Counted from the stretch's first letter, positions 1 to 64,000 are shown. The stretch: 64,000 bases of DNA from Sheuella sp. (GCA_030650995.1 JAUSCY010000078.1:40200-104199); one strand, 5' to 3'. Program-made: numbers and translations. The notes: a model not told the origin generated them from the letters alone.

Positions 1-723
1 GTCGTGCCAATCGTGAACGAAAACGATACTGTCGCTACCGATGAAATCGCTGTGGGCGATAACGATACGATGGGCGCACTGGTCACAAACCTGATCGAAG
101 CTGATGCCCTCATTATCCTGACAGACCAACGCGGTTTATATGAGGCAGATCCTCGCCGCGATCCGAAGGCGCGTTTTGTCTCACACGCCAAAGCCGGCGA
201 TCCTGCCCTGGAAGCCATGGCAGGCGGCACCGGAAGTGGGATCGGCAAAGGCGGTATGCTGACCAAGATCCTTGCTGCCAAACGTGCGGCACGCAGTGGT
301 GCGCATACGATCATTGCCTCGGGCCGTGAGCAGGATGTCATGATCCGACTGGCCGCAGGCGAGTGTATCGGGACGGAGTTACATGCCGACGTCCCTGTCC
401 TGTCCGCCCGTAAACAATGGATGGCAGATCATTTGCGTCTTCCTGGCAAGCTGATCCTGGATCAGGGTGCTGCCAACGCTTTGCGTACAGAAGGCAAAAG
501 CCTTTTACCGATAGGGGTAAAAAGTATAGAGGGCGAGTTTGAACCAGGCGATGTTGTCGCTTGTCTGGATCCACAGGGCAAAGAATGTGCCCGTGGACTG
601 ACCAACTACTCTTCGTCCGACGCGCGTCGGATCATGGGTCAGCCTTCATCGAAAATTATGGATATTCTGGGTAGCGTGAGTGAAAAAGAGCTTGTGCACC
701 GGGACAACCTGATCGTTCTCTGA
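1..723 (+). CDS. proB: Glutamate 5-kinase, C-terminal part (5' end outside window)
   Basis: [15 protein letters not shown]...FGDND-like kinase core, [23 protein letters not shown] motif, C-terminal PUA domain; open at window edge. Confidence 0.93.
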
Positions 724-743
724 GGATTGCGCAGCAGGAAATA

Positions 744-2441
744 CTAAACCTGAGCTTGCAAGTGCTCCGTTTTCGCAATCGAACGAAGCGGTAATTCAAT
801 GTAAAAAATCGCCCCGCCCGCTGGAATGTTTTCTGCATGAATTTTCCCTCCATGCGCGTGCACAATACGACGGCAAATTGCAAGCCCGAGCCCTGTTCCA
901 CCTGAGCCATCTTTTGTCAGACTCGACTGCACGAATGGCTCAAAAATATGCTCAAGCTCTTTTTGTGGAATGCCGCAGCCCTCGTCCTGCACATAAAAAC
1001 GCAAACTATCAGAACTGAGCATCTCCAGGCCAACGATAATTTTTTGACCTGCCTGCGAAAATTTCAATGCATTGGCGACGACATTGCGCAATACCTGATG
1101 AATCCTGATCGCATCGGCCAGCATCATCACAGGCGCGTCAGGCATACACTTAAATAACTTCACCGATCTTGCACTTAGCAGTGGTGCCAATTCCTTTTCC
1201 ACCTCATCAACCAACTGCCTGGCATCGACCCGGGTGAAATCCGCCTCGGAAAAAGCACTGTCGATTTTTGAAATATCCAGTAAATCATTGACCAGCGTAA
1301 GCATGCGCTGTCCTGAAGTGTGAATGTCGTTGAACATTTCCGATACTTTCGGCTGCTCCTGCGTGCGCATTAAGCCTAATTCAGAGAACCCCAGGATAGA
1401 CTGTAGGGGCGTACGCAACTCATGGCTGATATTGGCGATGAACTCTTCCTTGGTTCTCGCAGCTTCCCGGGAACTGCGCCATGCAATCCTCGCCATGACA
1501 ATAATGACGGTGAATGCCAACGCTCCGACAAGAACAAACCAGGACAGCAATCTAAACCAGTCGTTCCAGACTGCCGACATGGGACGCTCCACTAGCGACA
1601 CGAGAGGCCAGGCGCGTGAAGTACGGACAGAAACAATCTGCTCGCCCTCACCTGCGCCGGTGCCGATGTATGTACCTTGGGCACGGGGTTTGAGTTGATC
1701 GATGATTTCAAGATGACCCGCTAGCGTTGTACCTAGTGGTAGCACTTGTGGGTAGCTCGCAATGACATCCCCGGTATAAGAGGTCAGGACGGCTGAAAAA
1801 TCAGACTCTCCAAGCGCAACCGCTTGAAAATTAGCAAAAAAATCAGGGTTCAACATTGCCACCAGATACAAAGTCCGGGCATCATGCGTCAGCACCCTGC
1901 GAATCAGGGGGAGTGCAAAAATCTTCAGCGACTCCGCTGACGGCTGGCGACCGGATGACAGATACTCCAGATAGCGCACGGGAATCAAACGCGATAAAAC
2001 GGGAGCATCGTTGACGGGCAACACACCAAACATTTCCAGATTGATGCGCTGATCTTGCTCCCCCTCGCGACTCGACATCACAATCAGCCCTGAGCTATCG
2101 ATTAAAGCTAAGCTACGGATTGAAGTCAGGGAGCCGACTGTTTGCAACGCAGGTGCCCGCAATCTGCTGCCAGAAGCCTCAGTGCTAGCACGTACGGTCT
2201 CTGAGAGATCCGCCAGCGCCAAGGCTGCGACATCGAGTGTACGCACAGCATGATCATCGAGCAGGCGGGCAAATAACTCTGCACGGTGCCTGTCATTACG
2301 GATGATTTCATTTTTTTCGTACCAGACAATCCAGCCAACCAAGAACGCGACAATAAGCGAGATGACCGTCACAAACCACATGCCCTGACGTGTCAGTGGA
2401 GTACGGGTTTCGAGTGTGGTCAAGATGCCTGGCCTCATCAT
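744..2441 (-). CDS. Membrane sensor histidine kinase (TM - periplasmic Cache-like domain - TM - HisKA - HATPase_c)
   Basis: SHELRTPLQSI H-box, N/G boxes (NALKFS, DEGCGIP, GGTGLGLAICRRIV), two TM segments around a periplasmic region; start set at the MMRPG Met just after the upstream gene stop (the ORF track start is 2522). Confidence 0.88.
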   Translation of the reverse strand: MMRPGILTTLETRTPLTRQGMWFVTVISLIVAFLVGWIVWYEKNEIIRNDRHRAELFARLLDDHAVRTLDVAALALADLSETVRASTEASGSRLRAPALQTVGSLTSIRSLALIDSSGLIVMSSREGEQDQRINLEMFGVLPVNDAPVLSRLIPVRYLEYLSSGRQPSAESLKIFALPLIRRVLTHDARTLYLVAMLNPDFFANFQAVALGESDFSAVLTSYTGDVIASYPQVLPLGTTLAGHLEIIDQLKPRAQGTYIGTGAGEGEQIVSVRTSRAWPLVSLVERPMSAVWNDWFRLLSWFVLVGALAFTVIIVMARIAWRSSREAARTKEEFIANISHELRTPLQSILGFSELGLMRTQEQPKVSEMFNDIHTSGQRMLTLVNDLLDISKIDSAFSEADFTRVDARQLVDEVEKELAPLLSARSVKLFKCMPDAPVMMLADAIRIHQVLRNVVANALKFSQAGQKIIVGLEMLSSDSLRFYVQDEGCGIPQKELEHIFEPFVQSSLTKDGSGGTGLGLAICRRIVHAHGGKIHAENIPAGGAIFYIELPLRSIAKTEHLQAQV

Positions 2442-2448
2442 GGACACC

Positions 2449-3312
2449 TCACCTGACAACCATGGGTGCCATACCGTGCTGTTGGGCAGCGCGCTCAAGA
2501 CGACCGTCTCGCTTGATCGCATCCACGAACTGGTTCACCCTGTTGAGCCATTGCTGATCGCCGGGCTTGATCGCATAGGCATAAGGCATGACCTCTCGAT
2601 GGGTATCAGGCGAAATGAGTCGGATCGCGTCATTGCGGTCCAGCACGCGTCGGCCGTTCGGATAATCTGTCATGAACACGTCTATACGCCCCGACAGCAA
2701 CTCTTTTTCCCTGTTCATGGGAGGTCGCACAACCACAACAGAGGCTTGTTTCAAGCTATCGAGCATGATTGGCTCCATGAAACTTCCGGCCTGAACACCC
2801 ACAACGACGCCTGGCCGATCAATATCGTCCCAGTATTTGATTTGTCGTTGACCCTTTGTCGTAATTGCATATATGCCACTTTGCATATAAGGCGTGGAAA
2901 AGGCTAGCAACTGGGCCCGGGGTGCGATCGCGGCAATCGCAAACATGGCGATTTCACACCGACCAGATAACAAGTCCTCAACCAGTGTTCTGAAAGAAGA
3001 ATCTATATAAACCAGATCAACACCCAGATCGGTGGCCAGGGCGTGGGAAAGATCGATGTCAATCCCGCTCAGCGCACGCGTATGTGGATTGCGAAAGGTC
3101 ACGCCATAGTATTCGGGCCAGATGCAGACCCTTAACTGGCCAGCGTCACGAATCCTCGCCTCGGTACCCGCAGCGCAAACACTCGCTGCACCCCAGGAAA
3201 AAACGCACAGGATGCAAAGCCATCGCAAAATTGTGTGACGATCCGGTTTTGATATGGTGTGTAGACAATACATAAATATATTGAGCCTGATTAGTCGAAC
3301 CTGTCGACGCAT
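2449..3312 (-). CDS. Extracellular solute-binding protein family 3 (periplasmic), start uncertain (3273 also possible)
   Basis: Signal peptide-like segment, then LRVCIWPEYYGVTFRNPHTRALSGIDIDLSHALATDLGVDLVYIDSSF...GRCEIAMFAIAAIAPRAQLLAFSTPY, typical SBP_bac_3. Confidence 0.87.
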   Translation of the reverse strand: MRRQVRLIRLNIFMYCLHTISKPDRHTILRWLCILCVFSWGAASVCAAGTEARIRDAGQLRVCIWPEYYGVTFRNPHTRALSGIDIDLSHALATDLGVDLVYIDSSFRTLVEDLLSGRCEIAMFAIAAIAPRAQLLAFSTPYMQSGIYAITTKGQRQIKYWDDIDRPGVVVGVQAGSFMEPIMLDSLKQASVVVVRPPMNREKELLSGRIDVFMTDYPNGRRVLDRNDAIRLISPDTHREVMPYAYAIKPGDQQWLNRVNQFVDAIKRDGRLERAAQQHGMAPMVVR

Positions 3313-3405
3313 GCAGGCATCATAATCTGCCTCTACGTACCATTTGTAGTATATATTTCATCTTCCTACGCTTATCAGACGGCTTTTTGATATACAGTAC
3401 TTTTC

Positions 3406-4053
3406 ATGCCCTTAACTACTGCATCCGTCCTGACTACCTCGACTGCCGACGACCTATCTACGATAGAGGTCGCGCAAATGCTTGGTATGGCAGTCCGGTC
3501 TGTTCAGCTAATGGTTGACCGGGGTGAAATCCAGGCCTGGAAAACTTCTGGCGGTCATAGGCGTATTTCAAGACAATCTGTCGCGCAATGGCTTGCCTCG
3601 CGCCAGTCAACCCATGTCAACAGCGCACAGACACCCAGAGAGTCAACTTTCAGTCCAGACGGCACGGCTGATTACAAAATACTGCTCATCGAAGATTCCA
3701 CGCATTTTCAAAATCTGGTGAGCCTGCTCGTCCAGCAGCATTTCCCTGCAGCGAGTCTGCACTTGGCGCACGATGGCATTTCCGGACTCGCAAAATTCGG
3801 ACAACTTCAGCCAGATTGTCTATTGGTTGATATATTGCTCCCCGGCATTGATGGGGCCACACTGATCACGACCCTGAAATCGGATCCTTTGTTTGCAAAC
3901 TGTCATCTGGTCATTGTCACCGGATTAAGTCCTGAACAGCTTGAGCCGTATGCGTTCGCCCTGCAGGGTCTGCCGATCATCCATAAAACAAGAATTGCTC
4001 TGGACCTGGTTCCTCAGCTGTCTCGAGCCATCACCCAGCAAGCTACCGCCTGA
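3406..4053 (+). CDS. Response regulator with N-terminal excisionase/MerR-like HTH and C-terminal receiver domain
   Basis: STIEVAQMLGMAVRSVQLMVDRGEIQAWKTSGGHRRISRQSV (HTH_17/excisionase), then KILLIEDS...LLVDILLPGIDG...IHKT receiver. Confidence 0.85.
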   Translation: MPLTTASVLTTSTADDLSTIEVAQMLGMAVRSVQLMVDRGEIQAWKTSGGHRRISRQSVAQWLASRQSTHVNSAQTPRESTFSPDGTADYKILLIEDSTHFQNLVSLLVQQHFPAASLHLAHDGISGLAKFGQLQPDCLLVDILLPGIDGATLITTLKSDPLFANCHLVIVTGLSPEQLEPYAFALQGLPIIHKTRIALDLVPQLSRAITQQATA

Positions 4054-4058
4054 CGGTC

Positions 4059-4784
4059 ATGGCTGTTTTGTCACAACAAGTTTTATTGCTGGAAGACGAT
4101 CCTTTAATGCAACGGTTTGTTTCTCTTGCGCTAGAGGACGAGCCGCTGGAACTGACTTGTTGCAGCAGTGTTTCCCAGGCCATGCAAGCCATTGAACAGC
4201 ATGCTTTTGACTGGATACTGACAGATTTGATGCTGCCTGGAGAGTCGGGTCTGCATTTCATAGAAAAAATTTCTTTAATGCCAGAGCTGCTTGGACCGGC
4301 ACGGATCGTGGCGCTCAGCGCAGGGATTGATCTCGTCATGCAGGACAGGCTCACTGAGCTCGGCGTTAAACGCCAACTGCTCAAGCCCGTTTCTGTAAAA
4401 GTACTGCAAGAGCTTTTGCGGTCAGGCTTGGAACACGCTGAGCCGCCAGACAGGACGCTCAGTACATGCTCAACAGTCATAGAAACTTACTTTGGCGGGC
4501 AGGCTGACTTATATGAAAAATTTTCGCAGCAGTCACGCCTGCAGTTTGCACAGGACATCTACGATGGTGAGCGCGCCGTTCAAGAAAAAAACAGTGCTGC
4601 ATTGCACAATAACGCCCATAGTTTGAAGTCAGTCCTTCTCCTGCTAGGAGAGGCGAACGCCCATCAGTGTGCTGAAACCCTTGAAAATCTGACAGGATCA
4701 GCTGATTTTTCCACGCAAGCAGCGCAGGAATGGCAAAAATTGAAAAATCACTTAATTGTTCTGGCTGTCGATCAACCACACTGA
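4059..4784 (+). CDS. Receiver domain fused to C-terminal Hpt phosphotransfer domain
   Basis: LLLEDDPLMQRFV...WILTDLMLPGESG...QLLKPVS receiver; NNAHSLKSVLLLLGEANA Hpt motif. Confidence 0.83.
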   Translation: MAVLSQQVLLLEDDPLMQRFVSLALEDEPLELTCCSSVSQAMQAIEQHAFDWILTDLMLPGESGLHFIEKISLMPELLGPARIVALSAGIDLVMQDRLTELGVKRQLLKPVSVKVLQELLRSGLEHAEPPDRTLSTCSTVIETYFGGQADLYEKFSQQSRLQFAQDIYDGERAVQEKNSAALHNNAHSLKSVLLLLGEANAHQCAETLENLTGSADFSTQAAQEWQKLKNHLIVLAVDQPH

Positions 4785-4832
4785 CACGGCGAGAATGATG
4801 TGCAATCGGCCAAGAAGTCCTATACTTCGATG

Positions 4833-6888
<2,056 letters not shown>

Positions 6889-6897
6889 GCCCTAGTT

Positions 6898-6935
6898 CCT
6901 CCTGAACACTTATCGTGTTCGGGAGGGCTATTTCT
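6898..6935 (+). terminator. Terminator-like hairpin after thiC
   Basis: CCTCCTGAACAC-ttatc-GTGTTCGGGAGG, 12-bp stem with one G.U, followed by a weak T-rich tract gctatttct. Confidence 0.6.
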
Positions 6936-6946
6936 GTCTGGATCCC

Positions 6947-8047
6947 ATGCAAAAAACATCACGCCTTGCATTCATAGACGCCATGAAGGGCGTGGGTTGC
7001 ATCGCGATTGTCCTGCATCACCTTGCAATTTATGGACCGATGTCGGAAGTGGTTAGTCAAGTTGCACCCAACCTCATTGAAGGACTGATTCTCTACGCAA
7101 GACTAGCCGTACAAATGTTTTTTGTGCTTGCTGGTTTTATGGTTGCCAGCCAGATGGCGCCAGAGGGTCACACGGTTTTCAGAGCACCCGCTTCATTAAT
7201 CTGGAAACGCTACAAACGTCTTGTCACGCCATTTCTGTTTGCAGTGGCTTGCGCCACGCTCATCACAGCAATCGTGCGCCCCTGGTTCGTCCACGATTCA
7301 CTGTCTGACGCACCAAGCATCGCACAGTTACTTGCGCACGCATTCCTGATGCACGATCTTCTTGATCTGCAGGCCTTGTCAGCGGGCGTATGGTTTGTCG
7401 CGATCGATTTTCAATTGTTTGCGGCAACGGTGCTGATGACAGCGCTGATGCATCGCACATCAGAAAAATGGCGTGCGGCGTTTCCCATCCTGATTATTTT
7501 ACTTTCTGCAATTTCATTGTTTGCCATCAACCGTTACAGCGCCTACGAAAACTATGCGCCTTACTTTTTTGGTGCATATGGACTGGGCATGCTGTCGTAC
7601 TGGTCAACGCGTCCCGCGCGGGCTGGCGTAGGACTGGCCGTCATCTGCGTACTCAGTGTGATGGCCCTGATACTGGAATTTCGTTCTTCTATTTCTGTCG
7701 CATTCGCCACTGCGGTGCTGGTGAGCATTGCAAGCCAGACAGGCTGGCTTGCACGCTGGCCCAAACCGGGCTTACTGACCTGGCTCGGACATCGTTCCTA
7801 TTCGATCTTTTTGATTCACTATGGTGTCTGCATCGCGTTCAATGCAGTCTGGAGCAAATTATTTCCAACCGGTGTCGTGATCAATGCACTCGGCATGCTG
7901 GCTGCAGTGCTTGCCTCCGTCGGTGCGGGGGCACTCCTTTATCGCTATGTCGAAAGTCAGCAAGGCGTCATTGGGCGTAACAAAAAGACATCCTTGCTGC
8001 TTGCAGTGGTCATCGCAGCCCTTGTGATTGAAAGCATCACCTGGTAG
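6947..8047 (+). CDS. Acyltransferase 3 family membrane protein (OafA/YrhL-like)
   Basis: RLAFIDAMKGVGCIAIVLHHL, multiple TM segments, LTWLGHRSYSIFLIHYG. Confidence 0.88.
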   Translation: MQKTSRLAFIDAMKGVGCIAIVLHHLAIYGPMSEVVSQVAPNLIEGLILYARLAVQMFFVLAGFMVASQMAPEGHTVFRAPASLIWKRYKRLVTPFLFAVACATLITAIVRPWFVHDSLSDAPSIAQLLAHAFLMHDLLDLQALSAGVWFVAIDFQLFAATVLMTALMHRTSEKWRAAFPILIILLSAISLFAINRYSAYENYAPYFFGAYGLGMLSYWSTRPARAGVGLAVICVLSVMALILEFRSSISVAFATAVLVSIASQTGWLARWPKPGLLTWLGHRSYSIFLIHYGVCIAFNAVWSKLFPTGVVINALGMLAAVLASVGAGALLYRYVESQQGVIGRNKKTSLLLAVVIAALVIESITW

Positions 8048-8055
8048 GTGGCGGA

Positions 8056-11000
8056 CTAACCCAGACTAGGGGCCAGTGACCGCTTCACGTCCTCCATACT
8101 GCGTCCTGAGCGCGCGACATAATCCTGCACCTGATCTTCACCAATTGTGCCGACGTTGAAATAATGCGATTGCGGATGGCTGAAATAGAAACCAGACACA
8201 CTCGCTGCAGGATGCATCGCATAGCTTTCGGTTAAAAGCATACCGATATCAGAACCATCGAGCACCTCGAACATTTCTTTTTTGACTACGTGCTCGGGAC
8301 AAGCAGGGTAACCAGGAGCAGGACGAATACCTTGATAACCTTCCTTGATCATTTCCTCGTTGGACAATGACTCATCCGGCACATAGCCCCACAAATCCGT
8401 ACGGACACGTGCGTGCAATGCCTCAGCAAAGGCTTCGGCCAGGCGGTCAGCCAGAGACTTGAACATGATTGACGAATAATCGTCATTTGCTTTCATAAAC
8501 TCCTGCTCTTTTTTCTCTACCCCGAGACCAGCGGTCACAGCGAAGAGCCCGATGTAATCCATCACGCCAGAGGATTTAGGTGCGATGTAATCAGCCAGGC
8601 ACTTATTTTCAACACCTTCGCGCTTGACACCCTGCTGGCGTAAACCACGCCAGGTAAATAAAACTTTCTGACGCGTCTCGTCCTGATAAATTTCGATGTC
8701 ATCATCATTGACGGTATTGGCAGGATAGAACGCCATCACACCGTTCGCAGTGAGCCAGCGCCCATCCACGATACGTTTGAGCATGGCCTGACCATCAGCG
8801 AATACTTTTTTAGCCTGCTCACCAACGACTTTGTCCTCGAGGATTGCGGGGTACTGACCAAACAAACTCCAGGTCTGAAAGAAAGGTGTCCAGTCAATGA
8901 AACGTGCGAGTTCAGCCAGATCAAAGTTCTTGAACGTACGACGCCCAATAAATTTGGGACGTGGCGGTGTATAGTCTGACCAGTCAATCGCAGGCTTCGC
9001 TGCGCGGGCACTCGTGATTGAAATCAGCGGTGTCGCTTTACGACTGGCATGCCGGCGGCGTACTTCCTCGTATTCGACTGTGAGTTCTTCGAGATAGGTG
9101 TTAGCTGTCTCCGAGACCAGATTTTGCGCAACGCCTACAGAACGGCTGGCATCCGGCACATAAATGACAGGGCCTTCGTAATGCGGTGCAATTTTGACTG
9201 CGGTATGCACGCGGCTCGTAGTCGCACCACCAATCATGAGAGGTATTTTGCGGCTGCGGAAATATTCATCACGCTGCATCTCGCTTGCTACGTAAGCCAT
9301 TTCTTCAAGGCTAGGCGTGATCAGTCCTGACAACCCCACAATATCAACGCCTTCAGCTTTGGCACGCGCAAGAATTTCTGCGCACGGCACCATCACACCC
9401 ATATTGATGACTTCAAAGTTATTGCACTGAAGCACCACTGTAACGATGTTTTTACCAATGTCGTGGACGTCGCCCTTGACCGTCGCAATCAGGATTTTTC
9501 CCTTCGCGCGCACATCACCACCCGCGGCAGCAATGTGTTTCTTTTCCTCTTCGATGAAAGGAACAAGATGACCGACCGCCTGCTTCATGACACGCGCAGA
9601 CTTCACAACCTGCGGCAGAAACATTTTGCCCTCGCCAAACAGATCACCGACGATATTCATACCATCCATCAAGGGACCCTCGATGACCTCAATCGGGCGA
9701 CCGCCCCGATCAGAGATCTTCTGACGAATCTCCTCAGTGTCTTCGATAATAAAATTCGTCAGGCCGTGAACCATCGCATGCGCGAGTCTTTTCTCAACCG
9801 GCTGCTGACGCCAGGCAAGGTCTTCCTCACGTTTGATACCACCGCCCTTGACACTATCGGCAAAGGCCACCAGTCGTTCGGTCGGCGTTCGTGTGTCACC
9901 AGCCTCTTTACGTCCAAGAGGCTGTGCACGATCCAGCACCACGTCCTCGACCAGGTCACGCAATACGGGATCAATCTCGGCATATACGCCCAGCTGTCCG
10001 GCATTGACGATGCCCATCGACATCCCTTCGCGAATCGCGTAATACAAAAATACCGTATGGATAGCCTCTCGCATCGGCTCATTACCACGAAACGAAAAGC
10101 TCACATTTGAGACACCACCTGAAATACGCGCATGGGGGAGGTGCTCACGAATCCACTTGGTAGATTCAATAAAGTCGACAGCGTAATGGTTGTGCTCATC
10201 AATGCCTGTGGCGATCGCAAAGACGTTTGGATCAAAAATAATGTCTTCAGGAGGAAATCCGACCACCTCAACCAGCAATTTATAAGCACGCGAACAAATA
10301 ATCTGGCGGCGTTCATACGTATCGGCCTGACCTTTTTCATCAAAGGCCATGACAACCGCAGCAGCGCCATATTTACGGCATAGCTGTGCTTGTCGCAAGA
10401 AGGGCTCCTCGCCCTCTTTCAGCGAGATCGAATTGACGATCGGCTTACCCTGCACGCACTTCAGTCCCGCCTCAATCACGGACCATTTTGAACTGTCAAT
10501 CATGACAGGCACACGGGCGATATCCGGCTCAGAGGCGATCAGGTTCAGGAAGCGATGCATGCAGGCCAGCGAATCCAGCATGGCCTCATCCATGTTGATA
10601 TCGATAATCTGGGCACCGCTTTCAACCTGCTGTCGAGCCACCGCGACGGCCTCGTCATACTTCTCCTCGCGAATCAGACGTGCAAACATTTTGCTGCCGG
10701 TCACGTTGGTACGCTCACCGACATTAATGAACAAGGAGGCATCGTCAAAATTCAGTGCTTCAAGACCGGACAGACGTGTCTTGACTTCGATCTCGGGCAC
10801 AACACGAATCGGCAATGCGCATACTTTTTCTGCAATGGCACGCACATGATCCGGCGTAGTACCGCAACATCCTCCCGCCATATTCACGAGACGAGATTTG
10901 GCAAACTCTTCGAGCAATGCTGAAGTATCAGCAGGAGTTTCATCAAATCCCGTCTCGCTCATCGGATTAGGCAGACCCGCATTCGGATATACGCAAACAT

Positions 11001-11829
11001 AGGTGTCACAGATTTTTGACAGCTCTGCTATGTACGGGCGCATCAGCGCCGCACCCAGTGCGCAATTCAGTCCAATCGTGATCGGACGCGCGTGGCGCAC
11101 AGAATTCCAGAATGCCTCGACCGTCTGGCCTGACAAAATTCGTCCCGAAGCGTCCGTAACCGTCCCGGAAATCATGACGGGAAGACGTTCGCCGCGTATT
11201 TCAAAGACTTCTTCGACAGCGAAAATCGCTGCTTTTGCATTCAGCGTATCAAAAATGGTTTCGATCAGTACCAGATCAATACCGCCATCGAGTAGCCCGT
11301 TGAGTTGCTCAGCGTAGGCGATACGTAACTCATCAAAAGTGACGTTACGTGCACCCGGATCATTGACATCGGGAGAAATTGAAGCAGTTTTTGGCTGAGG
11401 GCCGAGTGCGCCAGCAACAAAACGCGGGCGCTCAGGCGTGCTGAACTTGTCGCAGGCTGCCCGGGCAATCTTTGCGGACTCAAGGTTGAGTTCATACGCG
11501 AGCTCAGGCAGGTCGTAGTCCCCTTGCGCAATGGTGGTTGCGCCAAAGGTGTTTGTCTCGATCACATCAGAGCCAGCCTCAAGGTATTGCTCATGAATCT
11601 CACGGATAACATCAGGGCGGGTCAGTGTGAGCAACTCATTGTTGCCCTTGACGTCCTTACCGTGCCCGAGAAAACGCGGCCCACGAAAATCCGACTCTGA
11701 CAATTTATAGCGCTGGATCATCGTACCCATTGCGCCGTCCAGGATCATGATGCGCTTGCCCAGCGCGCGGGCGAATTCAGCACCGCGGGTGTAGCTTTCA
11801 AGGGGATAGGGCAACTTGGGATAGGACAT
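8056..11829 (-). CDS. metH: Methionine synthase, cobalamin-dependent
   Basis: 1257 aa; [11 protein letters not shown]-like zinc site, pterin-binding domain, B12-binding [11 protein letters not shown], AdoMet activation domain. Confidence 0.98.
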
Positions 11830-12056
11830 AGTGAGGACCGACCAGAAATAAAGGGCGAAGACCTGAGGAAATGGTCTTGAGCCAACCCGTCATCGTACCA
11901 AAAACACACCTTCTTTAGAGGATAATCCACTTATGTTGGGCGAGACCTACACTTTGGTCATGCCCAAGCCCATCCGATGACCGATAGTGTTTGTCAACGT
12001 TGCTCTGCGGATGTAGCATCAGAAACCCACTATTCGGGTGTCTTTGAAGCGATCTC

Positions 12057-12968
12057 ATGCCTGCATTTTTGCGTCAGTGCTTTATCCCCCTGTGCTTTTG
12101 GGCAGTCAGCCTGTGTGTTGTTGGTGGGCCCGCCCGCGCGCAAGGAATAGAGCTGATCGATGACAGCGGCCGTGCCGTGGTTCTCAAAGCACCTGCACAA
12201 CGCGTGGTGACCTTATCTTCGCAGGTCACAGAAATCGCCTTTGCAGCAGGTGCAGGCAATAAAATCGTAGCCACGGTCAACTCCAGCGACTTCCCCGCCG
12301 AGGCACTTAAACTGCCCCGTATTGGTGAAAGCTTGCAGCCTGATTACAACAAGATCGCCTCCTATCGGCCCGACCTGATCATTAGTCAGCTCTCCACACA
12401 AGTCGATCCGCTTGAAGAGCTTAACGTCCCTTTGTTTATCAGTGCGCCCGAATCCCTTGCTGAAATCGCTGACTCAGTCGAAACCTTTGGCGCATTGTTA
12501 GGCACCTCCAATATCGCAAGACCCCGCGCGGACTTATTACGTCAGACGATTGACATGCTGATCCACACCAACGCCAGTCGCAGCGCGCAACAACGGCCTG
12601 TCAGAGTATTCATTCAGGCGGGACCCGAGCCAGACCTTACCCTGAGCGGTGATCACTTATTGTCTGATGTCATTGATCTCTGTGGCGGACTCAACGTATT
12701 TGCGCAGGAATACTCTCTGACCCCTAAAATCAGTCCTTCAGAGGTTATTGCGGCCAAACCGGACATCGTCCTGGTCGGCCGGTCTGGCGCTGGCTCAGCA
12801 CCCGTAGCTGACCCGCAAGCTCTGGCATACTGGAAGTCTGTCGGATTGCCCGCCGCACGCAACGGACAAGTATTCATGATGGAAGCCGATGTGCTCTTTC
12901 GTCCCGGCCCGCGTCTGATCGAGGCCGCAGGGTCGCTCTGTGCGGCAATCGATCGCGCACATCAATAA
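12057..12968 (+). CDS. ABC transporter periplasmic binding protein, cobalamin/siderophore type (BtuF-like)
   Basis: Signal peptide, VVTLSSQVTEIAFAAGAGNKIVATVNSSDFPAEALKLPRIG...PDLIISQLS; divergent to metH. Confidence 0.83.
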   Translation: MPAFLRQCFIPLCFWAVSLCVVGGPARAQGIELIDDSGRAVVLKAPAQRVVTLSSQVTEIAFAAGAGNKIVATVNSSDFPAEALKLPRIGESLQPDYNKIASYRPDLIISQLSTQVDPLEELNVPLFISAPESLAEIADSVETFGALLGTSNIARPRADLLRQTIDMLIHTNASRSAQQRPVRVFIQAGPEPDLTLSGDHLLSDVIDLCGGLNVFAQEYSLTPKISPSEVIAAKPDIVLVGRSGAGSAPVADPQALAYWKSVGLPAARNGQVFMMEADVLFRPGPRLIEAAGSLCAAIDRAHQ

Positions 12969-13025
12969 TTAAATTGTGTGCCTGCGTGACAACAATCTGG
13001 CGACACAAAGATTTCTCAAGGTTTA

Positions 13026-13835
13026 ATGAACATGACACAGCTCGACCCCCTGACTATCGCAGGTAAAACCTACCATTCCAGATTACTGGTCGGTACTGGT
13101 AAGTATGCCGACTTTAAACAAACGCGCGAAGCGATCGATCAGAGTGGCGCGCAGATCATCACCGTGGCTATCCGTCGCACGAATATCGGTCAAAACGCCA
13201 ATGAACCCAGCCTGCTTGAGTATTTACCCCCTTCGCAGTTCACCTATCTTCCAAATACAGCAGGCTGCTACAGCGCTGACGATGCTGTGCGCACGCTACG
13301 CCTGGCCCGCGAGTTGCTCGATGGCCACCAGCTTGTCAAACTCGAAGTACTTGGCGATCCGCACACCCTGTTTCCAAACATGCCTGAAACACTGGTTGCA
13401 GCTAAAACCTTAGTCGCTGAGGGCTTTGAAGTGATGGTGTACTGCACCGACGACCCGATCCAGTGCCGTATGCTTGAGGATATCGGTTGCGTAGCGGTCA
13501 TGCCCCTGGCCTCGCTGATCGGTTCAGGTATGGGTATTCTGAACCCCTGGAATCTGCGACTTATTATCGACCAGTCCCGCGTCCCCGTATTGGTCGATGC
13601 AGGCGTTGGTACAGCCTCAGATGCCGCCATTGCCATGGAGCTTGGCTGTGATGGCGTGTTAATGAATACGGCAATTGCCGGCGCTCAAAAACCTGTACTG
13701 ATGGCCAGCGCCATGAAAAAAGCCGTACAAGCCGGTCGCGAAGCATTTCTGGCAGGGCGTGTTCCGCGCAAGACCTATCAGGCCGCGCCCAGCTCACCGA
13801 CCACAGGCATGATCGCGCCCTCGGCTGCGAAATAA
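13026..13835 (+). CDS. thiG: Thiazole synthase
   Basis: [40 protein letters not shown]...[33 protein letters not shown]. Confidence 0.97.
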
Positions 13836-13856
13836 TCTTCACCTTACAAGGCAGGC

Positions 13857-14693
13857 ATGTCCCAAACCGCACCGAACACCCTCACAATCGCTGGTATGGA
13901 TCCTTCCGGGGGAGCAGGGATTCTCGCTGACGTTAAAACCATGAGTGCCCTTGGCAGCTATGCCTGCGCCGTAGTGGCCGCATTGACCGCACAAAACACG
14001 CAGACTGTATCGGACATCTCTCCGGTTAATCCACAATTCGTACGCCAGCAAATTGATACGCTATTTGCAGATGTCGAAATTCATGCAGTCAAAATAGGCA
14101 TGCTGGGTCAGGCTGGCGTAATCGAGACCGTTGCGGACCGGCTCGCACATTTCCTGCCCAAACACGTGGTGCTCGATCCAGTGATGGTCTCAAAAAGCGG
14201 AAACCTGCTGCTTGAGCAAAAAGCCATCGGAGTATTACGTGAGCAACTCCTCCCACAAGCAACCATCCTGACACCCAATCTGCCTGAAGCGGGTGTGCTC
14301 CTCGAGCAGCGCCCTGTCGAGCGCGTGCGTGAAATGCGCAGTGTGGCCGAGCGTCTGCGCAATCTGATGTCTTATTCGGGACATCGTTGGGTTTTCCTCA
14401 AGGGTGGGCACTTACCTGGAAATGAAACCATCGATTTTTTACACGATGGAGACAAGATGATCGAATTACCGGGGCACCGGATTCCGACAAAAAACACACA
14501 CGGTACGGGCTGCACGCTGTCTGCCGCTCTCGCCGCACTGCTGCCACAAACAGAAAGTGTTCCTGAAGCGGCAAAAAACGCAAAAGAATACTTGATCCAG
14601 GCAATTTTGCATGCAGATGAGCTTAAAGTTGGCCAGGGTCACGGCCCCGTTCACCACTTCTACAAGTGGTGGGCACAAACGCCCGTACAATAA
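13857..14693 (+). CDS. thiD: Hydroxymethylpyrimidine/phosphomethylpyrimidine kinase
   Basis: IAGMDPSGGAGILADVKTMSALG...DPVMVSKSG...THGTGCTLSAALAA. Confidence 0.96.
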   Translation: MSQTAPNTLTIAGMDPSGGAGILADVKTMSALGSYACAVVAALTAQNTQTVSDISPVNPQFVRQQIDTLFADVEIHAVKIGMLGQAGVIETVADRLAHFLPKHVVLDPVMVSKSGNLLLEQKAIGVLREQLLPQATILTPNLPEAGVLLEQRPVERVREMRSVAERLRNLMSYSGHRWVFLKGGHLPGNETIDFLHDGDKMIELPGHRIPTKNTHGTGCTLSAALAALLPQTESVPEAAKNAKEYLIQAILHADELKVGQGHGPVHHFYKWWAQTPVQ

Positions 14694-14722
14694 GGGTTTA
14701 CGTCAATAATTTTGATCGAGCC

Positions 14723-15403
14723 ATGAACGCATCAAACTTGCCAAACATCGAGATCGCCCGCTTCAACATGGTGGAACAACAAATCCGCCCCTGGGATGTC
14801 TCAGACGAAAACGTACTGAATGCGCTTTTTAAAGTACGTCGTGAATGCTTTGTGCCTGTGGCATATCGTGCCATGGCGTTTTCTGACCTTGAAATACCTC
14901 TGATACTCCAGACGACTGATACCCATCAGGTCATGCTCTGTCCAAAAATGGAAGCCCGTCTTGCACAATTGCTGGCTTTGAAAGCGGACGATTGTGTGCT
15001 CGAGGTCGGGACAGGTTCCGGTTATCAGGCGGCCTTGCTCAGCGAGCTCGCCCGCGACATTACCTCCATCGAGATTGATCCACGCTTAGTCGCCTTTGCA
15101 CAGAACAACCTCGAGCAGGCGCAAATCAAAAACGTTAAAGTTGAAACGGGTGATGGCAGCAATGGCTGGGGTACCACGGAATATGACGCGATTCTGGTGA
15201 CGGGTTCACTGCCAAGCATTCCTGACGCGCTGAAATATCAGTTACGTGTTGGTGGCCGTATGGTGGTAGTGGTGGGTCAGGCGCCTGCAATGACTGTATT
15301 CCGTATTACACGAACCACTGCAGCCAGCTTTGAGACGACGTCACTGTTTGAAACTGTGATCAAACCACTCACAGGCCCTGTCGTATCGCATTTCAAATTT
15401 TAA
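14723..15403 (+). CDS. Protein-L-isoaspartate O-methyltransferase family protein
   Basis: MVEQQIRPWDV...VLEVGTGSGYQAALLSELA; start set at MNASN (ORF track 14666). Confidence 0.9.
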   Translation: MNASNLPNIEIARFNMVEQQIRPWDVSDENVLNALFKVRRECFVPVAYRAMAFSDLEIPLILQTTDTHQVMLCPKMEARLAQLLALKADDCVLEVGTGSGYQAALLSELARDITSIEIDPRLVAFAQNNLEQAQIKNVKVETGDGSNGWGTTEYDAILVTGSLPSIPDALKYQLRVGGRMVVVVGQAPAMTVFRITRTTAASFETTSLFETVIKPLTGPVVSHFKF

Positions 15404-15405
15404 TT

Positions 15406-15440
15406 GCAGTCCCCTTATTTCTGGGGCTGCCTTATTTTTG
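15406..15440 (+). terminator. Intrinsic terminator, overlapping the 3' end of the convergent rfaE2
   Basis: GCAGtCCCC-ttatttct-GGGGCTGC followed by CTTATTTTTG. Confidence 0.7.
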
Positions 15441-15906
15441 TGACGAGCGCAGTGGTTGAACGTGCGAATTCAAACGGAATAGCCACTGCACGTCCACCCC
15501 ATGATTCGACCAGCTTTGTTTCAGGCAAAGTCTGCATGTCGTAATCGCCACCTTTGACAATCAGATCAGGCCGCAATAGCCCGATGATTTCAACAGGTGT
15601 GTCTTCATCGAAAATTGTTACCGCCGTCACACACGCAAGTGCGGCCAAGAGTGAGGCCCGATCCTGAGCCGTATTCAAAGGACGATCAGGGCCTTTGCCC
15701 AGACGTCGGGCAGACGCATCAGAATTAACCGCCACAACCAACGAGCCACCGAGCTGAGCCGCCTCGTCCAGGTAAGTCACGTGTCCGCGGTGCAGAATAT
15801 CAAAAACACCATTGGTGAATACGACTGGTCCTGGCCACACACCTGAGGCAATACGCGCAGCGCAAGCCTCGGGTGAGAGGATTTTATTTTCGAAACGCGC
15901 ACTCAT
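15415..15906 (-). CDS. rfaE2: D-glycero-beta-D-manno-heptose 1-phosphate adenylyltransferase
   Basis: VFTNGVFDILHRGHVTYLDEAAQLGGSLVVAVNSDASARRLGKGPDRPLN. Confidence 0.95.
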   Translation of the reverse strand: MSARFENKILSPEACAARIASGVWPGPVVFTNGVFDILHRGHVTYLDEAAQLGGSLVVAVNSDASARRLGKGPDRPLNTAQDRASLLAALACVTAVTIFDEDTPVEIIGLLRPDLIVKGGDYDMQTLPETKLVESWGGRAVAIPFEFARSTTALVTKIRQPQK

Positions 15907-15934
15907 AGATTGTGTCGGCGATGACTGAATTGAA

Positions 15935-16804
15935 TTAAACGGGTGCCACGACGGGGGTCGCCGCGCGCATCAACTCTTTGCGATAACGATTCAGGTCCTG
16001 GACTGTTTTGAAAGAGTGATCGAACAGCAAAGACATGTTGTGCAAAATACGGGTTGAAACTTTACCTTCCCATTCCTTATCAAAAACAATCTGCGTATCC
16101 AGCCAGCGCTCGAGCCAGCCTGGCTCAGGGAGCTTGGACTGAACGGTGTCGTCCGGGAACATCGCTTTGTTGACGTGCAGATTGGTTGGATGCAAAGCTT
16201 GGGGCGTACGATGGGCAGAAGCCATCAGCACACCAATTTTTGCAAACGCGATGCGTGCCTGCTCACCGATTTCCTGACCGCGCTGTGTCAACGCACGCTT
16301 CATGTAGCGCAGGTACGCGCCTGCATGACGCGCCTCATCCTGGGAAATGATTTTGTAAATCGATTTGATGACAGGCTCCGTATGCCAGTCTGCCGCGCAA
16401 CGATACCAGTGATTAAGCCGCACCTCGCCGCAAAAATGCAACATCAGTGTTTCGAGTGGAGGCGCTGGATCAAACTCAAAGCGCACTTTATGCAGCTCTT
16501 CTTCAGTTGGAACCAGATCAGGTGCGAACCTGCGCAGATATTCAATCAGGACCAGGGAATGTTTTTGCTCTTCGAAAAACCAGACCGACATGAACGCTGA
16601 AAAATCGCTGTCATCTCGGTTGTCGCGCAAAAACATTTCGGTCGCAGGCAAAGCCGCCCACTCCGTGATGGCATTCATTTTGATCGTTTGGGCTTGCTCA
16701 TCTGTGAGCTTGCTGCGATCAAAGTCCTGCCAGGGGATATCCGTCTCCATATTCCAGCGCACGGATTCCATCGATTTAAAAAGTTCTGTGTAGAGCATAT
16801 TCAT
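15935..16804 (-). CDS. Ferritin-like / acyl-ACP-desaturase-like di-iron protein of unknown function
   Basis: Two ExxH motifs in helical context (FFEEQKH and DEARH) with upstream Glu-rich helix ITEWAALPATEMF. Confidence 0.75.
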   Translation of the reverse strand: MNMLYTELFKSMESVRWNMETDIPWQDFDRSKLTDEQAQTIKMNAITEWAALPATEMFLRDNRDDSDFSAFMSVWFFEEQKHSLVLIEYLRRFAPDLVPTEEELHKVRFEFDPAPPLETLMLHFCGEVRLNHWYRCAADWHTEPVIKSIYKIISQDEARHAGAYLRYMKRALTQRGQEIGEQARIAFAKIGVLMASAHRTPQALHPTNLHVNKAMFPDDTVQSKLPEPGWLERWLDTQIVFDKEWEGKVSTRILHNMSLLFDHSFKTVQDLNRYRKELMRAATPVVAPV

Positions 16805-16828
16805 TGCCTTAAATATTGGAGCTGCATT

Positions 16829-18382
16829 TCAACGCATCAGCGTCCAGAGTGCCACGGCCAGGGCCACTGCGGCCACACCGACTAATGCCATTAATAAACG
16901 ATTGCCTTGCTCACGCGCCAGGCGCATACGCTGCAATTCGGACAAAACAGATGCAGATAAATCAGGACGGCTCAGTTGCGCGTGCATCAACCGCGGAAAT
17001 TCAGGAATCCACTGTGCCCACTGCCCTGCTTCCTGTGTAAGTTTTTTACGTATCCCGAGCAGACCCACCCGCTCGTGCATCCAGTTTTCAAGATATGGCT
17101 TGGCTGTTTTCCATAAGTCTAACTGCGGATCAAGCTGGCGACCTAATCCTTCGACATTCAGAAGGGTTTTTTGTAATAAAACCAGCTGAGGTTGAATTTC
17201 AACATTAAATCGGCGTGATGTCTGGAATAACCGCAATAAAACTTGTCCGAGAGAGATTTCCGCAAGAGGGCGATCAAAGTAAGGCTCGCAGACGGCACGC
17301 ACCGCCCCTTCAAGCTCTTCTTCGCGGGTCGTGAGGGGAACCCATCCGGACTCTATATGTAACCGCGCCACGCGCCGGTAATCCCTCTGAAAGAAAGCCA
17401 GGAAATTTTGCGCAAGATAGTTTTTATCGAATTCAGAAAGCGAGCCTACGATACCAAAATCCAGCGCGATATATCTGCCCAGAGTTTCCGGACGGTCCGA
17501 CACATAGATATTGCCCGGATGCATGTCGGCATGGAAAAACCCATCTGTGAACACCTGGGTAAAAAAAATCTCAACGCCCGTACGCGCAAGTGTCGGAATG
17601 TCCACCCCCAGCTCGCGTAAACGGTCAACCTGACTGATCGGTAAGCCGTACATGCGCTCCATGGTGAAAACAGTACTCGCGCAGTAGTCCCACATGACCT
17701 CTGGAACCCAGAGCAATTCACCACGCGCAGTGCCTGGAGCGAAATTGCGACGTAACTGACTGCAATTCGCAGCTTCACGCAGTAAATCAAGCTCATCGTG
17801 CAGATGCTTGTCAAACTCTCCCACCACCTCGCGGGGCTTGAGACGTCTGCCGTCAGGTGCCAGCCGCTCAATCAGTTTTGCTAATACACGCATCAAGGAC
17901 AGATCTTTATCGATCACATCCAGAATTGCGGGCCGCAAAACTTTGACCGCGACATGACGACCATCGTGCAGGACTGCAAAATGCACTTGCGCAACGGAGG
18001 CAGAGGCAACCGGATCGACTTCAAAATGCGCAAATAGCACTGAAGGTGGCTTCCCGAGGGCTTGCTCAATGCAAGCTGCAGCAACTGCAGAGGGAAAGGG
18101 CGCTACACGATCCTGCAACAAGGTCAATTCGTCTGCAATATCGGGAGGAATCAAATCCCGGCGGGTCGAAAGAACCTGGCCAAACTTGACAAAAATTGGG
18201 CCGAGCGACTCAAGCGCGAGTCGCAATCTCTGCCCACGTGGCATCTTGGGTCGTGAACCCAGCCTGACCAGCCAGAGCAGTCGAAACGCCATGGGATGAT
18301 TAATGCCGGACAAAACCAGCTCATCGAGCCTGTATCGCCATACGATCATCACGATACGGGCTAAGCGCGGCAATGACATCAT
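16829..18382 (-). CDS. ubiB: Ubiquinone biosynthesis regulatory protein kinase-like UbiB (ABC1/ADCK family)
   Basis: [31 protein letters not shown]...ASASVAQVH...[12 protein letters not shown]. Confidence 0.97.
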
Positions 18383-19044
18383 GCGGAACGCCTTTTCGCG
18401 TCTAACCGGTCAAGCCGAGCCATTAAATTTAAGTGACGTGCATTTAATGCGTCAATACGGTCAGCAAGCGCTGCCTGTCTGTGACGATGCATGGCAAGCA
18501 AAGGAAGCCCTGCCAGCGTATTGGATTCTTCTGCGAAATACTCAGCAAGGTTTTGTGTCAAACCCTGCGTGATAGTTCCTAGCGTCTGCGCCAGACCACG
18601 CGCACCCTGCATCAGCTTGCGTGCAGGAATATCACCAATGAAATGTGCCATTGCATCCTCTGGATCCGGACGCAAATCTCTGGCCAGATCAGACACCACC
18701 TGTGCAAGCACAGCCTGACCTGAAATATTGATCATTTCAGCCATGTCTGCCTGCGATCGCGAAGAAAAAATACTTGCGACCGAGAGTTTTTCTGCGATGA
18801 CTTCGAGAGTGACATCCGGTACCACCGCATCATCTGACTGAGTCAGGTGACCCTCGACATCTATCGTGAGTGTCACAGCAAAAGCACCCAGTGCTATCCT
18901 GATAGTCTTACCCGCATGACGGGCAAGACGCTCAGCAGCCCAGGGCTGCTGAGCAGTCAGCAAATTGAACGCAGCAGCAATCAGTCGCACGGGGTGCAAC
19001 GTCGCGAAATCTGGAACGGAGGGCGTGAACTGTTTCACGTACAT
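18379..19044 (-). CDS. ubiJ: Ubiquinone biosynthesis accessory factor UbiJ (SCP2 domain)
   Basis: SCP2-like sterol-binding N-terminus; position between ubiE and ubiB; overlaps ubiB start by 4 nt. Confidence 0.88.
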
Positions 19045-19133
19045 GAGATGCCAGGCGTGAGCAAAGACAGCATTTTAACGGGTATTCCATTCACAACATG
19101 TGACTCAAGCCAGTTGCGGCAAGCTGTTTCAAC

Positions 19134-19160
19134 AAAAAACCCGCACTTGGCGGGTTTTTT
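19134..19160 (-). terminator. Intrinsic terminator downstream of the Tim44-like gene (likely bidirectional)
   Basis: aaaaaaCCCGCacttgGCGGGtttttt, A/T tracts both sides. Confidence 0.85.
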
Positions 19161-19187
19161 GAAAGAAAAGACCTGATCTGAATCAAA

Positions 19188-20138
19188 TCAGCCCGCCTGA
19201 TCAACTGGAATTTGCTGAATACCAGCCAACAACCAACCGCCTTGCTCAGGCTTGTACAGATTCCAGACTTCTTCGAAACGGAAAGCTTCCGCACCCGCCT
19301 GTTCGCGCAACATGCCTGAAAAACGCACGCTCGCCAGATGACCGTCTGTAACTTGCTCGATTCCGAGCATTTCAGCATTCAGCAGCACGACTTCAGTCTG
19401 ATTAGTACCCGTACGACCACTGAGCTGAACCTGCAATTCTTTCATCAGATCATCTGTCAGGAAATTACGTAATTGCGATACATCGCCGCTGTCCCAGACT
19501 TTCTGAATAGAAATAAATTGCTGCTTGGCTTCGCTCAGGAAGCGCTGACTGTCAAAATCAGCAGGGATAAACCAGTTTTGCTCTGGCTGCACAGCATCCG
19601 AGCCAAAACCGGCCGACGATAACGCGCCATTACCCGGCGTAGTAGAAGGTGCCGCTGTTTCGCGCATCATCGGCGTGGCAGAAGGTTGCTGGACCGATCC
19701 TGCACCGGCGCCCTGCATGGCTGGCTGCTCTGAACCACGACGCAACATACGCACAACGAACATCACGGCAAAAATCACAACACCGGCGAGTAATGCCACC
19801 ATCAGGAAATCACCCATGGCGCCGCCCAGTCCGAAATGCGACAGCAAGGCAGCGATACCCAGACCCGCAGCAATACCTGCCAGTGGGCCTAACCATTTAG
19901 ACGCGCCGGTCTTGGCAGCTGCTCCAGCAGCTGCTGCTGGTGCAGCTGCGCTTTTTTGCATGGTCGAGGGTGCCGCGGTTGAAGCGGGAGCCTTAGAGGT
20001 CACGTTAGATGACTGACTGCCCACGCTCTTGCCGCTGCCGGCACGCGCTGCGTCAGCGTCAAAGGAAACAACAGATAAGCCTGCAGCGCCCACTGTCAGC
20101 ACCGCAGCGACTAGAAAACGGGAAAGCGTTCGAAACAT
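19188..20138 (-). CDS. Tim44-like domain membrane protein
   Basis: Signal/TM region, low-complexity Ala/Pro segment, C-terminal Tim44-like domain (FLSEAKQQFISIQKVWDSGDVSQLRNFLTDDLMKELQ). Confidence 0.87.
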   Translation of the reverse strand: MFRTLSRFLVAAVLTVGAAGLSVVSFDADAARAGSGKSVGSQSSNVTSKAPASTAAPSTMQKSAAAPAAAAGAAAKTGASKWLGPLAGIAAGLGIAALLSHFGLGGAMGDFLMVALLAGVVIFAVMFVVRMLRRGSEQPAMQGAGAGSVQQPSATPMMRETAAPSTTPGNGALSSAGFGSDAVQPEQNWFIPADFDSQRFLSEAKQQFISIQKVWDSGDVSQLRNFLTDDLMKELQVQLSGRTGTNQTEVVLLNAEMLGIEQVTDGHLASVRFSGMLREQAGAEAFRFEEVWNLYKPEQGGWLLAGIQQIPVDQAG

Positions 20139-20277
20139 GGTGTGCTCCTGAGCGAAAAATTCGCTTTTAAAAATGTTTGTCCAGAAATCTTACTGGAAGC
20201 TGAATCTTACTGAAAGCTGAACAATAATGAAAGGGGTAGACCGGAATTTTTTTAAATAGTTCCTCAATGCCCTTTTT

Positions 20278-21018
20278 TCAGCCCAGTTTGACGCCTTCAT
20301 GCAACGCCGTCAGGCCTGCGCTCAGATTGAAATACTGCACGCGGGACAGACCGGCCTCTCCCAGCATATTCTTAAGAGTCTCCTGGTCAGGATGCATGCG
20401 TATCGACTCCGCCAGATAGCGATAGCTGTCAGCATCGCCTGCAACTTTCTGACCTAGCCAGGGCAGTATCTTGAAGGAATACCAGTCATAAATGGGCGCT
20501 AAAGGTTTAGCGACGCGAGAGAACTCCAGAACCAGAAGTTTGCCTCCAGGTTTGAGTACACGCGTCATTTCGGCCAACGCCCGATCCTTGTGTGTCATGT
20601 TGCGTAAACCAAACGCCACGCTCACCCTGTCAAAATAATTATCCGGGAAAGGCAGACGCTCCGCATCGCACACTGCAGTAGGCAAAATCAGCCCGTCATC
20701 CATCAGGCGGTCACGTCCGACACGAAGCATAGAGTCATTAATGTCTGTAAGCCACACCTCGCCTTGCGGACCAGCCTGCCTGGCAAAGGCTCGTGCCAGA
20801 TCGCCGGTGCCGCCAGCGATATCGAGCACGCGCATGCCAGGCCGTATCGCTGCACGTGCGATCGTGAAAGCCTTCCAGATCCGGTGCAAACCTCCAGACA
20901 TCAGATCATTCATGACGTCATAACGCGAAGCAACAGAATGAAAGACCTCGGCCACCTTAGTGGCTTTTTCAGATTCGGCTACGGTCTGGTAACCGAAGTG
21001 TGTTTTTTCATCAGACAT
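20278..21018 (-). CDS. ubiE: Bifunctional demethylmenaquinone/2-methoxy-6-polyprenyl-1,4-benzoquinol methylase
   Basis: [25 protein letters not shown]...[12 protein letters not shown]...[32 protein letters not shown]. Confidence 0.98.
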
Positions 21019-21102
21019 TCAAAATTACCTGGCAATTTTCTAGGCGGGAACGTCCCATTATGGCAGTTGATCACAGCGCAATCTACATTCCGGGGACAGG
21101 CA

Positions 21103-21120
21103 CTGTCATAAACATGACAC
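21103..21120 (+). promoter_or_regulatory. Pho-box-like site upstream of phoB
   Basis: CTGTCATAAACATGACAC, 16/18 to CTGTCATAWAWCTGTCAY by eye. Confidence 0.65.
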
Positions 21121-21182
21121 ATTGACGCCATACTATCGCAACATAGTCATTGTGCAGGCTAACACTTAACCGGCTCACCAAT

Positions 21183-21881
21183 ATGTCAAGCACCATCTTA
21201 GTTGTCGAAGACGAACCCGCCATTCAGGAACTGATTGCGGTGAATTTATCCTTTGCAGGCCATAAAGTTCTGCGCGCTTTTGATGTGGACCAGGCCGAAA
21301 CGCTGATCCGCGCCGAACTGCCAGATCTGATTTTGCTGGACTGGATGCTGCCAGGCGCCTCAGGCATCACGCTGGCACGCAAACTGCGCAGTGATGAACG
21401 CACGCGAACTGTTCCCGTCATCATGCTGACGGCGAAAGGCTCGGAACAGGATAAGGTCGATGGCCTGGAGGCAGGCGCCGATGATTACATCACTAAGCCC
21501 TTCTCCCCAAAAGAGCTGATGGCGAGGATTAAAGCCGTGTTGCGCCGCCGTGCGCCACAGCTCACTGATGACATGATTGAGGTGGATGGATTAAAGCTCG
21601 ATCCAATCTCGCATCGATTAAGTGGCCGCGGCCAGCCTCTGGCCATCGGGCCCACCGAATTCCGCCTGCTGCACTTTTTTATGACCCACCTGGAGCGAGT
21701 GTTTTCACGCACGCAGTTGCTCGATCAAGTCTGGGGCGATCACGTTTTTGTTGAAGAACGTACGGTCGACGTTCACATTCGCAGATTACGCAAAGCACTT
21801 GAGCCGACCGGACACGACTTGCACGTCGAAACGGTCAGAGGCAGCGGCTATCGCTTTACCTCCCAGATCCCGAAAATATAA
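21183..21881 (+). CDS. phoB: Phosphate regulon response regulator PhoB
   Basis: [25 protein letters not shown]...[18 protein letters not shown]...winged-helix C-terminus; start set at MSSTI (ORF track 21150). Confidence 0.95.
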
Positions 21882-21934
21882 AAAAAATTTGTCTTGCGTA
21901 GTACTGATGTTGATCTGATGCGAAAATAACAAGT

Positions 21935-23236
21935 ATGAGTTGGTCACGCACTTTGTTGTGGTTTTTATTCTGGTTCATACTGGCAGCCACTGCCCAGTAT
22001 TGCTGGGATACTTCTGCGGGCTGGATACTCGTCACTCTCGCGTGCGGGATTATCCTCACCCTGCGCAGGCACCAGGCCAATCGGGTGGCTGTCTGGGCGA
22101 CCCACCCTGAGGCGGACCCTCCTGCCGGCGTCGGGCAGTGGGAAGATATGGTGGCCAGCCTCTACAAGCACTTGCGCGGCCAGGCGATGGCTCTGCGCAA
22201 CCTGCAACAAACGAATGATGCGGTCATGTCTGCAGCGCAGGCACTGCCAATCGGTGCCGTCACCCTAACCAAAGACTTTCAGATCCGCTGGTTTAACGAA
22301 GCCGCTAAAAGAACCCTGCACCTCAAATCAGACCAGGACATCGGACAAAACTTGCTCAACCTCTTGCGCTCGCCACTTTTTGTCGCCTATACGAAACAAA
22401 CCAGATGGCAAGAACCCGTGATTCTTAAACTCTCACTTGAGGGTAAGAATCAAAGCATCATGATGCGACTCGTCCCCTATGCGGATGATCAGCTCTTACT
22501 CATTACGCGTGACCTGACCCACATAGAAAAACTAGAGACGACGCGGCGTGACTTTGTTGCGAACGTCTCGCACGAGATGCGCACGCCTCTCACGGTATTG
22601 TCAGGCTTTCTGGAAACCATGCTGGAAGCGCCTAAAGACGCACTTTCGCCTGAGCAAACGCATCAATATTTAAAACTGATGCATGAACAGGCCTTACGCA
22701 TGGAAGCACTGGTGGCAGATCTGCTGACACTCTCGGCGCTTGAAACATCACTCAGTGCAGACCGGGATACGATTCAGATGGCGCCTCTGATTGAAAGCGC
22801 ACGGCAACAGGCGGAAATTCTGTCGGGCGGTCGGCACAACTTCAACTGGGCAATCGAGCCCGACCTGAATTTGCTTGGCAACCAGACGGAACTGGGCTCA
22901 GCGATCACCAACCTGCTGACAAACGCTGTGCGATACACACCGGATGGTCAGTCCATCACCGTTCAATGGTGCAGCCAGCCAGACGGCTCTGCACGCTACA
23001 GCGTGACTGACACAGGTATCGGTATTGCCTCCGAGCATCTGCCCCGTCTGAGCGAGCGGTTCTACACAGTTGATCGTGGCCGCTCCCGGGCATTGGGCGG
23101 AACGGGTCTTGGACTTGCGATCACTAAACACGTCGCGATGCGCCATGACGCGCAACTCGATATTCAAAGCAAACTGGGGCAAGGCAGCACATTTAGTCTC
23201 GTTTTTGCACCAGATCGCGTGCTGAAAGCCTCCTGA
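21935..23236 (+). CDS. phoR: Phosphate regulon sensor histidine kinase PhoR
   Basis: N-terminal TM, PAS, VANVSHEMRTPLTVLSGFLETM, GGTGLGLAITKHV; directly after phoB. Confidence 0.94.
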   Translation: MSWSRTLLWFLFWFILAATAQYCWDTSAGWILVTLACGIILTLRRHQANRVAVWATHPEADPPAGVGQWEDMVASLYKHLRGQAMALRNLQQTNDAVMSAAQALPIGAVTLTKDFQIRWFNEAAKRTLHLKSDQDIGQNLLNLLRSPLFVAYTKQTRWQEPVILKLSLEGKNQSIMMRLVPYADDQLLLITRDLTHIEKLETTRRDFVANVSHEMRTPLTVLSGFLETMLEAPKDALSPEQTHQYLKLMHEQALRMEALVADLLTLSALETSLSADRDTIQMAPLIESARQQAEILSGGRHNFNWAIEPDLNLLGNQTELGSAITNLLTNAVRYTPDGQSITVQWCSQPDGSARYSVTDTGIGIASEHLPRLSERFYTVDRGRSRALGGTGLGLAITKHVAMRHDAQLDIQSKLGQGSTFSLVFAPDRVLKAS

Positions 23237-23365
23237 GCGGGTTGGCCACAAAATCAACTTTCACTCTTTGAAATTAAGACATAAACTCAGACGTTATGCA
23301 TAACTGCTGCATCTTGCGCAATCAGGAACTGATTGCCTTAACCTGATTCATGTCGGAGTGATTAA

Positions 23366-23800
23366 ATGTCTTCACAAGCTGCTTCTATGCCCCCTTTCCA
23401 TTTGGCTTTCCCGGTTCGCGACATCGAAGAAGCCCGCCAGTTTTATGTCGGCGTGCTCGGCTGTGGCGAAGGACGCAGCGCCCCTGACTGGGTAGATTTT
23501 GACTTTTATGGCCACCAGATCGTCGCCCACCTTGCCCCAGACGAGTGCGGTCATAAACAAACCAGCGCCGTAGATGATCACCAGGTTCCCGTGCGCCATT
23601 TCGGTGCAGTACTCTCCATTCCACAGTGGGAAGTCATGGCAGAGAAACTCAAGGCGATTGGTACAAAATTTGTTATCGAACCCTATACCCGTTTCAAGGG
23701 TGAAGTCGGCGAGCAATCCACCATGTTTTTCATGGATCCCTCGGGTAATGCGATTGAGTTCAAAGCGTTTGCAAACATGGACTCTTTGTTTGCAAAGTAA
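23366..23800 (+). CDS. VOC/glyoxalase-bleomycin resistance family protein
   Basis: PPFHLAFPVRDIEEARQFYVGVLGC...FFMDPSGNAIEFKAF. Confidence 0.9.
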   Translation: MSSQAASMPPFHLAFPVRDIEEARQFYVGVLGCGEGRSAPDWVDFDFYGHQIVAHLAPDECGHKQTSAVDDHQVPVRHFGAVLSIPQWEVMAEKLKAIGTKFVIEPYTRFKGEVGEQSTMFFMDPSGNAIEFKAFANMDSLFAK

Positions 23801-23803
23801 CCC

Positions 23804-24553
23804 GTGGCAGACGCACAACACCCCGCCCCAGACTCCCCTCCACATTTCAAAATCCGTGCGCAGGGCGATCGCTGCCTGAGCATTGATTTCGGCAATGAAA
23901 TCGATGTGCAGACGGGGTTGTTATGCCTGTCTGTCACCCAGGCATTACTGCGGGCGAAACTTCCGGGTGTCACCGACATCGTGCCTTCCTACACGTCTGT
24001 TGCACTTCACTACGAACCCCGCGCCACCGACGACCTGGCGAGCTTTCATCATCTGTTCGCTGCAATCACTTCACTGATCCAGAGTGGCATACCACCCGTC
24101 AGCACAGAAGTCAGAGAGGTCGAAATTCCAGTTTGTTATGGCGGGGAGCATGGTCCCGATCTGAACGATGTCGCGCAAACGACAGGCCTGACCCCAGAGC
24201 AAGTGATTGCCCTGCACACTGCGCCAGGCAGCATGGTTTTCATGCTTGGTTTTGCGCCGGGCAGCCCATACATTGGTGTCCATGACCCCCTGTTAGCCTT
24301 ACCCAGACGCGATGTACCCAGAACTGCGGTGCCTGCCGGCTCAGTTGCTATCGCTAACAGACAATCAACGATTTATCCCAACAGACTGCCAGGGGGATGG
24401 CATGTTCTGGGAGCGACTCCGCTCAAATTGTTCGATATGAATCGCTCGCCCCCTACCCTTCTTTTGCCAGGTGATCGTGTCAAGTTCGTACCGATTACGC
24501 TCGCAGAGTACGAACGAATCGCTGCAGAACAGCATCAAGGAACAGACACATGA
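23804..24553 (+). CDS. pxpB: 5-oxoprolinase subunit B (GTG start)
   Basis: GDRCLSIDFGNEID...VCYGGEHGPDLNDVAQTTGLTPEQVIALHT...FMLGFAPGSPYIG. Confidence 0.95.
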   Translation: MADAQHPAPDSPPHFKIRAQGDRCLSIDFGNEIDVQTGLLCLSVTQALLRAKLPGVTDIVPSYTSVALHYEPRATDDLASFHHLFAAITSLIQSGIPPVSTEVREVEIPVCYGGEHGPDLNDVAQTTGLTPEQVIALHTAPGSMVFMLGFAPGSPYIGVHDPLLALPRRDVPRTAVPAGSVAIANRQSTIYPNRLPGGWHVLGATPLKLFDMNRSPPTLLLPGDRVKFVPITLAEYERIAAEQHQGTDT

Positions 24554-25548
24554 GCATGATCGTGCTCAAGCCAGGCATGCTCTCGAGTTTTCAGGACCTC
24601 GGGCGCGTAGGTCATCAGCAATTAGGTGTCCCTGTCTCAGGTGTCATGGATGCACGCGCGCATCAGCTCGCTAACTTACTGGTGGGCAACGACACCGATC
24701 AGGCCAGTCTGGAAATAACCCTCACGGGTCCGGCACTGGAATTCACACAGCCCTGCTGTATCGCGCTCACTGGTGCAGATTTAAGTCCAACGCTTAACGG
24801 TCAGCCCCTCGCGATGAACCGGCCGATCGTCATCCGTGCACAAGACACGCTCAGCTTTGGCGCCCGAAAGTCCGGCACGCGTGCTTACCTGGCAATGCAT
24901 GGGGGCTACAAACTTGCGCCTGTTCTCGGATCCACCAGCACCCACATGCGTAGCGCGATGGGCGGCTGGCAAGGGCGTGCACTTAAACGCGGGGACAAAA
25001 TTGAATTCAATGCCTCGCTCAATGATGCGAATCTGGAAGATCTTGCGCTCGAACTCTGGTCGATCAAAATCTATCTGCCCGCAGCACTCGTACAGAATGT
25101 GCGTTCGCGCGCCAGAATCATCACCAGCGAACAATTTCATGATTTCACGCCAGAGAGTCAGCATGCGCTGGCCCATGAAACCTTTCGCATCAGTCCTGAC
25201 TCCGAGCGTATGGGCTATCGGCTGCAGGGTCCCGAGATCAAACTGACCAAGCCCCGGCAGATGCTTTCGGAAGCGGCTACTTTTGGCACCATCCAGGTTC
25301 CCGCAGGCGGACAACCCATTGTGTTGATGGCGGACCGACAGACGACCGGGGGTTACCCAAAAATTGCCTACGTTGCGACCGTGGATTTACCAATGCTTGC
25401 GCAGATGGGACCTGGCGACACGTTTGGCTTTGAAATCATCACGCTTGAGCAGGCGCAGGCAATGGACGCATTGCGCACCAAAGCTTTCGCTGCACTGGCT
25501 AAAACGCTCGCTCCAGTGCGTACGCACTTGCTCCATCACTATCACTGA
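24550..25548 (+). CDS. pxpC: 5-oxoprolinase subunit C
   Basis: LKPGMLSSFQDLGRVGHQQLGVPVSGVMDARAHQLANLLVGN. Confidence 0.95.
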   Translation: MSMIVLKPGMLSSFQDLGRVGHQQLGVPVSGVMDARAHQLANLLVGNDTDQASLEITLTGPALEFTQPCCIALTGADLSPTLNGQPLAMNRPIVIRAQDTLSFGARKSGTRAYLAMHGGYKLAPVLGSTSTHMRSAMGGWQGRALKRGDKIEFNASLNDANLEDLALELWSIKIYLPAALVQNVRSRARIITSEQFHDFTPESQHALAHETFRISPDSERMGYRLQGPEIKLTKPRQMLSEAATFGTIQVPAGGQPIVLMADRQTTGGYPKIAYVATVDLPMLAQMGPGDTFGFEIITLEQAQAMDALRTKAFAALAKTLAPVRTHLLHHYH

Positions 25549-25575
25549 CTCTTTGACAGAACGACCGAGGCCACT

Positions 25576-26331
25576 ATGACATTGCGTATCGATTTAAATT
25601 CCGACATGGGCGAGAGCTTTGGCGCCTGGAAAATGGGCAACGATGAAGCTATCCTGCCTTTTGTGTCTTCGGCAAACATCGCCTGTGGCTTTCATGCAGG
25701 TGATCCCGCGACCATGCGTAAAACTGTTGCCGCCGCACTTAAAAATGGCGTGTCACTCGGTGCGCATCCCGGTCTGCCTGATCTGCAAGGCTTTGGACGC
25801 CGCAACATGGCCATCACAGATCAGGAAGCATACGACATGATGGTTGTTCAGATCGGCGCACTCGCTGGCGTGGCAGCCTCGCAAGGCGCGAAACTGCGGC
25901 ATGTCAAAGCACATGGTCAGCTCTACAACATGGCAGTCAATAACGAAGGGCTTACGCGCGCGTTAGCCCAGGCCACCTACGACGTTGATCGTGATCTGGT
26001 GTTTTTCTGCCTGGCCGGCACAAAAATGCTGGATATTGCTGAATCCATGGGCCTGAAAGTAGCCAGCGAAGTCTTTGGTGATCGGACTTACTCGCCAGAC
26101 GGGACGCTGAGTCCACGCAACAAACCCGGCGCCATGATCGAAGATGTAAATGTTTCAATCAAGCAAGTGCTGCAAATGGTTCAGCAGGGGACCATCACGG
26201 CCGTCGATGGCTCGACTGTTCACGTCCGTGCGGATACGCTGTGCATTCATGGCGATCAGCCTGGCGCAGCAACCTTTGCCAAGGCGATTCGCGATGCACT
26301 GATCGCAGCGGGCATAGAAGTCGGCGTTTAA
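25576..26331 (+). CDS. pxpA: 5-oxoprolinase subunit A (LamB/YcsF family)
   Basis: IDLNSDMGESFGAWKMGNDEAILPFVSSANIACGFHAGDP. Confidence 0.97.
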   Translation: MTLRIDLNSDMGESFGAWKMGNDEAILPFVSSANIACGFHAGDPATMRKTVAAALKNGVSLGAHPGLPDLQGFGRRNMAITDQEAYDMMVVQIGALAGVAASQGAKLRHVKAHGQLYNMAVNNEGLTRALAQATYDVDRDLVFFCLAGTKMLDIAESMGLKVASEVFGDRTYSPDGTLSPRNKPGAMIEDVNVSIKQVLQMVQQGTITAVDGSTVHVRADTLCIHGDQPGAATFAKAIRDALIAAGIEVGV

Positions 26332-27260
26332 AGGCTGCAGGCCTGCAGAATTCGCTGTGCGATATGCAGGTCTTGCAACGCAATTCCCGAGCTATCAAAT
26401 ACGGTGATCGACTGATCGCTGGAACGGCCCTTTGCGCGGCCTGTCAGCACCTGTCCGATCGCCGTTAAGCTGAGATCTCCCGATCCGATCTGGGCGGCCA
26501 CATGCTGAAACTCGCCGATCGTGACGGATTGCGCAGGCAGGTCACAGAAAAGCTCTGCCTGCTCAAGCAGCTGGGCATCAAGCTCCTGCTTGCCTGCGCC
26601 ATCCGCCCCCATGCAGGATATATGCGTACCGGGGTGAACCATTGACAGGGTAAATAAGGGAGACCTCGAAGGCGTGGCAGTCACGATCATGTCAGCACGA
26701 GCGCAGCCCTCCTCTGCCGAGACGATGTCGACTGCCAGACCGTGCGCGGCGAGACGCAGCTTGAATTTTTCAGCGCGCACTTTGTCACGGTTAACAACCA
26801 GAACCCGTTCAAGTGGTCGAATCTTTGCAATGGCCAGACAATCGTAACCAGCCTGATTTCCAGCACCGAATACCGTCAGGATGCGGGCATCCTTGCGCGC
26901 AAGCAGATCCGTTGCGACAGCGTCTGCTGCCGCAGTACGAAAAGCATTGACCACACCCGACTCGATTACTGCGCGCACACCACCCGACTCCTGATTGAAC
27001 AAGACGGTGACAGAGTTATGTGTGGGCTTGCCCTTTTCAGCATTGCCAGGCCAGATAAAACCCATTTTCAGTCCAGCCAGAGTATCAGTTGCCCCTGACT
27101 TGACTGAAAACCGGTTATTCACATCCGAGCCATGCGCAATCAGCGCAGGAAATACCTTGCCCGACTCGGAACAAGCGGCAATCAGCGCCTCACGAATCGC
27201 CTCAAACGCCATTTCATGCGTCACAACCGAAGAGGATTGCGACTCAGGGATATATTGCAT
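26328..27260 (-). CDS. Ornithine cyclodeaminase / delta1-pyrroline-2-carboxylate reductase family protein
   Basis: AFRTAAADAVATDLLARKDARILTVFGAGNQAGYDCLAI...PGTHISCMGADGAGKQELD. Confidence 0.88.
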   Translation of the reverse strand: MQYIPESQSSSVVTHEMAFEAIREALIAACSESGKVFPALIAHGSDVNNRFSVKSGATDTLAGLKMGFIWPGNAEKGKPTHNSVTVLFNQESGGVRAVIESGVVNAFRTAAADAVATDLLARKDARILTVFGAGNQAGYDCLAIAKIRPLERVLVVNRDKVRAEKFKLRLAAHGLAVDIVSAEEGCARADMIVTATPSRSPLFTLSMVHPGTHISCMGADGAGKQELDAQLLEQAELFCDLPAQSVTIGEFQHVAAQIGSGDLSLTAIGQVLTGRAKGRSSDQSITVFDSSGIALQDLHIAQRILQACSL

Positions 27261-27272
27261 CAGAGACCCACC

Positions 27273-30200
27273 TTAAACAAGTACGCGTTCAATTCCACCA
27301 TTGTTCGCCTTGGCAACATACTCTTCGAGCCAGTTTTCACCCAGGATCAGTCGCGCCATTTCAACAACGATGTAATCTGCTTTCGCTCCGGTATCACCTT
27401 CAAAACGCGACAGCCCCTGCAAACAGGAGGGGCAGGAAGTCAGCATTTTGACTTCGCCGCTATAACCATCTGCACGCAATGTGGCATTATTTTTGTCGAG
27501 CTCCTCTTCCTTGCGGAAACGGATCTGCGTCGAAATATCGGGACGCGTGACGGCAAGCGTGCCTGACTCGCCACAGCAACGGTCTGTCTTGATCGTCGCA
27601 TCGCCCACCAGCGCACGTACTGTTTTCATCGGATCCTGCAATTTCATCGGCGTGTGGCAAGGGTCGTGATACATATAGCGCACACCACCCACGCCCTCTA
27701 GCGCAATGCCTTTTTCGAGCAGGTATTCGTGGATATCAATCAGACGACATCCAGGAAATATTTTTTCAAACTCATAACCCGCCAATTGGTCATAGCAGGT
27801 CCCGCAACTCACCACGATCGTCTTGATATCAAGATAATTCAAGGTGTTCGCCACGCGGTGAAACAGCACCCGGTTATCCGTAATGATCTGCTCAGCTTTA
27901 TCAGCCATACCGTTCGCGCGCTGAGGATACCCGCAGCACAGGGCACCCGGGGGCAAGACCGTCTGAACACCTGCGTGCCAGAGCATCGCCTGTGTCGCCA
28001 GGCCTACTTGCGAAAACAGACGTTCTGACCCGCACCCCGGGAAGTAAAAGACAGCTTCTGTTTCAGCCGAAGTCTGCGGATTGCGGATAATCGGCACATA
28101 GTCTGCATCCTCAATATCGAGCAGCTTACGGGCCGTCTGCTTAGGCAAACCACCAGGCATTTTTTTATTAATGAAATGCACGACCTGCTCGCGCAAGGCA
28201 GGCTTGCCAACTGTGGCTGGCGGTGCCGCAGTTTGCTTGCGCGCAAACTTGGACAGAAAGTCGTTGGCCACACGCTGCAATTTATAGCCGACACCAACCA
28301 TTGCTTTACGCGTGGCATTGATCGTCGCAGGATCTTTGGCGTTCAAAAAGAACATGGCCGCAGTTGTACCCGCATTGAAAGACTTATGTCCCATACGGCG
28401 CAACAATGCCCGCATATTCATGGAGACATCACCAAAATCGATATCGACCGGACAGGGGTTGTAGCACTTGTGACAGACCGTACAGTGGTCGGCCACATCT
28501 TCAAACTCTTCCCAGTGTTTGAGACTGATCCCGCGCCGGGTTTGTTCCTCATAGAGGAAGGCCTCAATCAGAAGCGAGGTCGCGAGAATTTTATTGCGCG
28601 GTGAATAAAGCAGATTTGCGCGCGGGACGTGCGTCGCACAAACAGGCTTGCACTTACCGCAACGCAGGCAATCTTTAATTGAATTGCTGATCGCACCAAT
28701 ATCGCTTTGCTGCATGATGATGGACTCGTGTCCCATCAGGCCAAAGCTAGGCGTCCAGGCATGACGCAAGTCTGCGCCCGGCATCAGCTTGCCAGCATTG
28801 AAATGATCGTTAGGATCGATTTCCCGCTTGTATTGCTGAAATGGAGCGAGTTCAGCTTCAGTCATGAACTCATATTTGGTCAGACCAATGCCATGCTCAC
28901 CCGAGATCACGCCATCCAGATCGCGGGCAATTTGCATGATGCGCTCTACGGCTTGATTCGCCTCCTGCAGCATTTCGTAATCATCAGAATTAACGGGAAT
29001 ATTCGTGTGGACGTTGCCATCACCGGCGTGCATATGCAGTGCCACGAAGACTCGGCTTTTCAGCACACGATCATGGATCGCCTGTAGTTCGGTCAGCACA
29101 GGGGCAAAATCCGTGCCGCCGAACAAACCAATCAACTCCGCTTTGACTTCGGTTTTCCAGGAAACGCGCAGCGTGCGATCCTGGACAACATCAAACAACC
29201 TCGCCTCAGGGTGCGTCAGTAATCGTGCGGCCAACTCAGGCACAAGCGCATCCAGGCCGAGCTCTGAAAGAACAGGCATCGCTTGCGACAAGGGCAGATC
29301 CAGCTGATCCAGCACCCACTGCCAGCGCACTCGCACACGCTCGATGACCTCAATGGCCAGCCGACGTTTTTCGTCGAGCGCGGCCTCGATGGAGACCCCT
29401 TCTTCTGTCGAACGGTCAAGCTTGGCAATCGGCAATGTCGCAGTACCTGCCAGCATCGCTTGCAAGCCATTGAGTAATTTCAGTTTGTTGCGCGTCGAGA
29501 GTTCAATATTGATGCGCTCGATCTCATCGGTGTACTCGCCCATTCGGCCAAGCGGGATCACCACGTCTTCATTGATTTTGAAAGCATTGGTGTGCCGCGC
29601 GATCGCAGCAGTTCGCGAACGGTCAAGCCAGAATTTTTTACGTGCCTCTGCGCTGACAGCGATAAAGCCTTCGCCGTGACGCGTATTGGACAATCGAACA
29701 ACTTCGCTGGTGGCGGCCGCAACGGCAGCGTCATCATCACCAACGATATCGCCAATCAGCACCATCTTGGGCAACACACCGCGCTTGCTTTTAGTGGAGT
29801 ACCCCACGGCGCGCAGATAACGCTCGTCAAGATGCTCCAGTCCTGCGAGCAAAGCACCACGCGCACGGCCGGCAGTATCCAGATAATTAATGATCTCGAC
29901 AATCGAGGGGATCGCCTCGCGTGCCTGACCAAAAAACTCCAGACAGACCGTACGGCTGTACGAGGGCATGCGATGCAAGACCCAGCGCGCCGCAGTAATC
30001 AATCCATCACAGCCTTCTTTTTGCACACCAGGCACGCCCGCGAGGAACTTGTCGGTGACGTCTTTACCCAATCCAACTTTGCGGAAATGCGAACCCGCGA
30101 TTTCAATCATCTTGCTGCGCAGCGGGCGGGTACCTGCAGGATAGGCACCGTCAGACCATTGCAGCTCAAACCGCACCAATGCTGCATCGTGAATTTTGCC

Positions 30201-31217
30201 AAGATTGTGATCCAGGCGCGTTACGTCCAGCCAGTTACCATCAGGATCAACCATGCGCCACCAGGCGAGGTTATCCAGCGCTGTCCCCCAGAGCACGGCT
30301 TTTTTGCCTCCTGCATTCATGGCGACGTTGCCGCCCACACAGGAAGCTTCTGCAGAAGTCGGATCCACTGCAAATACAAGACCCGCCGCTTCAGCAGCCT
30401 CTGAAACACGCTTGGTCACAACGCCAGCACCGGCCCGGATGGTCGCAACAGGTGTCGCGACACCCGGCATGGGCCCAGTCTCAACGATACCCAGTGTGTC
30501 GAGTTTTTCAGTGTTGATGACAACCGATTTCCAGGTCAGAGGAATCGCGCCCCCCGTATACCCGGTTCCACCCCCGCGCGGCACAATCGTCAAGCCCAGC
30601 TCGATGCATCCGCGCACCAGCATGGCGATCTCTTGTTCCGTATCCGGTGTCAGCACGACAAAGGGATACTCCACACGCCAGTCGGTTGCATCCGTGACAT
30701 GCGAGACACGCGAAAGGCCGTCAAATTTGATGTTATCGCGGGCAGTGAGCTTACCCAGCACTTTGTTGACCTTGCGTCGCAAGCGGGCAGTCTGCTCAAA
30801 ACTTTGTTCAAAGCTCTGGATCGCGCTGTAAGCCCGCTCAAGCAAACTAGCTACTTTTTCATCGCGTTCGACATCATCGGATACACGGCGTTTATGGACC
30901 TCGCCCAGACGGTGCTGCAGCGCCTCAATCAGAAGCTTGCGACGTTTAGGGTTGTCCAGCAAATCATCCTGAAGGTATGGATTGCGCCGTACGACCCAAA
31001 TGTCGCCCAGCACCTCATACAACATGCGAGCAGATCGCCCTGTGCGGCGTTCGCCGCGCAAATCAGACAATAAGGTCCATGCATCATCGCCCAGTAGCCG
31101 GCACACCACCTCTCGATCAGAAAAAGAGGTGTAGTTATAGGGAATCTCACGCAACCGAGACTGAGGGTCAGCAGGTGGCATGGAACTTAAAAGATGGCTG
31201 GCAAACGGAGCGTTCAT
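27273..31217 (-). CDS. Giant FAD-linked oxidase / Fe-S oxidoreductase (DUF3683 N-terminus, FAD_binding_4, FAD-oxidase C, 4Fe-4S, CCG domains)
   Basis: [19 protein letters not shown]-binding; [11 protein letters not shown] and [12 protein letters not shown] clusters; CCG-type cysteine motifs [29 protein letters not shown]. Confidence 0.87.
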
Positions 31218-31310
31218 AGGCTTAATCAGATAGGGGTTGCCATGGACCTATCATTCTAAGCTATCGGATGATTCCACTAGTAATAACCCTATAAAATCAA
31301 GGAAAGAGCT

Positions 31311-31820
31311 TCAGCCTCCAGGGAAGAATTGCAACATCGCCGCGCAAATGACAGCGTAGCGGGCAAACTTGCCGACTGCAATATAAAACAGGCAGGACCA
31401 GAAAGGCATCCGCATCCAGCCCGCCACACCACAAAGCGGATCTCCTACCAGCGGCAGCCAGGAAAACAGCAAAACAGGTGCGCCAAAGCGGCGTGCCAGA
31501 AACTCGGCATGCGCCTGCCAGCGGCCTGGCTGGGCGGACTTTGCCTCACTTGCCGGCACAACGTCCTCAACAGACTGAGCGGCCATGGCGGGCCTAGAGT
31601 CTTCAGGTGGGCCAGCCAGAGCCAGCCTGGCTCCCAATCCCATCCAGTAGGTAATCACTCCACCAAGCGTATTTCCAACTGTCGCCACACCTATCGCAAG
31701 CCAGACGGCTGAAGGAGTCAGCGCCACGTATGTCAGTAGCGCGGGCTCCGAGCCCAGAGGCAACAGTGTGGAAGCAAGCAAACTCACCAGAAAAATGGCA
31801 CCCAGCCCGAACTCAGGCAA
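31311..31820 (-). CDS. YqaA/DedA-like inner membrane protein
   Basis: LLASTLLPLGSEPALLTYVAL...GNTLGGVITYWMG...LLFSWLPLVGDPLCGVAGWMR. Confidence 0.82.
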   Translation of the reverse strand: MPEFGLGAIFLVSLLASTLLPLGSEPALLTYVALTPSAVWLAIGVATVGNTLGGVITYWMGLGARLALAGPPEDSRPAMAAQSVEDVVPASEAKSAQPGRWQAHAEFLARRFGAPVLLFSWLPLVGDPLCGVAGWMRMPFWSCLFYIAVGKFARYAVICAAMLQFFPGG

Positions 31821-31988
31821 GGCCAGCCAGTTGAGTAACGTCTCAGTGAGGTGTTCCAGAACAAACTCCTTTCACAAATCAGGCGCGTTAAAAACATGCC
31901 GGGTTAAATGCTGAATGAATCAACGATATTGCTGCGTGGGATAATGTCACATCGGGCAATCAGACGACGCCTCACCATCAGGAACATC

Positions 31989-33497
31989 ATGTCCACAGAT
32001 TATCTCAAGCGCATTCTGACCTCTAAAGTGTATGACGTCGCGGTCGAGACACCGCTTGAACTCGCCCCACAGTTATCGGCACGTACTGGCAACCGTATGC
32101 TTCTCAAGCGCGAAGATACTCAACCCGTATTCAGTTTCAAGCTGCGCGGAGCCTATAACAAAATGGCACATTTGCCTGCTGCCGCGCTTGCACGAGGCGT
32201 CATTGCCGCCTCCGCCGGCAACCACGCCCAGGGTGTCGCCCTGTCTGCCAAAAGACTGGGCTGCAAAGCCGTAATCGTGATGCCCACCACGACCCCACGC
32301 GTCAAAATCGATGCCGTGTGTGCCCTCGGCGCAGAGGTCATCTTGCATGGCGAAAGCTACAGCGACGCCTACGAGCATGCGCTGACGCTCGAGAAAAAAA
32401 ATCACATGTCCTTTGTCCACCCCTTTGACGATCCGGACGTGATTGCAGGACAAGGCACGATTGGTATGGAAATTTTGCGTCAGCACCCGGGCCCCATTGA
32501 TGCGATTTTTGTCGCGATCGGCGGCGGCGGACTGATCGGCGGCATCGCGGCTTACGTTAAACAATTACGTCCTGAAATCAAAATCATCGGCGTACAAACC
32601 GTTGATTCTGACGCAATGACACGCAGCATCAAAGCGGGACGCCGTGTGCAGCTTGCCGATGTCGGGTTATTTTCTGACGGCACGGCCGTCAAACAAGTAG
32701 GGATTGAAACCTTCAGGCTCGCTCGTGAGTACGTCGATGACTACATTCTGGTCGATACCGATGCAATTTGCGCGGCACTTAAAGACGTATTCCAGGATAC
32801 GCGCAGCGTGCTTGAGCCAGCGGGCGCGCTGGCACTTGCCGGTGCAAAACAGTACGCACTGGATCACAAACTTAAAAACAAAACCCTGGTCTCGATCGCT
32901 TGCGGGGCAAACATGAATTTCGATCGGCTGCGATTTGTTGCGGAGCGTGCCGAGGTTGGCGAGTCTCGCGAAGCGGTATTCGCAGTAACGCTACCCGAGC
33001 AACGCGGTAGTTTCCGCAAATTTTGTGAACTGGTCGGCAATCGCAATGTCACTGAGTTCAACTACCGCATTTCGGATTCCAGCCTGGCACATGTTTTTGT
33101 AGGCGTTCAGGTTCAAAGTCCTGCCGAGTCCGAAAAGATCGCGTCGATATTCCGTAAAAATAATTTTGCCACGCTCGACCTCAGTCACGATGAAATGGCC
33201 AAAACACATTTGCGCCATATGGTCGGCGGACGCTCAAGCATGGCCGACAACGAATTGCTGTACCGATTTGAATTTCCTGAGCGGCCAGGTGCGCTGATGC
33301 GTTTTTTGAACTCAATGAAACCAGACTGGAATATCAGTCTGTTTCACTACCGCAATCAAGGCGCGGATTACGGCCAGATCCTGATTGGCATCCAAGTCCC
33401 TGCAGGCAATAAAAAAGCATTTAAGGCGTTTCTGGACGAAGTGGGGTATCCGCACTGGAACGAAAGCGAAAATCCCGCTTACAAGCTATTTCTGTAA
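31989..33497 (+). CDS. ilvA: Threonine ammonia-lyase, biosynthetic
   Basis: KREDTQPVFSFKLRGAYNKM PLP lysine motif, ASAGNHAQGVA, two C-terminal ACT-like domains; start set at MSTDYL (ORF track 31908). Confidence 0.96.
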   Translation: MSTDYLKRILTSKVYDVAVETPLELAPQLSARTGNRMLLKREDTQPVFSFKLRGAYNKMAHLPAAALARGVIAASAGNHAQGVALSAKRLGCKAVIVMPTTTPRVKIDAVCALGAEVILHGESYSDAYEHALTLEKKNHMSFVHPFDDPDVIAGQGTIGMEILRQHPGPIDAIFVAIGGGGLIGGIAAYVKQLRPEIKIIGVQTVDSDAMTRSIKAGRRVQLADVGLFSDGTAVKQVGIETFRLAREYVDDYILVDTDAICAALKDVFQDTRSVLEPAGALALAGAKQYALDHKLKNKTLVSIACGANMNFDRLRFVAERAEVGESREAVFAVTLPEQRGSFRKFCELVGNRNVTEFNYRISDSSLAHVFVGVQVQSPAESEKIASIFRKNNFATLDLSHDEMAKTHLRHMVGGRSSMADNELLYRFEFPERPGALMRFLNSMKPDWNISLFHYRNQGADYGQILIGIQVPAGNKKAFKAFLDEVGYPHWNESENPAYKLFL

Positions 33498-33541
33498 TCT
33501 GAGTCTGGATCAAAGCGAGTACGCGGGATCGGGGCAAGCAA

Positions 33542-34114
33542 TCAGTCCCCTGCAAACTGACATAAGCTGAAAAAAGGCGTCTCTGTCTTGGCAATCAGTT
33601 TCGAGCCGCCCAGCTCTGGCAAATCAACGATTGCCAGGGCTTCGACCACGTTGCCGCCAAGCTGCTGTAACAGCTTGATCGCAGCAACCATCGTGCCCCC
33701 TGTCGCAACCAGATCATCGACCAGGAGCACACGCTGACCGGGTTTGACAGCATCGATATGCAACTCGACGGTATCGTTGCCATATTCGAGTTCATAAGAC
33801 TGTGCCACGGTCTGGTGGGGTAACTTTCCTTTCTTGCGTACTGGCACAAATCCGACATTTAAGGCATACGCCAGCGCACTGCCTAAAATAAAACCACGCG
33901 CATCGATTCCCACCACGACATCGATGCGCTGGCGCATGTGCCGGTACACCATCAAATCGATTAGCGAGCGAAACGCTGCGGGGTCCTGCAGCAACGGCGT
34001 AATGTCACGAAACATGACACCAGGCTTTGGCCAGTCAGGTACGGTACGAATCAGATCACGCACGCAGTCAAGTGACTGTTGAAGAGGGCTCGGAACAATC
34101 GGCAGGCTGCTCAT
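33542..34114 (-). CDS. apt: Adenine phosphoribosyltransferase
   Basis: [24 protein letters not shown]...[17 protein letters not shown]...[14 protein letters not shown]. Confidence 0.97.
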
Positions 34115-35331
34115 CGGACACGCACCGCAGACGATACGCGTTTGGCTTTCGCTCGCGCGGCCTCGACGGTTTCAGCTGTTGCCAGCCCCACCCCCATTCG
34201 TCGCTTTTTAAAAGATTCTGGCTTACCGAACAAACGAATATCAGTACCTGGTTCAGAAAGGGCCTGGGCAACCCCCTCAAACGCAACACCTTTCGCGTCA
34301 ACGCCGCCATAAATCACACTGCTTGCCGCAGGAGCCCTCAGGCTTGTATCGACCGGCAGCCCAAGTAAGGCGCGCGCATGTAATTCAAACTCATTCTGAC
34401 CCTGGGAGATTAATGTCACCAGACCGGTGTCATGTGGGCGCGGACTCACTTCGGAGAACCAGACCTCGTCACCCGACACAAATAATTCAACACCAAATAT
34501 CCCCTGTCCTCCCAGGCTAGTCGTGACATCCAGGGCGATCTGTCTGGCACGCGCCAAAGCCTGCGCGGACATTGGCTGTGGCTGCCAGCTCTCGACATAA
34601 TCGCCCTCCACCTGCAAGTGACCGATCGGCTCACAGAATTTGGTTTCGATCGAACCATCAGCTGCCCGGGCACGCACGGTCAGCAGCGTGATCTCGTACT
34701 CGAAGTCGATAAATCCCTCAACAATCACCCGGTCTGCTCCGACCCGCCCACCCTGCCTGGCAATCGCCCAGGCGCTGGCCACATCGGCTGCGCTGCGCAA
34801 CACGGACTGGCCCTTGCCTGAAGAGGACATGACAGGCTTGACCAGGCAAGGAAAACCAATTGCATCAGTGGCCTGTCCCAGGGACTCTACCGAATCTGCA
34901 AAACGATAAGGAGACGTCGGCAAACCAAGCGTTTCAGCAGCCAGGCGGCGAATACCCTCGCGATTCATCGTGAGTTGTGCTGCGCGCGCCGTGGGCGTGA
35001 CGCGCACTATTCCTGCCGCCTCAAGCTCGACCAGCAGATCAGTCGCGATCGCTTCGATTTCAGGAACAATGACATGTGGACGTTCTTTTTCAATCAGCGC
35101 GCGCAAGGCTTCGCGATCCGTCATGGCGATCACATGACTGCGATGCGCAACCTGATGGCCCGGCGCATCGGCATAACGGTCCACGGCAATCACCTCTACA
35201 CCCAGGCGCTGCAAGGAAATAATGACTTCTTTACCCAGTTCACCCGACCCAAGCAGCATGACACGCAATGCAGTGTCTGAGAGGGGAGTCCCGAGAGTGG
35301 GCGCATACGCAGGTATTGAAGCAAAAGTCAT
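34111..35331 (-). CDS. purT: Formate-dependent phosphoribosylglycinamide formyltransferase
   Basis: ATP-grasp; [40 protein letters not shown]...MSSSGKGQS...[13 protein letters not shown]. Confidence 0.97.
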
Positions 35332-35451
35332 AGCAGAGTCCTAGTTTGAACAATTCTGGTGTCTGGCACCGATAACCTGTCAAGAGTGCCACATGATGCA
35401 CTGACTGGCAACTCTCGCCCATCTGAGCCGTGAAGCGATTAAAATCGTCGA

Positions 35452-36441
35452 ATGTCATTAAATGAATCTGATTTGCTCGCTAACGCACTGACGTCTGCCA
35501 GCAAGACTCTGCAACTCGAAGCGCAAGCTATTCTTGAACTTGAGCAAAGGCTTGGGGACGAGTTTGGTCGCGCGGTTTCCCTGATGCTGCAATGTCAGGG
35601 CCGCGTGGTGGTCTGCGGCCTTGGGAAAACAGGCCACATTGCCCGCAAAATCGCGGCCACGCTTGCCTCCACGGGAACGCCCTCTTTTTTCCTCCATGCT
35701 GCGGAAGCCGTTCACGGCGACATCGGTATGATTGGCCCGCAGGACTTACTGGTTGCACTGTCCTATTCGGGCGCAGGCCAGGAACTCCTGAGTATTTTGC
35801 CTGCAGCACACCGACTAGGCGTCAAAGTCATTGCCATGACCGGGCATCCGCAATCCGAGCTTGCCCGCTTGTGCGATGTCCACCTCGATGCCAGCGTATC
35901 CCAGGAAGCCTGCCCACTGAATCTGGCGCCAACCTCCAGCACGACGGTTGCACTCGCACTAGGCGACGCCCTGGCAGTAGCTTGTCTGCAGGCCAGGGGC
36001 TTTGGCGCAGAAGACTTCGCACGCTCACATCCAGGTGGTGCACTCGGGCGCAAACTGCTCACCAGAGTGTCCGATGTCATGAAAAAAGACGCTGCGCTCC
36101 CGACTGTCGGTCAAGATGCGACGATTTTCGAAGCGCTCGAAGAAATCTCCCGAAAAGGCATGGGTATGACTGCGGTCGTCGATGCCTCAGGCTATGCGAC
36201 GGGAATTTTCACTGATGGCGACCTGCGTCGCCTGATCGAGCGAATTGGTGATGTACGTGGCGTAAAAGTTGCTGATGCGATGACTAAAAATCCCCGCCAT
36301 ATCCGTGCTGATGCATTAGCTGTGGATGCGGCATTAATCATGGACAGCCACCGGCTGAATCAGATACTTGTCTCTGATTCCGAGGGAAAACTGGTTGGCG
36401 CCACACATATGCATGACCTGATGGCCGCCAAGGTTGTCTGA
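35452..36441 (+). CDS. kdsD: Arabinose-5-phosphate isomerase (KpsF/GutQ)
   Basis: SIS domain (VVCGLGKTGHIARKIAATLASTGTPSFFLHAAEAVHGDIGM) plus CBS pair. Confidence 0.96.
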   Translation: MSLNESDLLANALTSASKTLQLEAQAILELEQRLGDEFGRAVSLMLQCQGRVVVCGLGKTGHIARKIAATLASTGTPSFFLHAAEAVHGDIGMIGPQDLLVALSYSGAGQELLSILPAAHRLGVKVIAMTGHPQSELARLCDVHLDASVSQEACPLNLAPTSSTTVALALGDALAVACLQARGFGAEDFARSHPGGALGRKLLTRVSDVMKKDAALPTVGQDATIFEALEEISRKGMGMTAVVDASGYATGIFTDGDLRRLIERIGDVRGVKVADAMTKNPRHIRADALAVDAALIMDSHRLNQILVSDSEGKLVGATHMHDLMAAKVV

Positions 36442-36448
36442 ATAAAAC

Positions 36449-37048
36449 ATGAAAAAAACCGACACTTTCAGCCATCCCGCCGAAGCCCTCATTCTTTCGC
36501 GCATACCGCCCTCTACGCGCGAACGCCTCACAAACCTGCGCCTCATGGTGTTTGATGTAGATGGCGTGCTGACCGATGGCAGTCTTTGGTACGGTGAAAA
36601 TGGCGAAGTACTCAAACGATTCAACGTGCATGACGGACACGGGCTGAAAATGCTCAGTATCAGCGGAATCAAAGTCGCACTCGTCACCGGCAGGCAGGGG
36701 CCTATCGTTGACAGACGTGCGGCAGAACTTGGTCTGGGTGATGTCCTGCAGGATGTACGCGACAAAGGGGCTGCGCTTGCGACACTGGCTAAACGTCACC
36801 ACCTGAAACTCGACCAGATTGGTTTTATCGGCGATGACTTGATCGATCTGCCCGCGATGCGATTAGCCGGCTTTGCAGCGACAGTGCCCGAAGCGCCCTC
36901 TTACATCGCACAAGCCGCACACTGGGTGTCAACTCGCTCAGGCGGTCAGGGTGCTGCGCGCGAATGCTGCGATCTGATCCTGGCCGCGCAACAGCGCCTG
37001 AGTCAATTTTTCCAGCCAGGCTTGCTCGGCCCCGGCGTAGTGCAATAA
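36449..37048 (+). CDS. kdsC: 3-deoxy-D-manno-octulosonate 8-phosphate phosphatase
   Basis: LMVFDVDGVLTDGSLWYGENGEVLKRFNVHDGHGLKML. Confidence 0.96.
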   Translation: MKKTDTFSHPAEALILSRIPPSTRERLTNLRLMVFDVDGVLTDGSLWYGENGEVLKRFNVHDGHGLKMLSISGIKVALVTGRQGPIVDRRAAELGLGDVLQDVRDKGAALATLAKRHHLKLDQIGFIGDDLIDLPAMRLAGFAATVPEAPSYIAQAAHWVSTRSGGQGAARECCDLILAAQQRLSQFFQPGLLGPGVVQ

Positions 37049-37056
37049 GGTTAGGC

Positions 37057-37671
37057 ATGAAAGAAAGATTCGCCCTGATTATTTCCGTAGGTATTCTGTT
37101 CATTCTGGTGGCCAGCACCTGGTGGGCCGCTGACTACGCCCAGCGAGCCGTGGATATCGACCCTCCTTCGCGTCTGACGCATGAGCCTGACAACTGGGCA
37201 AAAACACTAGTCTTGCTCCGTACTAATCAGCAGGGACAAGTATTCCAGAGGCTTGAGGGCGACCTCATGGAGCATTTCCCGGATGATGATTCTTACGAAA
37301 TCCTCAAACCCCGAGCCTTCGTTTTACGCCCGCAAAACCCGCTCATCATTGCGACTTCACGCACAGCCACAATTTATGAGAATGGTGACCGTATTGTTAT
37401 GCACGGTGATGCGGTCATTTTGCGTATGGGCGATCAAGAGCGTGCGCCACTGAATTTCCGCAGCGACGAGCTGACCATGCTGGTTAAGCAAGACATCACG
37501 TACACTGACCTTCCTGCAACAGCGGTCAGCGGGCGTTCTAGAATGAGTGGTGTGGGAATGCGTTACAACAATGCATCGCAGACGCTTGATGTCCAGAAAT
37601 CAACAGATGTAGATATCGCAGCAAAAGACAGCCGTAACAACTCTGAACCCGCTCAAAAAGCAAAACCATGA
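37057..37671 (+). CDS. lptC: LPS export ABC transporter periplasmic protein LptC
   Basis: Position between kdsC and lptA, single N-terminal TM, OstA-like beta-jellyroll sequence; start set at MKERF (ORF track 36964). Confidence 0.9.
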   Translation: MKERFALIISVGILFILVASTWWAADYAQRAVDIDPPSRLTHEPDNWAKTLVLLRTNQQGQVFQRLEGDLMEHFPDDDSYEILKPRAFVLRPQNPLIIATSRTATIYENGDRIVMHGDAVILRMGDQERAPLNFRSDELTMLVKQDITYTDLPATAVSGRSRMSGVGMRYNNASQTLDVQKSTDVDIAAKDSRNNSEPAQKAKP

Positions 37672-38357
37672 TCAGAATCTCCAAGAGACATACCTTAAAC
37701 ATGCTGTCGGCAATCGTCATCGGCACTGTGATCTGCATGAGTGCCTTGCCCATCGCGCACGCACAGAGCAAGGCCACACCTGCGGCACCTGCCGCGCCTG
37801 TTGAGCAACCCAGCACACAGATTCTGTCCGACACTCTGCACTACGATGACATCAAGCGCGAAAGCACCTTTACTGGCAATGTCGTGATGACGCGCGGGCT
37901 GATGACCATGAACTCAGACACACTCATACTCAAAGAAGAGAGTGATGGCGCACAATTTGGCACGGCCACGGTCGCACCCGGCAAGCGCGTATTTATCCGT
38001 CAGGAGCGCCCTGAAACTTTCGAGGTCCTCGAAGGGGTGGGTCAGCGGGCAGAATATAACGGCAGGGATGAGATTTTTGACTTAATCGGTCAGGCTATTG
38101 TTACGCGATTCATCTGCGGCCAGCAATTCGATACCGTCAGTGGCGAAAGAGTTCGCTACAGCCAGAAAACCGACACCTATGAAGCATTTTCCGGGCCGAA
38201 CTCGGCCAACACGGGTGGTCGCGTGCGCTCGGTGGCACAGCCCCGCGCACGTACTGACGCTGCCGTCGCTGCATGTCGGGCCAAGCAGGGTGCGCCAACA
38301 AGCAAGGCGCCCGCCGCCCCCTTACCGGTTCCTCGCGCTAACCCCACTCAAAACTAA
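37668..38357 (+). CDS. lptA: LPS transport periplasmic protein LptA
   Basis: Signal peptide, [32 protein letters not shown] OstA domain, position. Confidence 0.93.
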
Positions 38358-38392
38358 TCCCTTTTTCAGACCTCCCCCCCAGATACCCAAGC

Positions 38393-39181
38393 ATGCAATC
38401 AACGCCTACTCTCAATGCCGCCCCTCAACCCGTCATGCCTGCCGGCAGTCTGAGTGCGACGGGTCTGCGCAAATCGTACGGTGGACGCATGGTGGTCCAG
38501 GATGTTTCGCTTTCGGTTAACAGTGGCGAGGTTGTCGGCTTGCTCGGGCCAAACGGCGCAGGCAAAACCACGAGTTTCTACATGATTGTCGGTCTGGTCG
38601 CGGCGGATGCGGGTCGCATAGAGATTGATGGAAACTCCATCAGCAGCATGCCGATTCATCAACGTGCGCGCAAAGGCCTGTCCTATCTGCCCCAGGATGC
38701 ATCCGTCTTTCGGCGGCTGACGGTCGAAGAAAACATCCGCGCAGTACTTGAACTGCAGTTTGACGAAAATGGGCGTCGCTTTTCAAAAACGAAAATCGAA
38801 GAGCAGCTTGACGCCTTGCTCGACGAGTTACAAATCTCTCATATCCGTTCCAATAACGCTCTGTCACTTTCGGGTGGCGAAAGACGCCGGGTGGAAATCT
38901 CCCGCGCACTGGCCACACGTCCAAGATTCATTTTGCTTGATGAACCCTTTGCCGGTGTTGATCCCATTGCAGTGATCGAAATCCAGCGAATCGTACGCTT
39001 TCTGAAAAGTCGTGGAATTGGCGTACTCATCACTGACCATAATGTCCGCGAAACGCTAGGCATTTGTGATCGGGCCTACATCATTAGTGACGGCAAGGTG
39101 CTGACCAGCGGCCAACCCGACCAAATTGTTGACGACCCGTCGGTACGTCGCGTCTATCTGGGCGAACACTTCAAAATGTAA
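38393..39181 (+). CDS. lptB: LPS export ABC transporter ATP-binding protein LptB
   Basis: [57 protein letters not shown]. Confidence 0.97.
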
Positions 39182-39187
39182 CTCCAG

Positions 39188-39245
39188 CCGTGCATGCAGA
39201 CTCAAGTCTCGACATGCACGGATCTCGCGCCATGGAAAATGGCGC
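39188..39245 (+). other. Two adjacent strong hairpins in the lptB-hpf intergenic region
   Basis: CCGTGCATG...CATGCACGG (39188-39221) and GCGCCAT-ggaaa-ATGGCGC (39227-39245), both with perfect arms. Confidence 0.6.
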
Positions 39246-39413
39246 AGCGCACAATAAAAACATTGCTCAGGTTTGCAATAAATCAACCATTGGGTATTGA
39301 TTTCCTGCGTCAAGTCACTACACTAAAGTTGTTACTTAATTATTAAAGGAGTTTGCCTAGACGTTCTTTACGCGCAATTCGCGCAACATTTTTTCCTTTC
39401 AAGGAGATTACAT

Positions 39414-39740
39414 ATGAACCTGAGCATCACTGGTCACCACCTCGACGTTACTCCCGCTATCAGGGAATATATTCATACCAAAATGGCCCGCGTTCTGCGA
39501 CATTTTGATCATGTTATCGACACACAGGTCATGCTATCGGTAGAGCCTCTGAGGCACCGGGCGGAAATTACACTCCATGTACGCGGTAAAGACATCCACT
39601 GCGAAGCAATTGAAGAAAATCTCTATGCGGCCATTGATCTGCTGATCGATAAAGTTGACCGAAAAGTCATCCAGCATAAAGACCGTACCCAAAACCACGG
39701 CCATCTCGCTGTGAAACGGCAGATTTTCGAAGCAGCCTGA
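39414..39740 (+). CDS. hpf: Ribosome hibernation promoting factor (HPF/YfiA family, short)
   Basis: MNLSITGHHLDVTPAIREYIHTKMARVLRHFDHV...YAAIDLLIDKVDRKVIQHKDR. Confidence 0.95.
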   Translation: MNLSITGHHLDVTPAIREYIHTKMARVLRHFDHVIDTQVMLSVEPLRHRAEITLHVRGKDIHCEAIEENLYAAIDLLIDKVDRKVIQHKDRTQNHGHLAVKRQIFEAA

Positions 39741-39787
39741 CTGCAAGCAAGTTAAACATCAGCGGGGTTTCTAAACTTCCCGCAGCT

Positions 39788-39812
39788 AAACCCGCCTTGT
39801 GGCGGGTTTTTT
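39788..39812 (+). terminator. Intrinsic terminator downstream of hpf
   Basis: aaaCCCGCCttgtGGCGGGtttttt. Confidence 0.88.
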
Positions 39813-39917
39813 AATGTATCAAGCAGCACGCGTGTTAAAGACGAATTACGAACGCGTTACAGACGCGTTACAGACGAATACATGGATATACAAACACTAC
39901 ACCCCTATAATCAAGGG

Positions 39918-40373
39918 ATGAAACTTTTGTCGCGTATTTTGCCTTTGAACAACATCTTGTTGAATTTGCCTGCCACGAGTAAAAAACGGGCATTCGAACA
40001 GGCTGGTCTTTTATTTGAAAATAACAACGGGCTTGAGCGGGCAGCAGTGTTCGAGAGCCTGTTCGCACGCGAACGTCTCGGTTCAACCGGCCTGGGAGGC
40101 GGCGTGGCCGTTCCTCACGGCAGGGTCAAGGGAATCAATCATTCAGTGGCCGCATTTTTGCGTCTTGATCAGCCAATTCCTTTTGATTCGCCAGATGGCA
40201 AACCCGTCAATCAGTTGTTGTGTCTGATGGCGCCCGAGTCTGCTGCGCAAGAGCATCTCGATATACTTGCCGAAGTAGCTGAGAGATTGTCTGACGAAAG
40301 CGTGCGTCAACGCCTCGCAATCGAAACGGATCCCGTGATTGTGCATCGACTGCTGACCACGGGTTCTGCCTGA
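39918..40373 (+). CDS. ptsN: PTS IIA-like nitrogen regulatory protein
   Basis: ARERLGSTGLGGGVAVPHGRVKGI; between hpf and hprK; start set at MKLLSR (ORF track 39882). Confidence 0.93.
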   Translation: MKLLSRILPLNNILLNLPATSKKRAFEQAGLLFENNNGLERAAVFESLFARERLGSTGLGGGVAVPHGRVKGINHSVAAFLRLDQPIPFDSPDGKPVNQLLCLMAPESAAQEHLDILAEVAERLSDESVRQRLAIETDPVIVHRLLTTGSA

Positions 40374-40421
40374 AAACCGCTTTGGTGCTGCGCTGACCCA
40401 CCCCAACACTTCGGAGCCAAT

Positions 40422-41348
40422 ATGCTGACAGTCCAGGACCTCGTAGACGACAACACTGAAGATATAGAATTCACGTGGGTCGCCGGCCAATCCGCTGCCG
40501 ACCGTCTCATTCCTGATAACGGCATGGCCGCTGCAGACCTGATTGGCCACCTGAACTTGATTCACCCCTCAAGAATTCAGGTGTTTGGTCGCGAAGAAAT
40601 GGACTACTACAAACGCTTTGATGTGCGTCGCCGGGTGCACCATGTTGACGAGTTACTCGCTGGTGGCGTGCCGGCCATGCTGATCGCCGATGGGTTGCAG
40701 GCAACGCCCGATCTGATTGAGCATTGCGAACTCCATCACGTCCCCCTGCTCGCCACAACCATCCCCACAGCAAAGCTGATCGACCTGCTGCGTATTTATC
40801 TCAGTCGGCGCCTTGCACCCACAACAACCGTGCATGGTGTATTCATGGACGTACTGGGGGTTGGCGTGCTCATCACCGGCGAATCAGGCCTGGGCAAAAG
40901 TGAACTCGCGCTCGAATTGATCTCTCGCGGCCACGGCCTTGTCGCTGACGATGCTGTTGATCTGGCGCAGACTTCACCCAACGTCATTGATGGTCATTGT
41001 CCGGAACTGCTGCAGAATATGCTCGAAGTACGGGGACTCGGTTTACTGAACATTCGTACTATTTTCGGTGAAACCTCCGTACGCCGCAAAATGAAACTCA
41101 AACTGATCGTGCATTTAGTACGTGCGACTGCTCAGGATAAATTCGAGAGGCTACCGCTGCAGGACATGACCCAGGAAATTCTGGGCTGCCCGATCCGTAA
41201 AGTTATGCTGCAAGTCGCCGCGGGTCGTAACCTCGCAGTTTTAGTCGAGGCTGCCGTTCGCAATACGATTCTTAAACTGCGGGGGATCGATACGCTTTCC
41301 GAATTCATGGAGAAGCAAGCTCAGGCTATTTTAAGGAGCAACACCTGA
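40422..41348 (+). CDS. hprK: HPr(Ser) kinase/phosphorylase
   Basis: GVGVLITGESGLGKSELALELISRGHGLVADD Walker A; C-terminal RNLAVLVEAAVRNTILKLRG. Confidence 0.97.
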   Translation: MLTVQDLVDDNTEDIEFTWVAGQSAADRLIPDNGMAAADLIGHLNLIHPSRIQVFGREEMDYYKRFDVRRRVHHVDELLAGGVPAMLIADGLQATPDLIEHCELHHVPLLATTIPTAKLIDLLRIYLSRRLAPTTTVHGVFMDVLGVGVLITGESGLGKSELALELISRGHGLVADDAVDLAQTSPNVIDGHCPELLQNMLEVRGLGLLNIRTIFGETSVRRKMKLKLIVHLVRATAQDKFERLPLQDMTQEILGCPIRKVMLQVAAGRNLAVLVEAAVRNTILKLRGIDTLSEFMEKQAQAILRSNT

Positions 41349-42220
41349 TGGCTGCACTCAACGTCGTTCTGATTACCGGGATCTCTGGATCCGGCAAATC
41401 CGTTGCGTTGCGCATGCTGGAGGACGCAGGCTATACCTGTGTTGACAATCTTCCTGTCAGGTTTTTACACGAATTCATCGCCTCTATGCGCGATGACCCT
41501 GCGCGACGCGTTGCCGTTGCAATTGACGTGCGCTCACCCGGCGATCTGGACGAACTGCCCGATGTGGTCACAGCCTTGCGCGCAATGGGCACACAACTGC
41601 GCGTCGTATTTCTGGACTCGGATGATGAAACACTGACACAACGGTATTCTGAGTCACGCAGAAGGCATCCTCTCTCAGACCGTCTGAGTCAGACTGGGAC
41701 TGTTCCCTCACTGCTTGAGTGCGTGAGCCACGAGCGAGAGTTGCTCGACCCGTTACGTAATCAAGCGCATGTAGTTGACACCTCGGGCCTGATACCAGGT
41801 CAATTACGTGCGTGGATCAGAGACCTGGTTCAAGCAGATCGCAGTCCGTTGATCCTGACCTTTGAGTCGTTCGCTTTCAAACAAGGCGTGCCCAGAGATG
41901 CGGACCTGGTGTTCGATGTGAGATGTCTGCCAAACCCGCATTACGATCCCCAGCTGCGTCCCTTGACTGGACGTGATCAGGCCGTCGCCAGCTGGCTGTC
42001 AAGTTTTAATGATGTCGGCGCAATGATTGACGATATAGAGTCATTCATTCGCAAGTGGCTGCCTCGTTACACAGAGGATACCCGCAGCTACTTAACAGTG
42101 GCGATTGGCTGCACGGGCGGCAAACATCGCTCTGTGTATGTGGTCGAAACACTCGGCCTGCGCTTTGCGGATCATCAACCGCTATTGCTGCGGCATCGCA
42201 GCCGACCAGAGTTCGTGTGA
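41348..42220 (+). CDS. rapZ: RNase adapter protein RapZ
   Basis: ITGISGSGKSVALRMLEDAGYTCVDNLP...TVAIGCTGGKHRSVYV. Confidence 0.97.
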   Translation: MAALNVVLITGISGSGKSVALRMLEDAGYTCVDNLPVRFLHEFIASMRDDPARRVAVAIDVRSPGDLDELPDVVTALRAMGTQLRVVFLDSDDETLTQRYSESRRRHPLSDRLSQTGTVPSLLECVSHERELLDPLRNQAHVVDTSGLIPGQLRAWIRDLVQADRSPLILTFESFAFKQGVPRDADLVFDVRCLPNPHYDPQLRPLTGRDQAVASWLSSFNDVGAMIDDIESFIRKWLPRYTEDTRSYLTVAIGCTGGKHRSVYVVETLGLRFADHQPLLLRHRSRPEFV

Positions 42221-43275
42221 TGTCTATTCAAGCGATGCCAAGATGGCGCATGCTGATTGCATGCTTGCTGCTGGCCCTGCTTGCGGCCTGCTCAGGAACC
42301 AAAAAGGGCGGCTATTACAAAGATGACGGACCCGAGGCAAACCCTCCTTCCAATCTGGACAAAGTGCCAGATGCCGTTCCCAAAATCGAGCCGCTTGCCA
42401 GTGGCGCGAACAAACCATACAACGTATTTGGTCGCTCCTACACCCCGGACGTAAGCGGAGGCCCCTACAAAGTACAGGGTCGCGCCTCCTGGTACGGAAA
42501 AAAATTCCATGGCAACCCGACCTCAAACGGCGAGCGTTATGACATGTATGGAATGACTGCCGCGCACACAACATTACCCATCCCAAGCTATGTACGTGTG
42601 ACGCGGGTCTCAACGGGCAAATCCGTCGTATTGCGCGTCAATGATCGAGGACCTTTTCATAGCGATCGTATTATTGATTTGTCCTATGTCGCAGCCTATA
42701 AGCTCGGCATGCTGGGGCCCGGCAGTGGTGAAGTGCAAGTCGAACGCATCATGCCCGACCAGATTCGCAACTGGCAACCGCAAAACGCATCAACAATGCT
42801 GGCAGATCAAACATCAGTCTTGCCGACCTCGTCATCTGTCACGACCATGGCCGTCGCAACCTCTGCTGGCGCACCATCCCTTGCAAACAGCACCACGTCA
42901 GCACCTGCACGTGCATCCCCCAGCGAGCCCACGCCCCTTCCCCCACCTCCCGCAGCCCCCGCTCAGTCCAATGCGGATACGAATACTCGCCAATCGCCTG
43001 GAAACATTTCAATGGAACAGGCGCGCCCAGTCCCTGCCGGGAGCATGTTTTTGCAACTGGGCGCGTTTAGTGATCCTGCCAAAGCGCAATCACTGGCCAC
43101 ACAGGTGATGCAAAAAATGCCTTCTGGACTGGATGCGCCCGTACTCGTGGACCAAAACGCCAATAATCTGTACCGCGTGAGAATTGGACCCTTCGCAAGT
43201 CGCGATGCTGCGATGCAAGCGCTCACCCCAGTTCAGAATTCGACGGGTGTTGCACCCAGTCTCTCATTACCCTGA
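42220..43275 (+). CDS. rlpA: Septal ring lytic transglycosylase RlpA family lipoprotein with SPOR domain
   Basis: LLLALLAACSG lipobox, QGRASWYGKKFHGNPTSNGERYDMYGMTAAHTTLPIPSYVRVTR, C-terminal SPOR; start set at ATGA overlap with rapZ. Confidence 0.93.
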   Translation: MSIQAMPRWRMLIACLLLALLAACSGTKKGGYYKDDGPEANPPSNLDKVPDAVPKIEPLASGANKPYNVFGRSYTPDVSGGPYKVQGRASWYGKKFHGNPTSNGERYDMYGMTAAHTTLPIPSYVRVTRVSTGKSVVLRVNDRGPFHSDRIIDLSYVAAYKLGMLGPGSGEVQVERIMPDQIRNWQPQNASTMLADQTSVLPTSSSVTTMAVATSAGAPSLANSTTSAPARASPSEPTPLPPPPAAPAQSNADTNTRQSPGNISMEQARPVPAGSMFLQLGAFSDPAKAQSLATQVMQKMPSGLDAPVLVDQNANNLYRVRIGPFASRDAAMQALTPVQNSTGVAPSLSLP

Positions 43276-44214
43276 GTTTTTTGCCTTCATGGCAAGGACC
43301 CGTGCATACAAAGCATCGCGTGATTGCCCGGTCACCCGGGCGGCAACACGGGCAATATCTCGTACGGACATCACCTCAAGCAGCGCCTCAAGCCAGGCAT
43401 CCACACCGGCAGATTGTTCAAGCTCGGCAGCTTCATCGTAGATAACCTCTGGCGGATGCAGAATCACCACATACTCACCCTGCTCACGGTGCGAGCCCTC
43501 TGCCAGCCAGGCCTGTGCTTGCGCAAGTGGCATGGTGGCGACCTCCTCGAAGCGCTTAGTCAGTTCCCTGGCAAAAGCGACCCGGCGTGTCGGCCCGACA
43601 ACAGTTTGCAAGTCTTGCACACTGGCAGCAATGCGATGCGGCGCCTCATAAAAAACGAGTGCCGCAGGCAAGCTGCTCCACTGACGCATCCATCGCTGAC
43701 GGGCCATCGACTTTGTTGGTGAAAAACCGGCAAAAATAAATCCTGGGCTCGCATCGGTCGTGACACCTGTGGCCATCAGTGCGGCGATGACTGCGCTCGG
43801 ACCCGGCAATGGAATCACGCGCAAACCTGCCGCAAGCACTGCCTGCACCACAACACTACCCGGATCACTGACCGCAGGAGCACCCGCATCAGACACGAGT
43901 GCCACGCGCTGCCCTGATTGCAGTCGTTGAACAATTGCAACGGCTGATGTTTGCTCGTTATGGCGATGAGATGCCATCAAGGGCGTGGAAACTCCCCAGG
44001 CATCAAGCAGGATGCGTGTCGCGCGCGTGTCCTCAGCCGCGATAATATCGGCCCGGCTGAGCGCCTGCCAGGCACGCAGCGTCAGATCCCCCAGATTACC
44101 GATAGGTGTGGCCACGACATACAAGGCCTGCTCGGGCCAGGACTGCGTATCGACCCGTTCGCTGACACGATTCCATGCATCGGGCACCTCTTGAAGCGGG
44201 ACATTTTCAGTCAT
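43267..44214 (-). CDS. rsmI: 16S rRNA (cytidine(1402)-2'-O)-methyltransferase
   Basis: LYVVATPIGNLGDLTLRAWQALSRADIIAAEDTRATRILL. Confidence 0.97.
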   Translation of the reverse strand: MTENVPLQEVPDAWNRVSERVDTQSWPEQALYVVATPIGNLGDLTLRAWQALSRADIIAAEDTRATRILLDAWGVSTPLMASHRHNEQTSAVAIVQRLQSGQRVALVSDAGAPAVSDPGSVVVQAVLAAGLRVIPLPGPSAVIAALMATGVTTDASPGFIFAGFSPTKSMARQRWMRQWSSLPAALVFYEAPHRIAASVQDLQTVVGPTRRVAFARELTKRFEEVATMPLAQAQAWLAEGSHREQGEYVVILHPPEVIYDEAAELEQSAGVDAWLEALLEVMSVRDIARVAARVTGQSRDALYARVLAMKAKNSG

Positions 44215-44285
44215 GGATCAACCACATTAGTCAGAATATCTGTCAGTGTAGAGCAAACTTCAACACGCTCTTGGCTCCCCACAGC

Positions 44286-44792
44286 ATGGATCAATTGACT
44301 ACCTGCCACTTTCAAATTTTCGAACAGGCGCATGCAGCGCAACTTCGCGCGGTCAAAAACCACCAGCGGCGGGTTAAGAGAAAAACGCAACCTCCCTCAC
44401 CCTGCGTACCGACCAACCGCTCTGCCAGGCAATCCAGAGGGGATGGTTTCGAACACCTCGCCTGCCTGCATATGGAACGTGCGGGCTTAACCCTGCTGGC
44501 ACGACAACTCTCCTGCCCCAGAGGAGAAATTGATCTGGTACTGCGTGATCAGGGCACACTCATCTTTGTCGAGGTCCGGGCTCGCTCGAAAATAACGCAC
44601 GGCACCGCCGCCGCAAGCATCACCCGAAAAAAGCAAACCAGACTGATTCTCACAGCAAAATGGCACTTACCGACCCTGACACGTCGATTCTTCAGCGGAT
44701 TAACCCCTCCCTGCCGTTTCGACGCAATAACCTTCGATCATGGACGCCTGCAGTGGCTGCGGGATGTCATTCGCGTGGAACAAGATAAGTGA
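44286..44792 (+). CDS. YraN/UPF0102 family protein
   Basis: RGDGFEHLACLHMERAGLTLLARQLSCPRGEIDLVLRDQGTLIFVEVRARS; next to rsmI; start set at MDQLTT (ORF track 44175). Confidence 0.9.
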   Translation: MDQLTTCHFQIFEQAHAAQLRAVKNHQRRVKRKTQPPSPCVPTNRSARQSRGDGFEHLACLHMERAGLTLLARQLSCPRGEIDLVLRDQGTLIFVEVRARSKITHGTAAASITRKKQTRLILTAKWHLPTLTRRFFSGLTPPCRFDAITFDHGRLQWLRDVIRVEQDK

Positions 44793-44836
44793 GATAATGG
44801 CTGTATTGGAACTTATGGACTTCACCAGCCATCGTT

Positions 44837-45430
44837 ATGGATCTCGCCTCAAAACTGACCGCCCATTTCGAAGACAATATTGCTGCGACTCAACGCAGCA
44901 TGCAAACGCTCTGCGCTCCCATGCTCAGTGCGATTGATCTGTGCTTTGGAACCGTCACGAATAACGCCAAAATCCTTGCCTGCGGCAATGGCGGCTCGGC
45001 TGCCGATGCGCAGCACTTTATTGCCGAGCTGGTGGGACGTTTCGAGCGTGACCGTCTGCCACTTGCAGGCGTCGCGCTCAACACCGACACCTCCATTCTT
45101 ACAGCAGTAGGAAATGACTACGGCTTTGATCAGATATTTTCACGTCAGATCATGGCGCTGGGTCAGCCAGGCGATATTCTCGTCGCGATCTCTACCAGCG
45201 GAAACTCCACGAATGTACAGCTCGCGATTCAGGCTGCGCACGAGCGCGACATGCAGGTGATTGCATTGACCGGGCGCGGGGGTGGCACGATCGGTGACAT
45301 GCTCATGCCAGACGATATTCATCTATGTGTTCCGCACGATCGCACAATGCGCATTCAGGAAGTTCACATTCTTTTGCTTCACATGCTCTGCGATGGCATT
45401 GATGCACTTCTACTCGGAGACTCTGCATGA
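44837..45430 (+). CDS. SIS-domain phosphoheptose isomerase-like protein (DiaA/GmhA family)
   Basis: KILACGNGGSAADAQHFIAELVGRFERDRLPLAGVALNTDTSILTAVGNDYG. Confidence 0.92.
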   Translation: MDLASKLTAHFEDNIAATQRSMQTLCAPMLSAIDLCFGTVTNNAKILACGNGGSAADAQHFIAELVGRFERDRLPLAGVALNTDTSILTAVGNDYGFDQIFSRQIMALGQPGDILVAISTSGNSTNVQLAIQAAHERDMQVIALTGRGGGTIGDMLMPDDIHLCVPHDRTMRIQEVHILLLHMLCDGIDALLLGDSA

Positions 45431-46170
45431 GAAACCCAATTAAATTGATACGTCCTGTTTTGTTTGTTGTCATGCTCGCGAGCATGACAACAATGCTGCA
45501 AGGATGTATCGGTATTGCGCTGACTGGCGCTGCTGCGGCGACCGGACTGGTGGTGGTGGATCGTCGTACCACGGCGCAACAGGCCGATGACAAACTGATC
45601 GAACTCAAAGTCAATAACCACATGCGTACGCGCTTTGGTGACACCGCACGGATCAACTCAACGGTCTATCAGGCCGTGGTGTTGCTCACTGGCGAAGCGT
45701 TGATTGAAGAAATCAAAGCACAGGCCGGGGAGATCGCGAGCAAGGTTGAAAATGTCAAATCCGTCTCCAATCAGGTGGTCGTGGTTCAGGAAATTTCGCC
45801 TTTCTCCGTCATCGCCAATGACGCGTGGATTACGTCAAAAGTCATGACCACACTGGCCACAACCAAAGAAATTCCCTCGCGCACCATCGTTGTCACAACC
45901 GACCGTAGCGTGGTTTATCTGATGGGACTAGTCACGCAGCGCGAAGGCGACCTGGCTGCGGCAGCCACTGCACAGGTCAGTGGCGTCAAGCGTGTCGAGA
46001 AATTCTTTCAGATCATTTCACCAACAGAAGCGAACAAACTCGACAGCATGACCGGGGCATCCAAGGGCACAGGCACACCGCTGGGCGAATCTGCACCGAT
46101 CAATGAAGGTGCGCTCCCTCCTGCTGCCGCACCTGGCTCGGGGGCTGTTGAGGTCATGCCGATCAAATGA
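45427..46170 (+). CDS. BON-domain outer membrane lipoprotein (DolP/YraP family)
   Basis: Lipobox-like MLQGCIG; two BON domains; downstream of DiaA-like gene as in the yraN-diaA-yraP cluster. Confidence 0.9.
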   Translation: MRNPIKLIRPVLFVVMLASMTTMLQGCIGIALTGAAAATGLVVVDRRTTAQQADDKLIELKVNNHMRTRFGDTARINSTVYQAVVLLTGEALIEEIKAQAGEIASKVENVKSVSNQVVVVQEISPFSVIANDAWITSKVMTTLATTKEIPSRTIVVTTDRSVVYLMGLVTQREGDLAAAATAQVSGVKRVEKFFQIISPTEANKLDSMTGASKGTGTPLGESAPINEGALPPAAAPGSGAVEVMPIK

Positions 46171-46658
46171 AAAAGCTCTTCGCCTTACTTCTTTTGGTCG
46201 CCTGTAGTGCCGGGGGCTACTGGCTAGTCTCCCGTCCAATGGCCCAGGCGCCTGCAGTCACCTTCTCGACACTGACTGGAAAGCAACTCCCTTTGTCCGA
46301 ATTACGCGGCAAAGTTGTTCTGGTTAAATTCTGGGCAACTAGTTGCGTGACCTGCGTAGCACAAATGCCAGGCAACATCGAAAATTTTAATCAGTACCAT
46401 GACAAAGGTTTTGAAATTGTTGCAGTTACCATGCAGTACGATCCTGCCAATTATGTGTTGAATTTTGTTGATACGCGCAAAATCCCCTTCACCGTTGCGC
46501 TCGACACGATGGGACAGGCTGCACGCGCCTTTGGCGATGTCAAACTGACTCCGACTGCTTTTCTGATCGACAAACAAGGCAATATTCTCAAACGCTATGT
46601 AGGTGAATACGACAAGGCTGAATTTAGGGCCACACTCGAAAAAGCACTTGCGGGTTGA
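46167..46658 (+). CDS. TlpA-family thiol-disulfide redoxin
   Basis: GKVVLVKFWATSCVTCVAQMPGN (CVTC active site). Confidence 0.92.
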   Translation: MKKLFALLLLVACSAGGYWLVSRPMAQAPAVTFSTLTGKQLPLSELRGKVVLVKFWATSCVTCVAQMPGNIENFNQYHDKGFEIVAVTMQYDPANYVLNFVDTRKIPFTVALDTMGQAARAFGDVKLTPTAFLIDKQGNILKRYVGEYDKAEFRATLEKALAG

Positions 46659-46748
46659 GCCCTTCAAGCCGTACTCTTTCCGTGCGCGTGAATTCAAACA
46701 CGCGTTAAACCATTTTTATCCACACTTTTCAGACCATAGACTGCGCAC

Positions 46749-47648
46749 ATGACTAGCCAGCCCCAACCCGCACCCACGTCACCTGAAGTCGTCGCCCAAG
46801 TATTATCAGAAAGCCTGCCATACATTAAGAGTTTCCACGGAAAAACCATTGTCATCAAATATGGTGGCAATGCCATGACCGAAGAAGCCCTGCAGCGCAG
46901 CTTTGCACACGACGTCGTACTTTTAAAATTAATTGGTCTCAATCCCATTGTGGTTCACGGTGGTGGACCTCAGATTGATGAAGCGTTGCGCCGGATCGGT
47001 AAACAAGGCACCTTCATCCAGGGCATGCGCGTCACAGATGCTGAAACGATGGAAGTCGTTGAGTGGGTACTCGGCGGTCAGGTCCAGCAAGACATCGTCA
47101 TGATGATTAACGAAGCTGGCGGCAAGGCCGTTGGACTGACCGGCAAAGACGGCTGCCTGATCCAGGCGGTCAAAAAGATGCTTCCGAATAAAGAAGACCC
47201 CTCCAAACCAATCGATATTGGATTTGTCGGTGACATTGCCCGGGTTGAGCCTGCGGTCGTCAAAGCGCTCCAGGATGACCAGTTCATTCCGGTGATTTCT
47301 CCCATCGGCTATGGGGAAGATGGCTTGGCCTACAACATTAATGCCGATATCGTCGCAGGCAAAATGGCTGAGGTCCTCGGTGCTGAAAAACTGCTGATGA
47401 TGACCAACACCCCTGGCGTACTTGATAAAAACGGCAAACTTTTACGCGCGCTGTCAGCGACAACGATTGATGCGTTGTTTGCGGATGGCACGATCTCAGG
47501 CGGAATGCTGCCGAAGATTTCTTCTGCGCTGGACGCCGCACGCAAAGGTGTCAAATCTGTCCATGTCGTCGATGGTCGTGTACCGCATTGCTTACTGCTC
47601 GAAATCCTTACGGATCGCGGTGTCGGTACGATGATTACGTCGGAATAA
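46749..47648 (+). CDS. argB: Acetylglutamate kinase
   Basis: [46 protein letters not shown]. Confidence 0.98.
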
Positions 47649-47655
47649 TAAGCAG

Positions 47656-48447
47656 GTGAGATCCGCGCGCACCCTTCACTTACCCAGAGTGCGCATCCGA
47701 CGGGCGCGTGTTCATTCAGCGCAGGTCAACTCGGCACACCACGCGCGCAAGCAAGAAGTCCAGACTCAACCGCCTGTTTGGCTGTTTGATCTGGACAATA
47801 CCTTGCACGACGCTTCGTACAAAATTTTCCCTGAAATCAATATCAGCATGACTGCGGCCGTCATGGAAAGTCTGGATGTTGACGAGTCCACTGCAAATGT
47901 ATTGCGCACTCAATACTGGAAACGTTATGGCGCCACCATGATCGGTATGGTGCGGCATCACGGGATCAGCGCGCACGAATTTTTGCATCGTAGCCATCGC
48001 TTTGATGTGGGCCCGCTGATTCGGGCCGAGCGTGGCCTTGCCTTCAAATTAAACCAGCTGCCAGGCCGAAAAGTCCTCGTCACCAACGCTCCCCTGCATT
48101 ATGCGCGTGCGGTGCTTAAACACCTGGGGATTCTCCGTTGTTTTGACAGTCTGTGGGGCGTCGAACAGATGCGATTGCATGGTCACTTTCGTCCAAAACC
48201 CTCGATCACGATGATGCGGCATATTCTTTCCCACGAAGGCATCCACCCGAGGCGGGCGATTCTCGTTGAGGACACGCTTGAAAACCTCCGCGGAGCGCGT
48301 TCAGCGGGACTACGGACCGTACATATATTTCATCCGGGCACCCCTTTTGCACACGGAAAAAATGGTCGCCCCGACTTTGTTGATTTACGTATTAAAAATG
48401 TCGGGCACCTGTTGCTGCGCAAAAATCCTGTGCGTGGCGGGTATTAA
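47656..48447 (+). CDS. Pyrimidine 5'-nucleotidase, HAD superfamily
   Basis: VWLFDLDNTLHDASYKIFPEINISMTAAVMESL...HPRRAILVEDTLENLRGARSAGL. Confidence 0.88.
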   Translation: MRSARTLHLPRVRIRRARVHSAQVNSAHHARKQEVQTQPPVWLFDLDNTLHDASYKIFPEINISMTAAVMESLDVDESTANVLRTQYWKRYGATMIGMVRHHGISAHEFLHRSHRFDVGPLIRAERGLAFKLNQLPGRKVLVTNAPLHYARAVLKHLGILRCFDSLWGVEQMRLHGHFRPKPSITMMRHILSHEGIHPRRAILVEDTLENLRGARSAGLRTVHIFHPGTPFAHGKNGRPDFVDLRIKNVGHLLLRKNPVRGGY

Positions 48448-49637
48448 AACCGATGCCTGATACCAATGCCGAACGCTGAGTTGGTCAAGCCCTCAACCAG
48501 CGAGTAATTGCTCGCGTAGCCGGCATAAATGTACATGTTGGTCAAAGGCGTAAATTTATACGCGTACCCCAGACTGAAAACACTTTGAGAAACAATCGCA
48601 AACTCAGAGCTTTGCTGCATCTGAGACGAAGGCTTACCCATTTGCCAGGAGAGGAATAAATCACTCGCCTCGTTGGTTGGGAGCGTCAGCCCAATCATGT
48701 ATGAATTAACAGAAACCTGATTATCAAAAACGATACTGCTGTTGGTGTTGTCAAAGGACGCGTTTTGTACGAGCCCATTTACCGTCTGCAGTGCATTCAT
48801 CCAGCCGTTTCTGGTTTGCCCATACGCTGCGGAAACCTTGAAAAGATTGAAGTCATACATCCCGCCTAATATCGCGGAGGTAACCGCCTTGAAGTTGCCC
48901 TGCGCTGTTTCGGCATTCGGATAAAACGCATCATAGGTGGCAGTTAAATATACAGGCCCGTTGTAATACTGAACACCCGTGGTGACAACCCGCATATTAT
49001 TATTCGTCGCGTAATTATAATTTTCCGTATCGCCTAGCTCCGTCGGCAAGCGGCCCTGAGTCGTATAGACCGAGGGCATTTGTGCAGAAAATGAATACCC
49101 CAATCCTACCCGGAACCCGTCCATCATGGCCGTTTCAACCTTGATGGTGTTTGACAGCCTTTCAGCGTGCGCAGAGCCAAAAGAAACACCCATTGAGGCC
49201 TGTGAAAAATCACCTGGACCAAAAGGCGTCAGCTCGCTGAGGTAAATATCGGCGAAATTGCGTTGTCTGCCGAACCTCAGATAGCCGAGAGATTTATTTT
49301 CAAGTCCTAGCCATGCCTGACGCCCAAACATCCTCTGACCCTGATCAAGCGTGCCATTACCCAGATTGATTGCATTTTCAAGATCAAAGGTCGCGCGCGT
49401 ACCCCCGCCGAGCTCTTCATAACCTCTGAAGCCCACTCTGTTATCAGACTGTCCGCCACTGATCACACCAAAATTAGAGCCTCCCGGATAGAAGTCCGAA
49501 GTACTCGCTGAAGTGCTCTGCACCGCGATGCCCATGTCTAGCGTGCCGTATATGGCAAGTTCTGACTGGGCATGAACCGCCCCTCCCAGGCATAAGCAAA
49601 GGATGGGAAACACTCGGAACGGGAACAAACCGAACAT
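48444..49637 (-). CDS. Gram-negative porin (beta-barrel, betaproteobacterial type)
   Basis: Signal peptide, SELAIYGTLDMGIAVQS, DNRVGFRGYEELGGGTRATFDLENAINLGNG, FGRQAWLGLENKSLGYLRFGRQ, C-terminal IGIRHRF. Confidence 0.95.
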   Translation of the reverse strand: MFGLFPFRVFPILCLCLGGAVHAQSELAIYGTLDMGIAVQSTSASTSDFYPGGSNFGVISGGQSDNRVGFRGYEELGGGTRATFDLENAINLGNGTLDQGQRMFGRQAWLGLENKSLGYLRFGRQRNFADIYLSELTPFGPGDFSQASMGVSFGSAHAERLSNTIKVETAMMDGFRVGLGYSFSAQMPSVYTTQGRLPTELGDTENYNYATNNNMRVVTTGVQYYNGPVYLTATYDAFYPNAETAQGNFKAVTSAILGGMYDFNLFKVSAAYGQTRNGWMNALQTVNGLVQNASFDNTNSSIVFDNQVSVNSYMIGLTLPTNEASDLFLSWQMGKPSSQMQQSSEFAIVSQSVFSLGYAYKFTPLTNMYIYAGYASNYSLVEGLTNSAFGIGIRHRF

Positions 49638-49796
49638 TGAAGCTTTAAAGTTTTAAAGTGAAGTCCAACTTTGTAGCATGCTGCGAGCAGACTTGCCTGT
49701 AAACTTTAATGCTTAACTGTTATTCAAAATGCTCGGTTTGCTGAAGAAAATATCAAATCGAGTCCTTAGTCGATCCCTCTCAGGACAGGACGCAAT

Positions 49797-50372
49797 ATGT
49801 CAGGCAAAACTGGCGAACGCAAACTACAGATCCTGCAAGCTTTAGCTGAAATGCTCGAACAGCCCCAGTCTGCCCGCATTACTACAGCGGCACTTGCTGC
49901 GAAGCTGCAGCTATCGGAGGCGGCGCTTTACAGACACTTTGCAAGCAAGGCCCAAATGTTTGAAGGCCTGTTCGAATTTATCGAATCCACTATTTTTTCT
50001 CTGGCAAACCAAATCATTGACGCCGAACCCAATGGCGTTGAACAGGCAAGAAAAATTACAACCATGCTGCTGTCATTCGCCGAGCGTAATCGCGGCATGA
50101 CGCGTGTGCTGTGCGGCGATGCGTTGGTTAACGAAGATGTCAGGCTGCAAACACGTGCCAGCCAGATCACAGACCGCATCGACGCGACATTCAGACAATG
50201 CTTGCGTCAGGCCGTCTCGACGAACGCTCTGGATCCCAGCGCGCAAACAACAGCCATCGCCTGCCTGCTCACGCAGTTAGTCATCGGCAGTTGGTTACGC
50301 TTTGCACAAAGCAGCTGGCAATCCTCGCCTGGCAAACACATCAACGAACAGTTAAAGGTCATCCTAGGCTAA
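49797..50372 (+). CDS. slmA: Nucleoid occlusion factor SlmA (TetR family)
   Basis: RKLQILQALAEMLEQPQSARITTAALAAKLQLSEAALYRHFASKAQMFEGLFEFIE. Confidence 0.95.
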   Translation: MSGKTGERKLQILQALAEMLEQPQSARITTAALAAKLQLSEAALYRHFASKAQMFEGLFEFIESTIFSLANQIIDAEPNGVEQARKITTMLLSFAERNRGMTRVLCGDALVNEDVRLQTRASQITDRIDATFRQCLRQAVSTNALDPSAQTTAIACLLTQLVIGSWLRFAQSSWQSSPGKHINEQLKVILG

Positions 50373-50403
50373 CTAACGGATCAGGCTGTTTGTGTGAGGA
50401 GAT

Positions 50404-51174
50404 TTACAGCTCAGGTGCCGCAGGCACAACGCCTGAACAAACAAGGCAGCCGGGGTCGCGCTTAACACGCACGCTGTGCCATTGCATGTCCATGGCATCG
50501 AGAATCAATAAACGTCCCTTTAAAGACGTACCAATATCCGCAATGACCTTGATCGCCTCAGCGGCCTGCATACTACCGATAATGCCAACCAACGGAGCGA
50601 ATACGCCTGTTGTTGCGCAGTTCAGTGCCTCAACATCCTCCGCCTCGGGGAAAAGGCAGTGATAGCAAGGCGCTTGCGGATCGCGTGTGTCGAACACGCC
50701 GACCTGCCCTTCGAAACGAATCGCCGCGCCAGACACCAACGGTTTTTTATGCGCTACGCAGGCACGATTAACCGCATGGCGGGTCGCAAAGTTGTCAGTG
50801 CAGTCCAGCACCAGATCAACTTGTGCGATTTGCGCCATGAGCGATGCGGGATCCATGCGAGTCGTGCGAATTTGCACATCGATCTCCGGATTCAGCGCCA
50901 GTAAGGCCTTAAGACCTGACTCGGCCTTAAGCTGTCCCAGACTATCGTTACGATGCAGTATCTGACGTTGCAGATTACTGATCTCAACCGTATCGTGATC
51001 GGCGAGAATAATGCGCCCCACGCCTGCTGAAGCCAGATACATTGCAGCCGGAGAACCTAAACCACCCGCGCCAACAATAAGTACCGTGGCAGCGAGCAGT
51101 TTTTCCTGGCCTTCGATGCCCAGCTCGTCAAGCAATATATGCCGGGCATAACGCAGTAACTGAGCATCGTTCAT
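50404..51174 (-). CDS. HesA/MoeB/ThiF family adenylyltransferase
   Basis: RYARHILLDELGIEGQEKLLAATVLIVGAGGLGSPAAMYLASAGVGRIILADHDTVEISNLQRQILH. Confidence 0.93.
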   Translation of the reverse strand: MNDAQLLRYARHILLDELGIEGQEKLLAATVLIVGAGGLGSPAAMYLASAGVGRIILADHDTVEISNLQRQILHRNDSLGQLKAESGLKALLALNPEIDVQIRTTRMDPASLMAQIAQVDLVLDCTDNFATRHAVNRACVAHKKPLVSGAAIRFEGQVGVFDTRDPQAPCYHCLFPEAEDVEALNCATTGVFAPLVGIIGSMQAAEAIKVIADIGTSLKGRLLILDAMDMQWHSVRVKRDPGCLVCSGVVPAAPEL

Positions 51175-52598
51175 TTCTTAGCCGCATTGCCTCCCGCTGC
51201 TTTATCGGTAGCGGTCTCTGCGGCTGCTGTTTTGGGACGAAGCACCGCTTTTTCAACTGGCTTGCCATCAAGATAATTTACAGCTTGTTGCAACTGGAAA
51301 TCTTCGGGCGTACCAAACTGGAAAATCTTATTGGTGTCGGCCAACTCGGCTTCTTTAGCGTCTTCTTTAGCTTGTTCAGCTTCGGTCTGACGGTTACTCA
51401 GATGACGCTGTAAATCAGCTTCGCGTGGAACGCGGAACAAATCGCCCTCGGAGGTATCCGCCACCACCACATCTGGAGCAATCCCTGTAGCCTGAATCGA
51501 GCGTCCATTCGGTGTGAAGTAACGCGAGGTCGTCAGCTTGATCGCGGTATTTTCAGAGATCGGCAATATGACCTGGACAGAGCCTTTACCAAAGGTACGG
51601 TTACCCATGATCGTTGCGCGCTTGTAATCCTGCAGTGCGCCCGCCACAATCTCAGAAGCAGAAGCTGAGCCAACGTTAACTAACACCACCATCGGCACGG
51701 TTTTGGCCCATGCAGGTACGCTGTTCAAGTAGTCAGGCTCACCACGCGCATAGTCGGCAGGATTGGCCATGTACTTATGCTTTGAGTCCGGCGCGCGGCC
51801 ATCGGTTGAGACGACCAGTACATCTGGCTTGAGAAACGCCGCGGACACACCGATCGCGCTGTTGAGCAAACCACCCGGATCATTTCGTAAATCAAGAATC
51901 AAGGCGCGTGGCGCGCCTTTGGCGCCAAGCTCCTTGAGGTGACGTACGAGATCAGCTCCGGTTTTTTCCTGAAACTGCGCGATACGGACATAACCAATAT
52001 TGTTATCCAGCATTTTGCTGCGCACACTACGCACACGGATCGTGTCACGTACGATTTTGATGACGATGGGTTGTGCCACACCTTGTCTGGAAATTGTCAG
52101 CGTGATGGGTGTTTTAACTGGACCACGCATCATCTTGACCGCCTCGGTCAAGGTCAGGCCTTTGGTGGACGTGTTATCGATTTTGACAATCAGATCCCCT
52201 GCACGGATACCTGCCCGAGCGGCTGGCGTGTCCTCGATCGGCGAAATGACTTTGACCACACCGTCTTCGGTACCTACTTCAATTCCCAGGCCTCCAAACT
52301 CACCCTGGGTTGCCGACTGCATTTCCTTGAAAGCATCCGCGTCGAGATAAGCAGAGTGAGGATCCAGGTCTGACAGCATCCCGGCAATCGCACCATCAAT
52401 CAGTTTTTTGTCACCGACAGATTCTACGTAATTATTTTTAATCGCAGAAAACACACTTGAGAACTGTCTGAGCTCATCCAGGGGGAGCGGAGAGCCGCGC
52501 TGAGCGATAGCCGTGATGCCAAGACTGAGCAAAATGCCAGCGACGACGCCTACTGAAATCAGGCCAAGATTGCGAAATTTAAGACTGCTCATGCACAT
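51171..52598 (-). CDS. C-terminal processing peptidase, S41 family
   Basis: PDZ domain and VLVNVGSASASEIVAGALQDYKRATIMGNRTFGKGSVQ catalytic region. Confidence 0.95.
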   Translation of the reverse strand: MCMSSLKFRNLGLISVGVVAGILLSLGITAIAQRGSPLPLDELRQFSSVFSAIKNNYVESVGDKKLIDGAIAGMLSDLDPHSAYLDADAFKEMQSATQGEFGGLGIEVGTEDGVVKVISPIEDTPAARAGIRAGDLIVKIDNTSTKGLTLTEAVKMMRGPVKTPITLTISRQGVAQPIVIKIVRDTIRVRSVRSKMLDNNIGYVRIAQFQEKTGADLVRHLKELGAKGAPRALILDLRNDPGGLLNSAIGVSAAFLKPDVLVVSTDGRAPDSKHKYMANPADYARGEPDYLNSVPAWAKTVPMVVLVNVGSASASEIVAGALQDYKRATIMGNRTFGKGSVQVILPISENTAIKLTTSRYFTPNGRSIQATGIAPDVVVADTSEGDLFRVPREADLQRHLSNRQTEAEQAKEDAKEAELADTNKIFQFGTPEDFQLQQAVNYLDGKPVEKAVLRPKTAAAETATDKAAGGNAAKK

Positions 52599-52643
52599 TC
52601 CCGTGTTGGATACTAATCACGCATTGAAGTAGAAGCACGAATT

Positions 52644-54104
52644 TCAGCGTGCCAATAAAGATATGGGGTCTACGGCCGCACCGCGATGCCGTATTTCGAA
52701 GTATAGGGCGGAATCAAGCTGCCCACCGGTATTACCGACCATACTGATGGCCTCACCAGCTTTGACAGCGTCCCCAACCTGCTTAAGCAAGCTCTGGTTG
52801 TAGGCATAAACGCTCAAATACTCCTGACCGTGATCGACTATCAATAAATTACCAAAACCTCTCAGCCAGCTGGAGTACACAACAGTGCCTGCCCCGACCG
52901 AGGAGACTGTCGATCCCTCGTCAGCACGTACCAGAATGCCACGCCAAACGCCTCCCTCTGGTCGATCCGTACCAAATCTGGCCATGACGGAGCCCCTGAC
53001 CGGCCAGCGCAAACCAGCTTTGAGGCCAGCACCTGAAGGTGTACTCGCCTCATTGCTGGCAGCCTGAGCCTTGCGACTCGTCGCCTCTGCCTCTCTGGCC
53101 TGGCGGGCAGCCTCGCTTGCGGCTTGCCGCGCCTGCGACGCCTCAATCTCGGCCTGGCGGGACTGTGCCTGAGCCTGTGCCTGCTGGTCCGCCTGAGCCT
53201 GGCGAGCTGCGGTAGCGGCCTCTCGCGCCGCCTGGGAGGCCGCTGCGGCCTCTTGCTGGCGCTTAAGCTCTTGCTGCTGGCGTGCCTCGGCAGCGCGTCT
53301 GGCCTGCTCCGCACGCCGCTGCTCCTCAGCACGACGAGCGGTTTGCGCCGCGCGACGCGCAGTCTCTATCTGGGTGGTGAGTTCATCAATCAGATGCGTG
53401 AGACGTTTTTCATCACGCTCCAGTCGCGCAGCCTCCGCTCGCTGAGCCTGCAGCTGACCCTCAAGTCTCGCGAGGATCGTGGCACGCTCTTTTTTCTGTG
53501 CTTCAAGCAGGTTTTTCTGCTCAGTTGTCTCCCGGACAACCTGCGCAATTTCCTGTTTGCGCTGATCTGCGTGTGTCTGCAGCTCAGCCAGACGCTCGAT
53601 TTCCTTTTTCAGGGCGGTTACCGCATCCGCGCGCGAACGGGCAATAAAATCCAGATAGGCGAGATTACGTCCCAGTTTTTGGGGATCGTCACCTGAAAGC
53701 AATGCCGTCCAGGGGGACAAACCACTGGCATATTGTTTGCGCAGCTGTTCGGACAACTCATCCCGGCGGGTATGCATGACCGACTTCTGACGACGGAGCT
53801 GTACCTGGAGGCTGTCGAGCTCGGTTTGCGCCTGTTTGAGCTGTGTATTGAGCTCTCGCAGTCGGCGATTGGAAACAGAAATCTCGCTTTCTGAGGCCTT
53901 CAGTGCATCAGCAGCCTCTTTACGAGAGGACTCACGCGATTCGATTTCCTTTTGTAAAACCTTAATGCGTTCGCGCAATTCGGTCTGGTCGTGCTCAGCT
54001 TGCGTCTGCCGTGAAGAGGCATCAGCATCCTTGGCATAGGCCCCATGGGCTAGCAAAAGAAAACTGAGTGCCGCACACCAGCCCGTCACAAGCATGCGCA
54101 TCAA
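52644..54104 (-). CDS. envC: Murein hydrolase activator EnvC-like (coiled coil + LytM/M23 domain)
   Basis: Signal peptide, long coiled coil, C-terminal GILVRADEGSTVSSVGAGTVVYSSWLRGFGNLLIVDHGQEYLSVYAYNQSLLK. Confidence 0.92.
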   Translation of the reverse strand: MMRMLVTGWCAALSFLLLAHGAYAKDADASSRQTQAEHDQTELRERIKVLQKEIESRESSRKEAADALKASESEISVSNRRLRELNTQLKQAQTELDSLQVQLRRQKSVMHTRRDELSEQLRKQYASGLSPWTALLSGDDPQKLGRNLAYLDFIARSRADAVTALKKEIERLAELQTHADQRKQEIAQVVRETTEQKNLLEAQKKERATILARLEGQLQAQRAEAARLERDEKRLTHLIDELTTQIETARRAAQTARRAEEQRRAEQARRAAEARQQQELKRQQEAAAASQAAREAATAARQAQADQQAQAQAQSRQAEIEASQARQAASEAARQAREAEATSRKAQAASNEASTPSGAGLKAGLRWPVRGSVMARFGTDRPEGGVWRGILVRADEGSTVSSVGAGTVVYSSWLRGFGNLLIVDHGQEYLSVYAYNQSLLKQVGDAVKAGEAISMVGNTGGQLDSALYFEIRHRGAAVDPISLLAR

Positions 54105-54106
54105 GC

Positions 54107-54868
54107 TCAGTCCTTTTTAGCTTTGCCCTGGGCAGCCACGGCGGCCATCGCTGCCTCAATTTCAGCCGCATCGCCAAGGTAATAGTGCCGGATCGGACGC
54201 AGATTTTCATCCAGCTCGTAAACCAGCGGCTGACCTGTAGGAATATTCAGATGGACAATATCGTCATCAGAAACATTATCCAGATGCTTAATCAGGGCGC
54301 GCAGGCTGTTGCCATGGGCAGCGACAAGCACTTTTTTACCGGCCTTGATCGCGGGAGCAATGCTCTCGTTCCAGTAGGGCAAAACACGCGTCACGGTGTC
54401 TTTCAGACACTCTGTCGCAGGCAATTGCTCAGGAGTCAGGTCAGCATAGCGCGCATCAAACCTGGGGTGACGCGGATCGTCCAGGTCGATCGGGTTTGGA
54501 GCGATCGCATACGCACGGCGCCAGATCAGAACCTGTTCATCGCCATACTGCGCGGCGGTTTCGGCCTTGTTCAGGCCCTGCAGCGCGCCATAATGACGCT
54601 CATTGAGCCGCCAGTGGTTCTGCACAGGCACATACATGGTGTCCATCGCATCCAGCGCGATCCAGAGCGTACGAATCGCACGGGTCAAAACCGAGGTATA
54701 GGCCAAATCAAAAGTGAAACCTTTTTCTTTGAGCAATTCACCGGCGCGGCGAGCCTGATCCCGACCAAGTTCGGTCAGATCAACATCGGTCCAACCGGTA
54801 AAACGGTTTTCGAGATTCCATTGGCTTTCGCCGTGACGCATCAGAACAAGTTTATACATGGCAGACAC
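54107..54868 (-). CDS. gpmA: 2,3-bisphosphoglycerate-dependent phosphoglycerate mutase
   Basis: [30 protein letters not shown]. Confidence 0.98.
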
Positions 54869-54978
54869 AGGTTAAAGTGTAGATAAAAGTGTAAATAAAA
54901 CACCATTTTATAATTGTCTGAGCAATATCACCCAATTGCCCCCAAAAAAAGGGGCATAAACGACTTTCAGGACACACC

Positions 54979-55401
54979 GTGGATTTCTTTTTGAATCAAA
55001 ATAACCTCCTTCTGATCGCAGTCGCTGTAGGCTCAGGCCTGATGCTGGCCTGGCCCATGATTCAGAAAAGCCGCTCTGGCGCAGCCCTAAGCCCCAGCCA
55101 GGCAGTCCAGATGATGAATCACCAGCATGCTGTGCTGGTCGACATCCGTGATGCGGCCTCTTTCCAGGCCGGGCACATCCCACAGGCGCGCAATCTGCCT
55201 GTTGCCGAATTCGAAAAGAAAATTTCTTCCCTACCTAAAAACAAACCCGTTATTCTGGTTTGCGAACAAGGACGCTCGGCCGTTGCCGCTGCGGCACAAT
55301 TACGCAAACTCGGCGTAGCCGAAGTAACTATCCTTGAAGGTGGTCTGCGCGCATGGTCTACTGCGGGACTGCCCGTTACTGCCAAAAAAACCGGAGTCTG
55401 A
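54979..55401 (+). CDS. Rhodanese-like domain protein, N-terminal TM
   Basis: VDIRDAASFQAGHIPQARNLP...PVILVCEQGRSAVAAAAQLRKLG. Confidence 0.93.
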   Translation: MDFFLNQNNLLLIAVAVGSGLMLAWPMIQKSRSGAALSPSQAVQMMNHQHAVLVDIRDAASFQAGHIPQARNLPVAEFEKKISSLPKNKPVILVCEQGRSAVAAAAQLRKLGVAEVTILEGGLRAWSTAGLPVTAKKTGV

Positions 55402-55403
55402 AA

Positions 55404-55664
55404 ATGTCCAATAAAGTGGTGATGTACACAACGGGCTACTGCCCCTACTGCTCGCGTGCAGAGATGTTGCTCACGCAACGTGGCGTGACAGAAATTGAAA
55501 AAATCCGGATTGATGTGGATACCGATCAACGCGCAATTATGATGGAGCGCACCGGTCGGCGTACTGTGCCACAAATTTATATCGGCGACACCCACGTCGG
55601 GGGGTTTGACGACCTCGCGGCGCTTGATCGCGAAGGTAAACTGACGGCGTTACTGAACGGCTGA
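55404..55664 (+). CDS. grxC: Glutaredoxin 3
   Basis: VVMYTTGYCPYCSRAEMLL...GRRTVPQIYIGDTHVGGFDDL; start set at MSNKV (ORF track 55353). Confidence 0.96.
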   Translation: MSNKVVMYTTGYCPYCSRAEMLLTQRGVTEIEKIRIDVDTDQRAIMMERTGRRTVPQIYIGDTHVGGFDDLAALDREGKLTALLNG

Positions 55665-55736
55665 GCACGAACGCTCAAGCCCTTTTCGGCACGTTGCACT
55701 CTTTTTAATTACTCTACAGATCATACGGAATCACTT

Positions 55737-56255
55737 ATGTCAGACCAGAATTCACAAGCCGATAACGCCCCCACATTCAACATGCAGCGTGTCTACCTGA
55801 AAGACCTGTCACTCGAGGTGCCGAACGCACCGAATATCTTCCTCGAACAGGAAGGTCCCAAAGTTGAGGTGGCGATCAATGTAGGTGGTCAGGCGCTTGC
55901 AGACACTGTATTTGAGTCGACCATCACCATCACGGTTACCACCCGTATCAATGACAAAGTGTTGTATCTGGTTGAGGCAACGCAGGCCGGCATCTTTGAA
56001 ATCGCCAACATCCCTGCAGAACAGTTCGATCCACTGATGGGCATCGTTTGCCCAACCATGCTGTACCCCTATCTGCGCGCCAACGTGGCTGATGCGATTA
56101 CACGTACCTCACTGCCTGCGCTTCACCTGGCTGAAGTCAACTTTCAGGCCTTGTTTGAACAGCGCGTGGCCGAAGCCGCACAACAGTCACCCCAGGTCGC
56201 CTCACACAATGAGGAGTCAGGTCTGATACTGCCTCCTGGCATGACACGCCAGTAA
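55737..56255 (+). CDS. secB: Protein-export chaperone SecB
   Basis: [25 protein letters not shown]...GIFEI...[36 protein letters not shown]. Confidence 0.98.
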
Positions 56256-56303
56256 CAGCCATGCACTCACGCACTTAATTTGCCACCTTGCAACGCAGCC
56301 CCC

Positions 56304-57347
56304 ATGACTCCCGATACAACCCAGGCACAACATGTAGCAGTTCTTGGCGCAGGGGCCTGGGGGACATCGCTTGCAGTGGCAGCAAGCGCGCACGCGCCCA
56401 CATTACTTTGGGCGCGTGATCCAGCACTCATCTCAGCGTGCCAGGCCACACACCAGAATACTCGCTACCTGCCGGGTATCGATCTGCCACAGCAGCTGGG
56501 TTTCACGGCAGACCTAGATCGCGCGATGGAACACGCAACCAGTGGTGCCGAACCCGGCCTGCTCATTCTCGGCGTTCCACTGGCCGGTTTACGTCAGACA
56601 TGTGCTGCAGTTGCTGAAAAACTGCAGCAACTCAACCACCCGCTCGCTGGCCTGGTATGGACGTGTAAGGGCCTGGAGGCGGACTCCGGCAAACTCCCGA
56701 GCGAAATCGTCAGCGAGGCCTTAACTACCTGTCCGACACTCGCGGTCGGCGTGCTTTCGGGCCCCTCCTTTGCGCACGAGGTCGCGCAAGGACTGCCTGT
56801 CGCACTGACCATTGCCAGCACTGACAAAGCTTTGCGCCAAGCCACGATCTCAGCACTACACGGCGGCAATGTCCGTGTGTACGCAAGCCAGGACGTTATT
56901 GGTGTGGAGGTCGGTGGCGCACTTAAGAACGTCATCGCAATCGCTTGCGGCATTGCAGACGGACTCGGCCTGGGAACGAACGCACGTGCCGCGCTCATCA
57001 CACGTGGACTGGCTGAAATGATCCGGTTTGGTGAAACCCTCGGCGCGCAATCCGCGACGTTTTCAGGATTAACCGGACTGGGGGATTTGGTCCTGAGCGC
57101 AACGGGTGATCTGTCACGCAACCGTCAGGTCGGGCTTGCGATTGGTCAGGGCAAAACCCTCGAGGAAATCCTGTCGCTCGGGCTGACGGCTGAAGGCGCG
57201 CGCTGCGCACGCGCCGTGCATAAGCGCGCACGCGCACTGCATATCGACCTTCCGATCACCAGTGCTGTCTGCGCAGTGCTTTTTGATCATGTCACACCCA
57301 AGGTCGCAGTTTCCCAACTGCTTTCGCGCGACGCGACAACAGAATAG
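56304..57347 (+). CDS. gpsA: Glycerol-3-phosphate dehydrogenase [NAD(P)+]
   Basis: [18 protein letters not shown]...[17 protein letters not shown]...[19 protein letters not shown]; start set at MTPDTT (ORF track 56280). Confidence 0.97.
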
Positions 57348-57363
57348 TGACAGGACAGCAAGC

Positions 57364-58338
57364 TTGAAAACCCGTTTCGCACGCAATATCTTCGTGGCAT
57401 TGATCGCCATGCTTTCCTGCGCGGCCCAGGCGCAATGGCCCACCGAACGCCCCATACACCTGATCGTGCCGTTTCCTGCAGGATCCTCGCCCGATCTGCT
57501 GGCACGCCACATCGCGATCCCCCTGAGTAAAGAACTGAAACAGGCGGTTGTGATTGAAAATAAACCTGGTGCAGGCGGCAACATCGGCACCCGTCAGGTT
57601 GCGCGCGCCGCGCCCGATGGCTATACCCTGCTCTACACCATTAACGGCCCGCTTGTGACCGCTCCGGCCCTGTATAAAAAAACTCTCGGCTATGCACCGC
57701 TGACAGACTTCGCACCCATCACGCTAGTTGCCACCAGCCCGAATATTCTGGTCGCAGGAAATAAATTTAAAGATCTTTCTTTAACGGAATTCATTTCGCA
57801 AGTACGCGCGAAACCGGGCATGCTGAACTATGGGTCAGTCGGCACGGGCAGTGCCTCACAACTCGCAATGGAGCTCTTTGAAAATCAGGCATCCATTGAC
57901 ATGAACCACGTCCCTTACTCCGGATTTCCTCAGGTCATGACCGCACTCATTGCGGGTGATATTCAAGCAGCTTTTATGGTGCCCGCCATCGCCATGCCGC
58001 AGGTAAAAGCTGGCAAAGTACACGCACTGGGAATCACCAGCCTCGAGGCGGTTGAAACACTCCCGGGGATCGAACCGCTGGCAAAGCAGGGGTTTGCTGG
58101 TTTTGAAGCAACGTCCTGGAACGCCATCCTTGCTCCGGCGGGAACACCAGGACCGATACTTGAAAGATTAAGTCTTGTACTGACTGCGATCATTCAAAGC
58201 CAGGACATGAAGGAAACCGCAACACGGAATCACTTTACTGCGCAAGGCTCGAGCGCGGAAAAACTGCAGCAACTGATGCGCACGGAAACAGAGCGATGGG
58301 AAGCTGTCATCAATCGATTACATATTTCACTCGATTAA
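57364..58338 (+). CDS. Tripartite tricarboxylate transporter substrate-binding (Bug) protein; probable TTG start
   Basis: Signal peptide LKTRFARNIFVALIAMLSCAAQA then WPTERPIHLIVPFPAGSSPDLLARHIA...VVIENKPGAGGNIGTRQVARAAPDGYTLL. Confidence 0.9.
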   Translation: MKTRFARNIFVALIAMLSCAAQAQWPTERPIHLIVPFPAGSSPDLLARHIAIPLSKELKQAVVIENKPGAGGNIGTRQVARAAPDGYTLLYTINGPLVTAPALYKKTLGYAPLTDFAPITLVATSPNILVAGNKFKDLSLTEFISQVRAKPGMLNYGSVGTGSASQLAMELFENQASIDMNHVPYSGFPQVMTALIAGDIQAAFMVPAIAMPQVKAGKVHALGITSLEAVETLPGIEPLAKQGFAGFEATSWNAILAPAGTPGPILERLSLVLTAIIQSQDMKETATRNHFTAQGSSAEKLQQLMRTETERWEAVINRLHISLD

Positions 58339-58370
58339 TCACTCAGTCACTCAATCAGTCAGTCAGTCAC
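58339..58370. repeat. Tetranucleotide TCAN tract (8 units) between convergent stop codons
   Basis: TCAC TCAG TCAC TCAA TCAG TCAG TCAG TCAC. Confidence 0.85.
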
Positions 58371-58840
58371 TAAACGCCCCCAGCATAGCCTTGCTGGCGC
58401 CAGGCCTCAAAGACAACCACCGCTACGGCATTGGACAAATTCAGACTGCGCTGCGCTGGCAGCATGGGCAGTCTGATACGCTGTTGCGGCCCGATCAGCG
58501 CGAGCTGTTCGACAGACAAGCCCGCCGTTTCGCGCCCGAATACAAACACATCACCTGCCCGCAACGTCATCTCGCCGACGAGTTTGCTGCCCTTGGTGGT
58601 CAGGGCAAAAATGCGTTCGCTCGGAGCACCTGTCGCAGCCAGGGCGAGCGCGAGACTGTCATGCACCTGAACGGGTTGCCACTCGTGATAGTCAAGCCCT
58701 GCCCTGCGTAGCCTGGTGTCATCAATCTCAAAACCGAGAGGTTTGACAAGATGTAAGTGCGCACCCGTATTGGCACAGAGTCGGATGACATTGCCGGTAT
58801 TAGGGGGGATTTCTGGTTGAACGAGGATCACATGAAACAT
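58370..58840 (-). CDS. trmL: tRNA (cytidine(34)-2'-O)-methyltransferase
   Basis: MFHVILVQPEIPPNTGNVIRLCANTGAHLHLVKPLGFEIDDTRLRRAGLDYHEW. Confidence 0.96.
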   Translation of the reverse strand: MFHVILVQPEIPPNTGNVIRLCANTGAHLHLVKPLGFEIDDTRLRRAGLDYHEWQPVQVHDSLALALAATGAPSERIFALTTKGSKLVGEMTLRAGDVFVFGRETAGLSVEQLALIGPQQRIRLPMLPAQRSLNLSNAVAVVVFEAWRQQGYAGGV

Positions 58841-58921
58841 AGTCGCTATTTTGCCAGACCTGCGCCGTTCGCACCTGAAGGCGCGATCATCCTCGTCAAT
58901 CGCTCAGCATCAGGCGCTCGT

Positions 58922-59680
58922 TTACCAGGTCGCTCGCGCAGCGACTAACGCCACGACACCGAGCGCGCCGGCACGCTTTAACGCAAGAGACGCCTCGTGC
59001 ATGGTGCTACCCGAGGTCAATACATCGTCAACAACACCGATCCAGATGGGTGGCACCACCTGGTCGCAGACATACAGTCCTTGCACACTTTTTCTTCTGG
59101 CCTCGAAGTCAAGCGTCTTTTGCAGATCGCTCTCACGCGTGCGTCGCAACCAAGACTGCTGCAGCGGCACGCGCAGCGCTGGACGCAGTGCCCGGGCGAT
59201 TTCTGCCGCAGGATTAAAGCCTCTCTTGCGAAGAGAGGCAGCGCTCGAAGGAATAGGCACCAGGGCGTTGAGCCGCGGTAACGATTGAGGATGCGCGTTG
59301 ATCGTGCGGGTAAGAAAACGCGCAAACATATTGGCCTGCGCAAGCTGCCCACGTTCTTTCAGTCCACGGATCAGCATTGCTCCGGGATACGCATAGTCAA
59401 TCGCCGCAACCGTCCGGTCAAAGGCAGGACACGTATTCAGGCACTGCGCGCAAAGCCGCGCTGCGCACGAGACACGCACGGCACATTGCATACACCATCG
59501 CCCGTCTTGATTCATACGCAGCACGTCGCGCAAACATCCCGTACATAAATCCCCCGCACCTGCAGTCAGCCCGCACAAAGGGCATGCGGCTGTGAGTACT
59601 TGCCGAAAAAGGTTGTGAATAGAGTACATTTTGGTTTCTCCTGCGCGCATAGTCTGACGGCTTAGGCCGCGCATTTTCAT
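58922..59680 (-). CDS. comF: ComF family amidophosphoribosyltransferase-like protein
   Basis: CPLCGLTAGAGDLCTGCL zinc motif; IGVVDDVLTSGSTMHEASLALKRAGA PRTase motif. Confidence 0.92.
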   Translation of the reverse strand: MKMRGLSRQTMRAGETKMYSIHNLFRQVLTAACPLCGLTAGAGDLCTGCLRDVLRMNQDGRWCMQCAVRVSCAARLCAQCLNTCPAFDRTVAAIDYAYPGAMLIRGLKERGQLAQANMFARFLTRTINAHPQSLPRLNALVPIPSSAASLRKRGFNPAAEIARALRPALRVPLQQSWLRRTRESDLQKTLDFEARRKSVQGLYVCDQVVPPIWIGVVDDVLTSGSTMHEASLALKRAGALGVVALVAARATW

Positions 59681-59695
59681 GGCTATGATGACAAA

Positions 59696-60616
59696 ATGTC
59701 CACCCTGAACACATTACCAATCAGTACAGCAAACGTTGCACGCCAGTTTTCCAGGCGAGCGGACCTAGCTGACGCACAGTTTTTGTATGGCGAAATCGCC
59801 CGTCGCATGGACGATAGATTACGTCTGATCCGCTTGCAGCCAACTACTTTACTGGATGCAGGCTGTGGGGCGGGACAACAATTCCCGCTGCTACACGCGC
59901 GCTATCCGCAGGCGAACTACATTGGACAGGATCACAACCCTGACTTACTCGCTTACGCCAAAACCCGGTTGCGCTCTTTCATGCCCGGTGCCCTGCGCAG
60001 CTGGCTAAACAAACAGCGTGGCATCGAAGCGGCAGCAAGATTTATTCAAAGCGATTTATCTCAAACGGGTCTGGCGCCTGAGTCGCTTGATCTGGTCTGG
60101 TCTAACCTCGCTTTGCATTGGCACCCGGCGCCACATGATGTGTTGGCTGAGTGGGGGCGGATTCTGAAGCTCAACGGCCTGGTCTTTTTTTCCTGTTTTG
60201 GTCCGGCAACGATGCAAGAATTACGCACAGCCTTAACCACGGCCGGACTGCAAACCATGACGCCAAGCTTTGTCGACATGCATGATTTTGGTGACTTATT
60301 GATTGAAAAGGGCTTTGCTGATCCGGTCATGGATCAGGAAATTTTGACTTTTACCTATACAAGTCCGGAAAAACTGCTTGAGGACGTCCGGGCGCTTGGT
60401 GGTAATCCTGCGACAGGCAGGCGAGCAGGACTCGTCGGGAAAAGCTGGCGAGAGCGACTGCTCCGTGCACTAGAGTCTGCACGCCGTCCGGATGGAAATA
60501 TTCATTTAACGATTGAAGTTGCTTATGGACACGCCTGGCGCACTGGCACGCTTCGGTCGGCGCCTGGCGAGACAAAGATCAGTGTCAGCGCCATCCAGCG
60601 AAAATCCGCTGGCTAA
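59696..60616 (+). CDS. BioC-like SAM-dependent methyltransferase
   Basis: ARQFSRRADLADAQFLYGEIARRM...LLDAGCGAGQQFPLLHARYP...LDLVWSNLALHW. Confidence 0.85.
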   Translation: MSTLNTLPISTANVARQFSRRADLADAQFLYGEIARRMDDRLRLIRLQPTTLLDAGCGAGQQFPLLHARYPQANYIGQDHNPDLLAYAKTRLRSFMPGALRSWLNKQRGIEAAARFIQSDLSQTGLAPESLDLVWSNLALHWHPAPHDVLAEWGRILKLNGLVFFSCFGPATMQELRTALTTAGLQTMTPSFVDMHDFGDLLIEKGFADPVMDQEILTFTYTSPEKLLEDVRALGGNPATGRRAGLVGKSWRERLLRALESARRPDGNIHLTIEVAYGHAWRTGTLRSAPGETKISVSAIQRKSAG

Positions 60617-60664
60617 CGCTGACACGTGGGTAAGGCTGACATACGGGTAACGGTGACATGCGGG
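60614..60664. repeat. 17-bp tandem repeat, 3 imperfect copies, first copy starting at the BioC-like stop codon
   Basis: TAACGCTGACACGTGGG / TAAGGCTGACATACGGG / TAACGGTGACATGCGGG. Confidence 0.9.
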
Positions 60665-60685
60665 TTTTGTCACAACTGCCGGGAG

Positions 60686-61501
60686 TTACATGAACGCGGC
60701 GTAAGCTTTGCTGCCCATATAAGCGGCCAAACCGAACAGCAGGAAGGCAAAAATACGTTTGAGAGTCTTAACTGGCAAACTGTGCGCCACACGCGCACCA
60801 ATCGGTGCCGTCATCACGCTGAAGACCGCCAGCACCACTAACGCGGGCCAGTAGATGTAGCCAACCATCAGGGGCGGCAAATCAGACTGGCTCATACCTG
60901 ACCAGACATAACCGATGGTATTGGCCAGCGCGATTGGAAACCCCAGGGCGGCCGACGTACCAACCGCCTGATGCAAGGGTACGTTACACCAGAGCATGAA
61001 AGGCACGGAAACAAAGCCACCGCCCGCCCCCACCAGGCCTGACAGAAAGCCAATACCCGCGCCCGCGCCGGCTGTCCCCACTGGTCCAGGCATCTGGCGT
61101 GAAGGCTTGGGCTTTTTATCACGCAGCATCTGATAGCCGGAATAGCTTACAAAAATAGCAAAAAACAGCGCTAACCAGCTAGTTTTCAGCGCAGAGAAAA
61201 CCGCCCCGCCTGAGAGCAGGCCGCCCAAAACAATACCTGGAGTAAAAGCCAGCACCAGATCCCAGCGTACAGCACCCTTTTTCTGGTGTGCCCGGACACT
61301 GGATACAGACGTAAACAAAATAGAAGCCATCGATGTAGCGATCGCGGCATGCACCACCAGATGCGTCGGCAGACCCTGCCAGGTCAGTAACAGCGTGAGG
61401 AATGGCACAAGCAGCATGCCCCCGCCAATCCCTAGCAAACCAGCAGCAAATCCGGTCACACAGCCTAATATAGCCAGGAAAACAATAAACAACGGGTCCA
61501 T
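60686..61501 (-). CDS. Sulfite exporter TauE/SafE family (TSUP) permease
   Basis: Multiple TM; GFAAGLLGIGGGMLLVPFLTLLL and GFLSGLVGAGGGFVSVPFML repeat motifs. Confidence 0.93.
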   Translation of the reverse strand: MDPLFIVFLAILGCVTGFAAGLLGIGGGMLLVPFLTLLLTWQGLPTHLVVHAAIATSMASILFTSVSSVRAHQKKGAVRWDLVLAFTPGIVLGGLLSGGAVFSALKTSWLALFFAIFVSYSGYQMLRDKKPKPSRQMPGPVGTAGAGAGIGFLSGLVGAGGGFVSVPFMLWCNVPLHQAVGTSAALGFPIALANTIGYVWSGMSQSDLPPLMVGYIYWPALVVLAVFSVMTAPIGARVAHSLPVKTLKRIFAFLLFGLAAYMGSKAYAAFM

Positions 61502-61593
61502 TTGCGCAATCTCAATCTGTACGTTCGGAAAGTGGATCAGTATACTGATTGGTCAACACTCCGACTAGCCCGCCACACATGTAGCATCGACTT

Positions 61594-62589
61594 ATGGATT
61601 CTCTCGATACAGAAGTTCTTAAACACGCACTCGACTGGTGCGCAAGCGGACATCAGGTCCATCTGGCAACCGTCGTCAAAACCTGGGGCTCTGCACCCAG
61701 ACAGGCTGGTGCCATGCTTGCCGTACGGGCGGATGGTCATGTGGTCGGCTCGGTCTCCGGTGGCTGCATAGAAGACGACCTCATTATTCGCGCTCAGGAA
61801 GGCCGCTTACCCTCGCAACCCGAACTCGTTCTCTACGGTGTCTCCCAGGAAGAAGCGGCACGCTTTGGACTGCCTTGCGGGGGCACACTCAAGCTCGTGA
61901 TCGAGCCGCTTGAAGCGCGCAGCTGGCTGGATCAAGTCGTTCAAACGACCGCTCAACAGAAACTGATCGGGCGCTGGCTGGATCTGAAATCGGGGGTATC
62001 CACGCTCACCGATGCCCGTCCCGGTCAATTGACCGAAGTAAACGAAACAGGCTGTCATTTTGTCTACGGTCCGCACTGGCGCCTGCTGATCATTGGCGCG
62101 AACCAGACGGCGCGCGCGCTTGCACACATTGCCATCATGCTGGAATTCCAGGTCATCATTTGCGATCCGCGCGAAGAATTTACCGCGGACTGGGACCTTC
62201 CTGGTGTGCGCTTACAGGCGGGCATGCCCGATGATGCCGTTGGCGCTATTCAGACCGACTCCCGCACGGCAATCGTGGCGATTACACATGACCCGAAACT
62301 GGACGATATGGCCTTGCTCGAAGCGCTCATCTCCCCGGCATTTTATGTAGGCGCACTCGGTTCCGTGCGTAACCAGAGCAAACGACGTGAACGTTTACTC
62401 AGCTTTGATCTGACTGAAAAAGACCTCGATCGCCTGCACGGCCCGGTCGGCCTAGCCATCGGCAGCAGGACACCTGCGGAGATCGCCGTAGCGATTGCCG
62501 CAGAGTTGGTACAAGTCAGAAGAAAGTTTGAAGATCTGCGCGTAGGTAGCCTGGATCGGCCACCTGGCAGTCGCGTACCAAACAGTTAA
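61594..62589 (+). CDS. XdhC family protein (molybdenum hydroxylase maturation)
   Basis: TVVKTWGSAPRQAGAMLAVRADGHVVGSVSGGCIEDDL...YVGALGSVRNQSKRRERL...GLAIGSRTPAEIAVAIAAE. Confidence 0.93.
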   Translation: MDSLDTEVLKHALDWCASGHQVHLATVVKTWGSAPRQAGAMLAVRADGHVVGSVSGGCIEDDLIIRAQEGRLPSQPELVLYGVSQEEAARFGLPCGGTLKLVIEPLEARSWLDQVVQTTAQQKLIGRWLDLKSGVSTLTDARPGQLTEVNETGCHFVYGPHWRLLIIGANQTARALAHIAIMLEFQVIICDPREEFTADWDLPGVRLQAGMPDDAVGAIQTDSRTAIVAITHDPKLDDMALLEALISPAFYVGALGSVRNQSKRRERLLSFDLTEKDLDRLHGPVGLAIGSRTPAEIAVAIAAELVQVRRKFEDLRVGSLDRPPGSRVPNS

Positions 62590-62605
62590 ATAAAAACTAC
62601 TGCTG

Positions 62606-63283
62606 TTAAGTACTGCGCTTGCGAGATTCAATCCCGAGCTGTTTAAGCTTGCGATACAGGTGTGTGCGTTCGAGACCGGTTTTTTCAGAGACGCGCGTCA
62701 TGCTGTTGTTTTCGCGACCGAGGTGATATTCAAAATACACCCGCTCGAAAGCGTCGCGCGCTTCGCGCAAGGGCTGGTCAAGCGTGATATCGCCGAGCAG
62801 ACTGCGATCCACCACCGCAACGGGCTCAACTGGCACAGTCTCCGGTGCCTGCATCAAAACTGGAGCAGGGTTTGTATTCTGGATCGGACCACCAGCCACT
62901 GATTTCACGATCGGCATGCGGCCACGCGCCAGACCTGCTGAAACCGTTTTCAGTAAGCGCTGCAGCGTAATTGGTTTTTCAAGAAAATCAATCGCACCAA
63001 TTCGAGTGGCCTCAACCGCGGTATCAATCGTGGCGTGTCCACTCATCATGATGACGGGCATGTCGAGCAAGCCCTGAGAGCCCCACTCTTTCAGGAGCGT
63101 CACCCCATCCGTATCAGGCATCCAGATATCAAGCAAAACGAGATCAGGCCGGATGCGCAGACGCGCAGCACGGGCCTGAGAAGCATTCTCGGCGAGCTCT
63201 ATCGTGTGTCCTTCGTCGTACAAAATTTCGGAAAGCAACTCGCGTATTCCGATCTCATCATCGACAACTAAAATTCGGGCCAT
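62606..63283 (-). CDS. NtrX-like response regulator: receiver + Fis-type HTH, no AAA+ domain
   Basis: ARILVVDDEIGIRELLSEILYDEGH...LLDIWMPDTDGVTLLKEW; C-terminal EKTGLERTHLYRKLKQLGI; no Walker A or GAFTGA in 225 aa. Confidence 0.9.
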   Translation of the reverse strand: MARILVVDDEIGIRELLSEILYDEGHTIELAENASQARAARLRIRPDLVLLDIWMPDTDGVTLLKEWGSQGLLDMPVIMMSGHATIDTAVEATRIGAIDFLEKPITLQRLLKTVSAGLARGRMPIVKSVAGGPIQNTNPAPVLMQAPETVPVEPVAVVDRSLLGDITLDQPLREARDAFERVYFEYHLGRENNSMTRVSEKTGLERTHLYRKLKQLGIESRKRST

Positions 63284-63323
63284 AAATTTCTTTTACCTGT
63301 TACAAGCGTACATTATCGTTCTG

Positions 63324-64000
63324 TTATGACTTTGCGTCCACTGAGGCAGTTAACTGCGTCAGCAAAATCGAAACTCTGGCACCGCCATCACGACGATTTG
63401 AAATATCGATACGACCAGAGTGCTCATCTATGATTTTACGCACGATCGCCAGGCCGAGGCCTGTTCCTTGCGCTTTAGTCGTGACATACGGCTCAAAAGC
63501 CCTTTGCAGGACCTGCGCAGAGAATCCTGGGCCATTATCCGACACGGTGAATCTGACCGCAGACAGCGCCCCGCTTTCATTATTACCCGCATCGGTCAAT
63601 TGCGTGGTCACCTCAATCAAACCACCGTCAGATACCTCTGACAAGGCATCACGGGCATTGGCCAGCAGATTATGAATGACCTGTCGCAACTGGGTCGGAT
63701 CCCCCAGAATGAGCGGTAAGTCTTGCGCCAGTGACACCTCGAGTCGCCAGCCATGCATACCATCAGGCGCCTGTGTATCGCTCGGATTCCAGCCATACAG
63801 CGCCAACACCTCATCGACCAGCGCGTTGAAATCAACCGGAACCATCGACACGGGAGGTTTGCGGGCATACTCGCGGAAATCATCGACCATGTGTTTGAGC
63901 GAACTCACCTGGTTGACGATCGTATTGGTGGCGCGCTCCAGTAATTGCGCATCGACAGGATCAAGCTTGTCGGCAAGCTTCATCGCCAGACGCGCGGCAG
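63324..64000 (-). CDS. NtrY-like sensor histidine kinase, C-terminal part (continues beyond window)
   Basis: HMVDDFREYARKP, LRQVIHNLLANARDALSE N-box, SDNGPGF, GTGLGLAIVRKIIDEHSGRI; upstream end open at window edge. Confidence 0.9.
   Translation of the reverse strand, partial: AARLAMKLADKLDPVDAQLLERATNTIVNQVSSLKHMVDDFREYARKPPVSMVPVDFNALVDEVLALYGWNPSDTQAPDGMHGWRLEVSLAQDLPLILGDPTQLRQVIHNLLANARDALSEVSDGGLIEVTTQLTDAGNNESGALSAVRFTVSDNGPGFSAQVLQRAFEPYVTTKAQGTGLGLAIVRKIIDEHSGRIDISNRRDGGARVSILLTQLTASVDAKS

Follow-up and report, generated by a model that had tools for sequence, protein, structure and literature searches.

BvgS and EvgS combine SBP_bac_3-type, HisKA/HATPase, receiver (REC) and Hpt domains in one chain (PMC4352136; PMC8534201). 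In Pseudomonas, the Roc system (RocS1/RocA1/RocR) has one SBP_bac_3 kinase that serves both a transcription factor and an EAL phosphodiesterase, and gene loss leaves partial loci (PMC12051241). TorS, which responds to TMAO, belongs to the fused unorthodox kinases and senses through a domain made up entirely of helices, and LuxQ of Vibrio quorum sensing employs a double PDC domain for sensing together with LuxP (PMC8534201). The LuxP-LuxQ-LuxU-LuxO chain leads from a free periplasmic solute-binding protein (SBP) and a double-Cache/PDC kinase via a separate Hpt protein to a separate regulator. LuxQ also carries a receiver of its own, LuxU consists of an Hpt domain only, and LuxO is a sigma-54 activator; BvgA and EvgA, the regulators served by BvgS and EvgS, are LuxR-type proteins with a C-terminal HTH.

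The window, a 64,000-nucleotide stretch of Sheuella sp. DNA, contains a four-gene sensory locus of which no description was found among open-access papers. A preliminary description had read it as a BvgS-type phosphorelay split into separate proteins. The modules are indeed those of BvgS and EvgS, including a separate DNA-binding receiver protein, and most relatives of the window kinase also possess PAS. However, BvgS and EvgS fuse the Venus-flytrap (SBP_bac_3) domain to the kinase, whereas the SBP of the window is a separate ORF of 287 aa and no SBP_bac_3 match in the genome lies in an open frame of more than 410 aa; their kinase, receiver and Hpt form one chain, whereas the receiver-Hpt protein of the window stands alone with 241 aa. 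Furthermore, the window kinase has a separate, Cache-type sensor of its own, four loci with an orthologous kinase contain no SBP, and the layout is more similar to that of LuxP/LuxQ/LuxU. The free SBP, the double-Cache kinase and the Hpt protein preceding a separate regulator all have their counterpart there. In contrast, LuxP is of the sugar type (LuxP/ribose-binding class), while the window SBP belongs to SBP_bac_3 and is closest to amino-acid-binding proteins; and where LuxU and LuxO act, the window has a receiver fused to the Hpt and an HTH_17-receiver protein as output. TorT-TorS resembles the locus in that a free periplasmic binding protein works with the kinase.

With Roc, SBP_bac_3 and PAS sensing, HisKA, REC and Hpt modules are shared, but a single RocS1 chain comprises SBP, PAS, kinase, REC and Hpt, whereas all are separate proteins here. 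The output domain of RocA is GerE, and RocR carries EAL; in the present system the output is HTH_17, and a phosphodiesterase (HD-GYP) occurs only in relatives. It is this HD-GYP branch of the relatives that resembles the joint encoding of transcription-factor regulator and c-di-GMP phosphodiesterase regulator in Roc; no Roc-type receiver-linked c-di-GMP phosphodiesterase was found in the window locus. By analogy, LuxPQ-LuxU appears to be the nearer functional parallel, and Roc the nearer module parallel, than a split BvgS. Judged by its sequence, the window system would work like Lux, Roc and BvgS-type systems while belonging to none of them, as a new arrangement of known parts; the arrangement of this familiar bacterial signalling chain is probably undescribed.

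Layout, domains and distribution

ORF calls and Pfam matches agreed with the previously noted four genes at 744-4784, arranged as two divergent pairs. The sensor histidine kinase (744-2441, minus strand, 565 aa) comprises a first transmembrane segment, a double-Cache-like periplasmic domain, a second transmembrane segment, HisKA (with His340) and HATPase_c; an alternative upstream start of its ORF is located at 2522. Seven bp separate its ATG from the gene for the free periplasmic, family 3 (amino-acid type) SBP (2449-3312, minus strand), which carries a putative signal peptide. Across a divergent intergenic (promoter) region of 93 bp (3313-3405) follows the gene for HTH-REC (3406-4053, plus strand, 215 aa), in which HTH_17 (excisionase/BldC-type) is fused N-terminally to a receiver with the phospho-acceptor Asp142, and, after a gap of 5 bp, that for REC-Hpt (4059-4784, plus strand), with Asp56 and His187. 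The block is flanked by proB upstream and thiC downstream (named from their sequence); neither is an ABC transporter gene, which bears out the earlier statement that no permease or ATPase is adjacent. At the Rfam gathering threshold, no match was found in window positions 1-9000. Upstream of thiC (4829-4927, plus strand), a TPP riboswitch scored 46.5 bits (E = 2e-8) and so stayed below the gathering score of 54.3; the reason is that it lacks one of the internal stem-loops of the aptamer model, and the examined congeners share this shortened form.

The kinase matched HisKA (E = 2.6e-20) and HATPase_c (1.4e-29), its catalytic region was closest to the TorS NCBIfam model, and H340 as well as the catalytic motifs were invariant in 30 orthologues. 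The Cache match was weak (dCache_1, E = 0.03), but dCache_1 was recognized in 17 of the 30 orthologous kinases, with a best value of 9.4e-9; the kinase is thus predicted to have its own periplasmic double-Cache-like sensor domain. Neither a receiver nor an SBP_bac_3 domain was found in the window kinase with Pfam, and neither was PAS, as opposed to 28 of the 30 orthologues. When both structural models were submitted to Foldseek, matches were mainly to receiver and kinase core, which left the sensor and Hpt domains unclassified.

The gene for HTH-REC was present in 6 of 32 genomes of the genus and in 75 of 301 sampled genomes of the family containing Comamonadaceae, but across the order no more than 3 of 399 sampled genomes had it, the window's own genome included. 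Of 74 distinct HTH-REC loci, 47 contain an orthologous kinase (three loci scored as kinase-less, L030, L034 and L037, are cut by contig ends, which makes absence there uninformative). Among the 47, an Hpt adjoined HTH-REC in every case and the SBP was present in 43, confirming that the four genes co-occur; in gene content, this is the LuxPQ-like pairing of a free SBP with a kinase of the double-Cache type. The divergent order (kinase, SBP, gap, HTH-REC, REC-Hpt) recurs throughout Comamonadaceae and was kept in nearly all of the loci, across families.

Proposed phosphotransfer along the locus

Both receivers are canonical, with acidic pair, phospho-Asp, Thr/Ser and Lys all present. In HTH-REC (HTH_17, E = 1.3e-11; Response_reg, 4.2e-10), E96, D97, D142, T172 and K194 were invariant in 27 of 27 orthologues; in REC-Hpt (Response_reg, 1.1e-16), the same was true of D56, K109 and H187 in all 36 orthologues. 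The Hpt match of the window protein itself (0.004) would alone be below the cut-off, but PF01627 was matched by 34 of the 36 orthologues, the nearest PDB chain to the Hpt profile is 1sr2 (the Hpt of RcsD/YojN), and the AlphaFold model has a helical C-terminal domain (helices 133-237, mean pLDDT 91.8). The C-terminal half of REC-Hpt is thus an Hpt, a helical bundle with a phospho-His in the motif HxLK(S/G), and it is the only convincing one in the genome. Over its full length, REC-Hpt can be aligned to the REC-Hpt tails present in kinases of the SsrA, LetS and TorS types, and the kinase core aligns with the part of TorS that precedes this tail, as expected of a detached tail.

From the relay residues and the linkage of the genes, both of which are established, we infer a well-supported topology that matches the one proposed previously and in which all four acceptor residues are conserved. 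The secreted SBP would bind an amino-acid-like ligand and, either free or loaded, dock on the Cache-type domain of the kinase and set its activity. The kinase would autophosphorylate on His340, from where the phosphate would be passed to Asp56 of REC-Hpt, then to His187 of the Hpt and finally to Asp142 of HTH-REC, which would bind DNA through its N-terminal HTH_17 domain. We favour this distributed multistep phosphorelay with moderate confidence.

The direction from Hpt to HTH-REC is favoured because in one clade of eight loci (L100, L102, L115, L117, L124, L127, L129 and L136) neither the kinase nor the receiver half remains, yet a stand-alone Hpt still adjoins HTH-REC; the donor kinase for these Hpt proteins would have to be encoded elsewhere in the genome. 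L144 likewise has an Hpt only, yet together with kinase, SBP and a stand-alone receiver. One locus, L090, speaks against the proposed direction, because the receiver of its REC-Hpt is degenerate despite the presence of kinase and HTH-REC. The same locus would fit a simple two-component pair, in which the kinase phosphorylates HTH-REC directly and REC-Hpt serves as a phosphate sink or as a link to another partner (stand-alone receiver, HD-GYP or chemotaxis proteins). The fully canonical receiver of HTH-REC, a kinase lacking its own receiver, and the 11 of 71 loci in which HTH-REC has neither a kinase nor an Hpt nearby are also consistent with such a pair. That the Hpt was never lost from a kinase-bearing locus, and that it alone was kept beside HTH-REC where kinase and receiver disappeared, speaks against such a pair, and we consider direct phosphorylation fairly unlikely.

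The solute-binding protein

In the proposed relay, the SBP (SBP_bac_3, E = 9.4e-22) would be the co-sensor. Its closest counterparts are amino-acid-binding proteins together with the ancestors reconstructed for them. The nearly invariant Arg132 and Asp216 align with an Arg and an Asp that are conserved among amino-acid SBPs and bind the amino-acid backbone in this family. Cys63 and Cys119 are invariant in all 28 aligned orthologues and perhaps form a disulfide. Among solved structures, cyclohexadienyl dehydratases, both ancestral and modern, come nearest, but the protein was treated as a binding protein rather than an enzyme: it matched the reconstructed ancestors AncCDT-1 and AncQR, which are amino-acid-binding proteins, equally well, and where 5jos has the Glu of its 'TDTVEA' motif, the window protein has Asn and most relatives have Tyr.

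All 10 matches to HEQRo-type permeases in the genome fall into six loci, each with its own SBP_bac_3, and so the SBP is considered an orphan; no unpaired polar-amino-acid (HEQRo) permease was found in the genome, which is about 91% complete. The orphan status supports the earlier suggestion that the SBP may be a ligand co-sensor and not part of a transporter. This suggestion is weakened by four kinase-bearing loci without the SBP (L044, L090, L114 and L141), from which it follows that an SBP encoded at the locus is not indispensable to the kinase. The SBP might instead serve a transporter elsewhere or be a co-transcribed scavenger, with the kinase sensing its ligand directly via the Cache domain; Cache domains are able to bind small ligands unaided. 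Adjacency alone is weak evidence: AgtS and the SBPs encoded next to it were found not to interact, and activation of AruS is not assumed either (PMC11113362). Still, the SBP accompanies the kinase in 43 of the 47 loci, in most of these 43 directly beside it, across families and with differing flanks. This, and the fact that no HEQRo permease is left without a partner in the genome (about 91% complete), renders a role outside sensing improbable.

Inheritance and variation of the block

In the window and in L029, L042, L043 and L044, the block is located between proB and thiC, which are adjacent (about 200-300 bp apart) in 8 of 8 examined congeners without it; copies in Comamonadaceae have different flanks, with neither proB nor thiC nearby. 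As the block is present or absent as one piece, it is a real unit, passed on together in many environmental bacteria. The HTH-REC sequences of the genus form a single clade, and correlations between the distance matrices calculated for the four proteins were r 0.64-0.83 (p 0.001), although shared species history could give the same correlation. That unrelated signalling genes became neighbours by chance, for which nothing but the commonness of these domain families speaks, is refuted by this presence or absence in one piece and by the conservation of order and orientation across families, and its probability is close to nil.

The four genes co-occur, as the preliminary description of them as one relay would have it, but they are not the full system, because in most relatives a stand-alone receiver, an HD-GYP phosphodiesterase or both are encoded in addition. 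Between SBP and HTH-REC, on the minus strand, a stand-alone receiver gene was found in 31 of the 47 kinase-bearing loci, an HD-GYP gene in 26 and both in 21. Since most relatives harbor one or the other there, the relay probably branches at the divergent gap. Downstream of REC-Hpt, CheW and/or chemoreceptor genes were present in 13 of 47, mostly within 3 kb of HTH-REC; this neighbourhood may partly stem from shared ancestry. These additions in the relatives are new. CheW and methyl-accepting chemotaxis genes were observed downstream in L098, L103, L108, L113, L144 and others, whereas in L109, L123 and L140 HTH-REC is followed by an MCP (a PAS-MCP in L109) without a kinase. Two further loci carry additional genes between stand-alone receiver and HTH-REC, a second, 900-aa PAS histidine kinase in L101 (3687-6386, plus strand) and a protein of 345 aa that weakly matches HATPase_c in L143 (7283-8320, plus strand).

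In the window copy, neither a stand-alone receiver nor HD-GYP is present in the 93-bp gap, and no chemoreceptor was detectable in the genome, while HD-GYP-type domains do occur elsewhere in it. The window copy, having no PAS, stand-alone receiver or HD-GYP, is a pared-down version, and the change may have been loss in the window lineage or gain in the relatives. In Comamonadaceae, the unit would probably also feed the stand-alone receiver and the HD-GYP c-di-GMP phosphodiesterase; the window lineage would have the branch from sensor to transcription alone. It is possible, and proposed here only tentatively, that the loci constitute an undescribed modular phosphorelay family, with SBP, Cache kinase, REC-Hpt and HTH_17-receiver as separate proteins in one cassette, and that in Comamonadaceae, stand-alone receiver plus HD-GYP form a second, c-di-GMP output branch with a link to chemotaxis genes, which the window lineage does not have.

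If the relay operates as proposed, an amino-acid-type SBP sensor would be tied to transcription and to c-di-GMP and chemotaxis in a widespread environmental family in which these regulators appear uncharacterised. The locus family would then offer a natural series running from intact to partly dismantled relays, in which SBP, PAS, REC, HD-GYP and kinase are variously present or missing, and the role of each module could be read from gene loss across the loci and directly tested.
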